Shown in pieces: positions 1 to 64,000 of a stretch of DNA of 64,000 nt. The number at the start of each line of letters is the position of its first letter. The stretch's first letter is position 1. The notes below the pieces were generated by a model. The model made no database searches, was not told where the DNA came from, and saw only the letters and a list, made by a program, of their open reading frames with translations. The DNA is from Plantactinospora endophytica. Lineage in GTDB: Bacteria; Actinomycetota; Actinomycetes; Mycobacteriales; Micromonosporaceae. The stretch lies in contig NZ_BONW01000046.1 of assembly GCF_016862915.1 (NCBI RefSeq), positions 62,001-126,000 of the forward strand, written 5' to 3'. A program made the translations under genes and the position numbers.

Positions 1-1
1 T

Positions 2-97
2 GGCGGAATCTGGTTGAAGTCCGAGGTCCTGGCCTGGGCCAAGCAGCACCGTCGGGCACGGCCGGTGGCGGGCCGGGACGAGGACGAGCCCGGCTGA
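2..97 (+). CDS. C-terminal fragment of a small helix-turn-helix protein (partial, cut by window edge)
   Basis: Frame 2 is open from the left edge to a TGA at 95-97 and encodes the last 31 residues of a protein. The visible GGIWLKSEVLAWAKQH stretch looks like the recognition/wing end of MerR- or AlpA/excisionase-type DNA-binding proteins, where a Trp-rich segment ending in WA is common; the tail is acidic. Too little remains to name a function. Confidence 0.45.
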   Translation, partial: GGIWLKSEVLAWAKQHRRARPVAGRDEDEPG

Positions 98-233
98 CGA
101 CGCGGGCCTGACGACCTCCGTCGATCGTCGAACGCGCCACAGCATCCGTCCGCCTCGATGCGACAGCCCGGTGTCACCTGGGGTTTCGCGGCGGTGCTTG
201 CCCTGTTAACGCGAGCACTCCAAGGTACCCGCC

Positions 234-1760
234 ATGCGGAAGATCAATCGCCGAATCTTCGTCCTAGGTGGACTCGGTGCCGTCGGTACGGCGGCGCTGC
301 CACTCCAGAACGCCCTCGCCGCCACCCCCTACCCGTTCCGGCTGGGCGTCGCCTCCGGTGAACCAGCACCGGACAGCGTCGTACTGTGGACCCGACTCGC
401 CCCGTCGCCGTTGAACGCGGACGGTCAGGGCGGAATGGCCAACGCGGACGTCACCGTCGAGTGGCAGGTCTCGACGAACGAGCGGTTCAGCTCGCTGGTC
501 GCCTCCGGCTCGGTCGCCGCCCGCTACGCCGACGCGCACTCGGTGCACGTGGTCGCCGGTGGGCTCGCTCCGGACGCCGACTACTTCTACCGGTTCCGGG
601 CCCAGGGGCACATCTCACCGGTCGGGCGTACCCGGACCGCACCGGCGGCCGGCAGCTTCGGCCGGGACCTGGTGATGACCTTCGCCTCCTGCGCGCACTA
701 CGAGTCCGGCTACTACACGGCGTACCGGCGGATGGCCGAGGACAACCCGGGCCTCGTCCTGCACCTCGGCGACTACCTCTACGAGGACGCCACCAGCACC
801 GGCTCGGTACGCGAGCACGCCGGCGCCGAGATCGTCTCGCTGGCCGACTACCGCCGCCGGTACGCCCAGTACAAGTCCGACCCGGACCTCCAGGCGGCGC
901 ACGCGGCGGCGCCGTGGCTGCTGGTACCGGACGACCACGAGGTGGAGAACAACTACGCCGGTACGGTGCGGGAGAACAACACCCCGGCGCTGACCGCCGC
1001 ACAGTGGACGGCCCGGCGTACCGCCGCCTACCGCGCCTACTACGAGAACCTGCCGCTGCGGCCCAGCTCGGCGCCGTCCGGCAACAGCATCGGGCTGTAC
1101 CGGCGGATCCGCTGGGGCCAGCTCGCCACCTTCCACATGCTCGACACCCGGCAGTACCGCGACGACCAGGCGTGCGGGGACGGCCGCAAGGTCTGCGCCG
1201 ACGCCGACCTGGCCAGCCGTACGTTGACCGGCGCCGCCCAGGAAGCCTGGCTGCTCGACGGTCTCGGCCAGCAGCTCGGCACCTGGGACATCATGGGTCA
1301 GCAGGTCTTCTTCGCCCGGCAGCTCGACGCGGCCGGGGCGGCCAACATGGACTCCTGGGACGGCTACCGGGCCTCCCGGTCCCGCATCCAGCAGGGCTGG
1401 ACCCAGCGCGGCGTACGCAACCCGGTGGTGCTGACCGGCGACGTGCACCAGGCGTGGGCGAACGACCTCAAGGCCGACTACGCCAACCCGGGTTCGGCAA
1501 CGATCGGCACCGAACTGGTCTGCACCTCGATCTCGTCCGGCGGCAACGGCTCCGCCGACACGGCGATCCCGAACGGGAGCATCAACCCGCACATCAGGTT
1601 CTTCTCCAACCGGCGCGGCTACGTGCGTACCACCATCGGCCGTACCCAGCTCCGGGCCGACTTCCGGGCGGTGGCCAGCGTCACCGAGCACGGTGCCCCG
1701 GTCTCCACCGTCGGTTCGTTCGTCATCGCCGATGGCCGTCCCGGCCTGCAGACCGCCTGA
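234..1760 (+). CDS. phoD: Tat-exported alkaline phosphatase D (PhoD) family protein
   Basis: A 508-residue PhoD-like metallophosphoesterase that hydrolyses phosphomono- or diesters outside the membrane. The N-terminus has a twin-arginine signal (RRIFVLGG near residues 6-13, then a hydrophobic stretch to about residue 30), so Tat export is likely. A PhoD N-terminal domain starts at FRLGVASGEP. The metallophosphatase core shows FASCAH, LHLGDYLYE, PDDHEVENNY and VLTGDVHQAW, which supply the usual metal-binding Asp, Asn and His residues. ATG at 234 follows an AAGG at about 221. A secreted repeat protein follows after 14 bp, so the two probably share a transcript. The length is typical for the family. 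I see no clear PHO box upstream. Confidence 0.93.
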   Translation: MRKINRRIFVLGGLGAVGTAALPLQNALAATPYPFRLGVASGEPAPDSVVLWTRLAPSPLNADGQGGMANADVTVEWQVSTNERFSSLVASGSVAARYADAHSVHVVAGGLAPDADYFYRFRAQGHISPVGRTRTAPAAGSFGRDLVMTFASCAHYESGYYTAYRRMAEDNPGLVLHLGDYLYEDATSTGSVREHAGAEIVSLADYRRRYAQYKSDPDLQAAHAAAPWLLVPDDHEVENNYAGTVRENNTPALTAAQWTARRTAAYRAYYENLPLRPSSAPSGNSIGLYRRIRWGQLATFHMLDTRQYRDDQACGDGRKVCADADLASRTLTGAAQEAWLLDGLGQQLGTWDIMGQQVFFARQLDAAGAANMDSWDGYRASRSRIQQGWTQRGVRNPVVLTGDVHQAWANDLKADYANPGSATIGTELVCTSISSGGNGSADTAIPNGSINPHIRFFSNRRGYVRTTIGRTQLRADFRAVASVTEHGAPVSTVGSFVIADGRPGLQTA

Positions 1761-1774
1761 CAAGGAGCGCCCGG

Positions 1775-3268
1775 ATGATCCCCGTCACCTCACTGCTGGT
1801 CAGCTCCCTGCTGGCAGTACCCGTACCGGCCGCGCCGACCCCCGCCGTCGGCCCGGCCACCCCGCCGCCGCCCGCCAGTACCGCGACCCCGGCCCCCACC
1901 ACCACCCCGGCCGTCCCGACGACGCCGACCCCGACCCGGGGCGGCACCGCGACGCCGACCGCACCGGCGACGCCGACCCGTACCCCGACCCCGGCCCGCA
2001 CCGCGACGCCGGACGGGAGCGGTACGGCCACGCCGACGCCGCCGGCCCGGCGCGTGCCGGCTCCCGCCGAGCTTGCCGTCGCCGCCGCGCCGGTCACCTG
2101 GACCACCGCGAACAGCAACTCCACCGGCGACCAGGACGTGCCGGCGATCGCCGCCAACCGCAACGGCCGGGTCGCGGTGGTCTGGGAGGACGACCGCGAC
2201 GACACCGCACCCGAAAGCGACCTCCACTCGGAGATCTACCTGCGGGTCTTCAACAACGGCAGCCCGGTCTACGAACTGAAGCTCTCCGCCGGAGGCACCG
2301 CCGGCACCAACTGGAAGCACGTCACGCCGGACGTCGGGATCGACGACCGGGGCAACGTGGTGGTCGTCTGGGCGGACGACCCGGACGGCAACGGCTTCTA
2401 CAACGTGCCGTACCGGGTGGTGTCACCGACCGGCACCGTGCTCGCCTCGGGCCGGGCGAACGCCTCCGCCGACGGCCAGCAGCTCTACCCGAGGGTGGCC
2501 GTCGACCCGGACGGTGCGCCGAACAGCGCCACGGCGGTCGGCTTCAGCGTGGTGTGGGAGGACGTCCAGGGCACCGCACCGGCGACGGTCCGGGTCGCCG
2601 GCTACACCAACACCACCACCAAGGCGTACGAGGTGCTGGCCAGCCAGTCGACCGGCGAGCACCACCGGCCGGACGTGGCGGTCTCCGCCTCCGGTGACGC
2701 GCTGGTGGTCTGGGACGAGGACGGCGACGCGAACGGGGCGTACAACGTCGGCCTGGCCCGGTTCGCCCGGACGAACGGGGCGGTGAACCTGTCCCGGCGG
2801 GTCGCCAACTCGGCCACCGGTGGCCAGCAGCGCCGTCCCGCGATCGCGGCCAACTTCAACGGCGACTTCACCGTCGCCTGGGAGTCCGACCACACCGGCA
2901 CCGCCGGGGTGTGGCTGCGCTCGTTCACCAGCGCGGCGACGGCCCGGCACAACGACGCCGAGATGGCCACCGGCCCGGCTACGGTCGCGCCGACGGTCGG
3001 CATCGACGACCAGGCCAACGCGGTGGTCGGCTGGACGGTGGCGACCGCCGCCCAGGACGTCGCGGCCCGCGGCGTCAACCCGGACGGTACGTTCACCGGC
3101 CGGCTGCCGAGCCAGGTGCTCGGGCAGACCACGACCGGGCGGCAGGAACAGATCGCGCTCACCTCGTCGCCGTGGGGCGAGATCAGCGTCAGCTACACCG
3201 ACGACAACGACGGCAACTCGTTCGACCAGGTCATCCTCGGCGTGGACGGGTCCAACTCGGACTGGTAG
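1775..3268 (+). CDS. Secreted Pro/Thr-linker protein with WxDD-type repeat (propeller-like) domain
   Basis: A 497-residue protein. ATG at 1775 follows an AAGGAG at 1762-1767, so I prefer it to the much longer open frame that runs back through phoD. Residues 1-20 form a signal peptide (MIPVTSLLVSSLLAVPVPAA). About 80 residues of Pro/Thr/Ala-rich linker follow, and then a region with repeated VVWEDD, VVWADD and VVWDED blocks each about 60-65 residues apart. Such blocks are typical of beta-propeller or FG-GAP-like extracellular proteins and may bind calcium. No catalytic motif is visible. It is probably co-transcribed with the phosphatase upstream and ends at a hairpin. Confidence 0.7.
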   Translation: MIPVTSLLVSSLLAVPVPAAPTPAVGPATPPPPASTATPAPTTTPAVPTTPTPTRGGTATPTAPATPTRTPTPARTATPDGSGTATPTPPARRVPAPAELAVAAAPVTWTTANSNSTGDQDVPAIAANRNGRVAVVWEDDRDDTAPESDLHSEIYLRVFNNGSPVYELKLSAGGTAGTNWKHVTPDVGIDDRGNVVVVWADDPDGNGFYNVPYRVVSPTGTVLASGRANASADGQQLYPRVAVDPDGAPNSATAVGFSVVWEDVQGTAPATVRVAGYTNTTTKAYEVLASQSTGEHHRPDVAVSASGDALVVWDEDGDANGAYNVGLARFARTNGAVNLSRRVANSATGGQQRRPAIAANFNGDFTVAWESDHTGTAGVWLRSFTSAATARHNDAEMATGPATVAPTVGIDDQANAVVGWTVATAAQDVAARGVNPDGTFTGRLPSQVLGQTTTGRQEQIALTSSPWGEISVSYTDDNDGNSFDQVILGVDGSNSDW

Positions 3269-3283
3269 CGAGGACGGTGCAGG

Positions 3284-3315
3284 GTGGGCGCGTATCACGA
3301 CTGGTGCGCGCCCAC
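3284..3315 (+). terminator. Hairpin downstream of the phoD/propeller operon
   Basis: GTGGGCGCG at 3284-3292 is perfectly complementary to CGCGCCCAC at 3307-3315, with a 14-base loop. It starts 15 bases after the stop codon. There is no T-tract, which is common for actinobacterial terminators. Confidence 0.5.
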
Positions 3316-3545
3316 GTCCCGCACTTCGGGTCGGAGCTGCCGGCCGGACAATTCAACCGGGAAACGGAACGGCACGCCGGAATTGGGCCGACACAATCGG
3401 TCGACCCGGTCTGTCGGATTGGATTACCGCACCCTGTTACGCCCCCACCACGACGGAATTCCCCGTTCGACCGAGCCGTACGCGACCGCCGGTCGAATGG
3501 ACGGGCACCATTCGGCTACCCGCTGTCAGGTTCGCGTCACGGCAC

Positions 3546-3574
3546 TTGTCCGGACCACAGTGGACTGATAGAAA
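3546..3574 (+). promoter_or_regulatory. Candidate promoter of the RHIM-like operon
   Basis: TTGTCC at 3546-3551, a 17-base spacer and TAGAAA at 3569-3574 give a plausible -35/-10 pair about 95 bases ahead of the first start codon. The -10 matches only partly, so this is weak. Confidence 0.25.
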
Positions 3575-3668
3575 CATTCCCTGCTCGACGGCGATACAGT
3601 CCAGACGAGAACCGCAGCACCGTCACCACTCCGCCTCGCAATCTCCGCGCAGCAGGGAGCACGACCTG

Positions 3669-4061
3669 ATGGATCCCATCGCCATTGTGGTGACCGCGTT
3701 GGTGGCCGGTGCCGCCGCCGGAGTCTCGGGCGCCGCGTCGTCGGCGGTCCAGGACGCCTACACCGGGCTGTGCGAGGTGGTACGAAACCGGCTGGGCAGC
3801 GGCCGGGGCGGACACGGTCGGCCCGCCGAGATCGTCGACGCGTACCGCTCGGATCCGGTCGGCCAGCACGACCGGATGGTGGCGGCGCTGACCACGGCCG
3901 GCGCCGACCAGGATCGCGCGCTCGCCGAGGCGGCACTGCGGGTACTGGCGCTGACCTTCCCCGGCAGTGCCGACACGGTCGCCAGGTACGCCGTCGACCT
4001 CCGCGACGCCCGAGGCGTATACGTGGGCGACCACGGCACCCAGCACAACACCTTCTCCTGA
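3669..4061 (+). CDS. Small adaptor-like protein with C-terminal RHIM/BASS3-like amyloid motif
   Basis: A 130-residue protein. ATG at 3669 has a GGGAG about 10 bases upstream. The N-terminus is hydrophobic and Gly/Ala-rich (MDPIAIVVTALVAGAAAG) and leads into an amphipathic helical region. The extreme C-terminus carries GVYVGDHGTQHNTF (residues 116-129). The V-x-V-G-D-x-x core resembles the RHIM of RIPK3-type kinases and the bacterial amyloid signalling sequence likened to RHIM (BASS3). From memory, small actinobacterial proteins of this architecture are annotated as RIP homotypic interaction motif-containing. A nearly identical motif opens the next protein (43-56 there), which suggests motif-to-motif partnering at the membrane. 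Whether the N-terminal half is a membrane-active effector (Bell/HeLo-like) is speculation. Confidence 0.75.
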   Translation: MDPIAIVVTALVAGAAAGVSGAASSAVQDAYTGLCEVVRNRLGSGRGGHGRPAEIVDAYRSDPVGQHDRMVAALTTAGADQDRALAEAALRVLALTFPGSADTVARYAVDLRDARGVYVGDHGTQHNTFS

Positions 4062-4062
4062 G

Positions 4063-5319
4063 GTGGCAAGCCGACCGGAGGGCCACGGCGGCCCCGTCGA
4101 CGCCACCGACGGGCCGGACGAGGCCGTGACCGGTCCCCGGGGCAGGGTCCTGGAGCGGGCCGACTCGGTCGACGCCCGGCACGGCCAGGGGATCCTGATC
4201 GGCGACCACGGACACCAGCACAACGTGTTCCGGCTGCACCTGCCGCGCAGCGTCCGGATCGCGCTGCTGAGCGCCATCGTGCTGGTGCTGCTCGTCGGCA
4301 CCGGCTGGGTGACGGTGACCTGGGTGCTGCCGCAGTTCGCGCCGACCTACAAGACCGAGTTCCTGATCGACACGACCGCCGGAGGCGACGGCGTCGGCAC
4401 CATCGCCGAATCACTCAAGACGGTGATCGACAATTCCGGCGACAGTGACGCGCTGGCCCTGCGCCGGTTCGGCGGTGAATGCGGCGCGCAGGACAACACC
4501 AGTCAGCTCGTCGGATTCGGCACCGACAACCGACAGGAGATCAGCGACGCGGTCAGCGGAATCGGCCAGGGTTCCAAGGCGACGTTGCAACGCGGCATCG
4601 TCGAGGCGGTGGCGGATTTCTCGAAACCGTTCGCGCAGCGGGCCAAGCAGGTGAACCGGATCATCGTGGTCACCCGGAACGGTACGGACGCCTGCGACGA
4701 GGACACCGGATTCGTGGAGAAGCAGATCCGGGACCGGATCGCCGCCGCCGGGCTGTCGATCGAGTTCCGGATGATCGGCTACCAGGTACGCGACGACGAG
4801 CGGGACCAGCTCACCCAGATCGCCACCGGTTCCGGCGCCCCCGACCCGATGTTCGTCGACACCCCCGGCCAACTGGACGCCGCCCTGGACTGGTTCACCA
4901 ACATCGAGCCGGTGCTGCGCAACGCCAAGGAGATCGTCGACATCCTCAACCCGGCCGTCCAGCGGGTCAACAGCGCCGTCAAGGCGGTCACCGACGGCCG
5001 GCTCGACACCGCCGAACGTACCCTCGACGGTGCCCGGGAGGTGCTGTCGCGCACCGACACGGAGTTCGAGGACCTCCAGGCCCGGGCGAAGACCGCCACC
5101 GCCCGGGACATCCATGGTCGGGCGTCCCGGTTGCGTTCCCAACAGCAGCGGGTGGTCGACAGCGCCGACGACCTGCTGCGTACCGCCCGCTCCGGTAACC
5201 CGCTGGGGGAGAAACACGCCGCCTTCGAACGGGTCGCCACCGACTACAACACCGAGGCGGACGCGATGAACCAGGCACTGGCCACCCTCCGCGCCAAGGC
5301 TCCGGCAGGTACCCGATGA
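4063..5319 (+). CDS. Membrane-anchored vWA-like protein with N-terminal RHIM/BASS3-like motif
   Basis: A 418-residue protein if it starts at GTG 4063, one base after the previous stop. GTG 4126 with a GGACGAGG upstream is a good alternative that keeps every domain. The motif GILIGDHGHQHNVF (43-56) matches the adaptor motif at 9 of 14 positions. One transmembrane helix follows (about 66-88), then a vWA-like domain (about 98-290) with FLIDTT, LALRRFGGEC, KATLQRGI and IIVVTRNGTDAC. The usual DxSxS of the MIDAS is degenerate, so metal binding is uncertain. Residues 300-418 are charged and probably helical. The predicted topology puts the motif inside and the vWA domain outside. The stop overlaps the next start (ATGA), so translation is coupled. 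Confidence 0.72.
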   Translation: MASRPEGHGGPVDATDGPDEAVTGPRGRVLERADSVDARHGQGILIGDHGHQHNVFRLHLPRSVRIALLSAIVLVLLVGTGWVTVTWVLPQFAPTYKTEFLIDTTAGGDGVGTIAESLKTVIDNSGDSDALALRRFGGECGAQDNTSQLVGFGTDNRQEISDAVSGIGQGSKATLQRGIVEAVADFSKPFAQRAKQVNRIIVVTRNGTDACDEDTGFVEKQIRDRIAAAGLSIEFRMIGYQVRDDERDQLTQIATGSGAPDPMFVDTPGQLDAALDWFTNIEPVLRNAKEIVDILNPAVQRVNSAVKAVTDGRLDTAERTLDGAREVLSRTDTEFEDLQARAKTATARDIHGRASRLRSQQQRVVDSADDLLRTARSGNPLGEKHAAFERVATDYNTEADAMNQALATLRAKAPAGTR

Positions 5320-6509
5320 CGACCGGGACCGGGTCTTCCCGCACCCGGCGTCGGCGCTTCCTGCTGATCGGCGCGGCGGTGCTCGTCGTCGTGCTGGCGG
5401 CCACCGCCGTCCTGGTGGTCCGCGCCATCCCGGCCTACCGCACGACGCTGCTGGTCGACACCTCGGTCGGCGCCGGCGGCGACGACTTCGCGGCCGTCGC
5501 CGGTGCGGTGAGCGCGGCGGCCCAGAACAGCGCGGACGGCGACGCGCTCGCGCTGCGCCGGTTCGGCGGAGCCTGTGACAGCGCCGGCAACACCGAGCAG
5601 GTCGTGGAGGTCGGCACCGGCCAGGCGCGGAAGATCGGCGATGCCGCCCGCGCCCTCACCCCCGGCGGGCAGCCGACGCTGCTCGACGGCATCCTCGCGG
5701 CGATCGACGACTTCGCCCGGCCCTATCCGTTCAGGGGCAGCGAGGGTAACCGGATCATCGTGGTGTCCCGGCACGGGGTCGACGGCTGCAACGCCGACCA
5801 CGCCGCCGTCGCCGCCACGATCCGGGAGCGCGTCGAGGACGCCGGGCTCACCCTCGACTTCAGGTTCGTCGGCTTCCAGGTCCCCGCCGAGCAGCGCCCG
5901 GTGCTGACCCAGGTCGCCACGGCAACCGGGGCGCCCGAGCCGGTGTTCCCGGAGAACGCCACCGACCTCACCTCCGTACTCGTCCGGTTCACCATCCCCG
6001 AGTCGCCGGACGCCGCTCCGGTCGCGATACCCACCCCCGACCCGACCGCCGACTGGACCCCCTACCGGAACGCCCAGAACGGGTACAGCCTGCGCTATCC
6101 GCCGAACTGGCTGGTCGAGGAGTGCGAGACACAGGTCTGGTTGGCGCACATCCGCGACCTACTGCCCGGCTGCCTGGGCACCGACTTCTTCTTCTACCTC
6201 GTCCAGATTCGAGTCGACGCGGCCGACCAGGCATACACGGGTCCCTACGACGAGGACACCTACGACAAGATAGAGATCCGGGACGTCACCGTCGACGGCG
6301 TTGCCGGGAAACGCCATTCCGCCATCGTCGCGAAGGAGCCTCCCGTGGGCACGGACAGCCCGGGCGACATGGTCGTCCGGTACGTCCTGCCCGCGAACGG
6401 CCGGGTGTACACGATCTATTACCGGAACAATCCGAGCTCGGCCGGCGCCACGAAACTCCTGGAGGAGTTCGACTTGTTGATCACGAAGACCCTCACCTTC
6501 GAAGGGTAG
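5316..6509 (+). CDS. Membrane-anchored vWA-like paralogue with C-terminal PsbP-like domain
   Basis: A 397-residue protein whose ATG overlaps the preceding stop by four bases. A short basic N-terminus (RTRRRR) precedes a transmembrane helix (about 15-38). The vWA-like region (42-225) is clearly paralogous to the upstream protein: LLVDTS, ALALRRFGGAC, QPTLLDGI and IIVVSRHGVDGC align in order. After a Pro-rich linker a C-terminal domain (246-397) opens with W-x-x-Y ... NGYSLRYPPNW, the signature of PsbP/MOG1-fold lipoproteins. It has no RHIM-like motif, so it would sit in the complex through the extracellular domains. The stop lies nine bases from the convergent dgt stop. Confidence 0.68.
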   Translation: MTTGTGSSRTRRRRFLLIGAAVLVVVLAATAVLVVRAIPAYRTTLLVDTSVGAGGDDFAAVAGAVSAAAQNSADGDALALRRFGGACDSAGNTEQVVEVGTGQARKIGDAARALTPGGQPTLLDGILAAIDDFARPYPFRGSEGNRIIVVSRHGVDGCNADHAAVAATIRERVEDAGLTLDFRFVGFQVPAEQRPVLTQVATATGAPEPVFPENATDLTSVLVRFTIPESPDAAPVAIPTPDPTADWTPYRNAQNGYSLRYPPNWLVEECETQVWLAHIRDLLPGCLGTDFFFYLVQIRVDAADQAYTGPYDEDTYDKIEIRDVTVDGVAGKRHSAIVAKEPPVGTDSPGDMVVRYVLPANGRVYTIYYRNNPSSAGATKLLEEFDLLITKTLTFEG

Positions 6510-6518
6510 GGGCCGGTA

Positions 6519-7787
6519 TCACGCGCCCGGTGACCGGCCGGTGGTCAGCCGCCGGTGCCAGGTCACCGCGGCCGGGTCGGTGAGCGAGGCGACCTGGTCG
6601 ACCACCACGCGCAGCCGGGCGGCGTCGTCCGGCGCCACCTTCCACAGTGGTGCGAAGACCGGATCGAGCGCGTCCGGTGCCCGGGTCAGCAGCGCCGCCA
6701 CCAGCTCGGTCAGGATCTCCCGCTGGCGTTCGTACCAGTCCTGGGCGCCGGGACGACGCATCACGTAGCGCAGCGCCATTCCCTTGAGCAGCGCACACTC
6801 GGCCCGGATGTGCCGGGGCACGACCAGTTCGGCGGCGTACCGGCGCAGTGGGCCTTCGCCGTGCCGCTGCTCGGTCGCCTCGACCGCCGCCGCGACGAAA
6901 CGACCGGTCAGCACGCTGGTGCTCGCCTTCAGGGCGGCCAGCGCCCGGTGACTGCCGTCGTAGTCGTAGAGCGGGGCCAGCACCGGGTCGGCGAGCAGCC
7001 TGTCCAGCGTCCCGGCCAGGTCGTCGGCGGACTCCGACGAGTACCGACCGGCGACGTCGGCACAGAGCGCGGCCCGCTCGTCGGCGTCGGCCCGCAACTG
7101 CGCGAGCCGGAGTCGCAGGTAGCCGCCGTGGATGCCGTCCTCGACGTCGTGCACCGAGTACGCCACGTCGTCGGCCCAGTCCATCACCTGGGCTTCGAGG
7201 CAGCGTACGTCGCCGTCCGGGGCGCCCCGGCGCAGCCAGCCGAAGGTGTCGGCGTCGTCGGCGTACACCCCGAACTTGGGCTGGCCCGGTCGGCGTGACC
7301 AGGGGTATTTGCAGGTGGCGTCGAGGGCGGCCCGGGTCAGGTTGAGTCCGGCGGAGGTGCCTTCGGGTGCGTACACCTTGGCTTCCAGCCGGGTCAGCAC
7401 CCGGAGTGTCTGCGCGTTCCCCTCGAAGCCGCCACAGCCGGCGGCCAGCGCGTCCAGCGCGGCCTCGCCGTTGTGCCCGAACGGCGGGTGCCCGAGGTCG
7501 TGCGCCAGCCCGGCCACGTCCACGATGTCCGGGTCGCAGCCGAGCCGGCCGCCCATCTCCCGGGCGATCTGGGCCACCTCCAGCGAGTGGGTGAGCCGGG
7601 TCCGCAGGAAGTCGTCGGTGCCGGCGGTGTGCACCTGGGTCTTCGCGGCCAGCCGCCGGAACGCCGCCGAGTGCAGCACCCGGGCCCGGTCCCGCTGGTA
7701 CGGGCTGCGCCCGTAGCCGCTGTCCTTCGCCGGCTCGGTGACCCGACGCTCCGCGTCCGGCTGGCTGATCACGCCATCGATCTTCAC
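6519..7787 (-). CDS. dgt: Deoxyguanosinetriphosphate triphosphohydrolase-like protein (HD domain)
   Basis: A 422-residue Dgt-family enzyme that cleaves dNTPs to deoxynucleosides and tripolyphosphate. Motifs in order: [20 protein letters not shown] at the N-terminus, [15 protein letters not shown], the metal-binding HD in [15 protein letters not shown], and [16 protein letters not shown]. The open frame extends upstream over the VOC gene, but that part is a shadow. I use GTG at 7787; GTG at 7772 is an alternative. It belongs to nucleotide-pool control and is a normal actinobacterial housekeeping gene. Confidence 0.9.
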
Positions 7788-7806
7788 CCGGCCGACCCCG
7801 GCACCG

Positions 7807-8169
7807 TCAACCCCGCTGGGCGAGTACGCAGAACTCGTTGCCCTCGGGGTCGGCCAGCACGGTCCAGCTCTCGTCCGGCGACTGCCCGACGTCGACGTGC
7901 CGGGCACCCATGTTGACCAGCCGCTCGATCTCGGCCTCCCGGTCCGCCGGGCGGAGGTCGATGTGCAGCCGGTTCTTCGTCTCCTTGCCCTCCGGCACCG
8001 GCACGAAGACCAGGCCGGGCAGCACGTCCGGGGCCCGGCGGATCTCCACCTCGGCCGGCAGCTCGGCGACGATCTGGTAGCCGAGCGCCTCGGCCCACCA
8101 GCGCGCGAGCCGGGCCGGATCGGTGGCATCGACCACCAGGTTCTCCCACACGCTGCCCATGGGCCACAC
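7807..8169 (-). CDS. VOC/glyoxalase-like domain protein
   Basis: A 120-residue single-domain protein with the paired beta-alpha-beta-beta-beta modules of the vicinal oxygen chelate superfamily: [18 protein letters not shown] at the start, [11 protein letters not shown] in the middle and [13 protein letters not shown] at the end. These are typical of the glyoxalase_6-like group. The substrate is unknown. ATG 8169 (MWPMG) or ATG 8160 could start it. It lies 19 bases upstream of dgt on the same strand and may be co-transcribed with it. Confidence 0.82.
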
Positions 8170-8625
8170 CTCCGTTACGAGGGAAACGAAGTTCGCGTGT
8201 CGACCAGGTTACGCCCGGGTTCCCGACTCGGGTGCGCCAACGATCGCCCGACACACCACGCGATTGACCTGCGCCTGCGGACACAACCGCCGAACAGCCG
8301 AGAGTTGCCGGACGATCGCCGATCGTCACGGGACGGCGCCCGGACTGGGCCCGGTGTAGCGTGCCGGAGTCGGATGGTTACCGGGCGGGGGACCATCGAC
8401 CCCGGCGGCGGTGGGTGCGCGGCCCAGCGGCGATCCACCGGACGCGGCAGCCCGATCCCGAGCGGCGGTGACCAGGTCGGACGACGACGTGGCGCGACGC
8501 CCGGGCAACCGGGCGACGCCGTAGGCCACCGGGCGACGTCGAGCGGCAGCGTAGCCACAGGCGGGAAAGCGACGGCACCGAGCAAGTTTCAGCGGCACGG
8601 ACCAACGCTAAGGAGAAAGACACCG
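8170..8625. other. 456-bp divergent intergenic region
   Basis: It separates the VOC gene from the roadblock gene. I see no credible gene. It contains the perfect palindrome at 8311-8327 and a TAGCGT hexamer at 8357-8362 that could be a -10 for the rightward gene. Confidence 0.5.
8311..8327. promoter_or_regulatory. 17-bp perfect palindrome, operator candidate
   Basis: GACGATCG and CGATCGTC flank a single central base. It sits about 40 bases ahead of a possible -10 (TAGCGT, 8357-8362) for the roadblock gene. No cognate regulator is obvious. Confidence 0.3.
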
Positions 8626-9132
8626 GTGAATACTGATGCCGCCCTGCTGGCCGAACTGCACCGGCTGCGACGTACCGTACCGGAGATATCGGGTGCCGTG
8701 CTGGCCGCCGTGGACGGTCTGCTGGTCGCCAGCGACCTGTCCGGCGCCGATCCGCACCACATCGCCGCGCTGTCCGCCGCCGGTCTCGGGATCGGTGACC
8801 GCTTCGCCCATCTGGTCGGGCACGGGCCGCTCCGGGAGTCGGTGATCCGTGGCGCCGAGGGCTGCGTGGTCGTCTACCCGGCCGGCGAGGACGCGATCCT
8901 GACCGCCGTGGTGCCCCCGGAGACCGACCTGACCCGGCTGCACGCCGAGGCCCGCCCGGCCGCTCAGCGACTCGGCGCGCTCTGGGCCGCCGTCCGGCAG
9001 CCGTCGGTGGCGACCGCGATCCCGCCGACCACCGACCCGGACGCGCCGCTGGCCACCCGTACGCCGATGGCCGCCCTGCCCGCCGGCCTCTGGTCCGAGA
9101 CGGGCGGCTGGCGCTCCCCCGGCCGCCAGTAA
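8626..9132 (+). CDS. Roadblock/LC7 domain protein
   Basis: A 168-residue protein. GTG at 8626 follows an AAGGAG at 8610-8615. The Roadblock/LC7 fold is visible in the first 120 residues: LHRLRRTVPEISGAVLAAVD, GLLVASDL, the GxGDRFAHLVG segment, GCVVVYPAGEDAILTAVV. The C-terminal 40 residues are Pro/Ala-rich. In actinobacteria such proteins usually accompany a small GTPase, a DUF742 protein and a nitrate-sensor-like kinase (the conservon). None of those is here, so this is an orphan member whose partner is unknown. Confidence 0.8.
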   Translation: MNTDAALLAELHRLRRTVPEISGAVLAAVDGLLVASDLSGADPHHIAALSAAGLGIGDRFAHLVGHGPLRESVIRGAEGCVVVYPAGEDAILTAVVPPETDLTRLHAEARPAAQRLGALWAAVRQPSVATAIPPTTDPDAPLATRTPMAALPAGLWSETGGWRSPGRQ

Positions 9133-9247
9133 CCGCCCCGGCGCCCCGGGGCGCACCGTCGCGGCCGGTTGTCCGACGGCAGCTCCGGCAGCCGTCCGGA
9201 GCCGCCCCCGGCTCGGCGCCCCGGCCGCACCGCTCCGCCGGAGGGGG

Positions 9248-9667
9248 TCACGTACCGGGCGTCGGCTCGACCGGTCGGTCGTCGTAGCGGCTGCGGGACA
9301 GGTCGATGTCGGCGACGTGCCGGTCGGCCCACTCGGTGACGCTCGCCAGCACCGGCAGCAGGCTCCGGCCCAGCTCCGTCAGCCGGTAGCCGACCCGTAC
9401 CGGGACCGCCGGCTCGACGGTCCGGGCGACCAGGCCGTCACGTTCCAGTCCCCGGAGGGTCTGGGTGAGCATCTTCTGACTCGCCCCGGCGATCGCCCTG
9501 GCCAGCTCGGCGGAGCGGCGGGGGCCGTCGGCGAGCTCCTTGAGCACCAGGGCCACCCACTTGTCCCCGAGCACGGCGATCACCCGCTGGGTCGGGCAGT
9601 CCGCCAGCCGTTCCCGGTGGTCGGCCCGGTCCCGCGCCCGGCGCTGCGCGGCGGTCTGCGTGGTCAT
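9248..9667 (-). CDS. HxlR-family winged-helix regulator with conserved N-terminal cysteine
   Basis: A 139-residue regulator. ATG at 9667 has a GGAGGT seven bases upstream; the longer open frame is ignored. The HxlR signature is clear: DCPTQRVIAVLGDKW, then LKELADGPRRSAELARAI and KMLTQTLRGLERDGLVAR. Relatives such as YodB, HypR and QorR sense quinones or oxidants through this N-terminal Cys, so redox control is a reasonable guess. It is divergent from the oxidoreductase at 9787 across a 119-bp region with a perfect palindrome, which makes that gene the likely target. Confidence 0.87.
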   Translation of the reverse strand: MTTQTAAQRRARDRADHRERLADCPTQRVIAVLGDKWVALVLKELADGPRRSAELARAIAGASQKMLTQTLRGLERDGLVARTVEPAVPVRVGYRLTELGRSLLPVLASVTEWADRHVADIDLSRSRYDDRPVEPTPGT

Positions 9668-9689
9668 CGGGTACCTCCGCGTTCCTTGG

Positions 9690-9703
9690 GCACCTCGAGG
9701 TGC
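9690..9703. promoter_or_regulatory. 14-bp perfect palindrome between hxlR-type gene and oxidoreductase
   Basis: GCACCTCGAGGTGC lies 22 bases upstream of the regulator start and about 27 bases before TAGCTT (9731-9736), a possible -10 for the rightward oxidoreductase. The position suits an operator controlling both divergent genes. Confidence 0.5.
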
Positions 9704-9786
9704 GTACTCCCGGGTCCTGCCCGCCGAACCTAGCTTTGGCCGGGGCGGCGCGACCAGTCGCCGCCGGACGGGACGGAGTGGCACGG

Positions 9787-10431
9787 ATGGAGACGATCGG
9801 AATACTCGGCGCCGGCAACGTGGGCCGGGCGCTGGCGACCCGGCTGCACGAGGCGGGTTGTCGGGTACTCGTGGGGGTGCGCGACCCGGACCGTCCGCCG
9901 CTCTGGCTCGACGGCCCGGCCGACGGCCCGCGCCGAACCGGTCTGCCGGAGGCGGCCTCGGCCGCGATCGTGGTGAACGCGCTGCCCGGCGCGGAGTCGG
10001 TACGCGTGCTGCGCCCCCTGCGCCCGACCCTCGCCGGTGCGGTACTCGTCGACGTCGCCAACGCGGTCGAACTGGGCCCGGACGGCCTGGCCGGCGCGCT
10101 CTGCTATCCGGGCGGCAGCCTGGCCGAGGAGATCCAGCGGACGCTGCCGGAGACCTCGGTCGTCAAGACGCTCAACACGGTCGGCCCGGCCGAGCTGATG
10201 ACCGATCCGACCAGCCTGGCGGCGCCGCTGTCGGCGTTCCTGTCCGGGGACGACGGGGAGGCGAAGGCGCTCGTCGCCGGCCTGCTCGGGAAGCTGGGCT
10301 GGCCGGCGGAGTGGATCGTCGACCTGGGGGCGCTGTCGACGGCCTGGTGGCCGGAGAGCTTCGTCCTGATGGTCCGCCCGCTGGTGGCGGCGCTGGGCCC
10401 GGTGCCGTTCGGCCTGGCCGTCGCCCGCTGA
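9787..10431 (+). CDS. NAD(P)-binding oxidoreductase, F420-dependent NADP reductase-like
   Basis: A 214-residue Rossmann protein. GxGxxG appears as IGILGAGNVGRALA at residues 3-16, followed by VLVGVRDP, VVNALPGAES, VLVDVANAV and VVKTLNTVGPAELM. This order matches the F420:NADP oxidoreductase-like family, whose members move hydride between NADP and F420 or reduce related substrates. ATG at 9787 is the only sensible start. Control by the divergent HxlR protein is likely. The gene is convergent with ppdK and shares a strong hairpin with it. Confidence 0.8.
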   Translation: METIGILGAGNVGRALATRLHEAGCRVLVGVRDPDRPPLWLDGPADGPRRTGLPEAASAAIVVNALPGAESVRVLRPLRPTLAGAVLVDVANAVELGPDGLAGALCYPGGSLAEEIQRTLPETSVVKTLNTVGPAELMTDPTSLAAPLSAFLSGDDGEAKALVAGLLGKLGWPAEWIVDLGALSTAWWPESFVLMVRPLVAALGPVPFGLAVAR

Positions 10432-10440
10432 CGCGCAGTC

Positions 10441-10510
10441 GAGCATCGAGACGCGTACCTACGACGAACGAGCATCGAGACGCGTACCGACGGCGGACGG
10501 GTGTCGAGAC
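10441..10510. repeat. 29-bp direct repeat, two copies plus a degenerate third
   Basis: GAGCATCGAGACGCGTACC occurs at 10441-10459 and 10470-10488, with a decayed copy near 10501-10510 (GTGTCGAGACG). It sits just after the oxidoreductase stop and ahead of the ppdK terminator. Confidence 0.6.
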
Positions 10511-10528
10511 GTGGCGACGATCGACGGG

Positions 10529-10582
10529 CGTCGGCCCGGGACCGGTGGGAACGGCGTTGGTCCCACCGGTACCGGGCCGACG
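10529..10582. terminator. Long bidirectional terminator-like hairpin
   Basis: Bases 10529-10550 pair with 10561-10582 over 22 bp with one mismatch and a 10-base loop. It lies between the convergent oxidoreductase and ppdK, 22 bases from the ppdK stop, and could serve both. Confidence 0.7.
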
Positions 10583-10603
10583 AGTGTGGGGAGGCGGTGG
10601 CGT

Positions 10604-13312
10604 TCAGCGGCTGTCGGAGCCGGTGGACTCGACGACCGCGCGGCCGGCCTCCAGCCGGGCGACCGGCACCCGGAACGGGGAGCAGGAGACGTAGTCCAGC
10701 CCCACCTCGTGGAAGAAGTGCACCGAGTCCGGGTCGCCGCCGTGCTCGCCGCAGACGCCGAGCTTGAGCCCGGGGCGGGCCGCCCGGCCCTCGTCGGTGG
10801 CGATCCGGACCAGCCGGCCGACCCCGTCGGCGTCGATCGACTCGAACGGCGAGATGCCGAAGATGCCCAGTTCCAGGTAGCGCCAGAAGAAGGCGCCCTC
10901 CACGTCGTCCCGGGAGAAGCCCCAGCCCATCTGGGTCAGGTCGTTGGTGCCGAAGGAGAAGAACTCGGCCGCCTCGGCGATCTGCCCGGCGGTGAGCGCC
11001 GCCCGGGGTACCTCGATCATGGTGCCGATCAGCACCTCGACGGCCTGCTCCCGGGTCACCTCCGCGATGATCTTCTCGGCCTCGGCGCGTACCGTCTCCA
11101 GCTCCTGCACGGCGCCGACCAGCGGCACCATGATCTCGGGCTTCGGGCTGCCACCGGCCCTGGCGCTCTCCACCGCCGCCTCGACGATCGCCCGGACCTG
11201 CATGGCGAAGAGTCCCGGGATGACCAGGCCGAGCCGGACGCCGCGCAGGCCCAGCATCGGGTTCTGCTCGTGCATCCGGCGTACCGCGCTGAGCAGGGCC
11301 TCGTCCCGGGCGGCGTCCTCGCCGCGCTCGTGCGCGACCGCGACGTGCACGGCCAGCTCCTCCAGCGAGGGCAGGAACTCGTGCAGCGGCGGGTCGATCA
11401 GCCGGACGGTGACCGGCTGACCGTCCATCGCCCGGAAGACCTCGCCGAAGTCGGCCCGCTGCAACGGCAGCAGTTCGGCCAGCGCCGCCTGCCGCTCGTC
11501 GTCGGTGCGGGCCAGGATCAGCCGTTCGACCAGGGAGCGCCGGTCACCGAGGAACATGTGCTCGGTGCGGCACAGGCCGATCCCCTCGGCCCCGAACCGC
11601 CGGGCCCGGGCCGCGTCCTCGCCGGTGTCGGCGTTCGCCCGGACCCCGAGCCGCCGCTTGGCGTCGGCGTGCGTCATGAGCCGGTGTACGGCGGCCACCA
11701 GCGGATCGTCCGTGCTCTGCCCGTCGACGGTGCCCTCGAAGTACCGCACCACCTCGGACGGCCAGACCGGCACCTCGCCGAGGTAGACCTTGCCGGTGGT
11801 GCCGTCGATGGAGACCACGTCCCCCTCGGAGATCGTCTGGCCGTCCACGGTGAACTTCCGCCCCCGGACGTCGACGTCGAGCGAGTCGGCACCGCAGACG
11901 CAGGTCTTGCCCATGCCCCGGGCGACCACGGCGGCGTGGCTGGTCTTGCCGCCGCGCGAGGTGAGGATGCCGCGTGAGGCGATCATGCCGGGCAGGTCGT
12001 CCGGGTTGGTCTCCCGGCGGACCAGGATGACGTCCTCACCGGCGTCGGCGAGTTCGACCGCCCGCCTCCCCTCGAAGACGACCTTGCCGACGGCCGCCCC
12101 CGGCGAGGCGCCGATGCCGGTGGCCAGCGGGGTCAGGTCGGCGTCGAGTCTGAACCGGGGGAACATGAGCTGGGCGAGCTGGGCGCCGTTGACCCGGTGC
12201 AGTGCCTCGTCCAGGTCGATCAGGCCCTCGTCGACGAGCTGGGCGGCGATCACGAACGCGGCGGCGGCGGTGCGCTTGCCGACCCGGGTCTGCAACATCC
12301 ACAGTTTGCCGCGCTCGATGGTGAACTCGATGTCGCAGAGGTCGCGGTAGTGCCCCTCCAGCCGGGCCATGATGGCGAGCAGTTCGTCGTACGCCCGCTT
12401 GTTCAGTTCTTCGAGCTGTTGCAGCGGTACGGTGTTGCGGATGCCGGCCACCACGTCCTCGCCCTGGGCGTTGGCCAGGTAGTCGCCGTAGATGCCCTGC
12501 GCACCGCTGGCCGGGTCGCGGGTGAACGCCACCCCGGTGCCGGAGTCCGGCCCGAGGTTGCCGAAGACCATCGCGACGACGTTGACCGCGGTGCCGAGGT
12601 CGGCGGGGATCCGCTCCTGCCGGCGGTAGAGCACGGCCCGCTCGGCGTTCCACGACTCGAAGACCGCGTTGATGGCGAGTTCGAGCTGCTCCCGGGGCTG
12701 TTGCGGGAACTCCCGCCCGGTGTGCTTCCGGAAGATCGTCTTGTACGCGTCGACAAGCGCCCGCAGGTCGTCCGCGTCGAGGTCCAGGTCGTTCTCGGTA
12801 CCCTTGGCCCGCTTGGCGTCGTCGAGGGCGTGCGCGAAGTCCTCTCCCGGTACGTCGCAGACGGTCTTGCCGAACATCTGGATGAGCCGGCGGTAGGAGT
12901 CCCAGGCGAAGCGCTGGTTGTCGCCGGCCTGCGCGGCGAGTCCGGCGACACTGTCGTCGTTGAGCCCGACGTTGAGCACCGTCTCCATCATGCCGGGCAT
13001 CGAGAACTTGGCTCCGGAGCGGACCGAGACCAGCAGCGGGTCACCGGGCTCGCCGAGCCGCCTGCCCATCGCCTCTTCCAGCGCGGACAGGTGCGCGCCG
13101 ATCTCGTCGGCCAGCCCGGCGGGTTGGCTGCCGGTGCTCAGGTACGCCTGGCAGGCCTCGGTGCTGATGGTGAAGCCGGGTGGTACGGGCAGCCCGAGGT
13201 TGGTCATCTCGGCCAGGTTGGCGCCCTTGCCGCCGAGCAGGTCCTTGAGGTCCTTGTTGCCCTCGGTGAAGTCGTAAACGTACTTGTGTCCCGCCATCTG
13301 CTGCGCTGTCAA
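10604..13312 (-). CDS. ppdK: Pyruvate, phosphate dikinase
   Basis: A 902-residue enzyme that interconverts pyruvate, ATP and phosphate with phosphoenolpyruvate, AMP and pyrophosphate. The N-terminal ATP-grasp domain starts with LLGGKGANLAEMTNLGLPVP. The swivelling domain carries the phosphohistidine in GGKTSHAAVVARGMGK. The C-terminal PEP/pyruvate barrel has LGVCGEHGGDPDSV and the end motif DYVSCSPFRVPVARL. I choose TTG at 13312 because GGGAGGG stands eight bases upstream; ATG 13297 lacks a ribosome-binding site. Length and domain order are standard. Its role is in gluconeogenesis and the PEP-pyruvate node. Confidence 0.96.
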   Translation of the reverse strand: MTAQQMAGHKYVYDFTEGNKDLKDLLGGKGANLAEMTNLGLPVPPGFTISTEACQAYLSTGSQPAGLADEIGAHLSALEEAMGRRLGEPGDPLLVSVRSGAKFSMPGMMETVLNVGLNDDSVAGLAAQAGDNQRFAWDSYRRLIQMFGKTVCDVPGEDFAHALDDAKRAKGTENDLDLDADDLRALVDAYKTIFRKHTGREFPQQPREQLELAINAVFESWNAERAVLYRRQERIPADLGTAVNVVAMVFGNLGPDSGTGVAFTRDPASGAQGIYGDYLANAQGEDVVAGIRNTVPLQQLEELNKRAYDELLAIMARLEGHYRDLCDIEFTIERGKLWMLQTRVGKRTAAAAFVIAAQLVDEGLIDLDEALHRVNGAQLAQLMFPRFRLDADLTPLATGIGASPGAAVGKVVFEGRRAVELADAGEDVILVRRETNPDDLPGMIASRGILTSRGGKTSHAAVVARGMGKTCVCGADSLDVDVRGRKFTVDGQTISEGDVVSIDGTTGKVYLGEVPVWPSEVVRYFEGTVDGQSTDDPLVAAVHRLMTHADAKRRLGVRANADTGEDAARARRFGAEGIGLCRTEHMFLGDRRSLVERLILARTDDERQAALAELLPLQRADFGEVFRAMDGQPVTVRLIDPPLHEFLPSLEELAVHVAVAHERGEDAARDEALLSAVRRMHEQNPMLGLRGVRLGLVIPGLFAMQVRAIVEAAVESARAGGSPKPEIMVPLVGAVQELETVRAEAEKIIAEVTREQAVEVLIGTMIEVPRAALTAGQIAEAAEFFSFGTNDLTQMGWGFSRDDVEGAFFWRYLELGIFGISPFESIDADGVGRLVRIATDEGRAARPGLKLGVCGEHGGDPDSVHFFHEVGLDYVSCSPFRVPVARLEAGRAVVESTGSDSR

Positions 13313-13507
13313 CGGACCCTCCCACGTGCGCCGTTCGACACTGAACGAAGGTTTAGCCGCTCTCTACGTACCCAGGGGACGGATGCCCGTACCAGCGGGA
13401 AACCGCCGGCTGCTGGTGGGCGAAGGCTAAGCGACCGACGGGCACCCTGGGACCGTTCGGTGACAATCCGCACACTCGCGAAGGCTGTACGTGTTCGCGA
13501 GGTTTTG

Positions 13508-13521
13508 TGGGAACGGTTCCA
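13508..13521. promoter_or_regulatory. LacI-family operator-like site
   Basis: TGGGAACGGTTCCA resembles the near-palindromic TGGGA..TCCCA operators of actinobacterial LacI-type sugar regulators. It is about 160 bases upstream of the GH20 promoter and about 195 bases upstream of ppdK. The match is imperfect. Confidence 0.3.
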
Positions 13522-13668
13522 CGAGCATGATCAAGCAGCCGGACCCAACTGCGCGCATCGCAGACCGACCCAGGTCGCGGCGGATCCGGTGGAAGATCCA
13601 GGGTCGCCCCGACGTTGACCCACGGCGACGGTACGACCGGAAGACCCGCGCCGGAGGGTGACCAACCC

Positions 13669-13697
13669 TTGACACGGGGCCATTTCGAACGTACGTT
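13669..13697 (+). promoter_or_regulatory. Promoter of the GH20 gene, overlapped by a palindrome
   Basis: TTGACA at 13669-13674, a 17-base spacer and TACGTT at 13692-13697 form a good sigma-70 type promoter (TANNNT). The 10-bp palindrome AACGTACGTT (13688-13697) covers the -10 and could be an operator. Confidence 0.6.
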
Positions 13698-13748
13698 TCA
13701 TGAGATTTGCCCGGAAATCACCTGCGGCTCCCCCCGGAGAGATCTGCC

Positions 13749-15449
13749 GTGCGACCTATCGCCCTCCCCGCCCGGACCACCCCTGCGACCAGCGGTGACG
13801 CTCCACCCCGGCTGACCGACGTGCTGCCCGCCCCCGCGCGGGTCGAGCCGGCCGCCGGGGTCGAGTTCATCCTGACCCCCGGCACCACGATCAGGACCAG
13901 CCCCGGCCCCGAGGCCGGCGCCGTCGGCCGCTACCTGGCCGAGCTGCTGCGCCGCCCGACCGGCTACCCGCTGCCGGTGGTCTCCGCCGGCCGGCCCGAG
14001 GTGCCGGGCGGGATCTCCCTGCTGCTCACCGGCGACGACGAAGCGTCGAGCCACCCCGGAAAGCCGGCGGCCGGCGACGCGGGCACGGCCGAGGGCTATC
14101 GGCTGGAGATCACCGCCGCCGGTGTGGTGGTCCGGGCCCGCACCGCGACCGGGCTCTTCTACGGCGTACAGACGCTGCGGCAGTTGCTGCCGCCGAAGAT
14201 CGAGTCCAGCCGGCGCCAGGCCGGCCCGTGGGCGATCCCCGGCGGCACGATCGACGACCAGCCCCGGTTCGGCTACCGGGGCGCGATGCTCGACGTGGCC
14301 CGGCACTTCTTCGCCGTACCGGACGTGCTGCGCTTCGTCGACCACCTGGCCCGGTACAAGCTCAACCATCTGCACCTGCACCTCACCGACGACCAGGGCT
14401 GGCGGATCGCGGTGGACTCCTGGCCCCGGCTGACCAGCGTCGGCGGCAGCACCGAGGTGGACGGCGGCCCCGGCGGCTACTACACCAAGGAGCAGTACTC
14501 CGAGATCGTCGCGTACGCGGCGGCCCGGCACATCACCGTCGTACCCGAGATCGACCTGCCCGGGCACACGAACGCGGCCCTGAACGCGTACGCCGAACTC
14601 GCCCCGGACGGCGTCGCGCCACCGGAGTACACCGGCACGGACGTCGGGTTCAGCGCGGTCGCCGTCGACAGCGAGCGGACCTACCAGTTCATCGACGACG
14701 TGGTCGGCGAAGTCGCCGCGCTCACCCCGGGCCGCTACCTGCACATCGGCGGCGACGAGGCGTTCACCCTCGGCCGGGCCGACTACACCCGCTTCATGAA
14801 CCGGGTCCAGCGGATCGTCACCGGGCACGGCAAGCGGGTGCTCGGCTGGCACCAGCTCGCGGTGGCCGAACACAGCGCCGGCCGGGTGGTCCAGTACTGG
14901 GGCACCTCGACCGAGGACCAGACGGTGGCCAACGCGGTCCGCAACGGCGCGAAGCTGCTGCTCTCCCCCGGCAACCGGAGCTACCTCGACATGAAGTACT
15001 CGGCGGCGACCCCGCTGGGCAAGGACTGGGCGGGCCTGGTCGAGGTGCGCGAGGCGTACGACTGGGATCCGGGCGACTACCTGGCCGGGGTGCCGGCCGA
15101 GGCCGTCATCGGGGTGGAGGCGCCACTCTGGACGGAGACGATCCGAACGGTCGCCGACATCGAGTTCATGACCTTCCCCCGGCTGCCGGCCCTCGCCGAG
15201 CTGGGCTGGTCGCCCGCGCAGGCCCGGGACTGGGCCGACTTCCGGGTGCGGCTGGCCGGGCAGGGGGTCCGGTGGAGCACCGCCGGGATCACCTTCCACC
15301 GCTCGCCGGAGGTGCCGTGGGCCGGTGCTCCGGTCGTACCCGCGCCCCGGCCCGCCGGATCGACGTCGGCTGCCGCCGGCACGACGCCGGAGGCACCGCC
15401 CGGCGGCGACCAGCCGCCCGCCGACGACCAGCCGGTGCCGATCACCTGA
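13749..15449 (+). CDS. Beta-N-acetylhexosaminidase, GH20 family
   Basis: A 566-residue glycosidase. GTG at 13749 with GGAGAGA about eight bases upstream is preferred over an upstream TTG. The N-terminal GH20b-like domain spans about 20-145. The catalytic barrel begins near FGYRGAMLDVARHFFAV and shows NHLHLHLTDDQGWRI, the catalytic Asp-Glu pair in HIGGDEAF, and WHQLA and QYWG further on. It removes terminal GlcNAc or GalNAc by substrate-assisted catalysis. No signal peptide is visible, so it may act inside on imported chito-oligomers or leave by another route. The C-terminal 40 residues are low-complexity Pro/Ala/Asp. Confidence 0.93.
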   Translation: MRPIALPARTTPATSGDAPPRLTDVLPAPARVEPAAGVEFILTPGTTIRTSPGPEAGAVGRYLAELLRRPTGYPLPVVSAGRPEVPGGISLLLTGDDEASSHPGKPAAGDAGTAEGYRLEITAAGVVVRARTATGLFYGVQTLRQLLPPKIESSRRQAGPWAIPGGTIDDQPRFGYRGAMLDVARHFFAVPDVLRFVDHLARYKLNHLHLHLTDDQGWRIAVDSWPRLTSVGGSTEVDGGPGGYYTKEQYSEIVAYAAARHITVVPEIDLPGHTNAALNAYAELAPDGVAPPEYTGTDVGFSAVAVDSERTYQFIDDVVGEVAALTPGRYLHIGGDEAFTLGRADYTRFMNRVQRIVTGHGKRVLGWHQLAVAEHSAGRVVQYWGTSTEDQTVANAVRNGAKLLLSPGNRSYLDMKYSAATPLGKDWAGLVEVREAYDWDPGDYLAGVPAEAVIGVEAPLWTETIRTVADIEFMTFPRLPALAELGWSPAQARDWADFRVRLAGQGVRWSTAGITFHRSPEVPWAGAPVVPAPRPAGSTSAAAGTTPEAPPGGDQPPADDQPVPIT

Positions 15450-15542
15450 CCTGTACCGTTCCGGCCGCACGCGTCCGGGTTGGGTGCACAGGCGGGGCAG
15501 CTCGACAGTCGCCGGGTGGAGGGGTGTCCTCCGCTCGGCGAA

Positions 15543-15640
15543 AGCCCCGATCGCTGTAGAGGGTGAGAGCCCCGATCGCTGCGGAAGACGCAGCGGCCAG
15601 GGTCAGCCGCCGGGTCAGCCGCCGGGGTCAGCCGCCGGAG
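15543..15640. repeat. Short direct repeats at the dusB 3' end
   Basis: AGCCCCGATCGCTG occurs at 15543-15556 and 15568-15581. Three copies of GTCAGCCGCCGG follow between about 15603 and 15640, the last overlapping the dusB stop. They look like simple slippage products. Confidence 0.5.
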
Positions 15641-16821
15641 TCGGCCATCTCGGCGCCGGCCGGCACCTCGGCGCTGTCCCGGTCGGCCAGCCAGCCGTCC
15701 GGCAGGAAAACCTTGCCGGGCGAGTTCGTCCGGCCCCGGGGCTGGCCGAGCGTGTCGACCGGGAACGGCTCGGCCGGGTCGAGCTTGCCGAGCAGGTCGT
15801 CCAGCTCGGCCAGGCCGTTCACCATCGCCAGGGCCCGGCGCAGCTCGCCGCCGACCGGAAAACCCTTGAGGTACCAGGCGACGTGCTTACGGAAGTCGAC
15901 GCAGCCGTCCCGCTCGGCGCCCTCCGGCCGGTCACCACCGGCGAACCAGTCGACCAGCAGCTCGGCGTGCCGGCGCATCGTCGCCGCGACCTCGCCGAGG
16001 TCCGGCAGCCGGCGTACGGGGCGGCCGTCGAAGGCCGCCGCCAGGTCCGCGAAGAGCCACGGCCGGCCGAGGCAGCCACGACCGACCACCACACCGTCCG
16101 CCCCGGTGTGCGCCACCATCCGGAGCGCGTCGTCGGCCTCCCAGATGTCGCCGTTGCCGAGTACCGGCACGTCCAGCGCCTGCTTCAGCGTGCCGATCGC
16201 GTCCCAGTCCGCCGTACCCGAATACCGCTGCGCGGCCGTACGCCCGTGCAGGGCGACCGCCGCCACCCCGGCGTCCTGGGCGGCGAGCCCCGCCTCGACG
16301 TACGTCAGGTGGTCGTCGTCGATGCCCTTGCGCATCTTGACCGTCACCGGCACCCCCGCCGGGGTGGCCGCCTCGACCGCCGCCCGGACGATCCGGGCGA
16401 ACAGCCGGCGACGCCACGGCAGTGCCGCCCCGCCGCCCTTGCGGGTGACCTTCGGCACCGGGCAGCCGAAGTTGAGGTCGACGTGGTCGGCCAGGTCCTC
16501 CTCGACCACCATCCGGACGGCGGCGGCGGTGACCTCCGGGTCGATCCCGTAGAGCTGGAGACTGCGCGGGCGTTCGTCCCCGCCGAACGCCACCATCCGG
16601 AGCGTCTTCGGATTCCGCTCGACCAGCGCCCGGGTGGTGACCATCTCGCAGACGTACAGCCCGCCGCCCTGTTCCCGACAGAGGCGCCGGAAGGCGACGT
16701 TCGTGATCCCGGCCATCGGGGCGAGCACGACCGGCGGCCACACCGAATGCCCGCCCAGGGTGAGCGGGCGGGCAGCGGCCGGTGGCGCGAGGTCGGTCGT
16801 CGGAGTCACGCGTTCGAGCAT
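15628..16821 (-). CDS. dusB: tRNA-dihydrouridine synthase (DusB/NifR3 type)
   Basis: A 397-residue flavoenzyme that reduces uridines in the tRNA D-loop with NADPH. Characteristic motifs: VLAPMAGITNVAFRRLCRE, SLQLYG, the catalytic Cys in VDLNFGCPVPKV followed by RKGGGAAL, VTVKMRKGIDD, VALHGRTAAQRYSG, VLGNGDIW and DGVVVGRGCLGRPWLF. These fit the bacterial DusB branch. ATG at 16821 lacks a good ribosome-binding site. It lies downstream of glyS on the same strand with a strong hairpin in between, so some read-through may feed it. Confidence 0.93.
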   Translation of the reverse strand: MLERVTPTTDLAPPAAARPLTLGGHSVWPPVVLAPMAGITNVAFRRLCREQGGGLYVCEMVTTRALVERNPKTLRMVAFGGDERPRSLQLYGIDPEVTAAAVRMVVEEDLADHVDLNFGCPVPKVTRKGGGAALPWRRRLFARIVRAAVEAATPAGVPVTVKMRKGIDDDHLTYVEAGLAAQDAGVAAVALHGRTAAQRYSGTADWDAIGTLKQALDVPVLGNGDIWEADDALRMVAHTGADGVVVGRGCLGRPWLFADLAAAFDGRPVRRLPDLGEVAATMRRHAELLVDWFAGGDRPEGAERDGCVDFRKHVAWYLKGFPVGGELRRALAMVNGLAELDDLLGKLDPAEPFPVDTLGQPRGRTNSPGKVFLPDGWLADRDSAEVPAGAEMADSGG

Positions 16822-16827
16822 GTCACG

Positions 16828-16869
16828 TCCGTCCGGACCGCCGTGTTCGGGCGAGGCGGTCCGGACGGA
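16828..16869 (-). terminator. Strong terminator-like hairpin after glyS
   Basis: A perfect 15-bp stem (16828-16842 with 16855-16869) and a 12-base loop lie 11 bases past the glyS stop and end seven bases before the dusB start. It may end glyS transcripts or attenuate dusB. Confidence 0.7.
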
Positions 16870-16879
16870 GGCCGCCCGG

Positions 16880-18259
16880 TCAGCAGCCCGGCAGGCGTTC
16901 CAGCAGGTACTGCTCGACCTGGTCGAGCGAGATCCGCTCCTGGGTCATGCTGTCCCGGTTGCGTACCGTCACAGCGTTGTCGTCCAGGGTGTCGAAGTCG
17001 ACGGTGACGCAGAACGGGGTGCCGATCTCGTCCTGCCGGCGGTAGCGGCGACCGATCGCCTGCGAGTCGTCGAACTCGACCACCCAGCGCTTGCGCAGCG
17101 CGGCGGCCAGGTCCTTCGCCTTCGGCGACAGGGCGGGGTTGCGGGACAGCGGCAGCACGGCCACCTTCACCGGGGAGAGCCGGGGGTCGAAGCGGAGTAC
17201 GGTGCGCTTGTCGACCCCGCCCTTGGTGTTCGGCGCCTCGTCCTCGTCGTACGCCTCCAGCAGGAAGGCGAGCACCGCCCGGGTCAGACCGGCGGCCGGC
17301 TCGATCACGTACGGCACCCAGCGCTGCTGCTTCTCCTGGTCGAAGTACGACAGGTCGACGCCGGAGTGCTTGCTGTGCGTGGAGAGGTCGAAGTCGGTGC
17401 GGTTGGCGATACCCTCCAGCTCGGAGAACTCGGTGCCGCCGAACCGGAAGCGGTACTCGATGTCCACCGTCCGCTTCGAGTAGTGCGAGAGCTTCTCCTG
17501 CGGGTGCTCGAAGAACCGCAGGTTCTCCTCCGACAGGCCGAGGTCGATATACCAGTTCCAGCGCTCACGCAGCCAGTACTCGTGCCACTCCTCGTCGGTG
17601 CCCGGCTCGACGAAGAACTCCATCTCCATCTGCTCGAACTCCCGGGTCCGAAAGATGAAGTTGCCCGGGGTGATCTCGTTGCGGAACGACTTGCCGACCT
17701 GGGCGATGCCGAACGGCGGCTTCTTCCGGGCCGAGGCGGCCACGTTGTTGTAGTTGACGAAGATGCCCTGCGCGGTCTCCGGCCGGAGGTAGTGCAGGCC
17801 CTCCTCGCTCTCCACCGGGCCGAGGTAGGTCTTCATCAGACCGTTGAACATCCGGGGCTCGGTGAAGGTGCCCTTGTTGCCGCAGTTCGGGCAGTTCAGC
17901 TCGGCCAGCGAGGCCGGCGGCTGGCCGTGCCTCTCCGCGTACGCCTCTTCGAGGTGGTCGGCCCGGAACCGCTTGTGGCAGGACTGGCACTCGGTCAGCG
18001 GGTCGACGAACGCGTCCAGGTGGCCGGAGGCGGCCCAGACGTCCCGGGCGAGGATGACGGCCGAGTCCAGGCCGACGATGTCGTCCCGCTGCTGCACCAT
18101 GTTCCGCCACCACTGGCGCCGGACGTTCTCCTTCAGCTCGACGCCGAGCGGGCCGTAGTCCCAGGCCGATCGGGTGCCCCCGTAGATCTCGCTGGACGGG
18201 AAGACGAAGCCTCGGCGCTTCGCGAGACTGACGACGGCGTCGATACGGTCGGCTGGCAT
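16880..18259 (-). CDS. glyS: Glycine--tRNA ligase, homodimeric class II type
   Basis: A 459-residue enzyme that charges tRNA-Gly. Class II features: [12 protein letters not shown] and the [11 protein letters not shown] motif at the start, CQSCHKRF and NCPNCGNKG zinc-ribbon cysteines, motif 2 around [25 protein letters not shown], and the anticodon-binding domain with [10 protein letters not shown]. The strong AGGAGG before ATG 18259 fixes the start. It is the alpha2 form, normal for actinobacteria. I looked for a T-box leader upstream and did not see one. Confidence 0.96.
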
Positions 18260-18423
18260 GGCTACCTCCTACACCGGCTGGCGGCCGGCGGGGACATGTC
18301 GGGACGGTCAACGAGGACAGGGTCACGGACGGCGGACAGGGACGGCACTCGGACCTGGGTCGGGCGGTGCTCCGCCCAACGGTACGGTCACCTGCTGCCG
18401 CAGCCCAGCAGATTACTCCACCT

Positions 18424-18440
18424 CGGCGGTCGTACCGCCG
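18424..18440 (-). terminator. Weak hairpin downstream of the Pro-rich membrane protein gene
   Basis: CGGCGGT and ACCGCCG pair around a 3-base loop (18424-18440), 25 bases after the stop of the leftward gene at 18465. The stem is short. Confidence 0.3.
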
Positions 18441-18464
18441 CCGCCCGGCGGGTGCGTCCACGGG

Positions 18465-19148
18465 CTATCTGATGTCGCAGACCCGCAGTCCGCCGGTGGT
18501 CTGGTCCTGGTCGAGCAGGGCCTGGAGGTTGTCCTGCCCGCCGCTGGCGTAGGTCACGTCCACCGGCACGCTCAGTTCGCTGGTCAACGACACGTCGCCG
18601 ATCTCGAACGAGGCGATCTCCGGCTCGGCACTGACCCGACGCTCGAACTCGGCCGGCGACTCCTGCTGCCGGGCGGAATCGCAGAGCAGGTCGTACGCCT
18701 TGCGGAAGTCCTCGTCGTCGACCGCGTCGAGGTAGTCCGTCACCACCGTGCGGGCCTGCTCGTTCAGCGCCTGGGAGCCGGAGATCAACAGGCCGACCAG
18801 GGCGGCTCCGCCACCGCCGCAGAAGAGCACGACGGCCAGGGCGGCCACCCCGAGCCCGAGCCACAGCCGGGCACCCCGCCCCTCGCTGGGCGGCGCGGCG
18901 AACAGCGGCTCCGCCCCGGGACCCTGCGGCGGCGCCGGCACCGTCGGCGCCACCGGCCCGAACCCGGTCGGCGGCTGGCCGTACCCGGCCGGCACCGGCC
19001 CGTACCCGGGTGCGGGCGGGGCGTGCCCGCCGGGCGGCGGGCCGTAGGGGGGCGCCGGCTGCGCGTACCCGCCGGATGGGACCGGTGCGTCAGCCCGGAC
19101 GGGCTCGGGTGGGGACGACGGCCCGCCGGGCGGTCCGGGAACGGTCAT
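18465..19148 (-). CDS. Membrane protein with Pro/Gly-rich cytoplasmic N-terminus and extracellular lumazine-binding-like domain
   Basis: A 227-residue protein. Residues 1-95 are Pro/Gly/Tyr-rich (PYGPPPGG, GYGPVPAGY). One transmembrane helix spans about 96-120 (LWLGLGVAALAVVLFCGGGG). The C-terminal domain (NEQARTVVTDYLDAVDDEDFRKAYDLLCD) has the pattern of DUF4878/NTF2-like extracellular domains found beside many actinobacterial signalling genes. ATG at 19148 lacks a Shine-Dalgarno site; TACCCT about 10 bases upstream on the coding strand suggests leaderless transcription. Function unknown. Confidence 0.7.
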   Translation of the reverse strand: MTVPGPPGGPSSPPEPVRADAPVPSGGYAQPAPPYGPPPGGHAPPAPGYGPVPAGYGQPPTGFGPVAPTVPAPPQGPGAEPLFAAPPSEGRGARLWLGLGVAALAVVLFCGGGGAALVGLLISGSQALNEQARTVVTDYLDAVDDEDFRKAYDLLCDSARQQESPAEFERRVSAEPEIASFEIGDVSLTSELSVPVDVTYASGGQDNLQALLDQDQTTGGLRVCDIR

Positions 19149-19172
19149 GGGGCAAGGGTAGTGCCCGGGTCA

Positions 19173-19514
19173 TCACCGGCCGGAGTCAGCAGCCCGGTCG
19201 CTCGGGGTGACTTCGACCGTACCGTCCGGTTCGGCGCTGGCGAGCGCCTCGTACGCGGACGGCTCGTCCAGCGACTCGGCGAGCAGCGGAGTGGCGTTGA
19301 CCTTGACGTCGAAGCCGCCGAGCGCCCGCCGGTAGGTGCCGACCGACTCCCACTCGGTGACCAGGCACCAGTGCCTCGGGTCGTCGAGGGCCCGCAGGAG
19401 TTGGCCCCGCCGGTAGCCGGGCCGGGCGGCGAGGGCGGCCAACGCGGCGTGTGCCCGCTCCGTGAAGGTCCCGGCGGTCTCCTCCGGTACGACGAACCGG
19501 TTGGTCACGAGCAC
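19173..19514 (-). CDS. Antibiotic biosynthesis monooxygenase (ABM) domain protein
   Basis: A 113-residue protein with the dimeric ferredoxin-like ABM fold: VTNRFVVPEETAGTFTERAHAAL, then GYRRGQLLRALDDPRHWCLVTEWESVGTYRRAL. GTG at 19514 follows a perfect AGGAGG. Family members include heme-degrading enzymes and small monooxygenases, and the strand order with an RxxW segment recalls the heme-degrading subgroup, but the assignment to any reaction is open. Confidence 0.78.
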   Translation of the reverse strand: MLVTNRFVVPEETAGTFTERAHAALAALAARPGYRRGQLLRALDDPRHWCLVTEWESVGTYRRALGGFDVKVNATPLLAESLDEPSAYEALASAEPDGTVEVTPSDRAADSGR

Positions 19515-19597
19515 GTACGCCTCCTGCCGTCGGCCGCCGGCCCGGCGAGCTGGGGTGTCGCTGGCGACAGCTCACCGGCCGGGGCATCGAGATCTCG

Positions 19598-19610
19598 TAG
19601 AGTCTGTGGA
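19598..19610 (+). promoter_or_regulatory. Leaderless promoter -10 element
   Basis: TAGAGT at 19598-19603 ends seven bases before ATG 19611 and no ribosome-binding site intervenes. This spacing is what a leaderless actinobacterial mRNA shows. Confidence 0.5.
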
Positions 19611-19871
19611 ATGCAGCGTACGCAGAGTGTTCTGCTGACCCGGCTGGCCCGGGTCAACCCGACGACTGTGTTCCTCGCCGCACTGGTGCTGGTGCTGGTC
19701 GGCCTCTTCGCGCCCGGGATCGTCGGCGGGGCGCTGCTGCTGGCGCTCGCCGCCGGGCTGGCCGCGCTGCTGGTGACCACCTGGCGGGTGCAGAGCCCGG
19801 CGACCCGGATGATCCGGCTGATGATCCTGACCCTGCTGGTCGGCGCCGCGCTGACGAAGATCCTCGGATGA
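19611..19871 (+). CDS. Small integral membrane protein (DUF6703-like)
   Basis: An 86-residue protein with hydrophobic helices at about 18-37 and 38-56 and a third near 67-82 (MIRLMILTLLVGAALTKILG). The N-terminus MQRTQSVLLTRLARVNPTTVF is basic and probably cytoplasmic. It resembles a small conserved actinobacterial membrane family (I recall DUF6703). No function is known. The start is chosen at ATG 19611 because a -10 hexamer lies directly upstream. Confidence 0.72.
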   Translation: MQRTQSVLLTRLARVNPTTVFLAALVLVLVGLFAPGIVGGALLLALAAGLAALLVTTWRVQSPATRMIRLMILTLLVGAALTKILG

Positions 19872-19940
19872 GCACCGGATCTCGGACGAGCGCGGGATTT
19901 CGGACGAGCACAGGATCTCGGACGAGCGCGGGTTCCCGAG
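19870..19940. repeat. 18-bp tandem repeat, about four units in an A-B-A-B pattern
   Basis: Units start at 19870, 19888, 19906 and 19924 (partial). Odd units read GAGCACCGGATCTCGGAC with one change; even units read GAGCGCGGGATTTCGGAC. The array begins inside the stop codon of the preceding gene. Confidence 0.75.
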
Positions 19941-19945
19941 TGGGC

Positions 19946-19977
19946 GCATGAAGCGGTTTCATGCAAGCATGCGTTTT
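19946..19977 (+). terminator. Small hairpins followed by a T-run
   Basis: GCATGAA (19946-19952) pairs with TTCATGC (19958-19964), and CATGC/GCATG (19960-19971) can form a competing stem. TTTTT follows at 19973-19977, just before the Zur-like box. A weak intrinsic terminator for the small membrane gene is possible. Confidence 0.35.
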
Positions 19978-19997
19978 TGACAATCATTCTCATTGTC
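19978..19997 (+). promoter_or_regulatory. Zur-box-like operator upstream of znuA
   Basis: TGACAATCATTCTCATTGTC is an imperfect palindrome with 6-bp perfect ends (GACAAT/ATTGTC) and an AT-rich centre, close to actinobacterial Zur boxes (TGAAAATGATTTTCA type). It ends 16 bases before the znuA start, so zinc-loaded Zur from the same cluster would block transcription. Confidence 0.75.
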
Positions 19998-20013
19998 GCG
20001 GAGAGTGGATGAC

Positions 20014-20994
20014 ATGGTGATCCGCTCCGCCCTCCGTACCGTCGCCCTCGCCGCCACCGGCCTGCTCGCGCTGGCCGGCGCCGCCGCCTGCGGCAACGAC
20101 GGCACCGGCGCCGACCCCGACCGGGTCGACGTCGTCGCCGCGTTCTATCCGCTCCAGTTCGTCGCCGAACGCGTCGGCGGCGACGCCGTCCGGGTGACCA
20201 ACCTCGCCAAGCCCGGCGCCGAGCCACACGACCTGGAACTCAACCCCGGTCAGGTCGGCCAGGTCAGCGACGCGGAGCTGATCGTCTACCTGGCCGGCTT
20301 CCAGCCGAGCGTGGACGAGGCGGTGCAGCAGCAGGCCGGCGACCGGGCCTTCGACGTGGCAGGCGTGCAGCCGCTGCTGGACGCGGCGGCCGGCGGGCAC
20401 GACCACGAGGGCGAGGGCGCGGACCACGCGGCCGAGGAGGCCGGCGGCGCGGAGGAGCACGCCGAGGAGGCGAGCGGCAAGGACCCGCACGTCTGGCTGG
20501 ACCCGACCCGGCTGGCCGGAGTCGCCGACAAGCTGGCCGAGCGGCTCGGCGCCGTCGACTCGGACCGGGCCGCCGACTACACCGCCCGGGCGAAGGCGCT
20601 GCGCACCGACCTGGAGGCACTGGACTCCGAGTACGCCCAGGGCCTGAAGACCTGCCAGCGGCGCGAACTCGTGACCAGCCACACCGCGTTCGCGTACCTG
20701 GCGGAGCGCTACCAACTGGAGCAGATCGGCATCTCCGGGCTGACCCCGGAGGACGAGCCGGCCCCGCAGCGGCTGGCCGAGGTGGCCGCCGAGGCCAGGG
20801 AGCACAAGACCACCACGATCTTCTTCGAGACCCTGGTCAGCCCGAAGGTCGCCGAGACGATCGCCCGGGAGGTCGGGGCGGCCACCGCCGTACTCGATCC
20901 GATCGAGGGCCTGCAACCCGGCAGCACCGGGGACTACCTTTCGGTGATGCGCAGCAACCTGGGGGCCCTGAGAACCGCGTTGGGATGTTCATGA
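20014..20994 (+). CDS. znuA: Zinc ABC transporter substrate-binding protein
   Basis: A 326-residue cluster A-I (ZnuA/AdcA type) binding protein. A lipoprotein-like signal ends near LALAGAAACG (weak lipobox, Cys near residue 25). Zinc ligands appear in GAEPHDLEL, DPHVWLDP, LVTSHTAFAYLAERY and the downstream TTTIFFETLVSPK region. A His/Asp/Glu-rich loop (GGHDHEGEGADHAAEE) typical of zinc-specific members lies between the first two sites. ATG 20014 follows GGAGAG. The gene overlaps znuC by 10 bp and is preceded by the Zur-like box. Confidence 0.93.
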   Translation: MVIRSALRTVALAATGLLALAGAAACGNDGTGADPDRVDVVAAFYPLQFVAERVGGDAVRVTNLAKPGAEPHDLELNPGQVGQVSDAELIVYLAGFQPSVDEAVQQQAGDRAFDVAGVQPLLDAAAGGHDHEGEGADHAAEEAGGAEEHAEEASGKDPHVWLDPTRLAGVADKLAERLGAVDSDRAADYTARAKALRTDLEALDSEYAQGLKTCQRRELVTSHTAFAYLAERYQLEQIGISGLTPEDEPAPQRLAEVAAEAREHKTTTIFFETLVSPKVAETIAREVGAATAVLDPIEGLQPGSTGDYLSVMRSNLGALRTALGCS

Positions 20995-21758
20995 CCGAGC
21001 CTGTCGTCACCGTGCAGCACGGGGTGGTCGCCTACGACGATCGTCCCGTGCTGCGGGGCGTTTCCCTGCGGGTGGACCCCGGCGAGGTGGTCGCCGTACT
21101 CGGCGCCAACGGCTCCGGCAAGTCCACCCTGATCCGGTCGATCCTCGGCCTGGTGCCGCTGGCCGCCGGGGCGGTCACCCTGTTCGACACCCCGCAGCGC
21201 CGCTTCCGGCAGTGGCACCGGATCGGGTACGTGCCGCAGCGGATCGGCGCCGGCAGCGGCGTACCGGCCACCGTGGCCGAGGTGGTCGCCTCCGGCCGGC
21301 TGGCCCGCCGGGGCGTGTTCCGGCCGCCGGGCCGGGCCGACCGGGCGGCGGTGGCCGAGGCGCTGCGGTCGGTCGGGCTCGCCGAGCGGGCCGGTGACCC
21401 GGTGGCCACCCTCTCCGGCGGTCAGCAGCAACGCACCCTGATCGCCCGAGCCCTGGCCGGCCGGCCGGACCTGCTGGTCCTGGACGAGCCGACCGCCGGC
21501 GTGGACTCGGCCAGCCAGGACGCCTTCGCCGAGGCGCTGCGCGGGTTCGTCGCCGACGGCGGGACGGTGCTGCTGGTCGCACACGAACTCGGACCGCTGG
21601 CCGGGGTGATCACCCGGGCGGTGGTCGTACACGAAGGAAAGATCGCGCACGACGGCGCGGTGCCGGAACCGGTCGGGCACCACGCGGCACCCGGACACGA
21701 CCACGTCCACCCGCACGCACCGGAGGAGTCCACGGGAATGTGGGGCGGACGGGCATGA
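20985..21758 (+). CDS. znuC: Zinc ABC transporter ATP-binding protein
   Basis: A 257-residue ABC ATPase. Walker A GANGSGKST, the signature LSGGQQQR, Walker B LLVLDEPT and the switch His in LLVAHELG are all present. The C-terminal tail is His-rich (HHAAPGHDHVHPHAPEE), which may handle zinc. ATG 20985 overlaps the znuA end; ATG 20991 is an alternative. The stop overlaps the znuB start (ATGA), so the transporter genes are translationally coupled. Confidence 0.93.
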   Translation: MFMTEPVVTVQHGVVAYDDRPVLRGVSLRVDPGEVVAVLGANGSGKSTLIRSILGLVPLAAGAVTLFDTPQRRFRQWHRIGYVPQRIGAGSGVPATVAEVVASGRLARRGVFRPPGRADRAAVAEALRSVGLAERAGDPVATLSGGQQQRTLIARALAGRPDLLVLDEPTAGVDSASQDAFAEALRGFVADGGTVLLVAHELGPLAGVITRAVVVHEGKIAHDGAVPEPVGHHAAPGHDHVHPHAPEESTGMWGGRA

Positions 21759-22741
21759 GCATCTTCCAGTACGACTTCATGATCCGTGCCCTGGTCGGGG
21801 CGCTGGTGATCGGGCTGACCGCCCCGGCGCTCGGCATCTATCTGGTGCAGCGCCGGATGTCGCTGATCGGCGACGGGGTCGGGCACGTCGCGTTGACCGG
21901 GGTCGGGGTCGGGCTGCTGCTCGACCAGTCCCCGGTGCTGACGGCGGTGGTCGTCGCGGCGGTCGCGGCGGTCGCCATCGAACTGATCCGGGAACGCGGC
22001 CGGACGTCCGGGGACGTCGCCCTGGCGATGCTCTTCTACGGCGGCATCGCCGGTGGCGTGATGCTGGTCGGGCTCTCCGGCAGCCGCAGCAACGCCAACC
22101 TGATGGCGTACCTCTTCGGCTCGCTGACCACGACGTCGCCGCAGGATCTGGTGGTGATCGTGGTGCTCGCGGTGGTGGTCCTGATGACCATGGTCGCGTT
22201 GCGCCCGGCGCTCTTCGCCATCTGCCACGACGAGGAGTACGCCCGGGTCTCCGGCCTGCCGGTGCGGGCGCTGAACCTGCTGCTCGCGGTGACCACGGCG
22301 GTGACCGTGACCATCGCGATGCGGGCGGTCGGACTGCTGCTGATCAGTGCCCTGATGGTGGTACCGGTGGCCACCGCCCAGCTCTTCACCCGGGGCTTCC
22401 TCGGCACCATGCTGGCCGCGATGGGGCTGGGGCTGCTCGCCTCCGGCTCCGGGGTGTGGGTCGCCGGCACCGCCAACACCGCGCTCGGGGCCACCATCGT
22501 GATCCTGGCGATCGGCCTGTTCCTGCTGGTGTCGGTCGCCGTGGCGGTACGCCGGGCGCTGGCCCGGCGGCGGGCCGTACCCGGGCCGGAACCGCATGTC
22601 GAACCCTGTGACGTGGTGCTCGACCCCGCCCGGCGGACCGCACCGTACGTAGGCCCGGACACCGCTTCGGACACCGCTCCGCCGGTCTCGCCGGCCCCGG
22701 TTGACCTTGGAAGCCCGCACCGAACGGCGGTACGCCGTTAA
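21755..22741 (+). CDS. znuB: Zinc ABC transporter permease
   Basis: A 328-residue ABC-3 family permease with about eight transmembrane helices. Conserved segments include GIYLVQRRMSLIGDGVGHVALTGVG, YGGIAGGVMLV, HDEEYARVSGLPV and VGLLLISALMVVPVATA. ATG 21755 overlaps the znuC stop by four bases. The hydrophilic tail of about 60 residues (ARRRAVPGPEPH to the end) is poorly conserved in character, and its last 40 bases double as the promoter/operator region of the downstream SmtB-like gene. Confidence 0.92.
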   Translation: MSIFQYDFMIRALVGALVIGLTAPALGIYLVQRRMSLIGDGVGHVALTGVGVGLLLDQSPVLTAVVVAAVAAVAIELIRERGRTSGDVALAMLFYGGIAGGVMLVGLSGSRSNANLMAYLFGSLTTTSPQDLVVIVVLAVVVLMTMVALRPALFAICHDEEYARVSGLPVRALNLLLAVTTAVTVTIAMRAVGLLLISALMVVPVATAQLFTRGFLGTMLAAMGLGLLASGSGVWVAGTANTALGATIVILAIGLFLLVSVAVAVRRALARRRAVPGPEPHVEPCDVVLDPARRTAPYVGPDTASDTAPPVSPAPVDLGSPHRTAVRR

Positions 22742-22755
22742 CAACGGTTACCGTT
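22723..22755. promoter_or_regulatory. Two tandem palindromes over the smtB-like promoter
   Basis: AACGGCG-GTA-CGCCGTT (22723-22739) and AACGGT-T-ACCGTT (22743-22755) are both perfect, three bases apart, with centres 18 bases apart. The second covers a TACCGT -10 (22749-22754) that ends six bases before GTG 22761. They suit an autoregulatory operator for a dimeric metal sensor binding twice on one DNA face. Confidence 0.6.
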
Positions 22756-22760
22756 ACGGG

Positions 22761-23060
22761 GTGACGAGCACCAACGCCTACGAGGCCTATGCGGGCGCGG
22801 GTGAGCTGCTACGCGCGCTCGCCGCCCCGATCCGGCTCGCCATCGTCAGCGAACTCGCCAACGGTGAGCGGTGCGTCCACGAACTGGTGGAAACCCTCGG
22901 CGCCCCGCAGCCGCTGGTCTCCCAGCACCTGCGGGTGCTGCGCGGTGCCGGAGTCGTGCGCGGCTCCCGGCGCGGTCGGGAAATCGCCTATGCCTTGGTC
23001 GACGAGCACATCGCGCATATCGTGGCGGACGCGGTGAGCCATTCGGGGGAAGCCACCTGA
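22761..23060 (+). CDS. ArsR/SmtB-family zinc-type sensor repressor with alpha-5 metal site
   Basis: A 99-residue winged-helix repressor, most likely leaderless from GTG 22761. The HTH is LVETLGAPQPLVSQHLRVLRGAGVV followed by the wing SRRGREIAYALVD. The last helix contains D81-x-H83, ten residues, H94-x2-E97, the exact DxHx10HxxE pattern of the alpha-5 zinc/cobalt/nickel site in SmtB, CzrA and NmtR. A single Cys (C38) lies in the alpha-3 region. Placed between znuACB and zur, it is the counterpart of mycobacterial smtB, which senses zinc excess; the position is known family context and the metal is inferred. Confidence 0.87.
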   Translation: MTSTNAYEAYAGAGELLRALAAPIRLAIVSELANGERCVHELVETLGAPQPLVSQHLRVLRGAGVVRGSRRGREIAYALVDEHIAHIVADAVSHSGEAT

Positions 23061-23081
23061 CTTCGGGGGAAGCCACCTGAC
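23042..23081. repeat. Perfect 20-bp tandem duplication across the smtB-like stop
   Basis: TTCGGGGGAAGCCACCTGAC is present twice back to back. The first copy encodes the last residues and stop of the repressor; the second is an untranslated duplicate. Confidence 0.85.
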
Positions 23082-23124
23082 GAGGACACCCGGCGGACAC
23101 GTGACGCGACGCGAGGAGGGCGAG

Positions 23125-23532
23125 ATGGCGGCGGCGGACGGCAGCACGGCGGTACGCAACACCCGGCAGCGCAGCGCGGTCAGTGCGCTGCTCGGCGAGG
23201 TCGAAGGCTTCCACAGCGCCCAGGACCTGCACGCGATGCTGCGCAGCCGGGGCGAGCGGGTCGGGCTGACCACCGTCTACCGCACCCTCCAGGGGCTCGC
23301 CGACGCGGGCGAGATCGACGTGATGCGCCCGCCGGGCGGCGAGCACCTCTACCGCCGGTGCAGCGAGGGGCACCACCACCACCTGGTCTGCCGGGCCTGC
23401 GGGCGTACGGTCGAGGTGGAGGGGCCGGCCGTGGAAAGTTGGGCCGACCGGGTCGCCGCCAAGCACGGCTTCAAGGACGTCAGCCACACCCTGGAGATCT
23501 TCGGCACCTGCCCGGACTGCGCCGGCCGCTGA
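23125..23532 (+). CDS. zur: Zinc uptake regulator Zur (Fur family)
   Basis: A 135-residue Fur-family repressor. ATG 23125 follows AGGAGGG closely and is preferred to GTG 23101. The HTH region RQRSAVSALLGEVEGFHSAQDLH and the LTTVYRTLQGLADAGEID segment are standard. Regulatory zinc ligands include the GHHHH run (84-87 area) and the structural zinc site C89-x2-C92 and C129-x2-C132. It is co-directional with the SmtB-like gene and should repress znuACB through the site at 19978-19997 when zinc is plentiful. Confidence 0.94.
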   Translation: MAAADGSTAVRNTRQRSAVSALLGEVEGFHSAQDLHAMLRSRGERVGLTTVYRTLQGLADAGEIDVMRPPGGEHLYRRCSEGHHHHLVCRACGRTVEVEGPAVESWADRVAAKHGFKDVSHTLEIFGTCPDCAGR

Positions 23533-23565
23533 GCCGAGAGCGCCGACCGCCGGGTGGGGTCGGGG

Positions 23566-26178
23566 TCAGCCGGCACCGAAGCAGACGAAGGCCGCCGCCG
23601 TGGCCTGCGCCGAGCCGTCGCCGGTGGCGGCGAACTCCCGCTGGGCGGCGGCGAGCGCCGACGCCGGTCGTACGCCGGCACCCATCCGGCGGTGCAGGTC
23701 CAGCATCAGCGTGCTGGTCAGGTCCGCCGGCACCGGCAGCACGGTGGCGATCAGACTGCTGGCGCCGAGGGCCAGCAGCACCGAGGTGAAGCCCATCACC
23801 TCGTCGCCGGGGCGTACCCCGGACAGCCCCGAGTCGCAGGCGGAGAGCACCACACAGCCGGGCGGTCGGGGCAGCCGCTCCAACTCGTACGCGGTCAGCG
23901 GGCCGTCGGCGAGTTCCAGTGTGGAGAAGAGCGGATTGTCGGCCCGGAACGCCCCGTGCGCCGCGATGTGTGCCAGCCGTGCCCCGTCCAGTGCCGTGGT
24001 CACCGCCTCGGCGGTCGCGCCCCCGCCGGTCAGCAGACGCGCCCCGGGCAGCACCCGGCTCAGCAGGCGTACCTCGGTCTCGGCGGCGGGCAGGCGCGGA
24101 CCGGCAGCCAGCAGGGGCGGCCCGTCCGGCACCGTACGGCGGGCCGCGTGCAGCCATGCCGTCGCCGACGGGGCCACGGTCACCGGCCGCCCCGCACAGG
24201 TCGGCAGACCCGCCCAGGCGACGCCGTGCAACGCCCCGATCGGCACTATCACCAGCGGCCGGTCGGCCAGGCGTACCCGCAGCGGCCCGAAGAGCTGCCG
24301 GTCCAGGGCCTCCGCGGTGTGTGCGACCCCGGCCCACGCGTCGGGGACGTCGCCGGTGACGACCAGCCGGCGCAGGCCGAACCGGTGCAGCCGGGCCGCG
24401 TGCACTGCCGCGTCGAGCGGACCGAGGTCGTGCAGGGTGGCCCGGCCGTCCCGGAGCAGCACCGCCCGGAGCCGCTCCCGGTGGGCGACGAGTTCCACCA
24501 GTACGGCGCTGCCGAGCCGCTCGCCGAGGGTGCGCACACCCGGCGGTGCCAGCAGTCCGCCGGTGCCGTCGACTCCCCGGGCCAGCTCCCGGATGTGCCG
24601 TTCGAGCCGGTGTTGGCGACGCCGCAGTGCGGTCACCGGCCGGCCCGCGAGCAGCGCCTCCTCCAGCGCGCCGCTGACCATCCGCAGCTCGGCCAGGGCG
24701 GCGGCCAGTCCGACGTCCTGCGGCGGAAGCACCGCCCGCATCCGCAGCGCACTGGCTCGCCACCGCTCCGTCCAGGCGAGCACCTGGCCGGGCGTACCGG
24801 AGCTGATCGCGAGGTCGACTCCCTCGGCCGCCAGTTCCTGGCCGTGTGCGCCGCTGTGTGCGCGCAGTTCGGTGGCGCCCAGCGCGGTCCGGTAGCCGTC
24901 GAGCACCGCCAGTCCGCGCTGCAACGCGCGGGCGCCGCCCCGATGGTCGCCGCCGAGCCGCCGGGACAGCGCCAGCGCGTACCAGCCCTGTGCCCGCCGC
25001 GACGCCGTCCCCCGGCGGCGGGCCCGGGCGGCGACCGCCAGCAGGTCGACAGCCCGCCCGGTACGACCGAGCGCGGCGGCCAGCCGGGCGGCCTCGATCC
25101 GGGTGGTCAGGGCCGGGTCCGGCCATCCGGTGGCGTCGAGCTGGTCGGCGGTACGCACCAGCGCGGTCAGCAGTGCCGCCGAGCGGGTACCCCGACGGAG
25201 TTCCGCGCGGAGTTCGACGTGTCGGGCGAAGGCGGCCCAGGTGCGGCGCCCCTGGCGGCGGAAGCGGATCCGTGCCGCAGCGGCGGTGGTGGTGGCGGTG
25301 TCCAGATCACCGGCGAGCAGCGCGGCCCGGGCTCGGGCGAGCAGTGCCTCGGCGAGATCCGAGGCCATGCCCCGCCGCCGCAGCTCCCGGACGGCGAGGC
25401 TGGCCACCTCGACCGCCTCGTCGACCAGCGGTACCGAGAGCAGCAGCTCGAACCGGTCCAGCAGCAGTGCCGGGCGGGGCACCTTGAGCTGCGCGTACTC
25501 CTCTTCGACGGCGGCGAAGCGGCGCAGCGCCCCGGGGATGTCGCCGCCGTGGCTGGCGGCGATGCCGAGGTTCCAGCGGACGTCGGCGGCGGCCAGGTCC
25601 AGTCCGAGCCGTTGGAAGATGGCGGCGGCGGGGCCGAGATCGTCGTCGGCGCCCGGGGTCGCGCCCCGGTGCGCGTTGAGCAGCCCCCGGTTGTTCCGGG
25701 CGCGCGCCTCCAGCAGCAGGTCGCCCTCGCGTTGGGCGATCTCCACCGCGATCCCGTACTCCCGGACCGCCTCCTCGAACTGGCCACGGAAGTGCAGCAC
25801 CACACCCCGCTGCATCCGGGCCCGCCCGGCGTCGGCACCGGTCAACTCGGGCAGCGCCGAGGTGACCTCGGCCAGCGCGGCGGAGGTACGGCCGGCGTTG
25901 GCGAGCACGTAGCCGAGGCTCATCCGGGCCAGGGCCGCCACCCGGGGTGATCCGGCGGCCCGCAGCGCGCGGCGCAGGTGGCGCAGTGCCCCGGGCAGGT
26001 CGTTGAGTTCCCGCAGGGCCAGCCCGATCGCCCGTTCTGCGGTGGAGCGCTCGTCCGGGTCGGACCGCGCGGTCGCCAGCACCCGCCGCCCGAGCATGAT
26101 CGCTTCCCGGGGATAGCGCTGGACGGCGTCGAGCGCGGCCCCGGCCGTGGGAGCGGCGGAGCCGACGCTGTCACCCAT
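23566..26178 (-). CDS. TPR-CHAT protein (caspase-like protease with TPR sensor region)
   Basis: An 870-residue protein. Roughly residues 1-420 are consecutive tetratricopeptide repeats (for example DLPGALRHLRRALRAAG, GQFEEAVREYGIAVEIAQREGD). A linker of about 150 residues follows, then a C-terminal CHAT domain (about 540-870). The catalytic dyad is intact: His in LAHIAAHGAF (about H741) and Cys in VVLSACDSG (about C781), with the following FTSVLLALGASSLIATVLPVP typical of CHAT proteases. It is divergent from an S8 protease, a sigma factor and a coupled unknown protein. This grouping recalls TPR-CHAT proteases that trigger sigma factor release. Target and trigger are unknown. ATG 26178 has only a weak ribosome-binding site. 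Confidence 0.88.
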   Translation of the reverse strand: MGDSVGSAAPTAGAALDAVQRYPREAIMLGRRVLATARSDPDERSTAERAIGLALRELNDLPGALRHLRRALRAAGSPRVAALARMSLGYVLANAGRTSAALAEVTSALPELTGADAGRARMQRGVVLHFRGQFEEAVREYGIAVEIAQREGDLLLEARARNNRGLLNAHRGATPGADDDLGPAAAIFQRLGLDLAAADVRWNLGIAASHGGDIPGALRRFAAVEEEYAQLKVPRPALLLDRFELLLSVPLVDEAVEVASLAVRELRRRGMASDLAEALLARARAALLAGDLDTATTTAAAARIRFRRQGRRTWAAFARHVELRAELRRGTRSAALLTALVRTADQLDATGWPDPALTTRIEAARLAAALGRTGRAVDLLAVAARARRRGTASRRAQGWYALALSRRLGGDHRGGARALQRGLAVLDGYRTALGATELRAHSGAHGQELAAEGVDLAISSGTPGQVLAWTERWRASALRMRAVLPPQDVGLAAALAELRMVSGALEEALLAGRPVTALRRRQHRLERHIRELARGVDGTGGLLAPPGVRTLGERLGSAVLVELVAHRERLRAVLLRDGRATLHDLGPLDAAVHAARLHRFGLRRLVVTGDVPDAWAGVAHTAEALDRQLFGPLRVRLADRPLVIVPIGALHGVAWAGLPTCAGRPVTVAPSATAWLHAARRTVPDGPPLLAAGPRLPAAETEVRLLSRVLPGARLLTGGGATAEAVTTALDGARLAHIAAHGAFRADNPLFSTLELADGPLTAYELERLPRPPGCVVLSACDSGLSGVRPGDEVMGFTSVLLALGASSLIATVLPVPADLTSTLMLDLHRRMGAGVRPASALAAAQREFAATGDGSAQATAAAFVCFGAG

Positions 26179-26271
26179 GCGGACAGAATCCCCGATCGAT
26201 CACCTTGGGTCAATCTGTACGGTTATCCGAAAAGAGGTGATTCCACCGAGGTCCTGTCGGATCCATGATTA

Positions 26272-26300
26272 TTGACAATCGGCTATAGCTGGAAAAGAAT
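26272..26300 (+). promoter_or_regulatory. Candidate promoter of the S8-sigma operon
   Basis: TTGACA at 26272-26277 is followed after 17 bases by AAGAAT (26295-26300). The -35 is perfect and the -10 only fair. The surrounding AT-rich patch is the only such stretch between the divergent CHAT and S8 genes. Confidence 0.4.
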
Positions 26301-26371
26301 TGACGCCCCCGGGGGAATGTTCGAGGAGTTGGCTCGCCGACCGCACTTCTTTCGTCCATTTGGGAGGACCG

Positions 26372-27682
26372 GTGTCGCCTGACCGCCCCGTCGCGCCGCG
26401 CCCGAACAGTCGGTTGTCCCGTCGACATCTGATGGCGTTGCTCGGGCTGACCGCAGCCGCACCGTTGGGCGTCGGACTGCGACCGGGGGTGGCCGCCGCG
26501 GACAACGGCGACGACGAGGCGTACCAGCGGGCATTTCAGCAACTGCTGGCGGCCGATCGTGACGTGCTGTTCCACGGCGAGGCCGGCCGGGAGTTCCTCT
26601 ACCGCCCCCGGCAGTTGCTGGTGGCCAACCCGGACACCCAACGGGTGCTGGTCATGCTGCGGAAGGCCGGGCATCCGGTCACCCCGGCCGGCGAGTTCGC
26701 CGGCGTCACCCGGCTGCGCTTCGAGCGGGAGGCCGACGTGCCCTCCGTGGTGGCGAAACTGCGTGATCCCCGGCAGTGGCCCAACCAGCCGGTCCCGAAG
26801 GTGCAGCCGCACCACGTGCTGCTGGGCTACGGCAACATCATGGGCAACCCGGGCGGGCCGCCGCAGGTAGCCGCCGCCCTGCCCGCACCGGATCCGGCGC
26901 ACGCCGGTGACGGCGCCGGGGTGACGGTGGGCATCTGCGACACCGGGGTCTGGCGACTGGCAGGCGCCCGCCATCCGGACTGGCTCGGCGGCGGCTACCT
27001 GCCGCAGGTCGACGACGAGGACCCGCTCTACCTGCACAGCGACGTGCTCGGCCCGCAGGGCGGGCACGGCACCTTCGTCGCCGGGGTGGTCCGGCAGGCC
27101 GCGCCGGGCGTGCGGTTCGACCCCGAGCCGGCGCTGAGCCCGATCGGCATCGGCGACGAGGCGATGCTGGCGGCGGCGCTGGCCGGGCTCGGCCCGGAGG
27201 TGTCGATCGTCAACCTGTCGCTGGGCTGTTCCACCCAGGACGACCTGCCGCCGCTGCCGCTGGTGAACGTCCTCGCCGGCCGGCGGCCGGGCAGCGTCGT
27301 CGTCGCGGCCGCCGGCAACGCCGGCACCAACCGGCCGACCTGGCCGGCCGCGCTGCCCGACGTACTGGCGGTGGCGGCGGTGAGCGAGGGGGCGACGGGA
27401 TTGCTGCCGGCCGCGTACAGCAGTTTCGGGTCCTGGGCGGACGCCTGCGCCGTCGGCGAGCGGACCAGCACCTACGTCGACGGCCGGCTGCTGCTGCCCG
27501 GACGGCCGGCCAAGCAGTTCCTCGGGTACGCGGCCTGGGCCGGCACCTCCTTCGCGGCGGCACACGTCTCGGGCCGACTGGCCGCCGTGACGAGTGCCAC
27601 CGGGCTCGACGCCGAACAGGCCCGCCTGGTGCTGCTCGGCCATCCTGCCTGGCACCCCGACTACGGCGTACTCGTTGGCTGA
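26372..27682 (+). CDS. Tat-exported S8 (subtilisin-like) serine protease
   Basis: A 436-residue protease from GTG 26372 (GGGAGG at 26362-26367). A twin-arginine signal (RLSRRHLMALLGLTAAAPLG, about 14-33) predicts Tat export. A propeptide-like region of about 130 residues precedes the catalytic domain. The triad is complete: D190 in GICDTGVW, H232 in GGHGTFVAG, S393 in AGTSFAAAH, with oxyanion Asn in AAAGNAG (about 316). It is followed directly by a sigma factor whose TTG overlaps its stop. The divergent TPR-CHAT gene suggests a protease-linked signalling cluster. Confidence 0.9.
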   Translation: MSPDRPVAPRPNSRLSRRHLMALLGLTAAAPLGVGLRPGVAAADNGDDEAYQRAFQQLLAADRDVLFHGEAGREFLYRPRQLLVANPDTQRVLVMLRKAGHPVTPAGEFAGVTRLRFEREADVPSVVAKLRDPRQWPNQPVPKVQPHHVLLGYGNIMGNPGGPPQVAAALPAPDPAHAGDGAGVTVGICDTGVWRLAGARHPDWLGGGYLPQVDDEDPLYLHSDVLGPQGGHGTFVAGVVRQAAPGVRFDPEPALSPIGIGDEAMLAAALAGLGPEVSIVNLSLGCSTQDDLPPLPLVNVLAGRRPGSVVVAAAGNAGTNRPTWPAALPDVLAVAAVSEGATGLLPAAYSSFGSWADACAVGERTSTYVDGRLLLPGRPAKQFLGYAAWAGTSFAAAHVSGRLAAVTSATGLDAEQARLVLLGHPAWHPDYGVLVG

Positions 27683-28373
27683 GCGTCCGGATTCCGCCAC
27701 GCGTCCCGAGGTCGGTGCGGCACCGGACGTCCCGGCGGCCGACGAGATCCTCGCCGGCCTGGTGTCGGCCGCCGCCAACGGCGACGAACCCGCCTGGGCC
27801 GAGCTGGTCCGCCGATACGCCCCGCTGGTGCTGTCGGTGATCCGGGCACACCGGTTGAACCGGACCGACGCGGCCGACGTGAACCAGACCGTCTGGCTGC
27901 GTCTGGTGGAGCACCTGGGCCGGGTACGCGAGCCGGCCGCCCTGGCGACCTGGCTGGCCACCACCACCCGGCGGGAGTGTTACCGGCTGGTCCGGATCGG
28001 CCGGCGCACCCAGCCGTTCGACCCGCTCGACGACGCCGTCGAGGCGACCATCGGCGCCCTGCTGCCGCAGGATCCCTCGGCACCGGACGAGAACCTGCTC
28101 CGGGCGGAACGCCGGCAGGCGCTGCGGGACGGCTTCGGCCAGCTTCCGGCCCGCTGCCGGGAGTTGCTGTCCCTGCTGGTCTCGGATCCGCCGGCCAGCT
28201 ACCGGGAGATCGCCGAGCGGTTGGGCATGCCGATCGGCAGCATCGGCCCGTCGCAGGCGCGTTGCCTGCGTAAGCTGCGCAACTCCCCGGCGCTCGCCGC
28301 GTTCGTCGGGGCGTCCCCGGATGCCGAGGGGAGCGGAGGTGACCGCGATGGGGCTGTGGCCGCCGGCCGATGA
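27675..28373 (+). CDS. RNA polymerase sigma-70 family (ECF-like) sigma factor
   Basis: A 232-residue sigma factor. TTG at 27675 overlaps the S8 stop; no better start keeps region 2 intact, so coupling is likely. Region 2 reads WAELVRRYAPLVLSVIRAHRLNRTDAADVNQTVWLRLVEHL; region 4 is QLPARCRELLSLLVSDPPASYREIAERLGMPIGSIGPSQARCLRKLR. No zinc anti-sigma signature protein is adjacent. The next gene overlaps it by 26 bases and is the natural candidate for its regulator. Promoter targets are not known. Confidence 0.86.
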   Translation: MAERPDSATRPEVGAAPDVPAADEILAGLVSAAANGDEPAWAELVRRYAPLVLSVIRAHRLNRTDAADVNQTVWLRLVEHLGRVREPAALATWLATTTRRECYRLVRIGRRTQPFDPLDDAVEATIGALLPQDPSAPDENLLRAERRQALRDGFGQLPARCRELLSLLVSDPPASYREIAERLGMPIGSIGPSQARCLRKLRNSPALAAFVGASPDAEGSGGDRDGAVAAGR

Positions 28374-28812
28374 CGACGGCCTGCTGAGCGAGCTGGGTGC
28401 CGCGCTGCGCGATTCGGGACCGCCGCCGGAGGAGTTCCTGGCCGCCGGGTACGCGGCGTTGACCTGGCGTACCGTCGACGCCGAGCTGGCCATCGCCGAG
28501 CTGACCTTCGACTCGGCGTGCGACCCCGAGCCCGCCGGGCTGACCCGCTCCACCGGCTCGACCCGCGCCCTGGCGTTCCACGCCGGTCCGGTCGTCGTCG
28601 CGATCGAGGTGACCGCGACCGGCATCGTCGGTCAGCTTTCGCCGGCTCGCGGCGGCCGGGTCGTCGCCCGCACCCCACACGGCCCGTACGAGGAGGTGGC
28701 GGTGGACCCGGTCGGCTTCTTCTCGCTGGGTCCGCCGCCGTCCGGCCCGGTCCAGCTACACGCGTTGACGTCGGACTACGCGGTGGCGACCAGTTGGGTC
28801 CCGCTCGGCTGA
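28348..28812 (+). CDS. Unknown protein coupled to the CHAT/S8-associated sigma factor
   Basis: A 154-residue soluble protein. ATG 28348 has a good GGAGGTGA upstream, inside the sigma gene; ATG 28321 is possible but lacks one. The first 65 residues are acidic and helical (DDDGLLSELGAALRDSG, AELAIAELTFDSACD). The rest is beta-rich (ALAFHAGPVVVAIEVTATGIVGQLSPARGG, VDPVGFFSLGPPPSGPVQLHAL), like a small carboxypeptidase-regulatory or Ig-like fold. No membrane segment is seen. Position suggests an anti-sigma, adaptor or protease substrate. That role is inference. Confidence 0.6.
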   Translation: MGLWPPADDDGLLSELGAALRDSGPPPEEFLAAGYAALTWRTVDAELAIAELTFDSACDPEPAGLTRSTGSTRALAFHAGPVVVAIEVTATGIVGQLSPARGGRVVARTPHGPYEEVAVDPVGFFSLGPPPSGPVQLHALTSDYAVATSWVPLG

Positions 28813-29134
28813 ACCGACCCGCACGTCGGCCACCACCCTGGAACCGCCGACCGCGCCGCTGTTCCACGGTGCCCGACGCAGGTGCCCGGACACCTGTGGT
28901 CGTACAAGAGGGCGCTCCGGCTCCGTTGATACAAATAGGCGCGTAATTCTTCCCGATGGCATTCCGCCTTATTCGAGAATTACTCCCTCCCCGGCAAATG
29001 AGGGCACGCGCGGCAATCGATTTATTCGCCTGTTCCATTGCCTCTGACCATTCGATTAGAGTCGTTTCGCCGGCTGAAGCGCGAGCGCGATCCTCATTAC
29101 TCATCGCCCCAGTATCCGAGGAGAAGGAATCCCC
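28813..29134. other. 322-bp AT-enriched intergenic region
   Basis: Bases 28930-29110 are clearly less GC-rich than anywhere nearby (for example TACAAATAGG, GAATTACT, CGATTTATTCG). No gene is evident. It most likely holds the promoter of the secreted protein at 29135. Confidence 0.5.
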
Positions 29135-30172
29135 ATGAGCACTGCGAGTCCACGCCTGCTCCGAACTCCCATAGTGTTGTTCGGCGCGGTACTGGCGACG
29201 CTGCTGACCGTCTCGACCAGTGGCGCCGCCCTGGGCGGCGGCGTCGAGGCCGGGTCGACGGCCGGTGCGACGGTGTCCGCGCGTACCGACGCGTTCATGA
29301 AGGACACCGCGTCGGATGTCGGGAACGAGCCGCACGGAGCGATCTACTCGTCCTTCTTCAACAGCCCGGACGTCAAGATCTGCCCTGACGCGATCGAGTG
29401 CACGTCGCACACGAACCCGGTCGTCGGGTCGACCAGCTACATCTTCGCCAAGCTCCGGAACCCGGGCCCGTACGGGTCGGGGACCAGCTCCGGCACGCTG
29501 CGCGCGTACTACACCACCTCGGGTGGCGCCGCGAACTGGCCGGCACACTGGACCCCGATCGGCTCGAAGACCCTGCTGGTCGCGCCCGGCGAGACGGTCA
29601 CCTCCATCGAGTGGCCGAACGTGCCCTCCATCGGGCACTTCTGCCTCCTGCTCCGCTGGGAGTCCGGGACCGATCCGATGAACTTCGAGGGTACGACGAC
29701 CTCCATCAACACCCAGTACAACAACAACCTCGTCTGGAAGAACGCCAACACCGTCCCGGCCAACCCGGGCGGAGCGCCGACGGACCGGCCGTACGCGCTG
29801 GCGAACGGGCTGCCGGTACCAGCCAACTTCGACCTCGTGTTCCGGCCGGTGGACCAGGTCGTGCCGAACGTGCGGATCGTGGTCGATCTCGGCCCGGAAC
29901 TGTTCGAGCGCTGGGTACGCAACGGCCGGGCGGGTGAGGGCGTCCGGGTGGTCGGTCGGACCCAGTTGGAGGTCGACCCGGGCCGGGGACAGATCAGGGG
30001 CCTGCTGGTCAATCCGGAGGAGCGTCCCGTCGTGAAGTTGAGCTTCGCGGCCGGCGAGGCGGCGCAGAAGCCGTACGTGCTCCAGGTGCTCCAGGTCGGA
30101 CCGGCCCGTGAGCTCGGCGAGAAGTTCGTGGTGGGCGGGGTCGACTACACCATCGTGTCGGGCCGGGGCTGA
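29135..30172 (+). CDS. Secreted protein of unknown function
   Basis: A 345-residue protein. ATG 29135 follows GAGGAGAAGG. A Sec signal peptide covers about residues 1-33 (TPIVLFGAVLATLLTVSTSGAALG). The mature part opens with AFMKDTASDVGNEP and contains a beta-rich, CARDB/Ig-like section (VGSTSYIFAKLRNPGPYGSGTSSGTLRAYYTT) and a second beta-rich half. Three cysteines (in KICPDAIEC and GHFCLLLRW) could form disulfides. No catalytic motif is visible. It ends at a strong hairpin. Confidence 0.68.
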   Translation: MSTASPRLLRTPIVLFGAVLATLLTVSTSGAALGGGVEAGSTAGATVSARTDAFMKDTASDVGNEPHGAIYSSFFNSPDVKICPDAIECTSHTNPVVGSTSYIFAKLRNPGPYGSGTSSGTLRAYYTTSGGAANWPAHWTPIGSKTLLVAPGETVTSIEWPNVPSIGHFCLLLRWESGTDPMNFEGTTTSINTQYNNNLVWKNANTVPANPGGAPTDRPYALANGLPVPANFDLVFRPVDQVVPNVRIVVDLGPELFERWVRNGRAGEGVRVVGRTQLEVDPGRGQIRGLLVNPEERPVVKLSFAAGEAAQKPYVLQVLQVGPARELGEKFVVGGVDYTIVSGRG

Positions 30173-30194
30173 CAACGGAGGACGGTGGGCCGGT

Positions 30195-30226
30195 GGGCCG
30201 GGGAGCCGGGGAGGGCTCCCCGGCCC
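30195..30226 (+). terminator. Strong terminator-like hairpin
   Basis: A perfect 13-bp stem (30195-30207 with 30214-30226) and a 6-base loop lie 22 bases after the secreted-protein stop. Confidence 0.75.
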
Positions 30227-30319
30227 ATCCGTGCGTACGTACCGCGCCCGCCCCGACTGCGGCTCCGGGCGCCACCCGCTCGGTGTTCCTCGGCACCGAC
30301 CCGTGGCACGCTGACCGGC

Positions 30320-30934
30320 ATGAGGATCTACGCCGATCGCTTTCCGACCGCTGCCCGTCAACTCCTCACCGACCTGCTCGTCGTCGCCTGGATCTACCTG
30401 TGGATTCGGGCCGCGATGTGGATGCACGACCTGGTGCAGAAGCTCGCCGTACCCGGACAGAAGCTGGAGGGGGCGGGTGGTGGACTGGCCGACAACCTGG
30501 CCGACGCGGGTGGCAAGGTCGGCCGGGTGCCGGTGGTGGGTGACGACCTGACGTCGCCGTTCGAGAAGGCCGCCGGAGCGGCGCGGGCGATGGCCGAGGC
30601 GGGGCGGGACCAGCAGGAGTTGGTCGGGGACCTGGCGATGGCGTTGGCGTTGGCGCTGCTGGTGTTTCCGCTCGGGGTGGTGCTGATGGGGTGGCTGCCG
30701 CTGCGGCTGCGGTGGGTACGCCGGGCCGGTGCCGCCCGGGCGTTGCGGTCGGCGCCGGCCGGGCGGGACCTGTTGGCGCTGCGTGCGTTGGCGAACCAGC
30801 CGATCCGGCGGCTGACCCGGATCGACCCGGACGTGGCGCAGGCGTGGCGGCGGGGTGACGCCGAGGCGGTGGACGCGTTGGCGGCACTGGAGCTGCGTGC
30901 GCTGGGGCTGCGGGCCGCTCCGGTACGCCGCTGA
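30320..30934 (+). CDS. Two-helix membrane protein of unknown function
   Basis: A 204-residue protein starting at ATG 30320. Hydrophobic helices lie near residues 15-38 (LLTDLLVVAWIYLWIRAAMW) and 107-130 (LAMALALALLVFPLGVVLMGW), separated by a soluble loop of about 70 residues with Gly-rich and helical parts. The C-terminal 70 residues are basic and helical (RWVRRAGAARALRSAP). The start context has no clear Shine-Dalgarno. It looks like a common actinobacterial membrane protein, but I cannot name the family. Confidence 0.62.
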   Translation: MRIYADRFPTAARQLLTDLLVVAWIYLWIRAAMWMHDLVQKLAVPGQKLEGAGGGLADNLADAGGKVGRVPVVGDDLTSPFEKAAGAARAMAEAGRDQQELVGDLAMALALALLVFPLGVVLMGWLPLRLRWVRRAGAARALRSAPAGRDLLALRALANQPIRRLTRIDPDVAQAWRRGDAEAVDALAALELRALGLRAAPVRR

Positions 30935-31132
30935 CGCCGGTACGGCCGGCATCACGGGTCCCGCCCGGATTCCTCGCGGCGCTGCGATCCTCGGCGGCGA
31001 TTCCTCGCGTCCCTGGGACGGGGGTTATCCGCACGAATCCACCGGTGCGTGGCGAACGGTTAACCGAGCGTCGACTATAGAGACGGGCCACGACAGAAAC
31101 GTCCGGAAGCACTGGCCGCCCTGCGGAACGGT

Positions 31133-31567
31133 TCAGCCGCCCGGTACCGAGTCGAGTCCGAAGTCGAAGCCCGAAGTCTCGTCGTAGGGGATCGACGGCC
31201 AGAGCGAATCCACGGCCTGCCAGATCGTCCGCACGGCGGCCCAGTCCACGTACGCGCCGATCAGAGTGATCTTGACGAACGCGTCCGACTCCGCGACCCG
31301 GGTGTCGGGTGCCTCGTCGAGGAGGAGGTCCTGGATCTTCGCCCGCAGCAGCTCCGGCGAGCAGTGCAGTTCCAGAAGCAGCACCTCCGCCCGCTCGTCA
31401 CTGCGGTCGGTCCTGCCGACGTAACCGGACCAGACCTGCGTACCCAGGTCGGCGTCCGCGAAGCCGAGTCCGGGGTCGAGCGCCACGATCCTGGCGGACA
31501 GGGCGTCGGCCAAGTCGGCCGCCGACGCCCCGCCCGCCTGGAAGTAGAGCTCAATCTCGTACGTCAC
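31133..31567 (-). CDS. Putative immunity protein for the adjacent Rhs toxin
   Basis: A 144-residue acidic protein that begins at GTG 31567, overlapping the Rhs stop by four bases (GTGA). Such coupling directly downstream of a polymorphic toxin is the usual place for its immunity gene. The sequence (YEIELYFQAGGASAADLADAL, then HCSPELLRAKIQDLLLDEAP, and WQAVDSLWPSIPYDE) looks like a compact alpha/beta protein; I do not match it to a named immunity family. No signal peptide, so it would act in the cytoplasm on the nuclease tip. Confidence 0.65.
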   Translation of the reverse strand: MTYEIELYFQAGGASAADLADALSARIVALDPGLGFADADLGTQVWSGYVGRTDRSDERAEVLLLELHCSPELLRAKIQDLLLDEAPDTRVAESDAFVKITLIGAYVDWAAVRTIWQAVDSLWPSIPYDETSGFDFGLDSVPGG

Positions 31568-34500
31568 AGCAGGTTTCCGTGCCTGTCATGGCTCTGTTTG
31601 ATGACGATGAGGAAGCCGTAGGTCTCGCGCAGCCAGTCATCCTTCAGTTTCTGCTCCCCGCCGTACCGCTTCTTGCCCCACTTCGTCTCCACGTATCCGC
31701 GCAGCCGGCCGTCCTGATCCCAGACGCCGATGTCGAAGATCCGCTTGCCGTACGGCGTCTGGAAGGTCAGCGCGGCCTGGTTGTCGTCGTCCGTGATGAC
31801 GTCCAGTCCCTGCTCGCGAAGATACGCTGCCACGTCACGCTTGAACGCGTTACCCGCGATGTTGTTGATCTGCCCGTCGCTGAGTGGGTTCTGGAGATCG
31901 CTCGTCACACCGTTGCTGTCGACGGCCCATCTCGCCGGGCAGGTGCCGCTGTTGTTGTGTACGAGGACCGACTGGTCCCCGACGAACACGTAGTACGTGT
32001 GGATCGCGTCGACGGTGAGGTCGTACGTGATCCGTTCGGCGTGGTACTTCCGGACCGCCCCGATCTGGACGTAGCTGCCGGCCGAGGTACGCAGCAGCTC
32101 ACCCGGTCTGAGATCGCCCGCGTCGACCCAGCGTCCCCGGGTGACGGACCAGAACGGGTGATGGTCGGTCGTGGTCAGGACGTTCCCGTCGCCGGGCGCT
32201 CCCTCGACCGTGACGTCGACGTACTTCTTGTCGCTGTCGGTCCGGATCGTCCGGGTGACCTGGCGCGCCTCCGTACGACCCGTCTCGGGGTCGGTCGCGA
32301 GTACGGTGTCCCCCGGCCGGACCAGTTCGATCGCCTTCCGACTGCCGTCGGCGAGCAGGACCTCGGTGCCGGCGACAAAGCTGTTGGCGTCGGCACACTT
32401 GCAGGTGCAGCCACCTCCGCCGCCGCTCTCCGAGTTCTTCTTGGTTTTCGCCTTGGCCTTTGCGGCAAGCGCCTTCGCCCGCTCCGCCGCCCGGGCCGCC
32501 GCCTCCCGGGCCGCGCGTTCGGCGGCGGCCTTCGCCGCGGCCGCCTTCTGGGCCGCTTCTCTGGCCGCCGCCGCTGCCGCTGCCTTGGCCGCCTCGGCCG
32601 CCCGCTCCGCGTTGCGGAGGATGGCCCGGGCCCAGTCGAGTTCCTTGAGGAAGGTGATTACCGCCTTGCCGGCCCGGAAGATGGCCTCGGCGATCTTCTT
32701 CGCCTTGAAGATCTTGCCCCAGGGCAGCGCACCGATGATCATCGAAGCGCAGGCGCCGAGGTCGCCCTTGAGGCAGCTCAGGATGTCGTTGATCCCGAGG
32801 ATCTCCATCAGGATCTGGCCGCCGGCCTCCAGCACCACGTCCAGCACGCTCTTGCTCTGGATCTGGTTTGCCCTGGCCACGTCCTCCGGGTTCACCTGAG
32901 GGGTGTCCGTCGCGGGCGTCGGCTCCGGCGTCGCACCCGTCGGGTCGGTGTACGAGGTCGGGTTGTTGTCCGCGTACGTGTAGGGCGAGGTGGCCGCTCT
33001 GCCCTGCGGCGCAGGATCGGTGGAGGTGAACCGGCCGGTACCCGGGTGGTAGTTCCGGGCCCGCAGGTAGTAGTTGCCGTTGCCGGTGGTCGAGTCCTGG
33101 TATCCCCCGGTGAACTGCAACGGGTTCTCCGGCGCGCTCGCCTGCGCCTCGGCCCCGGCGCCGCCGCCACCCAGGGTCGGGCCGGCGCGCGGGTTGCCGA
33201 ACGGGTCGTAGTCGTAGCCGATCTCCGGGGTGCCGGCCGGGGTGAGCATGTTCGCCACGCCGCCCAGCCAGTCGTGGGTGTACGAGTGCGGCCCGCTGGC
33301 CGGGTCCAACAGTGCCAGCGGCTCGTCGTCCGGCCCGTAGGTGAAGCCGCGCCTCTCCGTCGTCTGGCCGCCGGCATCGATCACGTTGTCCAGAGCGATC
33401 TGTGGCAGGGTGCCGGCGACATCCCAGGACCAGCGCTGGGTGGCCTGCTCCGGCCTGCCCGGGTCGGTGGTCGCGGTCAGCCGCAACCCGTCGGCGCCGT
33501 ACCCGAAGACCGCCTCCCGACCGGCAACCTTCGCCTTGGCCAGCGTGTTGTCCAGGTGGTATTCGAACCGGTCGGTGCCGGCCCGGGTCTGGTTGCCGTT
33601 GACGTCGTAGCCGAATTCGGTGGTGGTGACGTGCCTCGGCTCGCGGACGATCTCCTTGGTGAGCTGGTTGGCGTCGTCGTACTCGTAGCTGGTGGTGTCG
33701 TCACCGGCCGTACCGCTGCGCTTCTGGCTGGTCCGGTTGCCCATCAGGTCGTAGCGGTAGTCGATCCGCCCGGCGGGCTTGGTCCTGTCGTCGCAGGAGG
33801 TGGCGGCGTAGCAGGCCGAAGTGAGTCGGTCGACCTTGTCGTAGGCGTACGCCACCGACTCGGAGACGCCGCCCCGGGTGGTCACCACCCGGCTCGGGTT
33901 GCCGACCTCGTCGAGTTCGAGCTGGAACGTCGAGACCGGGTCCTGCGGCAGCGCCACCGGGGTGACCGGCTCCGACGGCTTCGACGCCGCTCCGGCACCG
34001 TCCTTGTCGTGGGCGGTGACGGTGAAGGTGTACGCGGTGCCGGCATCCAGCCCGTGCACGATCGCGCTGGTCGCGGTCGCGCCGACGGTCGTCGTCCGGC
34101 CGCCCGGAGCAGCGGTCACGGTGTAGCCGGCGACGTCGTCGTCCCTCGGCGGCTTCCAGGAGACGACCGCCAGGCCGGCGCCCGGCTGTGCGGTCACCCC
34201 GGTCGGCGGGTCCGGTCGGTCACCGAAGGCCAGCAGCCCGGCATCCGGCAACTCGACCTGTGGCGCCTCGGCCGCCCGTTCGGTGCCGATGCTGGTCAGC
34301 CGGCCGGCGTCGTCGTACCTGCGCCGCTCGATCAGCCCGGTCGCGGCCGGCAGCCGGGTGACCTCCCGCCGGCCGGCCTTGTCGTAGTCGAACGTCCAGC
34401 TCGCCGGGGTGGCGCCGACAGACCCGCCCGCCGCGGTCAGCGTCTTCATCTGGCTGTCCGCGTCGTACGTCGCGGAGACCCTGGTCCCGTCCGGGTACTC

Positions 34501-37500
34501 GCGCAGCTTGATGTTGCCGCGCGCGTCGTACTCGTACCTGAACTTCTCCTCCAGGCCCGCCTCGACCCGGGTGACCAGCTCGATCTGGTCCTCGTCGTCG
34601 TACTTGACCGTCCGGTGGCCGGCCGGGTCGATGTACGCGGTGGTCCGGTCCTTGGCGTCGTACTCCCACGCGTAGCGCGGTCCCTCGCTGCCGAGGCTGC
34701 GGGAGTCCCGCCGGTTGACGATGTCGTAGGTCTCGACGATGGTGCGCCTGGCCCGCTCGGCCGGGGAGAGTCGCTCGTGGTCCCAACGGCTCAGGGTCGA
34801 CGTGCGGTTGCCCTCGACGTCGTAGCCGTATTCGGTGATCCGGCCCAGCGGGTCGATCTCCTTGGTCAGCCGCCCACCGTCGTCGTACGACAGCCAGCTC
34901 CGCTTACCGTTCGGGTCGCGTACCGAGGCGACGAGGCCGTCGTCGAAGTAGTCGTAGACGGTCGCGTGCCGGGTCGGGTCGTCCCGGTCGTACGGGGCGT
35001 CCGGGGTGCGGACGGTTCGGGGCAGGTTGTCGTCGCGGTAGGTGTAGTGCGTGGTGCGGTTCTTCGCGTCGGTTACCGAGGTGAGCCGGTTGTTCGCGTC
35101 GTACCTGTACGTCGTGGTGTGGTCGAGCGGGTCGATGGTCCGGGTGGGGTTGCCCGCCGGGTCGTACTCGTAGTGGGTGGTGAACCGCTCCTTGTCGGCA
35201 CCCTCGACGTTGCCCCGGGGCTCGGTGGAGCTGGCCAGCATGCCGTCGTCGTCGTAGACAAACGAGCTGACGCCGCCGGTCGCCCGGATCGTCTGGGTCT
35301 TGTTGCCCGCCTCGTCGTACTTGTACTCGACAACCCCCTGCTCAGGATCCCGGATGTGGGTCTGTTGGCCGTTGTCGTCGTACTCCATCCGGGTTCTGCG
35401 CCCGAGATTGTCCTCGGTGGCGGTGACGTGGCCGTTGTTGTCCCGGTCGAACTTGGACTCCTTGTTGTGCTCGTCCACCTTGGACGTCGTCCGGTCAAGC
35501 TCGTCGACGCCGATGTCGCGCTTGACGGTGATCCCGCCCGGATACGGGCGCTCCATCCGCAACGGGTTGTCGTTGGCGTCGTAGAAGTAGGTGGTGGTGA
35601 AGTCCGCCGGGTTCGCGCCGGGCAGGTTGCCGCGCGGCGAGGTGACCTTGTGCAGCAGCCCCTTGGCGTTGTAGGCGTACGTCGTCACCGGGTCCGGCTG
35701 GTCGTCCAGCTCCAGCCGCGCCGAGGCCCGCCGCCCCGCGTCCGTGTAGGTGTAGGACATCGTTCGGCGCGGGTCCTTGACCGTCTTGAGCAGCCCGTTG
35801 TCGAAGTACCTGTATTCGGTGCGCGCACCCAGCGGGGTCGTCTGGGAATGCGTCCGGCCGAGGTCGTCGTAGCTGGTCCGCCACGGGTTGTCCTTGCCCG
35901 GCTCGTGGACCTCGACCGTCCGGTCCTGGTCGTCGAACTCGTAGCGGGTGGTGAAGTCGCGCCGGTCGGCGTGCGGCACCGTGCCGCGCGGGTCGGTGAC
36001 GGCGACCTGCCGACCGGTCCTGTCGTACCTGAACTCGACCCGGCGACCCATCGGCGAGGTGACCGCCTGCGCCAGACCGCTGTTCGGGTCACCGACCGGC
36101 AGGTAGTCGTACCGGGTCACCTTCTTGCGCTGATCGGTCTGGGTGATCAGCAGGCCGCGCTCGTCGTACTCGTAGGTGATGCTGTTGTTCTTCGCGTCGG
36201 TGCTCTTCACCAGCTCGTCGAACTGGTTGTACTCGTCCTTCCACTCCTTGCCGTTGGCGTCGACGTGTTTGGTCGGGTTGTTGCGAGAGTCGTACTCGGT
36301 CTTCTCGTCGAAGCCCATCGACTGCGGTGCCTGCTGCCGGGTCCGGTTGCCCTGCGGGTCGAACTCCGACTGGTGCTGGCTGTGCTTGCCGTTGACCACC
36401 AGGCCCCGGTTGAGCGCCTCGTCGTAGCGGTGGTGCACGGTGTCGCCGTTTCCGCGCTGCGTGTGGATCAGCACGTTGCGCCGGTAGCCGTCGTAGGTCT
36501 GCACCCCGTCGGCATCGGTGGTGACCGACTCGTCCACCCGCCCGCCCGGCCGCCACTCGAAGGTGGTCGGCTTGCCGAGCGCGTCGAGCTGCCGCACCAC
36601 CCGGCCGGTCGCGTCGTACTCGGTGGTGACCTCGACGACCTTGTCGGGGTTGGTGACGGTGGCAAGCAGGCCGTTCGTGCCGTACCCGTATTTCCAGAGC
36701 TTGCCGCGCGCGTCCAGGTGCCCCGTGAGCAGTTGACCGGTGTAGAAGAACTTCACCTTCCGGTGGTCGGGCAGGCTGATCTCGCGGATGAGGCCGCCTT
36801 CCAGCGCCACCTTCGCCACCCGTCCGGAGGCGTCCGTGACGGTGATGCCGTTCTCGGTGTACGCCAGCCGCACGCCCATGCCCCGGGGGTTGGTGATCGA
36901 GGCCAGCCGTCCCTGCGCGTCGAAGCCGTACGCGATGTTGCGCGGGGTGGTCAACGTCCAGCCGTCCCCGGCCCTGCGCAGGTTCGACCGCACCCCCGGC
37001 GGCCGGCGGTAGTCCTCCCCGTCCAGCCGGTAGGTCGCCTCGGCGCCGTCCTCGGCCCGGACGATCGCCCCGCCCTCGGTGGCGGTCACCGTCATCCCGT
37101 ACGACCAGGCCCAGCCCGCACCGAACGGCCCGACGCCGTTGACCGACGAGTAGGCGCGGGCGGAGACGAACGGCACCCCGAAAGACGCCATCGCCAGGTC
37201 CTGCTCGACCTGGATGAAGGCGCCGGTCGCGGTGTTGACGCCGTTGGCCCGGATCGCCTGGCCGGCGCTGGTCAGCGCGAGCGCGTTGCCGCAGCCGCAG
37301 CCGCCGGCCTGGCCGGGTGGGATGGCCGGCGGGTCGATGACGGTCCGAGGGCTACCCGTCGCCGGGTCGCTGACGATCTCGCGGCCGTCGTCCAGGATCG
37401 CGGTGATGCTGACCTGGTAGGTCCGGCCCGGATCCAGCACCCAGCCGTGCTCCCGGCCGAAGGAGCGGCAGTACTCGCGTTGGCCGGAGCAGTTGGACCG

Positions 37501-37983
37501 GGCGATCTCGTCCCGGGAGAGCGTGACGGAGGGCTGTTCGGCCTGCGACTCGGTGTCGAAGGCGGTGACCCGCCAGGTCGACCAGTCCGGCGCGTCGCCC
37601 CGGACGTTGAAGTAGAGGCTCAGCGAGGTGTCGTCGAGCAGGTAGCCGGGCAGCGCCAGGACCTCGGTGAATACCTTGTCCTCGGCTGCCACCCTGGCTC
37701 CGGTACGCCGCTCCCAGGCGGCCTTCGAGAGCGCCCGGGGTGCGCCGTCGGCGCGTACCTCCGGCGGGACGACGGGGGGACGCTTGTCCGGCGGGAAGGC
37801 GGTGTCGGGGCGTACGCCTGCGGGCATCGGCCGGTCGACCGGGCCCTGACCGGGAGGCGGCGCCGGGACCTGCGCCGCCTCCGCCCAACTGCCCTTGGCC
37901 GGCGGCGCCAGCGTGACGATCAGGGTCAGCGCACAGGCGCCCACCAACCAACGGGTACGGCTGCGCACGGTACGACTGGACAC
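31564..37983 (-). CDS. Secreted Rhs-repeat polymorphic toxin with FN3, Hint and PD-(D/E)XK-like tip
   Basis: About 2,139 residues. GTG 37983 is preferred over GTG 38016 because GGGGAGG stands just upstream. A Sec signal (about 1-40, VGACALTLIVTLAPPAKG) is followed by a DUF6531-like segment near VNTATGAFIQVEQDLAM, long YD/Rhs repeats (xYxYDxxG), a fibronectin type III domain (about 1256-1346), more repeats, the Rhs core end (about 1621-1686, QFTGGYQDS, YLRARNYHPGTGRFTSTDP), an Ala/Lys-rich helix, a Hint domain (about 1862-2010, CADANSFVAGTEVLL to VLVHNN), and a tip of about 130 residues. The tip holds FDIGVWDQ and YVETKWGKK, the Asp and ExK of a PD-(D/E)XK nuclease. The downstream gene is probably its immunity gene. 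Confidence 0.9.
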   Translation of the reverse strand: MSSRTVRSRTRWLVGACALTLIVTLAPPAKGSWAEAAQVPAPPPGQGPVDRPMPAGVRPDTAFPPDKRPPVVPPEVRADGAPRALSKAAWERRTGARVAAEDKVFTEVLALPGYLLDDTSLSLYFNVRGDAPDWSTWRVTAFDTESQAEQPSVTLSRDEIARSNCSGQREYCRSFGREHGWVLDPGRTYQVSITAILDDGREIVSDPATGSPRTVIDPPAIPPGQAGGCGCGNALALTSAGQAIRANGVNTATGAFIQVEQDLAMASFGVPFVSARAYSSVNGVGPFGAGWAWSYGMTVTATEGGAIVRAEDGAEATYRLDGEDYRRPPGVRSNLRRAGDGWTLTTPRNIAYGFDAQGRLASITNPRGMGVRLAYTENGITVTDASGRVAKVALEGGLIREISLPDHRKVKFFYTGQLLTGHLDARGKLWKYGYGTNGLLATVTNPDKVVEVTTEYDATGRVVRQLDALGKPTTFEWRPGGRVDESVTTDADGVQTYDGYRRNVLIHTQRGNGDTVHHRYDEALNRGLVVNGKHSQHQSEFDPQGNRTRQQAPQSMGFDEKTEYDSRNNPTKHVDANGKEWKDEYNQFDELVKSTDAKNNSITYEYDERGLLITQTDQRKKVTRYDYLPVGDPNSGLAQAVTSPMGRRVEFRYDRTGRQVAVTDPRGTVPHADRRDFTTRYEFDDQDRTVEVHEPGKDNPWRTSYDDLGRTHSQTTPLGARTEYRYFDNGLLKTVKDPRRTMSYTYTDAGRRASARLELDDQPDPVTTYAYNAKGLLHKVTSPRGNLPGANPADFTTTYFYDANDNPLRMERPYPGGITVKRDIGVDELDRTTSKVDEHNKESKFDRDNNGHVTATEDNLGRRTRMEYDDNGQQTHIRDPEQGVVEYKYDEAGNKTQTIRATGGVSSFVYDDDGMLASSTEPRGNVEGADKERFTTHYEYDPAGNPTRTIDPLDHTTTYRYDANNRLTSVTDAKNRTTHYTYRDDNLPRTVRTPDAPYDRDDPTRHATVYDYFDDGLVASVRDPNGKRSWLSYDDGGRLTKEIDPLGRITEYGYDVEGNRTSTLSRWDHERLSPAERARRTIVETYDIVNRRDSRSLGSEGPRYAWEYDAKDRTTAYIDPAGHRTVKYDDEDQIELVTRVEAGLEEKFRYEYDARGNIKLREYPDGTRVSATYDADSQMKTLTAAGGSVGATPASWTFDYDKAGRREVTRLPAATGLIERRRYDDAGRLTSIGTERAAEAPQVELPDAGLLAFGDRPDPPTGVTAQPGAGLAVVSWKPPRDDDVAGYTVTAAPGGRTTTVGATATSAIVHGLDAGTAYTFTVTAHDKDGAGAASKPSEPVTPVALPQDPVSTFQLELDEVGNPSRVVTTRGGVSESVAYAYDKVDRLTSACYAATSCDDRTKPAGRIDYRYDLMGNRTSQKRSGTAGDDTTSYEYDDANQLTKEIVREPRHVTTTEFGYDVNGNQTRAGTDRFEYHLDNTLAKAKVAGREAVFGYGADGLRLTATTDPGRPEQATQRWSWDVAGTLPQIALDNVIDAGGQTTERRGFTYGPDDEPLALLDPASGPHSYTHDWLGGVANMLTPAGTPEIGYDYDPFGNPRAGPTLGGGGAGAEAQASAPENPLQFTGGYQDSTTGNGNYYLRARNYHPGTGRFTSTDPAPQGRAATSPYTYADNNPTSYTDPTGATPEPTPATDTPQVNPEDVARANQIQSKSVLDVVLEAGGQILMEILGINDILSCLKGDLGACASMIIGALPWGKIFKAKKIAEAIFRAGKAVITFLKELDWARAILRNAERAAEAAKAAAAAAAREAAQKAAAAKAAAERAAREAAARAAERAKALAAKAKAKTKKNSESGGGGGCTCKCADANSFVAGTEVLLADGSRKAIELVRPGDTVLATDPETGRTEARQVTRTIRTDSDKKYVDVTVEGAPGDGNVLTTTDHHPFWSVTRGRWVDAGDLRPGELLRTSAGSYVQIGAVRKYHAERITYDLTVDAIHTYYVFVGDQSVLVHNNSGTCPARWAVDSNGVTSDLQNPLSDGQINNIAGNAFKRDVAAYLREQGLDVITDDDNQAALTFQTPYGKRIFDIGVWDQDGRLRGYVETKWGKKRYGGEQKLKDDWLRETYGFLIVIKQSHDRHGNLL

Positions 37984-38318
37984 GGTCGGACCCTCCCCCG
38001 TGGACGGATGTCTCACGATTCCAGCGTTTCCGGAGCCGATAATAGAGGCTGATCAATTATTGAATTCGGTCAGTTTCGTGACAGAGATTCACATTAAAGA
38101 TCGAATTCTCAATTGCGCAGGAATTGTCGATCTCGACAAACGGTTGACAATTCCGATCACCGAGCGCGCTGACGACCATCCACTTTCGACGGCAACGCCG
38201 CTGGCCAACGTCGGTCGCGGCGGTCACAATGTGCGGGCGGGCGACATGATCGTCTGCCGGTACCGCCTGCCGCCACACCACGCCGGCACCCCGCCGACGC
38301 CGCCAGTCAAGGATTTCC
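37984..38318. other. 335-bp divergent intergenic region upstream of rhs
   Basis: It is AT-enriched between about 38040 and 38160 and carries the spaced inverted repeat at 38120-38154. It should hold the promoters of the leftward rhs gene and the rightward aldo/keto reductase gene. No gene is seen. Confidence 0.5.
38120..38154. repeat. 9-bp inverted repeat with 17-base spacer
   Basis: GGAATTGTC (38120-38128) and GACAATTCC (38146-38154) are perfect inverted copies. A smaller GTCGA/TCGAC pair lies between them, and TTGACA at 38144-38149 overlaps the right arm. It may be an operator between rhs and the reductase gene. Confidence 0.5.
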
Positions 38319-39287
38319 GTGTACGGAAAACAGCAATCGACGGATGCCTTCCCGCGCCGCCCGCTGGGCAGCACCGGCCTGCACGTCACCCCGGTCTGCG
38401 TCGGCGGCGGCCCGCTGGGCAGCATGCCGGCCCTCTTCGGGTACGACGTCAGCGCCGAACGCGGCACCGAGACCGCGCTCGCCGCACTGACCGGCCCGTT
38501 CAACTTCCTCGACACGGCCGCCGGCTACAGCGACGGGGAGAGCGAGCGGCGGATCGGTGCCGCACTGCGCCGGATCGGCGGGGTGCCGGGCGGCTTCGTC
38601 CTCGGCACCAAGGTCGACCGCGATTTCACCACCGGCGACTTCTCCGGCGAGCAGGTGCGCCGCTCGGCCGAGGGCAGCCTCGAACGGCTCGGCCTGGACC
38701 GGCTACCACTGGTCTACCTGCACGATCCGGAACACATCAGCTTCGAGGCCGGGATGGCCCCGGGCGGCCCGGTCGAGGCGCTGCTCGAACTGCAACGCGA
38801 GGGCGTGATCGGGCACCTCGGGGTGGCCGGCGGTCCGGTGGAGCTGATGGCGCGGTATCTGCGTACGGGGCACTTCGCGGCACTGATCACGCACAACCGG
38901 TGGACCCTGGTGGACCGCTCGGCAGGTGACCTGATCGACGAGGCGGTCTCGCTCGGCGTCGGCGTGGTGAACGCGGCACCCTTCGGCAGCGGCATCCTGG
39001 CCAAGGGCCCCGCCCAGTTCACCAAGTACGCCTACCGGCAGGCCGACGACGAGGTGCTGCGCCGGGTCCGGGCGATGGAGGACGCGTGCGCGGCGCACGG
39101 CGTACCGCTCGCGGCGGCGGCACTCCAGTTCTCCGTCCGCGACCCCCGGATCACCTCCACCATCGTCGGGGTGTCCCGGCCGGAGCGGATCACCGAAACC
39201 GCCCGCCTCGCCACCTGGGACATCCCCGACGAACTGTGGGAGACCCTCGCCCCGCTCACTGCCCCGCAGGAGTCCTGGCTGTACTGA
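38319..39287 (+). CDS. Aldo/keto reductase
   Basis: A 322-residue TIM-barrel NADPH-dependent oxidoreductase. GTG 38319 follows AAGGA at the right distance. Family marks: LGSTGLHVTPVCVGGGPLG at the start, FLDTAAGYSDGESERRIG (catalytic Asp and Tyr), LGTKVD (Lys), LVYLHDPEH (His), and the cofactor end ITSTIVGVSRPERI. The pattern is closest to D-threo-aldose/fucose dehydrogenase-like AKRs. The stop abuts the convergent acyl-CoA dehydrogenase stop with no gap (TGATCA), an unusually tight arrangement. Confidence 0.9.
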   Translation: MYGKQQSTDAFPRRPLGSTGLHVTPVCVGGGPLGSMPALFGYDVSAERGTETALAALTGPFNFLDTAAGYSDGESERRIGAALRRIGGVPGGFVLGTKVDRDFTTGDFSGEQVRRSAEGSLERLGLDRLPLVYLHDPEHISFEAGMAPGGPVEALLELQREGVIGHLGVAGGPVELMARYLRTGHFAALITHNRWTLVDRSAGDLIDEAVSLGVGVVNAAPFGSGILAKGPAQFTKYAYRQADDEVLRRVRAMEDACAAHGVPLAAAALQFSVRDPRITSTIVGVSRPERITETARLATWDIPDELWETLAPLTAPQESWLY

Positions 39288-41276
39288 TCACTCCTGCTCC
39301 TCCGCCTGAGGAATCCGGCGGCGTACGTCCTGCGCGGTCGACGGGCCCGGTTGCCAGGTGGCCACCCAGGGCAGGGCGGCGGCCGGGGTGACCACACCCT
39401 CCTCCAGGAAGGCGTACCGGCCGGCGAGGATCCGCTTCGCCGCCGCCGTGTCGACCGAGTCGGTGTTCTCCCAGAGCGCCCGGAACAGTGCGGCGATCCG
39501 CACCTTCGCCTGCCGGCAGAACAGGTCGGCCAACTCCACGCCCTCCGGCCGGCTCTCCCGTTCGGCGTTCGCCCGTACGCACACCGCCGACATCGCGAAC
39601 AGTTCGGCGCCGATGTCCACGATCCGGCCGAGGAAGCCCTGCTTGTGCTCCAGTTTCCCCTGCCACCTCGACATCGCCAGGAACGTCGACCGGGCCAGTT
39701 TCCGGGACGACCGCTCGACGTGCCGCAGGTGCCCGGCGAGGGTGCCGTACTCGGCGTAGCCGGTGGGGTTCTGGCCACGACCGACCGCGAGGGTCGGCAG
39801 CCACCTGGCGTAGAACGCACCCGCCCTGGCCCCGGCCCGGACCTTCCGGCCGAGTTCGGCGTCGGGGTCGATGATGTCGCCGGCCACCGAGAGGTGCGCG
39901 TCGACCGCCTCCCGGGCGATCAGCAGGTGCATGATCTCGGTCGAGCCCTCGAAGATCCGGTTGATCCGCAGGTCGCGGAGGATCTGCTCGACGGCGGCCG
40001 GGCGCTCGCCCCGGGCGGTCAGCGAGTCGGCGGTCTCGTAGCCGCGCCCGCCCCGGATCTGCACCAGCTCGTCGGCGATCTTCCAGGCCATCTCGCTGGC
40101 GTAGAGCTTGACCAGCGCCGCCTCGATCCGGATGTCGAAGGTGTCGTCGTCGGCGAGCAGGCAGCAGAGGTCGAGCATGGTCTCCATGCCGTAGGTGGTG
40201 GCGGCGATGAAGGAGAGTTTGCTCGCCACGGCCTCGTGCCCGCCGACCGGCCGGCCCCACTGCACGCGTTCGGCGGCCCACTCCCGGGCCACGTTCAGTG
40301 ACCACTTGCCGGCTCCGACACACATCGCCGGCAGCGAGAGCCGGCCGGTGTTCAGGGTGGTCAGCGCGATCTTCAGGCCGCGTCCCTCGCCGCCGATGAC
40401 GTTCTCGGCGGGTACGACGACGTCGTTGAACCTGGTCAGGCTGTTCTCCAGGCCGCGCAGGCCGAGGAAGGCGTTGCGGCGTTCGACGGTGATCCCGGGC
40501 GAGTCGGCCTCGACGACGAAGGCGGTGATCCCGCCGCGCCGCCCCTCCGACTTCGGCACCCGGGCCATCACCACCAGCAGCGACGCCACGGTGCCGTTGG
40601 TGGCCCACAACTTGACCCCGTTGAGCCGGTAACCGGTGCCGTCCTCGGTCGGCTCGGCCGTGGTCGCCAGCCGGGCCGGGTCGGAGCCGACGTCCGGCTC
40701 GGTCAACAGGAACGCCGACACCTCGCCGGCCGCCAGCCGGGGCAGGAAGCGCTGCTTCTGCTCGTCGGTGCCGAACATCTTGAGCGGCTGCGGCACCCCG
40801 ATCGACTGGTGCGCGGAGAGGAGGGCGCCGATCGCCGGGCTGACCGAGCCGGCCAGGGTCAGCGCTCGGCAGTAGTGCAGGTTGCTGAGGCCGAGGCCGC
40901 CGTACTTCTTGTCGATCTTCATGCCGAAGGTGCCGAGCCGGGCGAGCCCCTGGAACACCTCGTCGGGGATCCGGGCGTCCCGCTCGATCGCCGCACCGTC
41001 CACCTCGGACCGCACGTAGCTGTCGAGCTTGTCGAGAAACTCCCCGGCCTGGGCGGCGCGCTCGGGGTCGGGCTGCGGCCACGGGTCGATCAGGTCCAGC
41101 CGGAGCCGGCCGAGGAAGAGTTCCTTGCCGAAACTCGGCCTGCCCCACTCGGTCTCCCGCGCGGCCTCGGCGACCTGTCGAGCCTCCCGCTCGGAGACCT
41201 GTCCCGCCTCCTTGGGCAGCGGCCCGACGCCGTCCGACCCGCCCGCCGCCGGCCTGTTCTGCTCTGTGGTGGTCAC
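39288..41276 (-). CDS. Long-form acyl-CoA dehydrogenase
   Basis: A 662-residue flavoprotein. GTG 41276 with GAGGGGG upstream is preferred over the longer open frame. The core (about 70-450) shows GTFGMKIDKKYGGLGLS, LTEPDVGSDPARL, LWATNGTVASLLVVMARVP, RVQWGRPVG, and the catalytic Glu in RIFEGSTEIMHLLIAR. The extra C-terminal domain of about 200 residues (FYARWLPTLAVG to the end) makes it VLCAD/ACAD9-like, suggesting long-chain acyl-CoA oxidation at the membrane. Substrate range is inferred. The 5' leader may form a hairpin. Confidence 0.92.
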   Translation of the reverse strand: MTTTEQNRPAAGGSDGVGPLPKEAGQVSEREARQVAEAARETEWGRPSFGKELFLGRLRLDLIDPWPQPDPERAAQAGEFLDKLDSYVRSEVDGAAIERDARIPDEVFQGLARLGTFGMKIDKKYGGLGLSNLHYCRALTLAGSVSPAIGALLSAHQSIGVPQPLKMFGTDEQKQRFLPRLAAGEVSAFLLTEPDVGSDPARLATTAEPTEDGTGYRLNGVKLWATNGTVASLLVVMARVPKSEGRRGGITAFVVEADSPGITVERRNAFLGLRGLENSLTRFNDVVVPAENVIGGEGRGLKIALTTLNTGRLSLPAMCVGAGKWSLNVAREWAAERVQWGRPVGGHEAVASKLSFIAATTYGMETMLDLCCLLADDDTFDIRIEAALVKLYASEMAWKIADELVQIRGGRGYETADSLTARGERPAAVEQILRDLRINRIFEGSTEIMHLLIAREAVDAHLSVAGDIIDPDAELGRKVRAGARAGAFYARWLPTLAVGRGQNPTGYAEYGTLAGHLRHVERSSRKLARSTFLAMSRWQGKLEHKQGFLGRIVDIGAELFAMSAVCVRANAERESRPEGVELADLFCRQAKVRIAALFRALWENTDSVDTAAAKRILAGRYAFLEEGVVTPAAALPWVATWQPGPSTAQDVRRRIPQAEEQE

Positions 41277-41719
41277 GGCAACCCCCTCGATCGAGTACGA
41301 CGGTGAGGTGTTGCCCGCGCTCGTCGCACTCGGTCGGAGCGGGCAACCTCCTGACGTCTGCGGCCGATACACCGCCAACGCTACTCCGGTTTGTTACCCG
41401 TCGGTAGCACGACTTATGCAGATGCCGCCATCTCCGCCGTCACCGCCGGCCGTGCCACCGCTCCTGCCGGCCGCGCCCCCGGCCAACCGTGGGAATGACT
41501 GTGCGATGGCGAGACTGTCGAGCTGCCCCGCTTGGGCGCCCACGCTCCGACACCTGCCATCCCGGCGACCTGCCGCCAATTTCCACAGACATCCGGAATC
41601 TCTCCACAGATGTCACCGAGGATCTTCACTGTCCGGACAGGAGCCACTACTCTGCGCCCAGAAATCGACGAGATTGGCTTCCGGTGCTGATGGCGTGGGT
41701 GCCGGGGCGGCGAGGGGGA
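41277..41719. other. 443-bp divergent region between acyl-CoA dehydrogenase and XRE regulator
   Basis: No gene with coding character. On the leftward strand a leader hairpin can form (GTTGCCCGC at 41310-41318 with GCGGGCAAC at 41359-41367). The palindrome CTGTCCGGACAG at 41629-41640 lies ahead of the XRE gene. Confidence 0.5.
41629..41640. promoter_or_regulatory. 12-bp palindrome upstream of the XRE regulator
   Basis: CTGTCCGGACAG is perfect and lies about 80 bases before ATG 41720. It could be the regulator binding site, but a 12-mer palindrome is not rare in GC-rich DNA. Confidence 0.3.
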
Positions 41720-42565
41720 ATGGTGGACGAACAGGATGGCCAGGCCCGCGACGGCGAACAGGGCGGGCGACCGATCGATGCCCCGCTGATCGAGTTCATC
41801 AGGGCGCAGCTCCGTCGGATGCGGGTCGCCGCCGGCCTGAACCAGGATCAGTTCGGCAAGCGAATAAATTTCTCCGGTTCGTTGGTGAGCGCGGTGGAGA
41901 CAGGCATCCGCCCGCTCGACGCCCGCTACCTGGCGCTGGCGGACCGCGAACTCGACACCGGCGGCCTCTTCGTCGAACTGCTTCGAGTGGCCACCCGAGA
42001 CGGTCAGTGGTTCCGCTCGTGGCGGGGTGCCGAACGGAACGCTCGAATCCTGCGGACGTTCGAGCCCAACCTGGTGCCGGGGCTGTTGCAGACCGAGGCT
42101 TATGCCCGAACGGTGATCGCCGCAGGCAGCCGGCTTACCGAGCAGGAGATCGAGCGCCGGGTTGCCGTCCGGATGGAACGGCAGACCATCCTCACCCAGG
42201 AGATGCCGGTGCAGCTCTTCGCGGTGCTGGACGCCACCGTGCTGGGTCGGCTGATCGGAACTCCCGCGATCATGCGGGAGCAGTTCGACCGCCTGATGGC
42301 GATGGCCGAGTTGCCGAACGTCGACGTGCTGGTCGTGCCGTCCGGCATCGGCATGTACGCCGGGCTGGCCGGGCCGTTCGTGCTGGCCGCCCTGGAAGGC
42401 AACGGCTGGCTCGGCTATCTGGACAATCTGCTCCGTGGTCAGATCGTCACGCTGCCCGACGAGATTGATAGCCTGCAAGAGGCGTGGGAATGCGTCCGCA
42501 GCGAGGCGTTGCCGCGCCCGCACTCCCTCGACCTGCTCAAGGAAGCGGCGAAGACATGGACCTGA
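41720..42565 (+). CDS. XRE-family regulator with DUF5753 domain
   Basis: A 281-residue protein. ATG 41720 follows GAGGGGG; the open frame extends upstream without support. The N-terminal HTH_3 (about 20-75) is FIRAQLRRMRVAAGLNQDQFGKRINFSGSLVSAVETG. The rest is the DUF5753 domain: ILRTFEPNLVPGLLQTEAYAR, RMERQTIL, FAVLDATVLGRLIG, FDRLMAMAELPNVDVLVVP and GPFVLAAL. These regulators are multiplied in Streptomyces and Micromonospora and pair with DUF397 proteins (bldB/whiJ-like modules). The DUF397 gene overlaps its end by ten bases. Confidence 0.92.
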   Translation: MVDEQDGQARDGEQGGRPIDAPLIEFIRAQLRRMRVAAGLNQDQFGKRINFSGSLVSAVETGIRPLDARYLALADRELDTGGLFVELLRVATRDGQWFRSWRGAERNARILRTFEPNLVPGLLQTEAYARTVIAAGSRLTEQEIERRVAVRMERQTILTQEMPVQLFAVLDATVLGRLIGTPAIMREQFDRLMAMAELPNVDVLVVPSGIGMYAGLAGPFVLAALEGNGWLGYLDNLLRGQIVTLPDEIDSLQEAWECVRSEALPRPHSLDLLKEAAKTWT

Positions 42566-42744
42566 GCAACGCCCAGTGGCGTACCTCCACCCGCTCCTCC
42601 AACGGCGGCAACACGTGCGTCGAAGTGGCCGACAACCTCCCCGACGCCGTACACGTCCGCGACAGCAAGGACCGCCAAGGCCCCGTGCTCACCTTCACCA
42701 CCGACGCCTGGCGCACCTTCGTCCACACCGTCCACACCCACTGA
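42556..42744 (+). CDS. DUF397 protein (partner of the XRE-DUF5753 regulator)
   Basis: A 62-residue protein with the DUF397 signature: WRTSTRSSNGGNTCVEVAD, then AVHVRDSKDRQGPVLTFTTDAWRTF. ATG 42556 overlaps the regulator stop, so the two are coupled. DUF397 proteins are thought to act as antagonists or co-factors of their XRE partners in development and stress; the pair can behave like a toxin-antitoxin-type module. The details are family knowledge, not visible here. Confidence 0.92.
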   Translation: MDLSNAQWRTSTRSSNGGNTCVEVADNLPDAVHVRDSKDRQGPVLTFTTDAWRTFVHTVHTH

Positions 42745-42993
42745 CCCCCGACACCGGCTGCCCGCTCGCGCGCGCTCACCTGGACAACGCGCACCTGGAC
42801 AACAGATGCGCTACGACCAACCGATTACGCGGTCCGTTCAAGGGCGTCGGCAACTCCGGCCTGCTCGGCATCGAGGCGCAGCACGCCCTCGGCGAGCCCT
42901 GGACCGACCAGCCTCCAGCATCCAGGTGAGCGGGGCCGGCTGGCCGGCGAGCCACCACCCTCGTCTGCACCGTCCACATTGTCGGCAGCGGGA
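42745..42993. other. 249-bp region without a gene; short direct repeat
   Basis: CACCTGGACAAC occurs twice, 15 bases apart, near 42778-42804. Parts of one frame look protein-like but lack a start or a recognisable domain, so I leave it uncalled. Confidence 0.35.
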
Positions 42994-43914
42994 TCAGTGC
43001 GCCACACCGGCGGCTGGTGGGATCGCGCGCAGTTCGGTCAGGGCGTACTTGGCGGCCTTCTCCACCGCCGCGATTCCCTTCTGCTGCGTCGGATGGTGAT
43101 CGGAGAGTACGGCGACCAGCCAGTCCCGGTCGGGATCGACGATCCGGCCGATGCTGTTCGCCAGCCACAGTCCGTTGTCGGCGTCGACCGTCGTCCAGCC
43201 GTTCTTGACGTAGCTGGCGGTGCTGGTCCGGCCGGCGGCGGCGGTGATCCCCCAGTCCTGCTGCTTGTCCACCTCGCCCATCAGGTCGAGCAGGAACTCC
43301 CGACTGGCCTCGGACAGCGGACCGGCCGGGTCGGTGATCGCGGTCAGCAGCCGTAGCTGGTCGGCCGCCGTCGTCGTGGTGACTCCCCAACTCGCGTTCG
43401 GCGTCGTCTGGCGCAGCCCGAGCGTCTTGTTCGCGGCGGTCAGCCCCGCCCGGTAGCCGATCGCCGTGTAGAGGCTGCTCGCCGCAGCGTTGTCGCTGAC
43501 CACGATCATCGAGCGGGCCAGTTGCCGCTCGTTGGCGCTGAGTTTGCGGCCCTGGTCCTGGCGGCGCAGCAGCAACGCCGCCAGGATGTCGACCTTGACG
43601 ATGCTGGCGGTCTGGAACCGCCGGGTGCCGGCGGTGACCGCCAGGCCGCTGGTCCGGTCCCGCACCGCCAGGGTGACCCGGCCGCCGACGCCGCGCAGGT
43701 ACTTCTCGATCCGGGTACCCGCCAGCGCCGCGTAGTCCGGCGTCGGGCTGGGCGTCGGCCGGGCCGGCGTCGGCGCCGCCCCGGGCCGCGCGTCGGCGTC
43801 CCCGGAGTGCGCCCACCGGTACGCCAGCCCGGTGCCGGCCACGCCCACTCCGAGCAGGGTGGCGGCGCCGGCCGCGAGTACCTCCCGGCGGCTCGGCCCA
43901 CGCCGGCTAGTCAA
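42994..43914 (-). CDS. Exported serine hydrolase of the beta-lactamase/PBP fold
   Basis: A 306-residue protein. TTG 43914 is the only start that keeps the twin-arginine signal SRREVLAAGAATLLGVG; it overlaps the upstream lipoprotein stop by eight bases. A Pro/Thr linker (about 45-62) precedes the fold. SxxK is TASIVK, the SDN motif is VVSDNAA, and KTG is replaced by KNG (YVKNGW). The class A Glu of ExxLN is not evident, so this is probably not a classical beta-lactamase; a D,D-peptidase or esterase is as likely. It may be co-transcribed with the lipoprotein gene. Confidence 0.82.
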   Translation of the reverse strand: MTSRRGPSRREVLAAGAATLLGVGVAGTGLAYRWAHSGDADARPGAAPTPARPTPSPTPDYAALAGTRIEKYLRGVGGRVTLAVRDRTSGLAVTAGTRRFQTASIVKVDILAALLLRRQDQGRKLSANERQLARSMIVVSDNAAASSLYTAIGYRAGLTAANKTLGLRQTTPNASWGVTTTTAADQLRLLTAITDPAGPLSEASREFLLDLMGEVDKQQDWGITAAAGRTSTASYVKNGWTTVDADNGLWLANSIGRIVDPDRDWLVAVLSDHHPTQQKGIAAVEKAAKYALTELRAIPPAAGVAH

Positions 43915-44656
43915 GGAGGTCTCCCAGCTTCTTCGCCACCTGGTGCGCGGTGCCCCGGTCCACCGGCCCGGGAACGTTCAGCGTCGAGATCCGGTCGTCG
44001 TGGCGTACCGCCACCAGCAGGGTCGACCGGGCTGGCGCGCCCGGCGACTCGATCCGGCCCTGCACCGCCAGCCCCGCTTCCGGCGGCAGCTCGGTGTCGA
44101 GGAGCGTGAACGAGATGGTGCTGCCGTAGGCGTCGTAGCGGGGGCAGGTGTCGACGACCCGGCGTACGTCGTCGAGGGCCTTTGCCGCCCACCCCGGCTC
44201 GTACGCCTCGACGACCTGCGTCGCGACCTGCTCGGACGCCGCGTGCAGGTACCGGCGTTGCACGGCGCCGGTCCGGTGCCGCTGGGCCGGATAGTCCGCC
44301 TCCCGGTACGCCGGGCAGTCCGCCTGGAGCCACGGCCACGGGGGCGGCTCCGGCGGGTGCGGGCTCTGCTGCCACCCGGCGCCCAACCCGTCCGCCTGGA
44401 GCAGCGCCAGGTCGAGTCGGGCCGCCGTGGCGCCGGGCCGGTGTTCCGGGTCGCTCGCCGTCAGCCGGGCCCCCTGTCCATTGGTCGGCGGAGGTGCCGG
44501 ATCGGCCGCGCATCCGGCGACGAGGCCGACGGCCACCAGCAGGCTCAGCAGCGGCAACCGGGCCGCCGCCGGACGCCTCCGGCGACTCGGAACACTCGAA
44601 ATCGGTGCCGTCACCGGCTGGTCGGCGGCCGGTCGCGGCCGTACTCGGGCTTCCAC
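43907..44656 (-). CDS. Lipoprotein with PknH-like sensor domain character
   Basis: About 249 residues from GTG 44656 (AAGGGGC upstream); the longer open frame runs into repeat DNA and GTG 44614 is another option. The lipobox VGLVAGC is clear, so the protein is anchored outside the membrane. The mature part has LALLQADGLGAGW near the start, three later cysteines (QADCPAY, VDTCPRY) and the beta-rich end RSTLLVAVRHDDRISTLNVPG. This pattern recalls PknH C-terminal-like sensor domains. The stop overlaps the serine hydrolase start. Confidence 0.68.
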   Translation of the reverse strand: MEARVRPRPAADQPVTAPISSVPSRRRRPAAARLPLLSLLVAVGLVAGCAADPAPPPTNGQGARLTASDPEHRPGATAARLDLALLQADGLGAGWQQSPHPPEPPPWPWLQADCPAYREADYPAQRHRTGAVQRRYLHAASEQVATQVVEAYEPGWAAKALDDVRRVVDTCPRYDAYGSTISFTLLDTELPPEAGLAVQGRIESPGAPARSTLLVAVRHDDRISTLNVPGPVDRGTAHQVAKKLGDLLD

Positions 44657-44692
44657 GCCCCTTAATGACGGTTCTGGCCCCCGGGAGGTTGC

Positions 44693-44746
44693 ATGGCCCG
44701 CCGGCCGGCTCGGCACCGGATGGCCCGCCGGCCGGCTCGGCACCGG
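44693..44746. repeat. Perfect 27-bp tandem duplication
   Basis: ATGGCCCGCCGGCCGGCTCG followed by GCACCGG is present at 44693-44719 and again at 44720-44746. The second copy also forms the left arm of the terminator hairpin at 44721-44780. Confidence 0.85.
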
Positions 44747-44780
44747 GCTGTCCCGGAGCGTGCCGAGCGGCCGGCGGGCC
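44721..44780 (-). terminator. Strong hairpin after the PAS-GGDEF-EAL gene
   Basis: Bases 44722-44743 pair with 44760-44780 over about 21 bp with a single bulge, leaving a loop of about 16 bases. The hairpin starts six bases after the stop codon at 44786-44788. Confidence 0.7.
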
Positions 44781-44785
44781 CCGTG

Positions 44786-46705
44786 CTAGCCGGTGGCGGC
44801 CCGCAGCTCGCGCTCCGGATCGGGTTCGACCTCGGCCGGCGCCGGCACCGTCCGTGGCGAGCCGGTCACCGGCTTGGGCTTGCCCACCAGGTACCCCTGG
44901 GCGAAGTCCACCCCGTAGTCGCGGAGCAGATCCATCGTGGCCTCGTCCTCCACATGCTCGGCTGCGGTACGGATGCCCAGCGCACGGCACATCTCGACAA
45001 TCGAGCGCACGATGCCCCGGTTGGCCACCGAATGCCGGATACCGGTGATGAACTCGCCGCCCACCTTCACCAGGTCCACCGGGAAGTAGGTGAGGAAGGC
45101 GAACGGCACGTGCCCGGACCCGAAGTCGTCGAGCGCGAGCTGGCAGCCGAGCTGACGAATCCCGTACGCGAAGTTGTGCGCCTCGGTCAGGTTGCCGATC
45201 CGTGCCGTCTCGGTGATCTCGAAGGTGAGCTGGCCCGGGTCGACGTCGTACCGCTGGAGCTGCTGCTGCACCCGCTCCAGCAGGTGCGGGTCGCCGAGCG
45301 AGCGCCCGGAGAGGTTCACCTGGTAGTGCGAGGTACGCGAACCCTGGGCGATCAGCTCGATGGTGCGGTCGATCACCCACCGGTCGATCGTCAGGATCTC
45401 GTCCACCCGCTCCGCGTCACCGAGCAGGGTCGACGCGGAATGCGCCTGCCCGCCGTCGTTCACCAGCCGGAGCAGGATCTCCTGCCGGGTGATCTGGTTG
45501 AGCCGCAGGTCCAGGATCGGCTGGGTGTAGAGGGTGAACCGGTTCTCCGCCACCGTCGCCCGGATCCGGCTCCGGCACAGTTCCCGGCGCTCGTCCTCGG
45601 CCGCCGGCTGGTCCAGGGCGACCCGGGAGACCCCGGTCGCCCGGGCCCGGCGCCAGGCCGTCTCCGCGTCCACGATCAGGTCGGCGCCACGGCTGCCGTC
45701 CCGCCCCTGGTAGCGGACCAGTCCGCCCCAGGCGTCCACCAGCCGGGTCCGGCCCAGCACGAAGGACTGGGACCGGATACCGTCGATGATCGACTCGGCG
45801 AGCGCGGTGGCGGAACTCAGCGTGGTCCGCTGCATCAGCACACCGAACTCGTTCGGGCCGGTCAGCCCGCAGACGTCGGATCGGCGGGCGACCCGGCGTA
45901 CGACCTGGGCGACCGCCAGCGCCAGCCGGTCCTGCTCGTCGGTGCCGTCGCCGGGCTCGGTGTCGTCGAGACCGGTCCCGGGGCCGACCGCCGGGCCGAC
46001 CGGCTCGACGGCCACCACCAGCAGCACACCCGGGCCACCCCGCTGGGCGGTGTCGATCTCGTCGGCGAACCGGGCACGGTGGAACAGCCCGGTGACCGGA
46101 TCCCGGCCGGCCAGTTCCGCCTGCACCGTCTCGCGGCGGCGGGCCAGCCGCTCCTGCTCCTGCCGGGCGAGTTCGAGTTCGGTGATGTCCCGGGCGGTGG
46201 CGATGATGCCGTGCGGCCGGTTCTCTCCGTCGACGACGTATTCCAGATAGCAGTGCACGTACCGGGTGATCCGGTCCGGGCGGACCACCCGACAGGTGGT
46301 CTCCCGGACGGTCCGGTCCCGCCAGACCGACTCGACCACCTGACGGAACTTGCCGAGGTCGTCGGGGTGGATCAGCCGGGACAGCGCCGGGATCGACGGG
46401 CGGAGGCTGGGCGGACAGCCGACGATCAGTGCCATCTCGTCCGACCAGGTCAGTTGCCCGCTGGCCCGGAGCCAGCTCACGGTGCCGAGCTTCGCCAACT
46501 GGGCCGCCCGGGTGATCCGGGCCGCCTCGTCGGTCTCCGAGGTCAGCGGATCGCGTACCTCGACGTCGCCGGTCAGGTCGCGGCCCTCCGAGACCGCCCG
46601 CTGGTACTCCTCCTGCACCCGGCGGGTGGCCCGGCGGGCTCGGGCCCGTTCCAACTCGCTCAGCGTCCGGTCCGAGGCCAACGACAGGATGTCGTCAAGG
46701 TTCAT
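44786..46705 (-). CDS. PAS-GGDEF-EAL protein, likely c-di-GMP phosphodiesterase
   Basis: A 639-residue cytoplasmic protein; ATG 46705 overlaps the sigma factor stop (ATGA). A PAS domain (about 90-205, ending IIATARDITELELARQ) is followed by a GGDEF domain whose active site is GPNEF, so cyclase activity is probably lost. The EAL domain keeps all key residues: EILLR, QVNLS, FEITE, LALDDFGSG, the Lys in LVKVGG, the Glu in AEHVEDE, and Gln in FAQGYLVGKP. It should therefore degrade c-di-GMP, perhaps with GTP as regulator at the degenerate GGDEF. Coupling to a sigma factor suggests linked control of transcription and c-di-GMP. Confidence 0.9.
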   Translation of the reverse strand: MNLDDILSLASDRTLSELERARARRATRRVQEEYQRAVSEGRDLTGDVEVRDPLTSETDEAARITRAAQLAKLGTVSWLRASGQLTWSDEMALIVGCPPSLRPSIPALSRLIHPDDLGKFRQVVESVWRDRTVRETTCRVVRPDRITRYVHCYLEYVVDGENRPHGIIATARDITELELARQEQERLARRRETVQAELAGRDPVTGLFHRARFADEIDTAQRGGPGVLLVVAVEPVGPAVGPGTGLDDTEPGDGTDEQDRLALAVAQVVRRVARRSDVCGLTGPNEFGVLMQRTTLSSATALAESIIDGIRSQSFVLGRTRLVDAWGGLVRYQGRDGSRGADLIVDAETAWRRARATGVSRVALDQPAAEDERRELCRSRIRATVAENRFTLYTQPILDLRLNQITRQEILLRLVNDGGQAHSASTLLGDAERVDEILTIDRWVIDRTIELIAQGSRTSHYQVNLSGRSLGDPHLLERVQQQLQRYDVDPGQLTFEITETARIGNLTEAHNFAYGIRQLGCQLALDDFGSGHVPFAFLTYFPVDLVKVGGEFITGIRHSVANRGIVRSIVEMCRALGIRTAAEHVEDEATMDLLRDYGVDFAQGYLVGKPKPVTGSPRTVPAPAEVEPDPERELRAATG

Positions 46706-47283
46706 CCCCGATCCCTCCCGGAAGGCGTCTCGAAGCCCGCCTGCTGGGCGAGTTCCTTCAACCGGCGCCGCGCCTCCTGCCGGTACGTCCGCACCGTGTT
46801 GTACGCGATGCCGAGGATGCCGGCGATCTCGTGGTCGGACCAGCCGTCCAGGGCCAGCACGAAGACCTCGGCCTGCCGGGGTGGCAGCCGTGGCAGCCAG
46901 CCCCGGAGCAGTTCCCTGGCCTCGGCCGGGTCGGCCGGCTCGGCGAGCCGCTCCGGCGGTACCTCTTCCAGGCCGACCACGGTGTCCTGCCGGCTGCGCC
47001 GGTGCAGCACCAGCAGCTTGTAGCGCGCGGTCTTGTACATCCAGGCCAACGGCTTCTCGTAGTCCCGGATCTGCTCCCACTTGTCCCGGGCGGTGATGAA
47101 CGCCTCCTGTACGGCGTCCTCCACCAGCCCCCGGTCGGCACACTGGGCGAGCAGGAAGCGTTCGACCAGCACGAAGTTCCGCTGACAGAACGCCTCGAAG
47201 CTCTGCTCGGAGTCGACCTGTCCCCGGTCCCCCAACCGGGCGGCCGACTCGGCCCGCACCACCGCGTTGTCCCCACTTCTCAT
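46702..47283 (-). CDS. ECF-like RNA polymerase sigma factor coupled to the EAL gene
   Basis: A 193-residue sigma factor from ATG 47283. Region 2 is FEAFCQRNFVLVERFLLAQ followed by VEDAVQEAFITARDKWEQI; region 4 is LPPRQAEVFVLALDGWSDHEIAGILGIAYNTVRTYRQEARRRL. Both its start and its stop form ATGA overlaps with neighbours (a 24-residue micro-ORF upstream and the EAL protein downstream). No anti-sigma with a zinc motif is adjacent. The small membrane protein at the operon head is a candidate partner. Confidence 0.88.
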   Translation of the reverse strand: MRSGDNAVVRAESAARLGDRGQVDSEQSFEAFCQRNFVLVERFLLAQCADRGLVEDAVQEAFITARDKWEQIRDYEKPLAWMYKTARYKLLVLHRRSRQDTVVGLEEVPPERLAEPADPAEARELLRGWLPRLPPRQAEVFVLALDGWSDHEIAGILGIAYNTVRTYRQEARRRLKELAQQAGFETPSGRDRG

Positions 47284-47354
47284 GCCGGCACTCCGCTTCG
47301 CTCGGCGCCGCCACGAGCCACATCCGCACCGAGCCGATCGATCTGCTCGCTCAT
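47280..47354 (-). CDS. 24-residue micro-ORF linking membrane protein and sigma genes
   Basis: ATG 47354 overlaps the stop of the upstream gene (ATGA) and its own TGA overlaps the sigma ATG (ATGA). It encodes MSEQIDRLGADVARGGAERSG plus three residues. The double overlap suggests it is translated, at least to couple the flanking genes. Its own function is unknown; it could be a leader-type coupling peptide. Confidence 0.5.
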   Translation of the reverse strand: MSEQIDRLGADVARGGAERSGVPA

Positions 47355-47632
47355 GCCGCCTCGCCCCCGTCTGTTCGACGGAGACCCCGCAACTCGACGA
47401 CCCGGTGACCGTCGCGGTCCCGCTCGTCGATCCGTACGTCGGCGGAGCGCCCGCCGACCAGCCGGATCAGGCCCATGGTCCGGGCCTGCGTCCGCGCCGA
47501 CCACTCCCGTTCCGACTGCACCCGGCTGCGGTGCCGCAGAACGCCCCGAACCAGCAGCCCCAACCCCCCGATAAGGCCCACCAGCACTGCCACCGAGCTC
47601 CCGGTCGGCAGTCCCCCCAGAACCTCGCTCAT
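47351..47632 (-). CDS. Small single-pass membrane protein heading the sigma-EAL operon
   Basis: A 93-residue protein, ATG 47632. One transmembrane helix (about 10-31, SVAVLVGLIGGLGLLVRGVL) precedes a basic cytoplasmic tail (RHRSRVQSEREWSARTQART) and a beta-like end (ADVRIDERDRDGHRVVELRGL). It heads a chain of ATGA-coupled genes. It could be a membrane anchor or anti-sigma for the sigma factor two genes on, by position only. Confidence 0.65.
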   Translation of the reverse strand: MSEVLGGLPTGSSVAVLVGLIGGLGLLVRGVLRHRSRVQSEREWSARTQARTMGLIRLVGGRSADVRIDERDRDGHRVVELRGLRRTDGGEAA

Positions 47633-47772
47633 CCTCGCCTCTCGCGGTCCGTAGTTGTCCCTTCCGGGTATAACTCTCCGTCAAGGACCTCTGTGTAGGG
47701 GGCGACCCGCCAGGGCGAAGATGGCAATGATCAAAAAATCGGCGGCTAGCTGGTGTGTTTCCTCCGATCAGC

Positions 47773-47811
47773 CACAGTAGACAAGCCGATCAAACGAAGA
47801 TGTCTACTGTG
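47773..47811. repeat. 11-bp perfect inverted repeat with 17-base spacer
   Basis: CACAGTAGACA (47773-47783) and TGTCTACTGTG (47801-47811) are exact inverted copies in an AT-richer stretch between the DUF6328-like gene and the sigma-EAL operon, both leftward. It could be an operator for the operon (141 bases upstream of its first start) or a hairpin. Confidence 0.6.
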
Positions 47812-47869
47812 CCGTATGCGTTGCGCAGAGTAATCATTGTCGCGGGTCTGACAGATCTGTTGCGTACGC

Positions 47870-48379
47870 TCAGTCGATCGCGTCCGGTCGGCGGGTGGCC
47901 GGCTCGTCGTCATCGTCCTCGTCGGGCTCGGCCCAGTTCCGGCGCATGAACGGCAGCGCGGCCCAGAAGGTCAGGAACCAGGCGGCGGTGACTCCACTGA
48001 GGACGAACGCCACCGGTCGGGGCAGGAGGAAGTCGGTGATCAGCAGTACCGAGCTGACCATCGCGATCAGCATGAAGGCCAGCCCACCGGTCGCCATGCT
48101 GTGCGCGAACCGGACCAGTTCCGGCTTGCGCCCCTGCCGGAAGAGCGCCCTATGGAAGGCGACCGGCGAGATGATCAGAGCGGTGGCCGCGGCGGCGGCC
48201 AGCAGCGCGACGACGTAGGTGTCCTTCTGGAAGGTGGTGGCCTTCGGGAAGCCGGCACTGAACGGCAGGGTGAGCAGGAAGGCGAACAGGATCTGCACCC
48301 CGGTCTGCGCCACCCGCAGTTCCTGCAACAGGTCGGCGAAGTTCCGTTGCCAACGCTGCTTTTCCGTCTCGACGGCCAC
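47870..48379 (-). CDS. Four-helix integral membrane protein (DUF6328-like)
   Basis: A 169-residue protein from GTG 48379 (GGGAGG seven bases upstream; the longer frame is ignored). After a basic amphipathic start (EKQRWQRNFADLLQELRVAQTG) there are four hydrophobic helices: VQILFAFLLTLPFSAGF, YVVALLAAAAATALIISPV, ATGGLAFMLIAMVSSVLLIT and VAFVLSGVTAAWFLTFWAALP. The tail is highly acidic (EPDEDDDDEPA). I recall this as the DUF6328 family of actinobacteria. Function unknown. Confidence 0.72.
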   Translation of the reverse strand: MAVETEKQRWQRNFADLLQELRVAQTGVQILFAFLLTLPFSAGFPKATTFQKDTYVVALLAAAAATALIISPVAFHRALFRQGRKPELVRFAHSMATGGLAFMLIAMVSSVLLITDFLLPRPVAFVLSGVTAAWFLTFWAALPFMRRNWAEPDEDDDDEPATRRPDAID

Positions 48380-48626
48380 CTGGGCCACCTCCCGTTCCGG
48401 TCGAAGTTCGGAGCAGTGTGCCCGGACCGGACGTACGTGAAACACGAGCGCGGTTCGACAACGGACGCGGGGGCGGCGCGGGAGGAAACCGGTACACGCC
48501 GCCCGGAAGACCCTCGGCGCGGACGGGCTCGGCGGCGACCTGCTGGTGGTGGATGGTGGGAAGACGGGTCACCCGCCCAGCGGAAGAACCGGCGGCGCGG
48601 ACCGGCGGAGAGAACGGTCGCCCGGC

Positions 48627-49382
48627 TCAGCCGCCCCGGCGGATCCGGCCGGCGTACCGGGCCTCCAGGGTGTTGTTGTGCTCGTCGCTGTTCGGGATGT
48701 TGGCCGACAGGTAGACCGGCGGCGTCTCGCCCGCCTCGACCAGCCGACGGACCACCTCCACCACGACCTGCTGGGCGAGCAGCGCGGCGGTGATCGACGA
48801 CACCGCGCCGACCGCCCCGCCACCGGGCAGCGGAAGCGTCGCGTCGCCGTACGGGGCGCCGTTGTCCAGTACCACGTCGGCGAGGTCGGCCAGCTTGCGC
48901 CCGGACGGGTGCCGGGAGGCGACCCCGGCCGAGTGCTCCCGGGAGGTGATCGCGATCAGCCCGTGCCCCCGCTCCTTGACCAGCGAGGCGAACTCGACGA
49001 TCGTGCCGTTCACCCCGGAGTTGGAGGCGATCACGAAGACGTCCCGGGGGTCGACCGGGGTCAGCTCGTAGAGCCGGCGGGCCACCGTCGGGTCCCGCTC
49101 CAGGGTCGGCCCGAGGATGTCGACCGGCTCGCCACCGCGCAGTACGAGATCGCGCAGCGCGACCCGGTTGGTCGGCACCAGCCCGCCGGCCCGCCCGGCG
49201 ATCTCCATCGCCAACGCCTCCGAGTGGCCGGTGCCGAACGCCTGCACCACTCCCCCGGCCCGCAACGCGTCGGTGACCAGGTCGGCCGCCCGGCGTACGC
49301 CGTCCCGCGCACCGGCCGCCACCCGCCCGATCGTCCCGGTCACCACGTCGAGATAGCCCTCGGGGCTGAGAGTCACGGTCAC
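48627..49382 (-). CDS. SIS domain protein (sugar-phosphate isomerase/binding type)
   Basis: A 251-residue protein from GTG 49382 (GAAGGGA just upstream). One SIS domain: VVQAFGTGHSEALAMEIAGRAGGL near the start, DVFVIASNSGVNGTIVEFA in the middle, GLIAITSREHSAGVASRHPSG later, ending with YLSANIPNSDEHN. This is the sugar isomerase-like (UPF0309/SIS_2) group that binds phosphosugars such as N-acetylmuramate or GlcNAc phosphates. The exact substrate is unknown. It is divergent from the TPP riboswitch. Confidence 0.85.
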   Translation of the reverse strand: MTVTLSPEGYLDVVTGTIGRVAAGARDGVRRAADLVTDALRAGGVVQAFGTGHSEALAMEIAGRAGGLVPTNRVALRDLVLRGGEPVDILGPTLERDPTVARRLYELTPVDPRDVFVIASNSGVNGTIVEFASLVKERGHGLIAITSREHSAGVASRHPSGRKLADLADVVLDNGAPYGDATLPLPGGGAVGAVSSITAALLAQQVVVEVVRRLVEAGETPPVYLSANIPNSDEHNNTLEARYAGRIRRGG

Positions 49383-49514
49383 AGGTCCCTTCGGGAAGTT
49401 GATCTGGACTTTCCACCCTATCCGCCGACAGGGTGGGCACCACCACATCCGCCGGTCTCACCGCTGTCGGCGCAGCCCGATCCGGTGTACGGTCTGCGGA
49501 ACAACAGCACATCC

Positions 49515-49599
<85 letters not shown>

Positions 49600-49618
49600 T
49601 CGGTCGAGTCTCCAGCCG

Positions 49619-49650
49619 CGCCGCAGTCCGGGCCGTCCCGGGTTGCGGCG
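49619..49650 (+). promoter_or_regulatory. Riboswitch expression-platform hairpin
   Basis: CGCCGCA (49619-49625) pairs with TGCGGCG (49644-49650), and inside it CCGGG (49628-49632) pairs with CCCGG (49637-49641). There is no T-tract. It stands between the aptamer and the ribosome-binding site (GGGAGG, 49679-49684), so it may be a terminator or part of a translational switch. Confidence 0.5.
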
Positions 49651-49690
49651 TGCGTCTTACCTGGTTCGCTACGCGACTGGGAGGCAAGCC

Positions 49691-50284
49691 ATGGGTTCGT
49701 CCAGCACCGCCAACAGATGGCGCACCGTCGACATCGTCGTCGCGTCGGTCATCGCCGTCGCGTTCGGAGTCATCTTCTGGGCCTGGAACCTGGTGTGGAG
49801 CGCCACCGAGGGCGCCTTCACCTTCTTCCCGCCGGCCCAGGCGGTCATCTACGGCATCTGGCTGGTGCCCGGCGTGCTCGGCGGCCTGGTGATCCGCAAG
49901 CCCGGTGCGGCGCTGTACTGCGAATTCCTCGCCGCCTTCGTCTCGGTGCTGCTGGGCAGCCAGTGGGGCACCGTCGCGATCCTCCAGGGAGTCGCCCAGG
50001 GGGTCGGGGCCGAGGCGGCGTTCCTCGCCGTCCGCTACCGCTCGTTCAAGCTGCCGGTGGCGGTCGGCTCCGGCCTGCTGGCCGGTCTCGCCGCCGCGGT
50101 CTTCGACCAGATCCGCTACTACTCCGAGTACGACTTCGACTCGTTCCGGCTGCCGGTCTTCCTGTTCACCGTGCTCAGCTCGGCGATCGTGGCGGGTGCC
50201 GGCGGCTGGGCGCTCACCCGGGCGCTGGCCCAGACCGGTGCGCTGGACCGGTTCCCGGCCGGCCGCGAGCGTACCGCCGTCTAG
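49691..50284 (+). CDS. ykoE: ECF transporter S component, thiamine/HMP type (YkoE family)
   Basis: A 197-residue membrane protein with about five to six helices. ATG 49691 follows GGGAGGCAAGCC. YkoE-family marks are TVDIVVASVIAVAFGVIFWAWN, PAQAVIYGIWLVPGVLGGLVIRKPGAALYCEFLAAFVSVLLG, the WG in SQWGTVAILQG, and FDQIRYYSEYD. As substrate-binding component it captures thiamine or its HMP precursor. The upstream TPP riboswitch supports this strongly. The energising ATPase and EcfT follow at once. Confidence 0.93.
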   Translation: MGSSSTANRWRTVDIVVASVIAVAFGVIFWAWNLVWSATEGAFTFFPPAQAVIYGIWLVPGVLGGLVIRKPGAALYCEFLAAFVSVLLGSQWGTVAILQGVAQGVGAEAAFLAVRYRSFKLPVAVGSGLLAGLAAAVFDQIRYYSEYDFDSFRLPVFLFTVLSSAIVAGAGGWALTRALAQTGALDRFPAGRERTAV

Positions 50285-50309
50285 TCAACGCCGACCGGGT
50301 GGTGCTGCG

Positions 50310-51782
50310 GTGAGCGAGGTACGGCTGCGCGGTTTCGGCTGGCGGCACGCCGGCCGGCGGGCGTGGGCGGTCCGCGACGTCGACCTGCGGATCGGGCACG
50401 GCGAGCGGGTACTCCTGCTCGGCGCCTCCGGTGCCGGCAAGAGCACGCTGCTGGCGGCGCTGGCCGGGCTGCTCGCCGAGGACTCCGGCGAGCAGGAGGG
50501 CACCGTCGAGATCGACGGGCTCGATCCACGGAAGGCCCGGGAACGGGTCGGCATCGTCTTCCAGGACCCGGAGACACAGCTCGTGATGGCCCGGGCCGGG
50601 GACGACGTGGCGTTCGGACTGGAGAACCGGGGCGTACCGGCGGCGGAGATCTGGCCCCGGGTCACCGAGGCGCTGCACCGGGTCGGCTTCCCGTACCCGC
50701 TCGACCGGTCCACGGCCGCACTCTCCGGCGGCGAGCAGCAGCGACTTGCCCTGGCCGGGGTACTGGCGCTCCGGCCCGGCCTGCTGCTGCTCGACGAGCC
50801 GACCGCCAACCTGGACCCGGCCGGCGCGACGCTGGTCCGGGACGCCGTCCGGGCGGCGGTGGACGACGACACCACGCTGATCCTGGTCGAGCACCGGGTG
50901 ACCGAGGCGCTGCCGCTGATCGACCGGGTGGTGGTGCTCGAACCGGGCGGCGGGGTACGCGCCGACGGCCCTCCGGCGGAGGTCTTCGCGCTGCACGGGA
51001 CGTCGCTGGCCGACGCCGGGGTCTGGGTGCCGGGGCCGCCGCCGGCACCGCGCCGGGCCGCCACCGGTCCCGGCGACCTGCTGCTCACCGCCGACCGGCT
51101 CGGCCTGCCACCCCGGCTGGTAGGCACCGACCTGCGGGTACGCGCCGGCGAGACGCTCGCCGTGCTCGGCCCGAACGGTGTCGGCAAGTCCACCCTGGCG
51201 CTGCTGCTCGGCGGGCTGCTCAAGCCCGGCACCGGCCGGGTGTCGGCCTCGCCGGCACTGGGCGGCGAGCACGCTCGCACCGCACCGCACCGGTGGCGGG
51301 CGCCGGTACTGGCCGGCCGGATCGGCTCGGTCTTCCAGGATCCGGAGCACCAGTTCGTCCGGAGCACCGTCTTCGAGGAGTTGGCCCTCGGGCCGCGCCG
51401 GCTCGGTCAGCCGGAGGCGGCAGTCCGGTCGGTGGTGGACGAACTGCTGGTACGGCTCCGGCTGGACCGGTTGGCGGCGGCCAACCCGTACACCCTGTCG
51501 GGCGGTCAGGCGCGGCGGCTGAGCGTCGCGACGGCGCTGGCCACCGCACCCCGGCTGCTGATACTGGACGAGCCGACCTTCGGCCAGGACCGACGTACCT
51601 GGATCGAACTCGTCGACCTGCTCGCCGGGCTGCGCGACGGCGGGCACGGCATCGTCACCGTCACCCACGACGCCGACTTCGTCAGCGTGCTGGCCGACCG
51701 GACGGTCCGGCTCGGCGCCGAGCCGACGGCACCGGACGGCACCGGGTCGGCCGGGGTCGGGTCGGGGTGGGGGCACAGATGA
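50310..51782 (+). CDS. ECF transporter energy-coupling ATPase, fused double ABC protein
   Basis: A 490-residue protein from GTG 50310 (weak ribosome-binding site, 25 bases after the S component). It contains two complete ABC domains. First: GASGAGKST, LSGGEQQRLAL, LLLLDEPT. Second: GPNGVGKST, LSGGQARRLSV, LLILDEPT. Each domain also has a Q-loop (FQDPE), the ECF pattern. The fusion replaces separate EcfA and EcfA' subunits, as in YkoD. Its stop overlaps the EcfT start (ATGA). Confidence 0.94.
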   Translation: MSEVRLRGFGWRHAGRRAWAVRDVDLRIGHGERVLLLGASGAGKSTLLAALAGLLAEDSGEQEGTVEIDGLDPRKARERVGIVFQDPETQLVMARAGDDVAFGLENRGVPAAEIWPRVTEALHRVGFPYPLDRSTAALSGGEQQRLALAGVLALRPGLLLLDEPTANLDPAGATLVRDAVRAAVDDDTTLILVEHRVTEALPLIDRVVVLEPGGGVRADGPPAEVFALHGTSLADAGVWVPGPPPAPRRAATGPGDLLLTADRLGLPPRLVGTDLRVRAGETLAVLGPNGVGKSTLALLLGGLLKPGTGRVSASPALGGEHARTAPHRWRAPVLAGRIGSVFQDPEHQFVRSTVFEELALGPRRLGQPEAAVRSVVDELLVRLRLDRLAAANPYTLSGGQARRLSVATALATAPRLLILDEPTFGQDRRTWIELVDLLAGLRDGGHGIVTVTHDADFVSVLADRTVRLGAEPTAPDGTGSAGVGSGWGHR

Positions 51783-52579
51783 TCCCGTACCAGCCGATCG
51801 CCGCCCCGGACGCCCTGCTGGCCCGGCGCAACCCGGTGGCCAAGGTCGCCGCCGCGCTGGTCGTCTCCGTCGCGCTGATCGCCACCGTGGACCCGGTGGC
51901 CCCGGCGGTGGCGATCGGCTTCGAACTCGCCGTGGTGCCGCTCTTCGGAGTCCGGTACGCGGCACTGGCCCGGCGGGCCTGGCCGCTGCTCCTCAGCGCC
52001 CTCGGCATCCTCTGCACCCTGGTGCTCTTCGCCGCCGAGCGCACCGGCAGCCTGCTCTGGCAGGCCGGGCCGGTCGAGGTCACCACCGGGGTACTGGTCA
52101 CCGCGCTGGGCATGTCGCTGCGGGTGATCGCGGTGGCACTGCCCGGCGTACTGGTCTTCGCCACCACCGACCCGACGGACCTGACGGACGCGCTGGTGCA
52201 GAACGTCAAGGCTCCGCCCCGGTTCGCGATCGGGGCGCTGGCCGCGTTCCGCCTGGTGCCGCTGCTGGCGCTGGAGTGGCGGATGCTGAGCCTGGCGCGG
52301 CGGGCCCGGGGCGTCGACGCGGGACGCAATCCGCTGGCCCGGCTGCGGCTGTTCGGCTCGACCGCGTTCGCGCTGCTGGTCGGGGCGATCCGCCGGGGTA
52401 CCCGGTTGGCCACCGCGATGGACGCCCGAGGCTTCGACTCCGGCTCGCCGCGTACGTCGGCACGTCGGCAGCGGTTCACCGGCGCCGACGCCGCCCTGGT
52501 CGCCGGGGCGGCGACGCTGGCCGCCGGAGCGCTCGCCGTCAGCGTCGCGCTGGGCACCTTCCGCCCGCTGGTCGGCTGA
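51779..52579 (+). CDS. ECF transporter transmembrane component EcfT (YkoC type)
   Basis: A 266-residue protein, ATG 51779 overlapping the ATPase stop. It has about five membrane helices and the EcfT coupling motifs in the loop (LEWRMLSLARRARGVD and AMDARGFDSG), which contact the ATPase. The start LARRNPVAKVAAALVVSVALIAT is typical. Together the three genes form a complete group-I-like ECF thiamine importer under the TPP riboswitch. Confidence 0.92.
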   Translation: MIPYQPIAAPDALLARRNPVAKVAAALVVSVALIATVDPVAPAVAIGFELAVVPLFGVRYAALARRAWPLLLSALGILCTLVLFAAERTGSLLWQAGPVEVTTGVLVTALGMSLRVIAVALPGVLVFATTDPTDLTDALVQNVKAPPRFAIGALAAFRLVPLLALEWRMLSLARRARGVDAGRNPLARLRLFGSTAFALLVGAIRRGTRLATAMDARGFDSGSPRTSARRQRFTGADAALVAGAATLAAGALAVSVALGTFRPLVG

Positions 52580-52612
52580 CCCGGCCGACCTCGCCCGAGC
52601 CGGGTCGGGCCC

Positions 52613-52735
52613 GGTCAGCTCGATCCGGGTCGGACGAGGTCAGCTCGATCCGGGTCGGACGAGGTCAGGTCGATCCGGGTCGGACGAGGTCAGGTCGATC
52701 GGGGCCGGACGAGGTCAGCTCGGTCCGGCGTGCCG
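52613..52735. repeat. 25-bp tandem repeat array, about 4.6 copies
   Basis: Units start at 52613, 52638, 52663, 52688 and 52713 (partial). The unit reads GGTCAGCTCGATCCGGGTCG then GACGA, with one or two changes per copy. It fills the gap between the EcfT stop and the convergent kinase gene. Confidence 0.85.
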
Positions 52736-52779
52736 GGCGGGCCAGGGCCGGGCCGGCACCAACCCGGCCAGCCTCACAG

Positions 52780-54822
<2,043 letters not shown>

Positions 54823-55011
54823 CCCGACCCCCCACCGGCCTGCGGTCCCACCCGTCCCGTTCCCGCAAGTCGAGTAAGTATCACATTGGACCCCCTGCCC
54901 CGACAGGCTGGGAGTGACTCCGGTCGACGGTTCCGGCTACGCCGCCCCGGCGGGAGCGGCCGGCTGTGGGTGGTTCCGGTCGGCGGTTTTCCCGGCCCGG
55001 GCAGGGGAAGC

Positions 55012-55050
55012 GCCCGTTCGGGACCGGTCGATGTCCGGTCCCGAACGGGC
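55012..55050. terminator. Perfect 16-bp stem terminator-like hairpin
   Basis: Bases 55012-55027 pair perfectly with 55035-55050 around a 7-base loop. It lies 15 bases past the stop of the leftward small basic protein gene and ahead of the kinase gene. Confidence 0.8.
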
Positions 55051-55064
55051 GGCGGTATCGCCGG

Positions 55065-55352
55065 TCAGCTACGCCGGAAGGCGTACCGCCGGGCGGCGCC
55101 GGCGCCCCGGCCCCGGCCGACGCCGAGCGGTCCGGCGCCGTTGCGGTTCACCGGACCGGCCTTCGGGGCCGCCGGCCGGGCGGCCTCCGGGGTGCGGTCG
55201 TCAGCCGGCAGCACCACCGGCGCGGCGAGTTCGACGGTCTCGCCGTCCGGCCGGCCGAGCCGGGCGGTGGCCCCGGTGCCGAGCGCGCCGGCTCCGGTCG
55301 ACTTGGCCGCAGTGGTCCTGGCGGCACTCCTGGACTTTCGTTTGGCAGGCAT
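55065..55352 (-). CDS. Small basic protein of unknown function
   Basis: A 95-residue protein, ATG 55352 (AGGAGG lies about 12 bases upstream, slightly far). It starts with a Lys/Arg/Ser-rich stretch (MPAKRKSRSAARTTAAKS), has a short more ordered part (ARLGRPDGETVELAAPVVLP) and ends basic and Gly/Arg-rich (GVGRGRGAGAARRYAFRRS). It is probably disordered and nucleic-acid or membrane binding. I do not know a family name. The strong hairpin directly downstream supports it being a real transcription unit. Confidence 0.55.
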   Translation of the reverse strand: MPAKRKSRSAARTTAAKSTGAGALGTGATARLGRPDGETVELAAPVVLPADDRTPEAARPAAPKAGPVNRNGAGPLGVGRGRGAGAARRYAFRRS

Positions 55353-55732
55353 ACGGTGGTCGTCTCCTCCTGGTCGGGACCGGCGCCGCTCGCGTCTACG
55401 CAGGACCGGTTCGTCCGGCTGGAGTCCGTCGACGGCGGCAGCGCGCGGGATGGGGATTCCCGGGAGCCCGTGAAAGCCGGAGGTGCGTCGGCCGGCGACG
55501 AGTCGTCGGAAGAGGACGAGGTCGCCGGGGAAGACGGAACAACGGTACGGACGCCCGGAGCGCTCGAACCCGCGCCGCACGAGGGCAGGCGGGTCGGCTC
55601 GGATGAAGGGGTCTCAGTACCGCATGGAACGGAGACTACCCGGGCCGCCGTACCGCCGCACCCGTATTTCCGGTGCGACGCGACGGCGGCTCTCCGGGTG
55701 TCCGGCCGGTACCGGCCGACGGGCGGGGTACC
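55353..55732. other. 380-bp intergenic region between the small basic protein and uppS
   Basis: No convincing gene. The perfect 16-bp palindrome CGGCCGGTACCGGCCG at 55703-55718 lies 15 bases past the uppS stop and can act as its terminator. Confidence 0.5.
55703..55718 (-). terminator. Palindrome after uppS
   Basis: CGGCCGGTACCGGCCG is a perfect 16-bp palindrome just after the uppS stop. As RNA it gives only a short-loop hairpin, so its terminator strength is uncertain. Confidence 0.35.
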
Positions 55733-56557
55733 TCAGCCGTGGGCCGGCGGCGGTGCGACCGGGTTGGGCAGGGCTCCGCCGAACCGGCGGTCCCGCTGCG
55801 CGTACAGCTCGCAGGCGTACCAGAGGTGGCGGCGGTCGAAGTCCGGCCAGAGGGTGTCCAGGTAGACCAGCTCGGCGTACGCGCTCTGCCAGAGCAGGAA
55901 GTTGGAGATGCGCTGCTCGCCGGAGGGGCGGAGGAACATGTCGACGGGCGGCACCTCGGGGTGGTAGAGGTACCGGGAGATCATCTTCTCGTTGACCTTG
56001 CCCGGGTCCACCTTGCCGGCGGCGACGTCCCGGGCGATCGCGGCGGCAGCGTCGGCGATCTCGGCCTGCCCGCCGTAGTTGACGCAGAACTGGAGGGTCA
56101 GCGTCGAGTTGCCCCGGGACATCTCCTCGGCCGTCTGCAACTCGGAGATCACGCTCTTCCAGAGCCGGCCGGTCCGCCCCGACCAGACCACCCGGACCCC
56201 GAGATCCACCAACTGGTTGCGGCGGCGTCGGATGACCTCCCGGTTGAAGCCCATCAGGAAGCGCACCTCGTCCGGCGAGCGCCGCCAGTTCTCCGTCGAG
56301 AAGGCGTACGCGGACAGGTAGGGGATGCCCAGCTCGATCGCGCCCTCGATGGTGTCGAAGAGCGAGTATTCACCCTGCTCGTGACCCTTGGTCCGGGGCA
56401 GTCCGCGCTCCTTGGCCCACCGCCCGTTGCCGTCCATCACCACCGCCACGTGCTTCGGCAGCGCCTCGGTCGGCAGCGCCGGAGGCCGGGCCCCGGACGG
56501 GTGCGGGGTCGGCGCCACCGGCTCCCGACGGTCTCGGCTGGTCATCGCTCGGATCAC
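55733..56557 (-). CDS. uppS: Isoprenyl diphosphate synthase (undecaprenyl/decaprenyl type)
   Basis: A 274-residue cis-prenyltransferase that makes the lipid carrier for peptidoglycan and wall polymers. Motifs: [20 protein letters not shown] with the catalytic Asp, [19 protein letters not shown], and the dimer-interface end [24 protein letters not shown] 56557 overlaps the recO stop (GTGA) and has an AAGGAAG site. In mycobacteria the same recO-uppS pair is found. Chain length (C50 or C55) cannot be told from sequence. Confidence 0.95.
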
Positions 56558-57393
56558 AGTGCTTCCTTCGTCCCGTCCGTCGCGCCGGGTCCCGGGACCT
56601 GCCGCGCCCGTTCCGTACGCTCGCCGGTCGAGCCCCTGTCGACCAGCGGCAACGAGCGTAACCCCCGCTCCAGATGCCATTGCAGGTGCGCCGCCACCAG
56701 CCCGCTGCACTCCCGCCGGTGCGGCGGCTCGGCGGCGTCCGCCGTCGGCCAGTCCCCGCCGGCCAGCGCGGCCATCAGGTCGAGGGTGGCCGGCGCCGGA
56801 TGGGCGGCGCCGGGCGGCCGGCAGTCCGGACAGACCGAACCCCCGGCGGGTACGGAGAACGCGCCGTGCCGGCCCGGCGTACCGCAGACGGCGCAGCCGA
56901 GCAGTGCCGGTGCCCAGCCGGCCAGCCCCATCCCGCGCAGCAGGTACGCGTCCAGCACCAGCGTGCTGGCGTGCTCCCCGTCGGCCAGTGCGCGCAGCCC
57001 GCCCAGGGTGAGCTGGAACAGCCGCAGCGACGGCTCCCGCTCGACCGGGGTGAGCCGTTCCGCCGTCTCGGCGATCGCGCTGGCCGCCGTGTAGCGCGGA
57101 TAGTCGGTGACGAACGCCTTGCCGTAGAGCCGGATCCCCTCGACCTGGCTGATCGAGTGCAGGGAACTGCCCTGCTCACCCTTTGGGTCACCGGCGAGCT
57201 GGAGGTCGACGTGGCCGAACGGCTCCAACCGGGCACCGAACCGCGAACTGGTCCGGCGTACCCCCCGGGCGACCGCCCGCAGCCGGCCGTGCCGGCGGGT
57301 CAGCAGGGTGATGATCCGGTCGGACTCGCCGAGTTTCTGCGCACGCAGCACCACCGCGTCGTCGCGGTAGAGCTGTCGGCGGTACCCGGGCAC
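56554..57393 (-). CDS. recO: DNA repair protein RecO
   Basis: A 279-residue RecO with an N-terminal OB fold ([43 protein letters not shown]) and a C-terminal helical region with a zinc ribbon ([11 protein letters not shown] and SVCPDC). It loads RecA through RecF/RecR and anneals strands. GTG 57393 is chosen from homologues starting just before the OB fold; the longer open frame is a shadow of the upstream divergent gene. Translation is coupled to uppS. Confidence 0.93.
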
Positions 57394-57477
57394 CCGCCCA
57401 TTGTTCCCTGCCGGCGCACCGCGCCGGCCGGCCGGTCCGGGGCCAGGCGCGGACCGGTCCGCCGCCCGCCGACGATC

Positions 57478-57501
57478 GACCCTGAGAGGGTTCTCAGGGT
57501 C
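57478..57501. promoter_or_regulatory. 10-bp inverted repeat between recO and the DUF4097-type gene
   Basis: GACCCTGAGA and TCTCAGGGTC flank GGGT, a perfect palindromic site in the 175-bp divergent gap. It is 85 bases from recO and 68 bases from the lipoprotein start, a fitting place for an operator of either gene. Confidence 0.45.
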
Positions 57502-57568
57502 GCGGTCGGGGACGGCTCGGTGACCGACCCCGATGTGCCGCCCGTCGCCGCCCCATAGCGTTTCCGCC

Positions 57569-58363
57569 ATGCTGGTTTCCCGGAGCAACGCCTCCGTCGC
57601 CGTCACCGGCGCACTCGCGCTGGCCGCCCTGGTCACCCTGGCCGGCTGCGACGGCTTCGCCGAGCAGCGCCTCACCTACGACCGCACCGAAGACGTGAAG
57701 ATCACCGAAATCGAGGTCGTCCCCGGTGCCGGAGACGTGGTGGTCCGCACCGGAGCCGTGCAGAACGTCCGGATCGAGCGGGTGGTGCAGTACCGCGGCA
57801 GCGAGCCGAACGACGCCACCTACCGGATCGAGGGCACGAAGCTGATCCTGGACACCGACTGCGGTCGGCACTGCGGGGTGTCGTACGACGTCCTCGCCCC
57901 GACCGGCGTCGCGCTGCGCGGCACGAACGGCTCCGGTGACGTCAACCTGACCGCGCTGACCGAGGTGGACATCAAGGTCGGTTCCGGGGACATCTCGGTG
58001 ACCGACGCGAGCGGCTCGGTACGCGCCGAGACCGGTTCCGGCGACATCACGCTCACCCGGCTGCCGGGTACCGTCTCCGCCCAGGCCGGCTCCGGATCGA
58101 TCGAGGGCCGTTCGCTGGGCACCGGAAAGGTGACCGCGCGGACGGGTTCCGGGGACATCTCGCTGACCCTCGCCGCCGCCGGCCCGGTCCAGGCGAGCGC
58201 GTCGAGCGGCTCGATCGACCTGACCGTGCCGGCCGGCGGCTACCAGGTACGCGCCCAGGCCGACTCGGGCAGCACCGACGTGAAGGTGCCGAACGACCCG
58301 GCCGCGAAGAACGTACTCGACATCGAGACCGGCAGCGGCAACATCACCGTCCGACCGAGCTGA
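57569..58363 (+). CDS. DUF4097-type beta-helix lipoprotein
   Basis: A 264-residue lipoprotein. ATG 57569 starts a signal with lipobox TLAGC. The mature protein has an IEVVPGAGDVVV opening and then about seven repeats with the core GSGD-I-x-V/L (for example KVGSGDISVTDASGSVRAETGSGDITL), the signature of DUF4097/adhesin-like right-handed beta-helices. It is surface-located. Function is unknown; relatives sit beside membrane-stress regulators. It ends 20 bases inside the 3' end of the convergent acyltransferase gene. Confidence 0.87.
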   Translation: MLVSRSNASVAVTGALALAALVTLAGCDGFAEQRLTYDRTEDVKITEIEVVPGAGDVVVRTGAVQNVRIERVVQYRGSEPNDATYRIEGTKLILDTDCGRHCGVSYDVLAPTGVALRGTNGSGDVNLTALTEVDIKVGSGDISVTDASGSVRAETGSGDITLTRLPGTVSAQAGSGSIEGRSLGTGKVTARTGSGDISLTLAAAGPVQASASSGSIDLTVPAGGYQVRAQADSGSTDVKVPNDPAAKNVLDIETGSGNITVRPS

Positions 58364-59588
58364 GCCGACCGGCGGATTCGGTCGGGGTGCCGACCACCCC
58401 GACCGGGTCCGCCGCCGTACCCGCCACTCCGGCCGGCCCGGCCGACGCACTCGGTACCCCGGCCGGCCCGGCCGACGCGCTCGGTACTCCGGCCCGGTCG
58501 ACCGGCGCGCGACGTGCGCCGGTCGGCTGCCGGGCGGGCGGCACGGCGACGCCGGGCGGCGTCCGGAGCGTGCCGCTGGGCGACGTCCGGAGCGTGCCGC
58601 CGGGCAGCAGGCACGGTGGGCGGCGGGCCGCCAGGTCCTCGACCCAGCCGAAGAGCGCGACCGCGACCGCCACCAGCACCGCGACGGCGGCCAGCCGGGC
58701 CGCCAGGCCGAGCGTCGTGGAATGGGCCAGCCCCAACCCGGAGAGCAGTTCGTTGAGGGCGATCACGAACGGCATGTGCCAGAGGTAGACGGTCAGGGCC
58801 CGGCTGTTCAGCACCGTCACCGCCCGGCCCAGCGGCGCCCAGCGGTCGACCCAGCCGACGGCCGACGGCGCCAGCCCGAAGGCCAGCAGCACGAACGCGA
58901 CGGACCAGAGCGCGTTGCCCAGCGGTACGTCGTTCAGGTCGTAGCCGCGCGGCCCCTGATGGGTGAAGATCCAGGCGAGCCCGGCCGCGCCGACCGGAAC
59001 GGCGATCGCCACCAGCAGTCGGCGGGACATCCGTTTCAGCATCCCGTCGTGCTGGGCGAACCCGAGCAGCCACGCTCCGAAGTAGAGCCCGAAGTCCCGC
59101 AGCGTCGCCGGTGCGTCCGGATAGCCGAACTCCACCACCACCAGCAGCAGGTACGGCGCCACCACCGTCGGTACCGGCCAGCGCCGGAACAGCCAGCGGG
59201 CCGGTGGTGACAGGAGCACGAACCACAGGTAGTCGCGCAGATACCAGACCACGCTCAGCACCAGCGCGCCCCACTGGTTGGCCGGCGGATCGGCCAGCGG
59301 CAGTACCCAGAGCACCAGCCGCCAGGACGGTGCCAGCCCGGTGAGCAGCATGGCCGGTACGAAGATCGCCGCCAGCAGCCAGAGCGACGGCAGCAGCCGA
59401 CGCAGCCGACGGCCGACGGCGGCCACGCCCGAGCGGTCGAGGGAACTGGCCATCAACGCCCCGGCCAGCGCAAACATCAGCGACATGGCCGGGAACGCCA
59501 GGGTGAGGAAGGCCCAGCCGGTGACGTGGTACACGACGACACGGACGATGGCGAGACAGCGGAGCAGGTCGTAGTACCGGTTTCGCAT
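58344..59588 (-). CDS. Acyltransferase 3 family membrane protein
   Basis: A 414-residue protein with about ten membrane helices. ATG 59588 gives MRNRYYDLLRCLAIVRVVVYHVTGW, with the conserved first-helix His of the family (VVYHVTG). Later marks: WGALVLSVVWYLRDYLWFVLLSPP, LRDFGLYFGAWLLGFAQ and LTVYLWHMPFVIALN. It transfers acyl groups to cell-surface glycans or lipids. The C-terminal 75 residues are repetitive (GVPSASAGPAG twice) and overlap the convergent gene by 20 bases. Confidence 0.88.
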   Translation of the reverse strand: MRNRYYDLLRCLAIVRVVVYHVTGWAFLTLAFPAMSLMFALAGALMASSLDRSGVAAVGRRLRRLLPSLWLLAAIFVPAMLLTGLAPSWRLVLWVLPLADPPANQWGALVLSVVWYLRDYLWFVLLSPPARWLFRRWPVPTVVAPYLLLVVVEFGYPDAPATLRDFGLYFGAWLLGFAQHDGMLKRMSRRLLVAIAVPVGAAGLAWIFTHQGPRGYDLNDVPLGNALWSVAFVLLAFGLAPSAVGWVDRWAPLGRAVTVLNSRALTVYLWHMPFVIALNELLSGLGLAHSTTLGLAARLAAVAVLVAVAVALFGWVEDLAARRPPCLLPGGTLRTSPSGTLRTPPGVAVPPARQPTGARRAPVDRAGVPSASAGPAGVPSASAGPAGVAGTAADPVGVVGTPTESAGRLSSVGR

Positions 59589-59737
59589 CAGCCTGACTTG
59601 GTGCCGGGGAGGAGTGGACGACGCCCTTCCTACCCCGCAACGCCGGCCGTACAACGGATTCCGGGAAGGTTCTCGGGTGAACCCTCCGGAAACTCACGGC
59701 AAATTGGCCGGACCTGCCGTCGCCGTCGACTACCGGG

Positions 59738-60394
59738 TCAATCGCCCAACCGGCGCCGCACCCTCTCCCGCAACTCCTCCGGAAGCCCCTCGACCAGCCG
59801 CAGCCGGGGCAACAACTCCGGCTCGGACATCCAGGCCCGGAACCCCTCGGCGACGGTCACCCCGTGCTCCGGCCGGTGCAGCACCGTCACCTCGTCACCG
59901 GCCCGCACCTCCCCCGGCCGCACCACCCGCAGGTACGCGCCCGGCCGGGCCGCCCCGGTGAAGGTCTTCAACCACTGTGGCAGACCCATCTTGAGCTGGA
60001 AGGTGCCGCACGGAATGCGCCCGAACGTGGTCTCCAGGACCAGGTCGGCGCCGATCCCCCACCGCTCGCCGAGCACCGCCCCGTTCACGTCCAGCCCGAC
60101 GGTGGTGAGGTTCTCCCCGAACAGCCCACCGGGCAGCGGCCGACCCAGTTCCGCCTCCCACCAGTCGTAGTCCTCCCGGGCGTACGCGTAGACCGCCTGG
60201 TCGTCGCCGCCGTGGTGCTTGACGTCGAAGATCTGGTCACCGACCAGGCCACTGCCCAACCCGACGGTCTTCGGACCGGGCGCCCGGACGAGTACCGCCC
60301 CGTCCACCGGGCGCTTGTTGATGCCGGTGGTCCCGACCTCCTTGGCGCTGTTCGGCTCCGGCACCGCCAGGTTGACCGAGAGGATTTTCCCCAT
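59738..60394 (-). CDS. MOSC domain protein (YiiM-like)
   Basis: A 218-residue single-domain protein. ATG 60394 gives MGKILSVNLAVPEPN; the longer frame upstream is ignored. MOSC features: GDQIFDVKHHGGDDQAVYAYAREDYDWWE, GLFGENLTTVGLDV, and the conserved Cys in RIPCGTFQLKMG, the predicted sulfur/molybdenum contact. YiiM-type proteins detoxify N-hydroxylated bases with a molybdenum cofactor. Substrate is inferred from the family only. Confidence 0.9.
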   Translation of the reverse strand: MGKILSVNLAVPEPNSAKEVGTTGINKRPVDGAVLVRAPGPKTVGLGSGLVGDQIFDVKHHGGDDQAVYAYAREDYDWWEAELGRPLPGGLFGENLTTVGLDVNGAVLGERWGIGADLVLETTFGRIPCGTFQLKMGLPQWLKTFTGAARPGAYLRVVRPGEVRAGDEVTVLHRPEHGVTVAEGFRAWMSEPELLPRLRLVEGLPEELRERVRRRLGD

Positions 60395-60531
60395 GGTTCC
60401 GCACCCTACCCGGGCCACTCTTCGACAAACACCGATTTGCCGGGGGCCGGCCCCGTCGTCCGTCGCTCCTTCGACCCGAGCCCGCGTCGGTCGTCGGTCT
60501 GCGGTTTCGTGCCCGTGGCGAGCGGGCCGGG

Positions 60532-61371
60532 TCAGTGCCGTTCGCCGAGCGGATAGCCGCAGAACTGTGCGCCGAGCAGCCCGGCGGTGCCGACCTCGCC
60601 GTCGAGCGGGCGTACCCGGTCGGCGTAGGACTCGGCGTCGTCCTCCGGCTCGTACCCGATCTCCCGGCCCTCGGCCAGCGACCACCAGCGTCGGCTGTTC
60701 CGGCTGATCCCCCAGAGCACCCGGAAACCGGTGGTCTCCGCCCGCAGACAGGCGTCGACCAGCCGGGCGCAGTCGTCCGGGGAAATCCAGTTCTCCAGAC
60801 CGCTCACCCCGGGCGGTTCGGGAAAGCAGGCGCCGAGCCGCAGCGCGAAGACGGTCATGCCGAACCGGTCGGCGTAGAGGCTGCCGAGCGACTCGACGGC
60901 CGCCTTGGACCAGCCGTAGTAGGTGTCGGGGCGGGGCGGCACCGAGGACGGCACCCCGTCCGGACCGACCGGCGCGGGCACGCCGGCCGGGTCCGGGCTG
61001 GTGCCGGCCCGCTGGTACCAGCCGGCCGCATGGATCGACGAGGCGAGCAGCACCCGGGGTACGCCCGCCGTCCGGGCCGCCTCCAGCAGCCGCTGCGTGC
61101 CCTCCACGTTCACCCGGAGCAGTTCCGCCCAGGTGTCCTCGCCCGGGATCGCGGCAAGGTGCAGTACGGCGTCGGCCCCGGCACAGGCGGCCGACAGCGC
61201 CGCCGGGTCGAAGAGGTCGGCGCGGACGACCTCCACCGGTTCGCCGGGGTTGGCCGGAGCCTGCTCGGCGACGTCGAACAGCCGCAGGACCCGCCCCGGG
61301 CCGGCCAGCCGGGGCCGGAGCAGCCGCCCGACCCGCCCGGCCGCGCCGGTGACCAGCAGCCGTGCCGGCAT
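60532..61371 (-). CDS. NAD-dependent epimerase/dehydratase family protein (uronate dehydrogenase-like)
   Basis: A 279-residue short-chain Rossmann enzyme. LLVTGAAGRVGRLLRPRL holds the NAD-binding GxxGxxG; HLAAIPGEDTW, LASSIHAAGWY and the catalytic YYGWSK follow. The shape and the ENWISPDDCARLVDACL segment resemble uronate dehydrogenases. It ends at GERH without extra domain. It lies 37 bases after the era stop on the same strand and may be read from the era transcript. Confidence 0.85.
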   Translation of the reverse strand: MPARLLVTGAAGRVGRLLRPRLAGPGRVLRLFDVAEQAPANPGEPVEVVRADLFDPAALSAACAGADAVLHLAAIPGEDTWAELLRVNVEGTQRLLEAARTAGVPRVLLASSIHAAGWYQRAGTSPDPAGVPAPVGPDGVPSSVPPRPDTYYGWSKAAVESLGSLYADRFGMTVFALRLGACFPEPPGVSGLENWISPDDCARLVDACLRAETTGFRVLWGISRNSRRWWSLAEGREIGYEPEDDAESYADRVRPLDGEVGTAGLLGAQFCGYPLGERH

Positions 61372-61408
61372 CCGCGTCTCCCCTCCCCGGCCGATCCGTG
61401 GGCGGGGC

Positions 61409-62440
61409 TCAGAAGCCGAGTTTGCGGAGCTGCTTCGGATCCCGCTGCCAGTCCTTGGCCACCCGCACGTGCAGGTCGAGGTAGACCCGGGTGCCGAGCA
61501 GCTCCTCGATCTGCTGCCGGGCCCGGATGCCGACGTCCTTGAGCCGGCTGGCCCGCGCCCCGATCACGATCGCCTTCTGGCTGGACCGCTCCACGTACAC
61601 GTCGGCGTAGATCTTCATCAGCCGGTCCTCGGGGATCATCTCCTCGACCACCACCGCGATCGAGTGCGGCAGTTCGTCCCGGACCCCCTCCAGGGCCGCC
61701 TCCCGGATCAGCTCGGCGACCAGGATCTGCTCCGGCTCGTCGGTGAGCATGTCGTCCGGATAGAGCTGCGGTGACGACGGCAGATAGCCGGTCATCACGT
61801 CGACCAGGGTGTCCACCTGGTGGCCGGAGACCGCGCTGACCGGTACCACCTCGGCGAAGTCGCCCAGCTCGCTGACGGCCAGCAACTGCTCGGCCAGCCG
61901 CTTCCGGTCCACCAGGTCGGTCTTGGTCACCACCGCCAGCACCTTGGCCTTCAGCTCGGCCAGCTCGCCGGTGATGAACCGGTCGCCCCGGCCGATCGGC
62001 TCGTCCGCCGGGATGCAGAGGCCGATCACGTCGACCTCGCTCCAGGTCTGCCGGACCAGGTCGTTCAGCCGCTCGCCGAGCAGGGTACGCGGCCGGTGCA
62101 GGCCCGGCGTGTCCACCAGGACGAGCTGCGAGTCCGGCCGGTGCAGGACGGCCCGGATCACGTGCCGGGTGGTCTGCGGCTTGTTGGAGGTGATGGCGAT
62201 CTTCTGCCCGACGATCGCGTTGGTCAGCGTCGACTTGCCGGCGTTCGGCCGCCCGACGAAGCAGGCGAACCCGGCCCGGTAACCGGCCTCCTGGCGAGGG
62301 CCGCCCGACCGCTGACCGGCCGCCCTGCCACCGGACCGCTGATCAGCAGCCCTGCCGCCGGACTGGTGACCGGCCGCCTCGCCCGTCGACCGGCGGCCGG
62401 CCTCGTCGCTCGATCGGTGGCCGGAGGGGGCCGCCGTCAC
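61409..62440 (-). CDS. era: GTPase Era
   Basis: A 343-residue GTPase needed for 16S rRNA and 30S maturation. G1 GRPNAGKST, G2/switch ITSNKPQTTRH, G3 DTPGLHRP, G4 TKTD and G5 SAVSG are intact. The KH domain (about 250-343) has LPHSIAVVVEEM and IVIGARASRLKDVGIRARQQIE. The N-terminus is extended by about 50 residues of degenerate RAAGQRSGG repeats, unusual for Era. GTG 62440 overlaps the previous stop (GTGA). Confidence 0.96.
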   Translation of the reverse strand: MTAAPSGHRSSDEAGRRSTGEAAGHQSGGRAADQRSGGRAAGQRSGGPRQEAGYRAGFACFVGRPNAGKSTLTNAIVGQKIAITSNKPQTTRHVIRAVLHRPDSQLVLVDTPGLHRPRTLLGERLNDLVRQTWSEVDVIGLCIPADEPIGRGDRFITGELAELKAKVLAVVTKTDLVDRKRLAEQLLAVSELGDFAEVVPVSAVSGHQVDTLVDVMTGYLPSSPQLYPDDMLTDEPEQILVAELIREAALEGVRDELPHSIAVVVEEMIPEDRLMKIYADVYVERSSQKAIVIGARASRLKDVGIRARQQIEELLGTRVYLDLHVRVAKDWQRDPKQLRKLGF

Positions 62441-62832
62441 TGGAGCACCGTGCCGAGCAGGGTGCCGTCCGGGGCGGCGACGTGGATCGGGGCGTCCGCC
62501 GCGAGGTCGCGCACGGCGGCGTGGCCGGCGCCGTCCAGCGTCGACGCCTCGGTGACCACCGCACCGGCCTCCAACCGGGTCGCCCCGGCGGCGACCGCCG
62601 AGGCGACCGCGAGCTGCAACGCGGTGATGGTCAGCGACGGCAGCGAGACGCTGGCGGCGGCGTACGTCCGGCCGTCCTGGTCGCGTACTGCCGCGCCCTC
62701 GACCGCGCCGATCCGGCCCCGGGCACCCCGGGCCAGCACCACCAGCTTGGTGTCCTCGGCGGTCAGTTCGACCGTCGCCGACGGGGTGTGCTCGCCGGCC
62801 GGGACGGTCGGGGCGGCGGACGGGTCAGGCAT
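62437..62832 (-). CDS. Cytidine-deaminase-like protein lacking catalytic residues
   Basis: A 131-residue protein that keeps the cytidine deaminase frame ([57 protein letters not shown]) but has neither the C/H-A-E proton-shuttle motif nor the P-C-x2-C zinc ligands. It therefore cannot be a standard zinc deaminase. The gene stands between the CorC-like gene and era with overlaps at both ends, the same place as the mycobacterial Rv2365c-type gene (from memory). A structural or regulatory role is likely. Confidence 0.75.
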
Positions 62833-64000
62833 CGGCGGGTTGCCTCTCCTCGGCCCGGGAGTGCTGCTCCCGGGTGCTCTGTGCGCCCCGCAACTCGGGG
62901 TCGGTACGGGTCTGCTGCTGCTCCGGCCCGTCCGCCTCGGTGAGCCGGCGGACCAGTACGGAGTCGATGTGGTTGCGTCGGCCGGTGGTGCCCTCGGCGA
63001 TCAGCCGCAGCCCACCCACGTCTGCCGAGGCACCGGGCAACGGCACCCGGCCGAGGGCCTGGGCGAGCAGCCCGCCGACGGTCTCCACCTCGTCGGCCGG
63101 CAACTCGACGTCGAACAGCTCGCCGAGATCCTCGACCGGCAGCCGGGCGGTGACCCGCACCTGGTCGTCGTCGAGGCGCTCGACCGGCGGACGTTCGACG
63201 TCGTACTCGTCGGTGATCTCGCCGACGATCTCCTCCAGGATGTCCTCGATGGTGACCAGCCCGCCGGTGCCGCCGTACTCGTCGACGACGATCACCATGT
63301 GGGTGCGGGCGGCCTGCATCTCGGAGAGCAGGTCGTCGACCGGCTTCGACTCCGGCACGAAGGTGGCGGTACGCATCACCTCGGAGACCGGCCGCTGTGC
63401 GGCGGCGGGGTCCTCGCCCTGGGTCTGCCGGATCACGTCCTTGAGGTAGAGCACCCCGAGCACGTCGTCCACGCTCTCGCCGATCACCGGGATCCGGGAG
63501 AAGCCGGAACGGAGGAAGAGCACCAGTGCCTGCGGCAGCTTCTTGTGCGCCTCGATCCAGACCATCTCGGTACGCGGCACCATCACCTCGCGGACGATGG
63601 TCTCGCCGAGCGCGAAGACGGAGTGGATCATCTGCCGCTCGCCGTGCTCCACGACGCCGCGCTGCTCGGCCAGGTCGACCAGCTCGCGCAACTCCACCTG
63701 GGTGGCGAACGGGCCCTCGCGGAACCCGCGCCCCGGCGTCACCGCGTTGCCGATCAGGATCAGCAGCGAGGCGAGCGGGTTCAGCACCCGGCCCAGCCAG
63801 CGGACCAGCGGCGCGGTGACCCGGCCGACCGCGTACGCGTGCTGCCGGCCGATGGTGCGCGGCGCGACGCCGACCACCACGAAGCTGACCACGGTCATCG
63901 CGCCCGCGGTGACCAGGGCGGCGGTCCAGCCGGCGCCGAACGTGTCGACCGCGACCAGCGCCACCAGTACGGTCGCGGTCAGCTCGCAGAGCAGCCGCAG
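62825..64000 (-). CDS. CorC/HlyC-type hemolysin family protein (CNNM-like), N-terminus outside the window
   Basis: The frame is open to the right edge, so the gene is partial; 391 residues are visible. The left part is the end of a DUF21 transmembrane domain (helices near [20 protein letters not shown] and [20 protein letters not shown]), followed by [20 protein letters not shown] pair ([15 protein letters not shown] and [15 protein letters not shown]) and a CorC_HlyC transporter-associated domain ([19 protein letters not shown]) follow. Such proteins are linked to Mg/Co export. A disordered tail ends the protein. The stop overlaps the next gene by eight bases. Confidence 0.92.

Follow-up and report, generated by a model that had tools for sequence, protein, structure and literature searches.

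The window, by which we mean the whole 64,000-nucleotide stretch of DNA analysed, carries three adjacent genes on the forward strand, here called A, B and C, with the following features:

3669..4061 (+): gene A, 130 aa, ATG at 3669 and TGA at 4061, Bell-type effector
3675..3734 (+): hydrophobic N-terminal segment of A, residues ~3–22, from hydropathy
3993..4055 (+): BASS3 motif of A, residues 109–129, VDLRDARGVYVGDHGTQHNTF, sharing 14 of 21 residues with the published Frankia BASS3 peptide
4059..4065 (+): A/B junction, the TGA of A, 1 base and the GTG of B
4063..5319 (+): gene B, 418 aa, GTG start at 4063, predicted single-pass membrane receptor
4189..4230 (+): BASS3-like motif of B, residues 43–56, GILIGDHGHQHNVF, strands 43–46 and 53–56 in a low-confidence model
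4246..4338 (+): membrane helix of B, residues 62–92 in the model, with net charge more positive on the motif side
4348..4863 (+): predicted vWA domain of B, residues 96–267, with C140 and C211
4864..5295 (+): helical stalk or coil of B, residues 268–411, from the model
5316..5319 (+): B/C junction, ATGA, in which the stop of B overlaps the start of C
5316..6509 (+): gene C, 397 aa, motif-less membrane paralogue of B with a vWA domain
5364..5420 (+): membrane helix of C, residues 17–35 by hydropathy (best window)
5442..5996 (+): vWA domain of C, residues ~43–227, from the alignment with B
6048..6506 (+): outer domain at the C terminus of C, without a family match

The positions and sequences given for A, B and C in an earlier, sequence-only reading of this DNA were correct on rechecking, as was its description of the genes as close-coupled: A and B lie 1 base apart, and B and C share the ATGA. 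The TGA/GTG spacing makes translational coupling of A and B likely, and C follows B in all seven loci seen. No RNA family reached its gathering score in positions 1–12000, while a scan of 3250–6560 returned no promoter and a single terminator-like site, no excess over shuffled sequences. Searches of Pfam, NCBIfam and PADLOC with the window's A, B and C yielded no usable match.

Protein A is a member of the Bell-type effector family. It displays a Gly/Ala-rich hydrophobic N-terminal segment (mean hydropathy 2.08 over residues 4–22, the best 19-residue window) and a C-terminal BASS3 motif; of the Bell-domain features it has the hydrophobic membrane helix with a BASS motif after it, the helices being seen only in a low-confidence model. 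The structure predicted for A from its sequence alone had a mean pLDDT of 45 and was too uncertain for use. Matches to the A family occur in 83 of 300 genomes of A's family, and relatives of A adjoin P-loop/STAND genes. In viral contigs searched for the A family, the peptide pattern turned up in 21 stretches, and no relative is encoded in them. EAD10 was considered as the identity of the tail of A and rejected, the best score among its relatives being 15.4 bits, under the cut-off of 24.1.

Protein B is predicted to run from the motif through a membrane helix to an external vWA domain and a helical stalk. Its highest hydrophobicity lies in the helix directly after the motif, and the net charge of the flanks is more positive on the motif side. 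The receptor architecture proposed earlier (motif, hydrophobic helix, outer vWA-like domain) is thereby upheld as a prediction. By Pfam matches in relatives and by predicted fold, the outer domain of B is a vWA domain: at E ≤ 1, four of six B proteins match Pfam VWA, the lowest E being 3e-7; L018 scores 27.9 bits against a cut-off of 23.8, and Foldseek relates the predicted fold to integrin I domains. The window's own B and the copy at L017 gave no match to Pfam VWA at E ≤ 1. Two cysteines, C140 and C211, are invariant across the aligned B and C proteins. At the DxSxS metal site B reads DTTAG, C reads DTSVG and the Actinokineospora protein DLSAG, the second Ser being absent. Neither a P-loop pattern nor an NB-ARC, NACHT or STAND family of Pfam was found in the B proteins, which have VWA instead, so that the view of B as an unusual, non-NLR partner is supported by its sequence. 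B also has weak matches to Exonuc_VII, phasin and similar families; most of them fall within the stalk, and they were put down to coil noise.

Protein C had been described as a paralogue with the same outer vWA domain, no motif and a PsbP-like domain. All but the last was confirmed: PsbP matched none of six C proteins and was not found among solved structures, both at E ≤ 1, and the label is not supported for the last domain. In the Actinokineospora copy of C the last domain is a different one, propeller-like by eye. A third vWA paralogue, at L022, likewise lacks the motif.

Residues 116–129 of A (GVYVGDHGTQHNTF, followed by one Ser) and residues 43–56 of B are identical at 9 of 14 positions, an identity that none of 20,000 shuffled B sequences attained with the A motif. 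The identity is as first noticed; the stretch of A had been taken for its last 14 residues and ends one residue earlier. A profile was made from the tails of 38 other Bell proteins, leaving out the A of the window together with its closest relative; on it A scored 32.4 bits and B 8.6. Shuffling B 5,000 times gave 7.3 bits at best, and among the window's 700 open frames only A and B rose above 1.4 bits. A 40-tail profile gave a maximum of 4.4 bits on 4,934 reversed reading frames. With the 38-tail profile, 113 forward frames reached at least 5 bits, as did four of 11,612 reversed frames, the best of these at 8.5 bits. Since this control comes so close to the 8.6 bits of B, the score of B alone is not decisive, and the case for its motif is made by the neighbouring position of the two genes, the match to A and conservation.

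For the published Frankia BASS3 peptide, ATR-FTIR and Congo red reportedly showed amyloid; B is identical to it at 9 of 21 positions, A at 14. The window pair is atypical at the core Gln, which is replaced by Tyr in A and by Leu in B. Pfam RHIM (PF12721, curated cut-off 20 bits) matched six of ten proteins of the A family at E ≤ 1, the best of them (E 0.0014, 18.5 bits) just short of that cut-off. It also matched one of six B proteins (E 0.021) but did not match the window's own A or B. Given the 14 of 21 identities with the BASS3 peptide and the 32.4 bits of A, the identification of the shared motif as BASS3, the RHIM-like motif of bacterial amyloid signalling, is supported.

Loss of the motif from orthologues had been named as a result that would count against this reading; the motif was found to be kept. 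Across the six B proteins, pairwise identity is 0.70 in the motif, 0.18 in residues 1–30 and 0.36 in residues 31–42, and G43, G47, H49, Q52, N54 and F56 are invariant, though three of the six score only 5.0, 5.0 and 2.8 bits with the 38-tail profile. The Actinokineospora orthologue of B (53% identical) has a different motif at the same place; the best other matches to it in that genome are both weak, one lying at the end of a protein of 261 residues (E 0.79), the other in the N-terminal part of a NACHT/AAA-like ATPase (E 3.28). Four of the six B loci, all in genomes of another genus, have no Bell gene near B; each of these genomes carries a BASS3-tailed Bell or two-helix protein elsewhere. Full-length B occurs in six genomes, and all of them also have an A-family match, as do 83 of the 300 overall (hypergeometric 3.9e-4, kinship ignored); in G084 that match is to the tail only. 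Plasmids searched for B gave no match at 1e-5, and no motif was seen by eye in the distant vWA matches of G046, G470, G482 and G503.

Eighty-two regions were sampled, mostly A-family matches chosen by score and tail coverage and not at random; L017, L023 and L024 were known beforehand. L154 has no Bell match, and 19 of the other 81 regions, which lack a C-terminal motif, were excluded, leaving 62 loci; a few of these match the Bell profile mainly via the tail, and L146 encodes a two-helix protein. Neighbouring open frames within 600 bases were called motif-bearing at 5 bits or more with the 38-tail profile. Such a neighbour was present at 42 of the 62 loci and absent within this distance at 20. 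By text pattern, 23 of the 42 neighbours belong to a P-loop class and six to the WWxA STAND type (checked with Pfam at L062, L067 and L096, and at L099 among the others), five are predicted single-pass membrane proteins, the window's B included, and eight are other. Neighbouring motifs agree with each other at a mean of 9.76 of 17 positions, against 8.63 of 17 (sd 0.18) for shuffled pairs (0/20,000; relatedness ignored). At L076, L086, L150, L166, L167 and L175 a Bell gene has beside it a motif-bearing protein that is predicted to lie in the membrane and has another outer domain; L175 was called by eye at a hydropathy of 1.55, under the 1.7 limit. The motif side is the more negative flank at L086 and the charge is ambiguous at L167. 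The second family survey covered flanks of just 1.5 kb. A motif at the C terminus of an effector and near the N terminus of a receptor encoded by adjacent genes has been published for NLRs, and the window's A and B, with a C-terminal and a near-N-terminal motif respectively, show this arrangement.

On sequence and modelled structure, we consider it reasonably probable that the three proteins make up a transmembrane amyloid signalosome in which receptor B templates Bell effector A. The reading draws on gene order, motif identity and conservation, the predicted membrane helix and vWA fold, the pairing with Bell genes and the different motif at that place in Actinokineospora. The cytoplasmic tail of B would be little else than the BASS3 (RHIM-like) motif, with the vWA domain and stalk outside the membrane, and C might act as a co-receptor or brake paired with B. 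An outside signal, putatively a ligand, would cluster B so that several tails meet and nucleate a cross-beta fibre; this fibre would template the BASS3 tail of A, whose Bell domain would then oligomerise at the membrane and damage or kill the cell. The same scheme may extend to a class of bacterial membrane receptors, which we put forward with less assurance as a plausible but tentative generalisation: an exchangeable amyloid-motif tail (BASS3 here, another in Actinokineospora) and variable outer domains (vWA and several others) would nucleate Bell effectors across the membrane, and paralogues that lack the motif, C among them, would be co-receptors or brakes, as a bacterial counterpart of PGRP-LC, PGRP-LF and Imd in insects.

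It is also conceivable, if rather unlikely, that B serves as a tether or antidote whose motif holds A at the membrane and blocks Bell oligomerisation until loss or shedding of B releases A. The tight operon of A and B resembles toxin–antidote pairs, and Drosophila Pirk, which bears a cRHIM, is a negative regulator (PMC9496462). However, B looks like a receptor, with its external vWA domain and stalk and a putative co-receptor of variable last domain, four genomes carry B without a Bell gene nearby, and in the BASS literature an N-terminal motif is that of the receptor. We regard as less probable still that the motif is a homotypic docking tag for constitutive recruitment between A and B, without cross-beta structure and with a structural or regulatory A that does not kill. 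The core Gln is absent from both motifs and the killing role of Bell is itself described as a hypothesis, yet published BASS3 peptides and GFP fusions give amyloid or foci where two proline mutants do not, and amyloid is also reported for Drosophila receptors whose motif lacks this Gln (PMC9496462). That B and C are an ordinary vWA pair of the envelope, serving adhesion or stress, with a chance or decaying resemblance in B, would fit the motif-less C and L022 paralogues and the narrow lead of B over the best reversed frame, but is highly improbable given both shuffling controls, the different motif in place in Actinokineospora and a conservation so far above that of the preceding tail that it brings this explanation near refutation.

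BASS3-based amyloid signalosomes of Bell and NLR proteins were reportedly described in multicellular bacteria by Dyrka et al. in 2020. Such systems (PMC7889193, PMC8086366, PMC9815663) share with the window a Bell effector with a C-terminal motif and an adjacent gene with a matching motif near the N terminus of its product; unlike their NLRs, B has no nucleotide-binding domain that could be found and has a membrane helix, an external vWA domain and a motif-less paralogue. The motif of the insect receptor PGRP-LC lies on the cytosolic side of the membrane. The motif of B is probably cytosolic too, lacks the core Gln as in PGRP-LC and would act on a motif-bearing partner. Within Drosophila PGRP-LC/Imd signalling, which runs through cRHIM amyloid, PGRP-LF is a RHIM-less regulator (PMC9496462), and C likewise is a membrane paralogue that keeps the outer part and lacks the motif. 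In contrast, B has a vWA and not a PGRP domain, and its partner is a Bell effector and not a death-domain adaptor; the likeness is an analogy, and homology is claimed only for the RHIM-like motif. With the RHIM (PF12721) of RIPK1, RIPK3, ZBP1 and TRIF the motif has the G-[IV]-x-[IV]-G core in common, whereas the window's A and B have no match to that family, no core Gln and no kinase or TIR domain. The two-gene EACC1 membrane conflict systems with effector-associated domains (Kaur et al. 2020, PMC7159879) resemble the locus in combining a small membrane component with a second gene and in their homotypic adaptor logic, and differ from it in that the window shows no caspase and no EAD at threshold.

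Bacterial amyloid signalling has been described for NLR receptors, which are intracellular. If the favoured reading is true, a membrane receptor whose tail is the motif alone would link an outside event to the same amyloid switch in bacteria and would be a bacterial parallel to PGRP-LC and RHIM signalling, and A and B offer a small system for a direct test of transmembrane amyloid templating. Altogether, the locus suggests that bacteria may relay outside signals by amyloid, much like an insect immune receptor.

The candidate system comprises three genes lying head to tail in the window:

3669-4061: A, small putative Bell-type effector (Bell being a small effector domain that precedes BASS motifs) with a C-terminal BASS3 motif
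4063-5319, GTG start: B, predicted single-pass membrane receptor
5316-6509: C, vWA paralogue of B

One base separates A from B, and the stop of B shares ATGA with the start of C. The motif match between A and B claimed by the sequence-only reading stands, with residues 116-129 of A identical to residues 43-56 of B at 9/14 positions; in 20,000 trials no shuffled B did as well. By eye, the neighbouring genes encode a PhoD-like phosphatase (234-1760) and a dGTPase-like protein (6519-7900, opposite strand); in genome G113 (locus L017), a similar gene comes after C.

The A family was matched in 83/300 genomes of the window's bacterial family, in 26/297 of a second family and in 5/392 across the phylum. 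Judged by sequence, its tail motif is the published BASS3 motif, a bacterial RHIM-like amyloid signalling motif: a tail of the strict form AKGVQVGDHNTQTNTF was present in 40 of the 65 matches first examined, and the resemblance to RHIM/BASS3 proposed earlier is borne out for A by 14/21 positions identical to the Frankia BASS3 peptide VDLRDAKGVQVGDGNVQINRF (9/21 for B), which is reported to be amyloid on the evidence of ATR-FTIR and Congo red (PMC8086366). Pfam RHIM was listed for 6/10 A-family proteins (best E 0.0014), and the scores that were checked fall under the cut-off. A review describes the Bell domain as small and helical, with a hydrophobic helix and a hypothesised targeting to membranes, and says that Bell effectors and NLRs have BASS motifs in common (PMC7889193). 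A, which has a hydrophobic segment at its N terminus, fits this account, the comparison being by description and not by a published Bell profile.

A motif profile was built from Bell-family tails only, 38 once the window and its close relative were removed. It scored A at 32.4 bits and B at 8.6 bits in the window, and A at 28.1 and B at 14.7 in the close relative. Four orthologues of B from a different genus scored 11.1, 5.0, 5.0 and 2.8 bits; the Actinokineospora B orthologue, which carries another motif, did not match. Of the window's 700 open frames, no others than A and B exceeded 1.4 bits, and none of 5,000 shuffles of B attained 8.6 bits. When 4,934 reading frames were reversed, the 40-tail profile scored them at 4.4 bits at most, while the 38-tail profile gave four of 11,612 reversed frames at 5 bits or more (best 8.5) and 113 such forward frames. 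Because reversed frames score up to 8.5 bits, B's score by itself would not settle motif identity; the case is settled, at the level of sequence, by position, identity with A and conservation.

Six B proteins align well apart from the first 42 residues, with pairwise identities of 0.18 (residues 1-30), 0.36 (31-42), 0.70 (motif), 0.78 (vWA) and 0.71 (stalk); across these proteins the motif is far better conserved than the preceding tail. In the structure model of B (four sequences, mean pLDDT 74.9) the tail is unstructured, with two short, low-confidence strands at the motif; residues 62-92 are predicted to form a membrane helix, 96-267 a vWA fold and 268-411 a helical stalk. Foldseek listed integrin I domains, TEM8 and VWF A3 among others, and Pfam VWA matched 4/6 B proteins. 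The helix flank on the motif side is the more positive by net charge in 7/7 B proteins measured, and two vWA-domain cysteines are invariant across aligned B and C proteins, in keeping with a predicted topology with the tail inside and the vWA domain outside. As predictions, the helix and external domain of the sequence-only reading are supported.

C follows B directly in 7/7 loci examined. As anticipated, it is a paralogue with a membrane helix and a vWA domain and lacks the motif; its last domain is of one kind in the window's lineage and of another in Actinokineospora. A third such paralogue, again motif-less and with a different last domain, lies at L022:9355-10737 in G113, near a gene that looks Hsp70-like by eye. 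In flies, PGRP-LF is likewise a motif-less membrane paralogue of a motif-bearing receptor; it is described as lacking the RHIM, binding the outer part of PGRP-LC and, by proposal, blocking PGRP-LC multimerisation (PMC9496462). By analogy, C could be a brake or a ligand-binding co-receptor.

A census covered 82 regions, 81 with a Bell match and 62 with a Bell match bearing a C-terminal motif. Within 600 bases, the motif-bearing neighbour in these 62 loci was of P-loop pattern in 23, WWxA STAND type in 6, membrane in 5, other in 8 and absent in 20. Pfam on example partners gave NB-ARC and TPR in L062 and L096, and NPHP3_N in L067 and weakly in L099. The five predicted single-pass membrane partners belong to L017, L024 (the window), L076, L086 and L150 (= L128, also in the second family). 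In the 'other' class, L099, L107, L109 and L153 have a STAND-like partner containing three or four membrane helices, L111 and L112 a two-helix partner whose motif is C-terminal, and L065 and L140 an unclassified one. Of 16 distinct second-family loci with a motif-tailed Bell, 5 had a P-loop partner, 2 WWxA and 3 membrane (L166, L167 and, judged by eye, L175); the sole other motif frame was unclassified in L164 and L180, and none occurred within 1.5 kb in 4/16. Neighbouring motifs shared on average 9.76/17 positions against 8.63/17 in shuffled pairs (0/20,000), across loci that are related to each other. Besides B, the following loci encode, next to a Bell gene, a predicted single-pass membrane protein whose tail carries BASS3:

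L076:6946-7605
L086:6877-7896
L150:6864-7508
L166
L167
L175

Outer parts of three such partners outside the vWA pair gave no Pfam family at threshold; some sit behind Pro/Thr-rich stalks, and the L150 and L166 proteins resemble each other. The charge rule holds for most, not for L086, and is ambiguous for L167. Three small proteins, each ending in a BASS3 motif and judged by eye to have two hydrophobic helices, stand alone or divergent from a Bell gene and are possibly a second kind of BASS3 effector:

L111:6149-6427, minus strand (Pfam RHIM E 0.0016)
L112:6782-7225, plus strand
L146:6063-6395, plus strand

In L069, L099 (weak Pycsar TM effector match, E 0.022), L106, L107, L108, L109 and L153 a single protein carries the BASS3 motif and a STAND-like domain followed by three to four membrane helices, possibly a fusion of receptor and membrane effector. 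Separately, 21 viral-contig stretches encode the pattern GV[QY][VIL]GDH[NG] with no Bell relative, possibly as phage-borne decoys.

All six genomes with full-length B fall within the 83/300 with an A-family match (3.9e-4, genomes treated as unrelated), and five genomes of the window's genus without B lack that match too. Four genomes of a different genus (g7) have B and C with no A in the 19.5 kb covered at the locus; BASS3-tailed proteins lie elsewhere in 4/4, namely a Bell (G047), a Bell plus a divergent two-helix protein (G067, G098) or a two-helix protein (G084), each away from B. The fifth g7 genome lacks B; at the one locus sampled there, the Bell tail is without BASS3.

The one B relative found in a named genome, 53% identical, is that of Actinokineospora enzanensis (L114), which has HNTVSGSHAENIIQAGVVKGGLFR where BASS3 would stand, presumably, by its pattern, a motif of another BASS family. 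Elsewhere in that genome it has weak matches to two proteins. One, at L159:7148-7930 (minus strand), has 261 residues, is cyclase-like by eye and without a Pfam match, and resembles the motif weakly at its C terminus, which ends in HNVMNGVHTGTAIQVGHLHGGLHNN (E 0.79). The other is an ATPase whose AAA and NACHT matches are below threshold; here the similarity lies in the N-terminal region (E 3.28). The different motif in this orthologue suggests that the tail of B can house one or another signalling motif of the amyloid type.

Most likely, clustering of the receptor B would let its tails nucleate a fibre, which would template the tails of A and let the Bell domain act at the membrane. The window's pair, with Tyr in A and Leu in B at the core Gln position, may still form amyloid, since the fly cRHIM, in which the core Gln is missing, is reported to be amyloid-forming (PMC9496462). 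The parallel with insect immunity is an analogue, not a homologue. Titles and abstract openings of the literature searched yielded no membrane receptor that carries a BASS motif and is not an NLR; such cases may nevertheless be in print. Unlike the BASS systems described there with an NLR as partner, the system of A, B and C would pair its effector with a membrane receptor.
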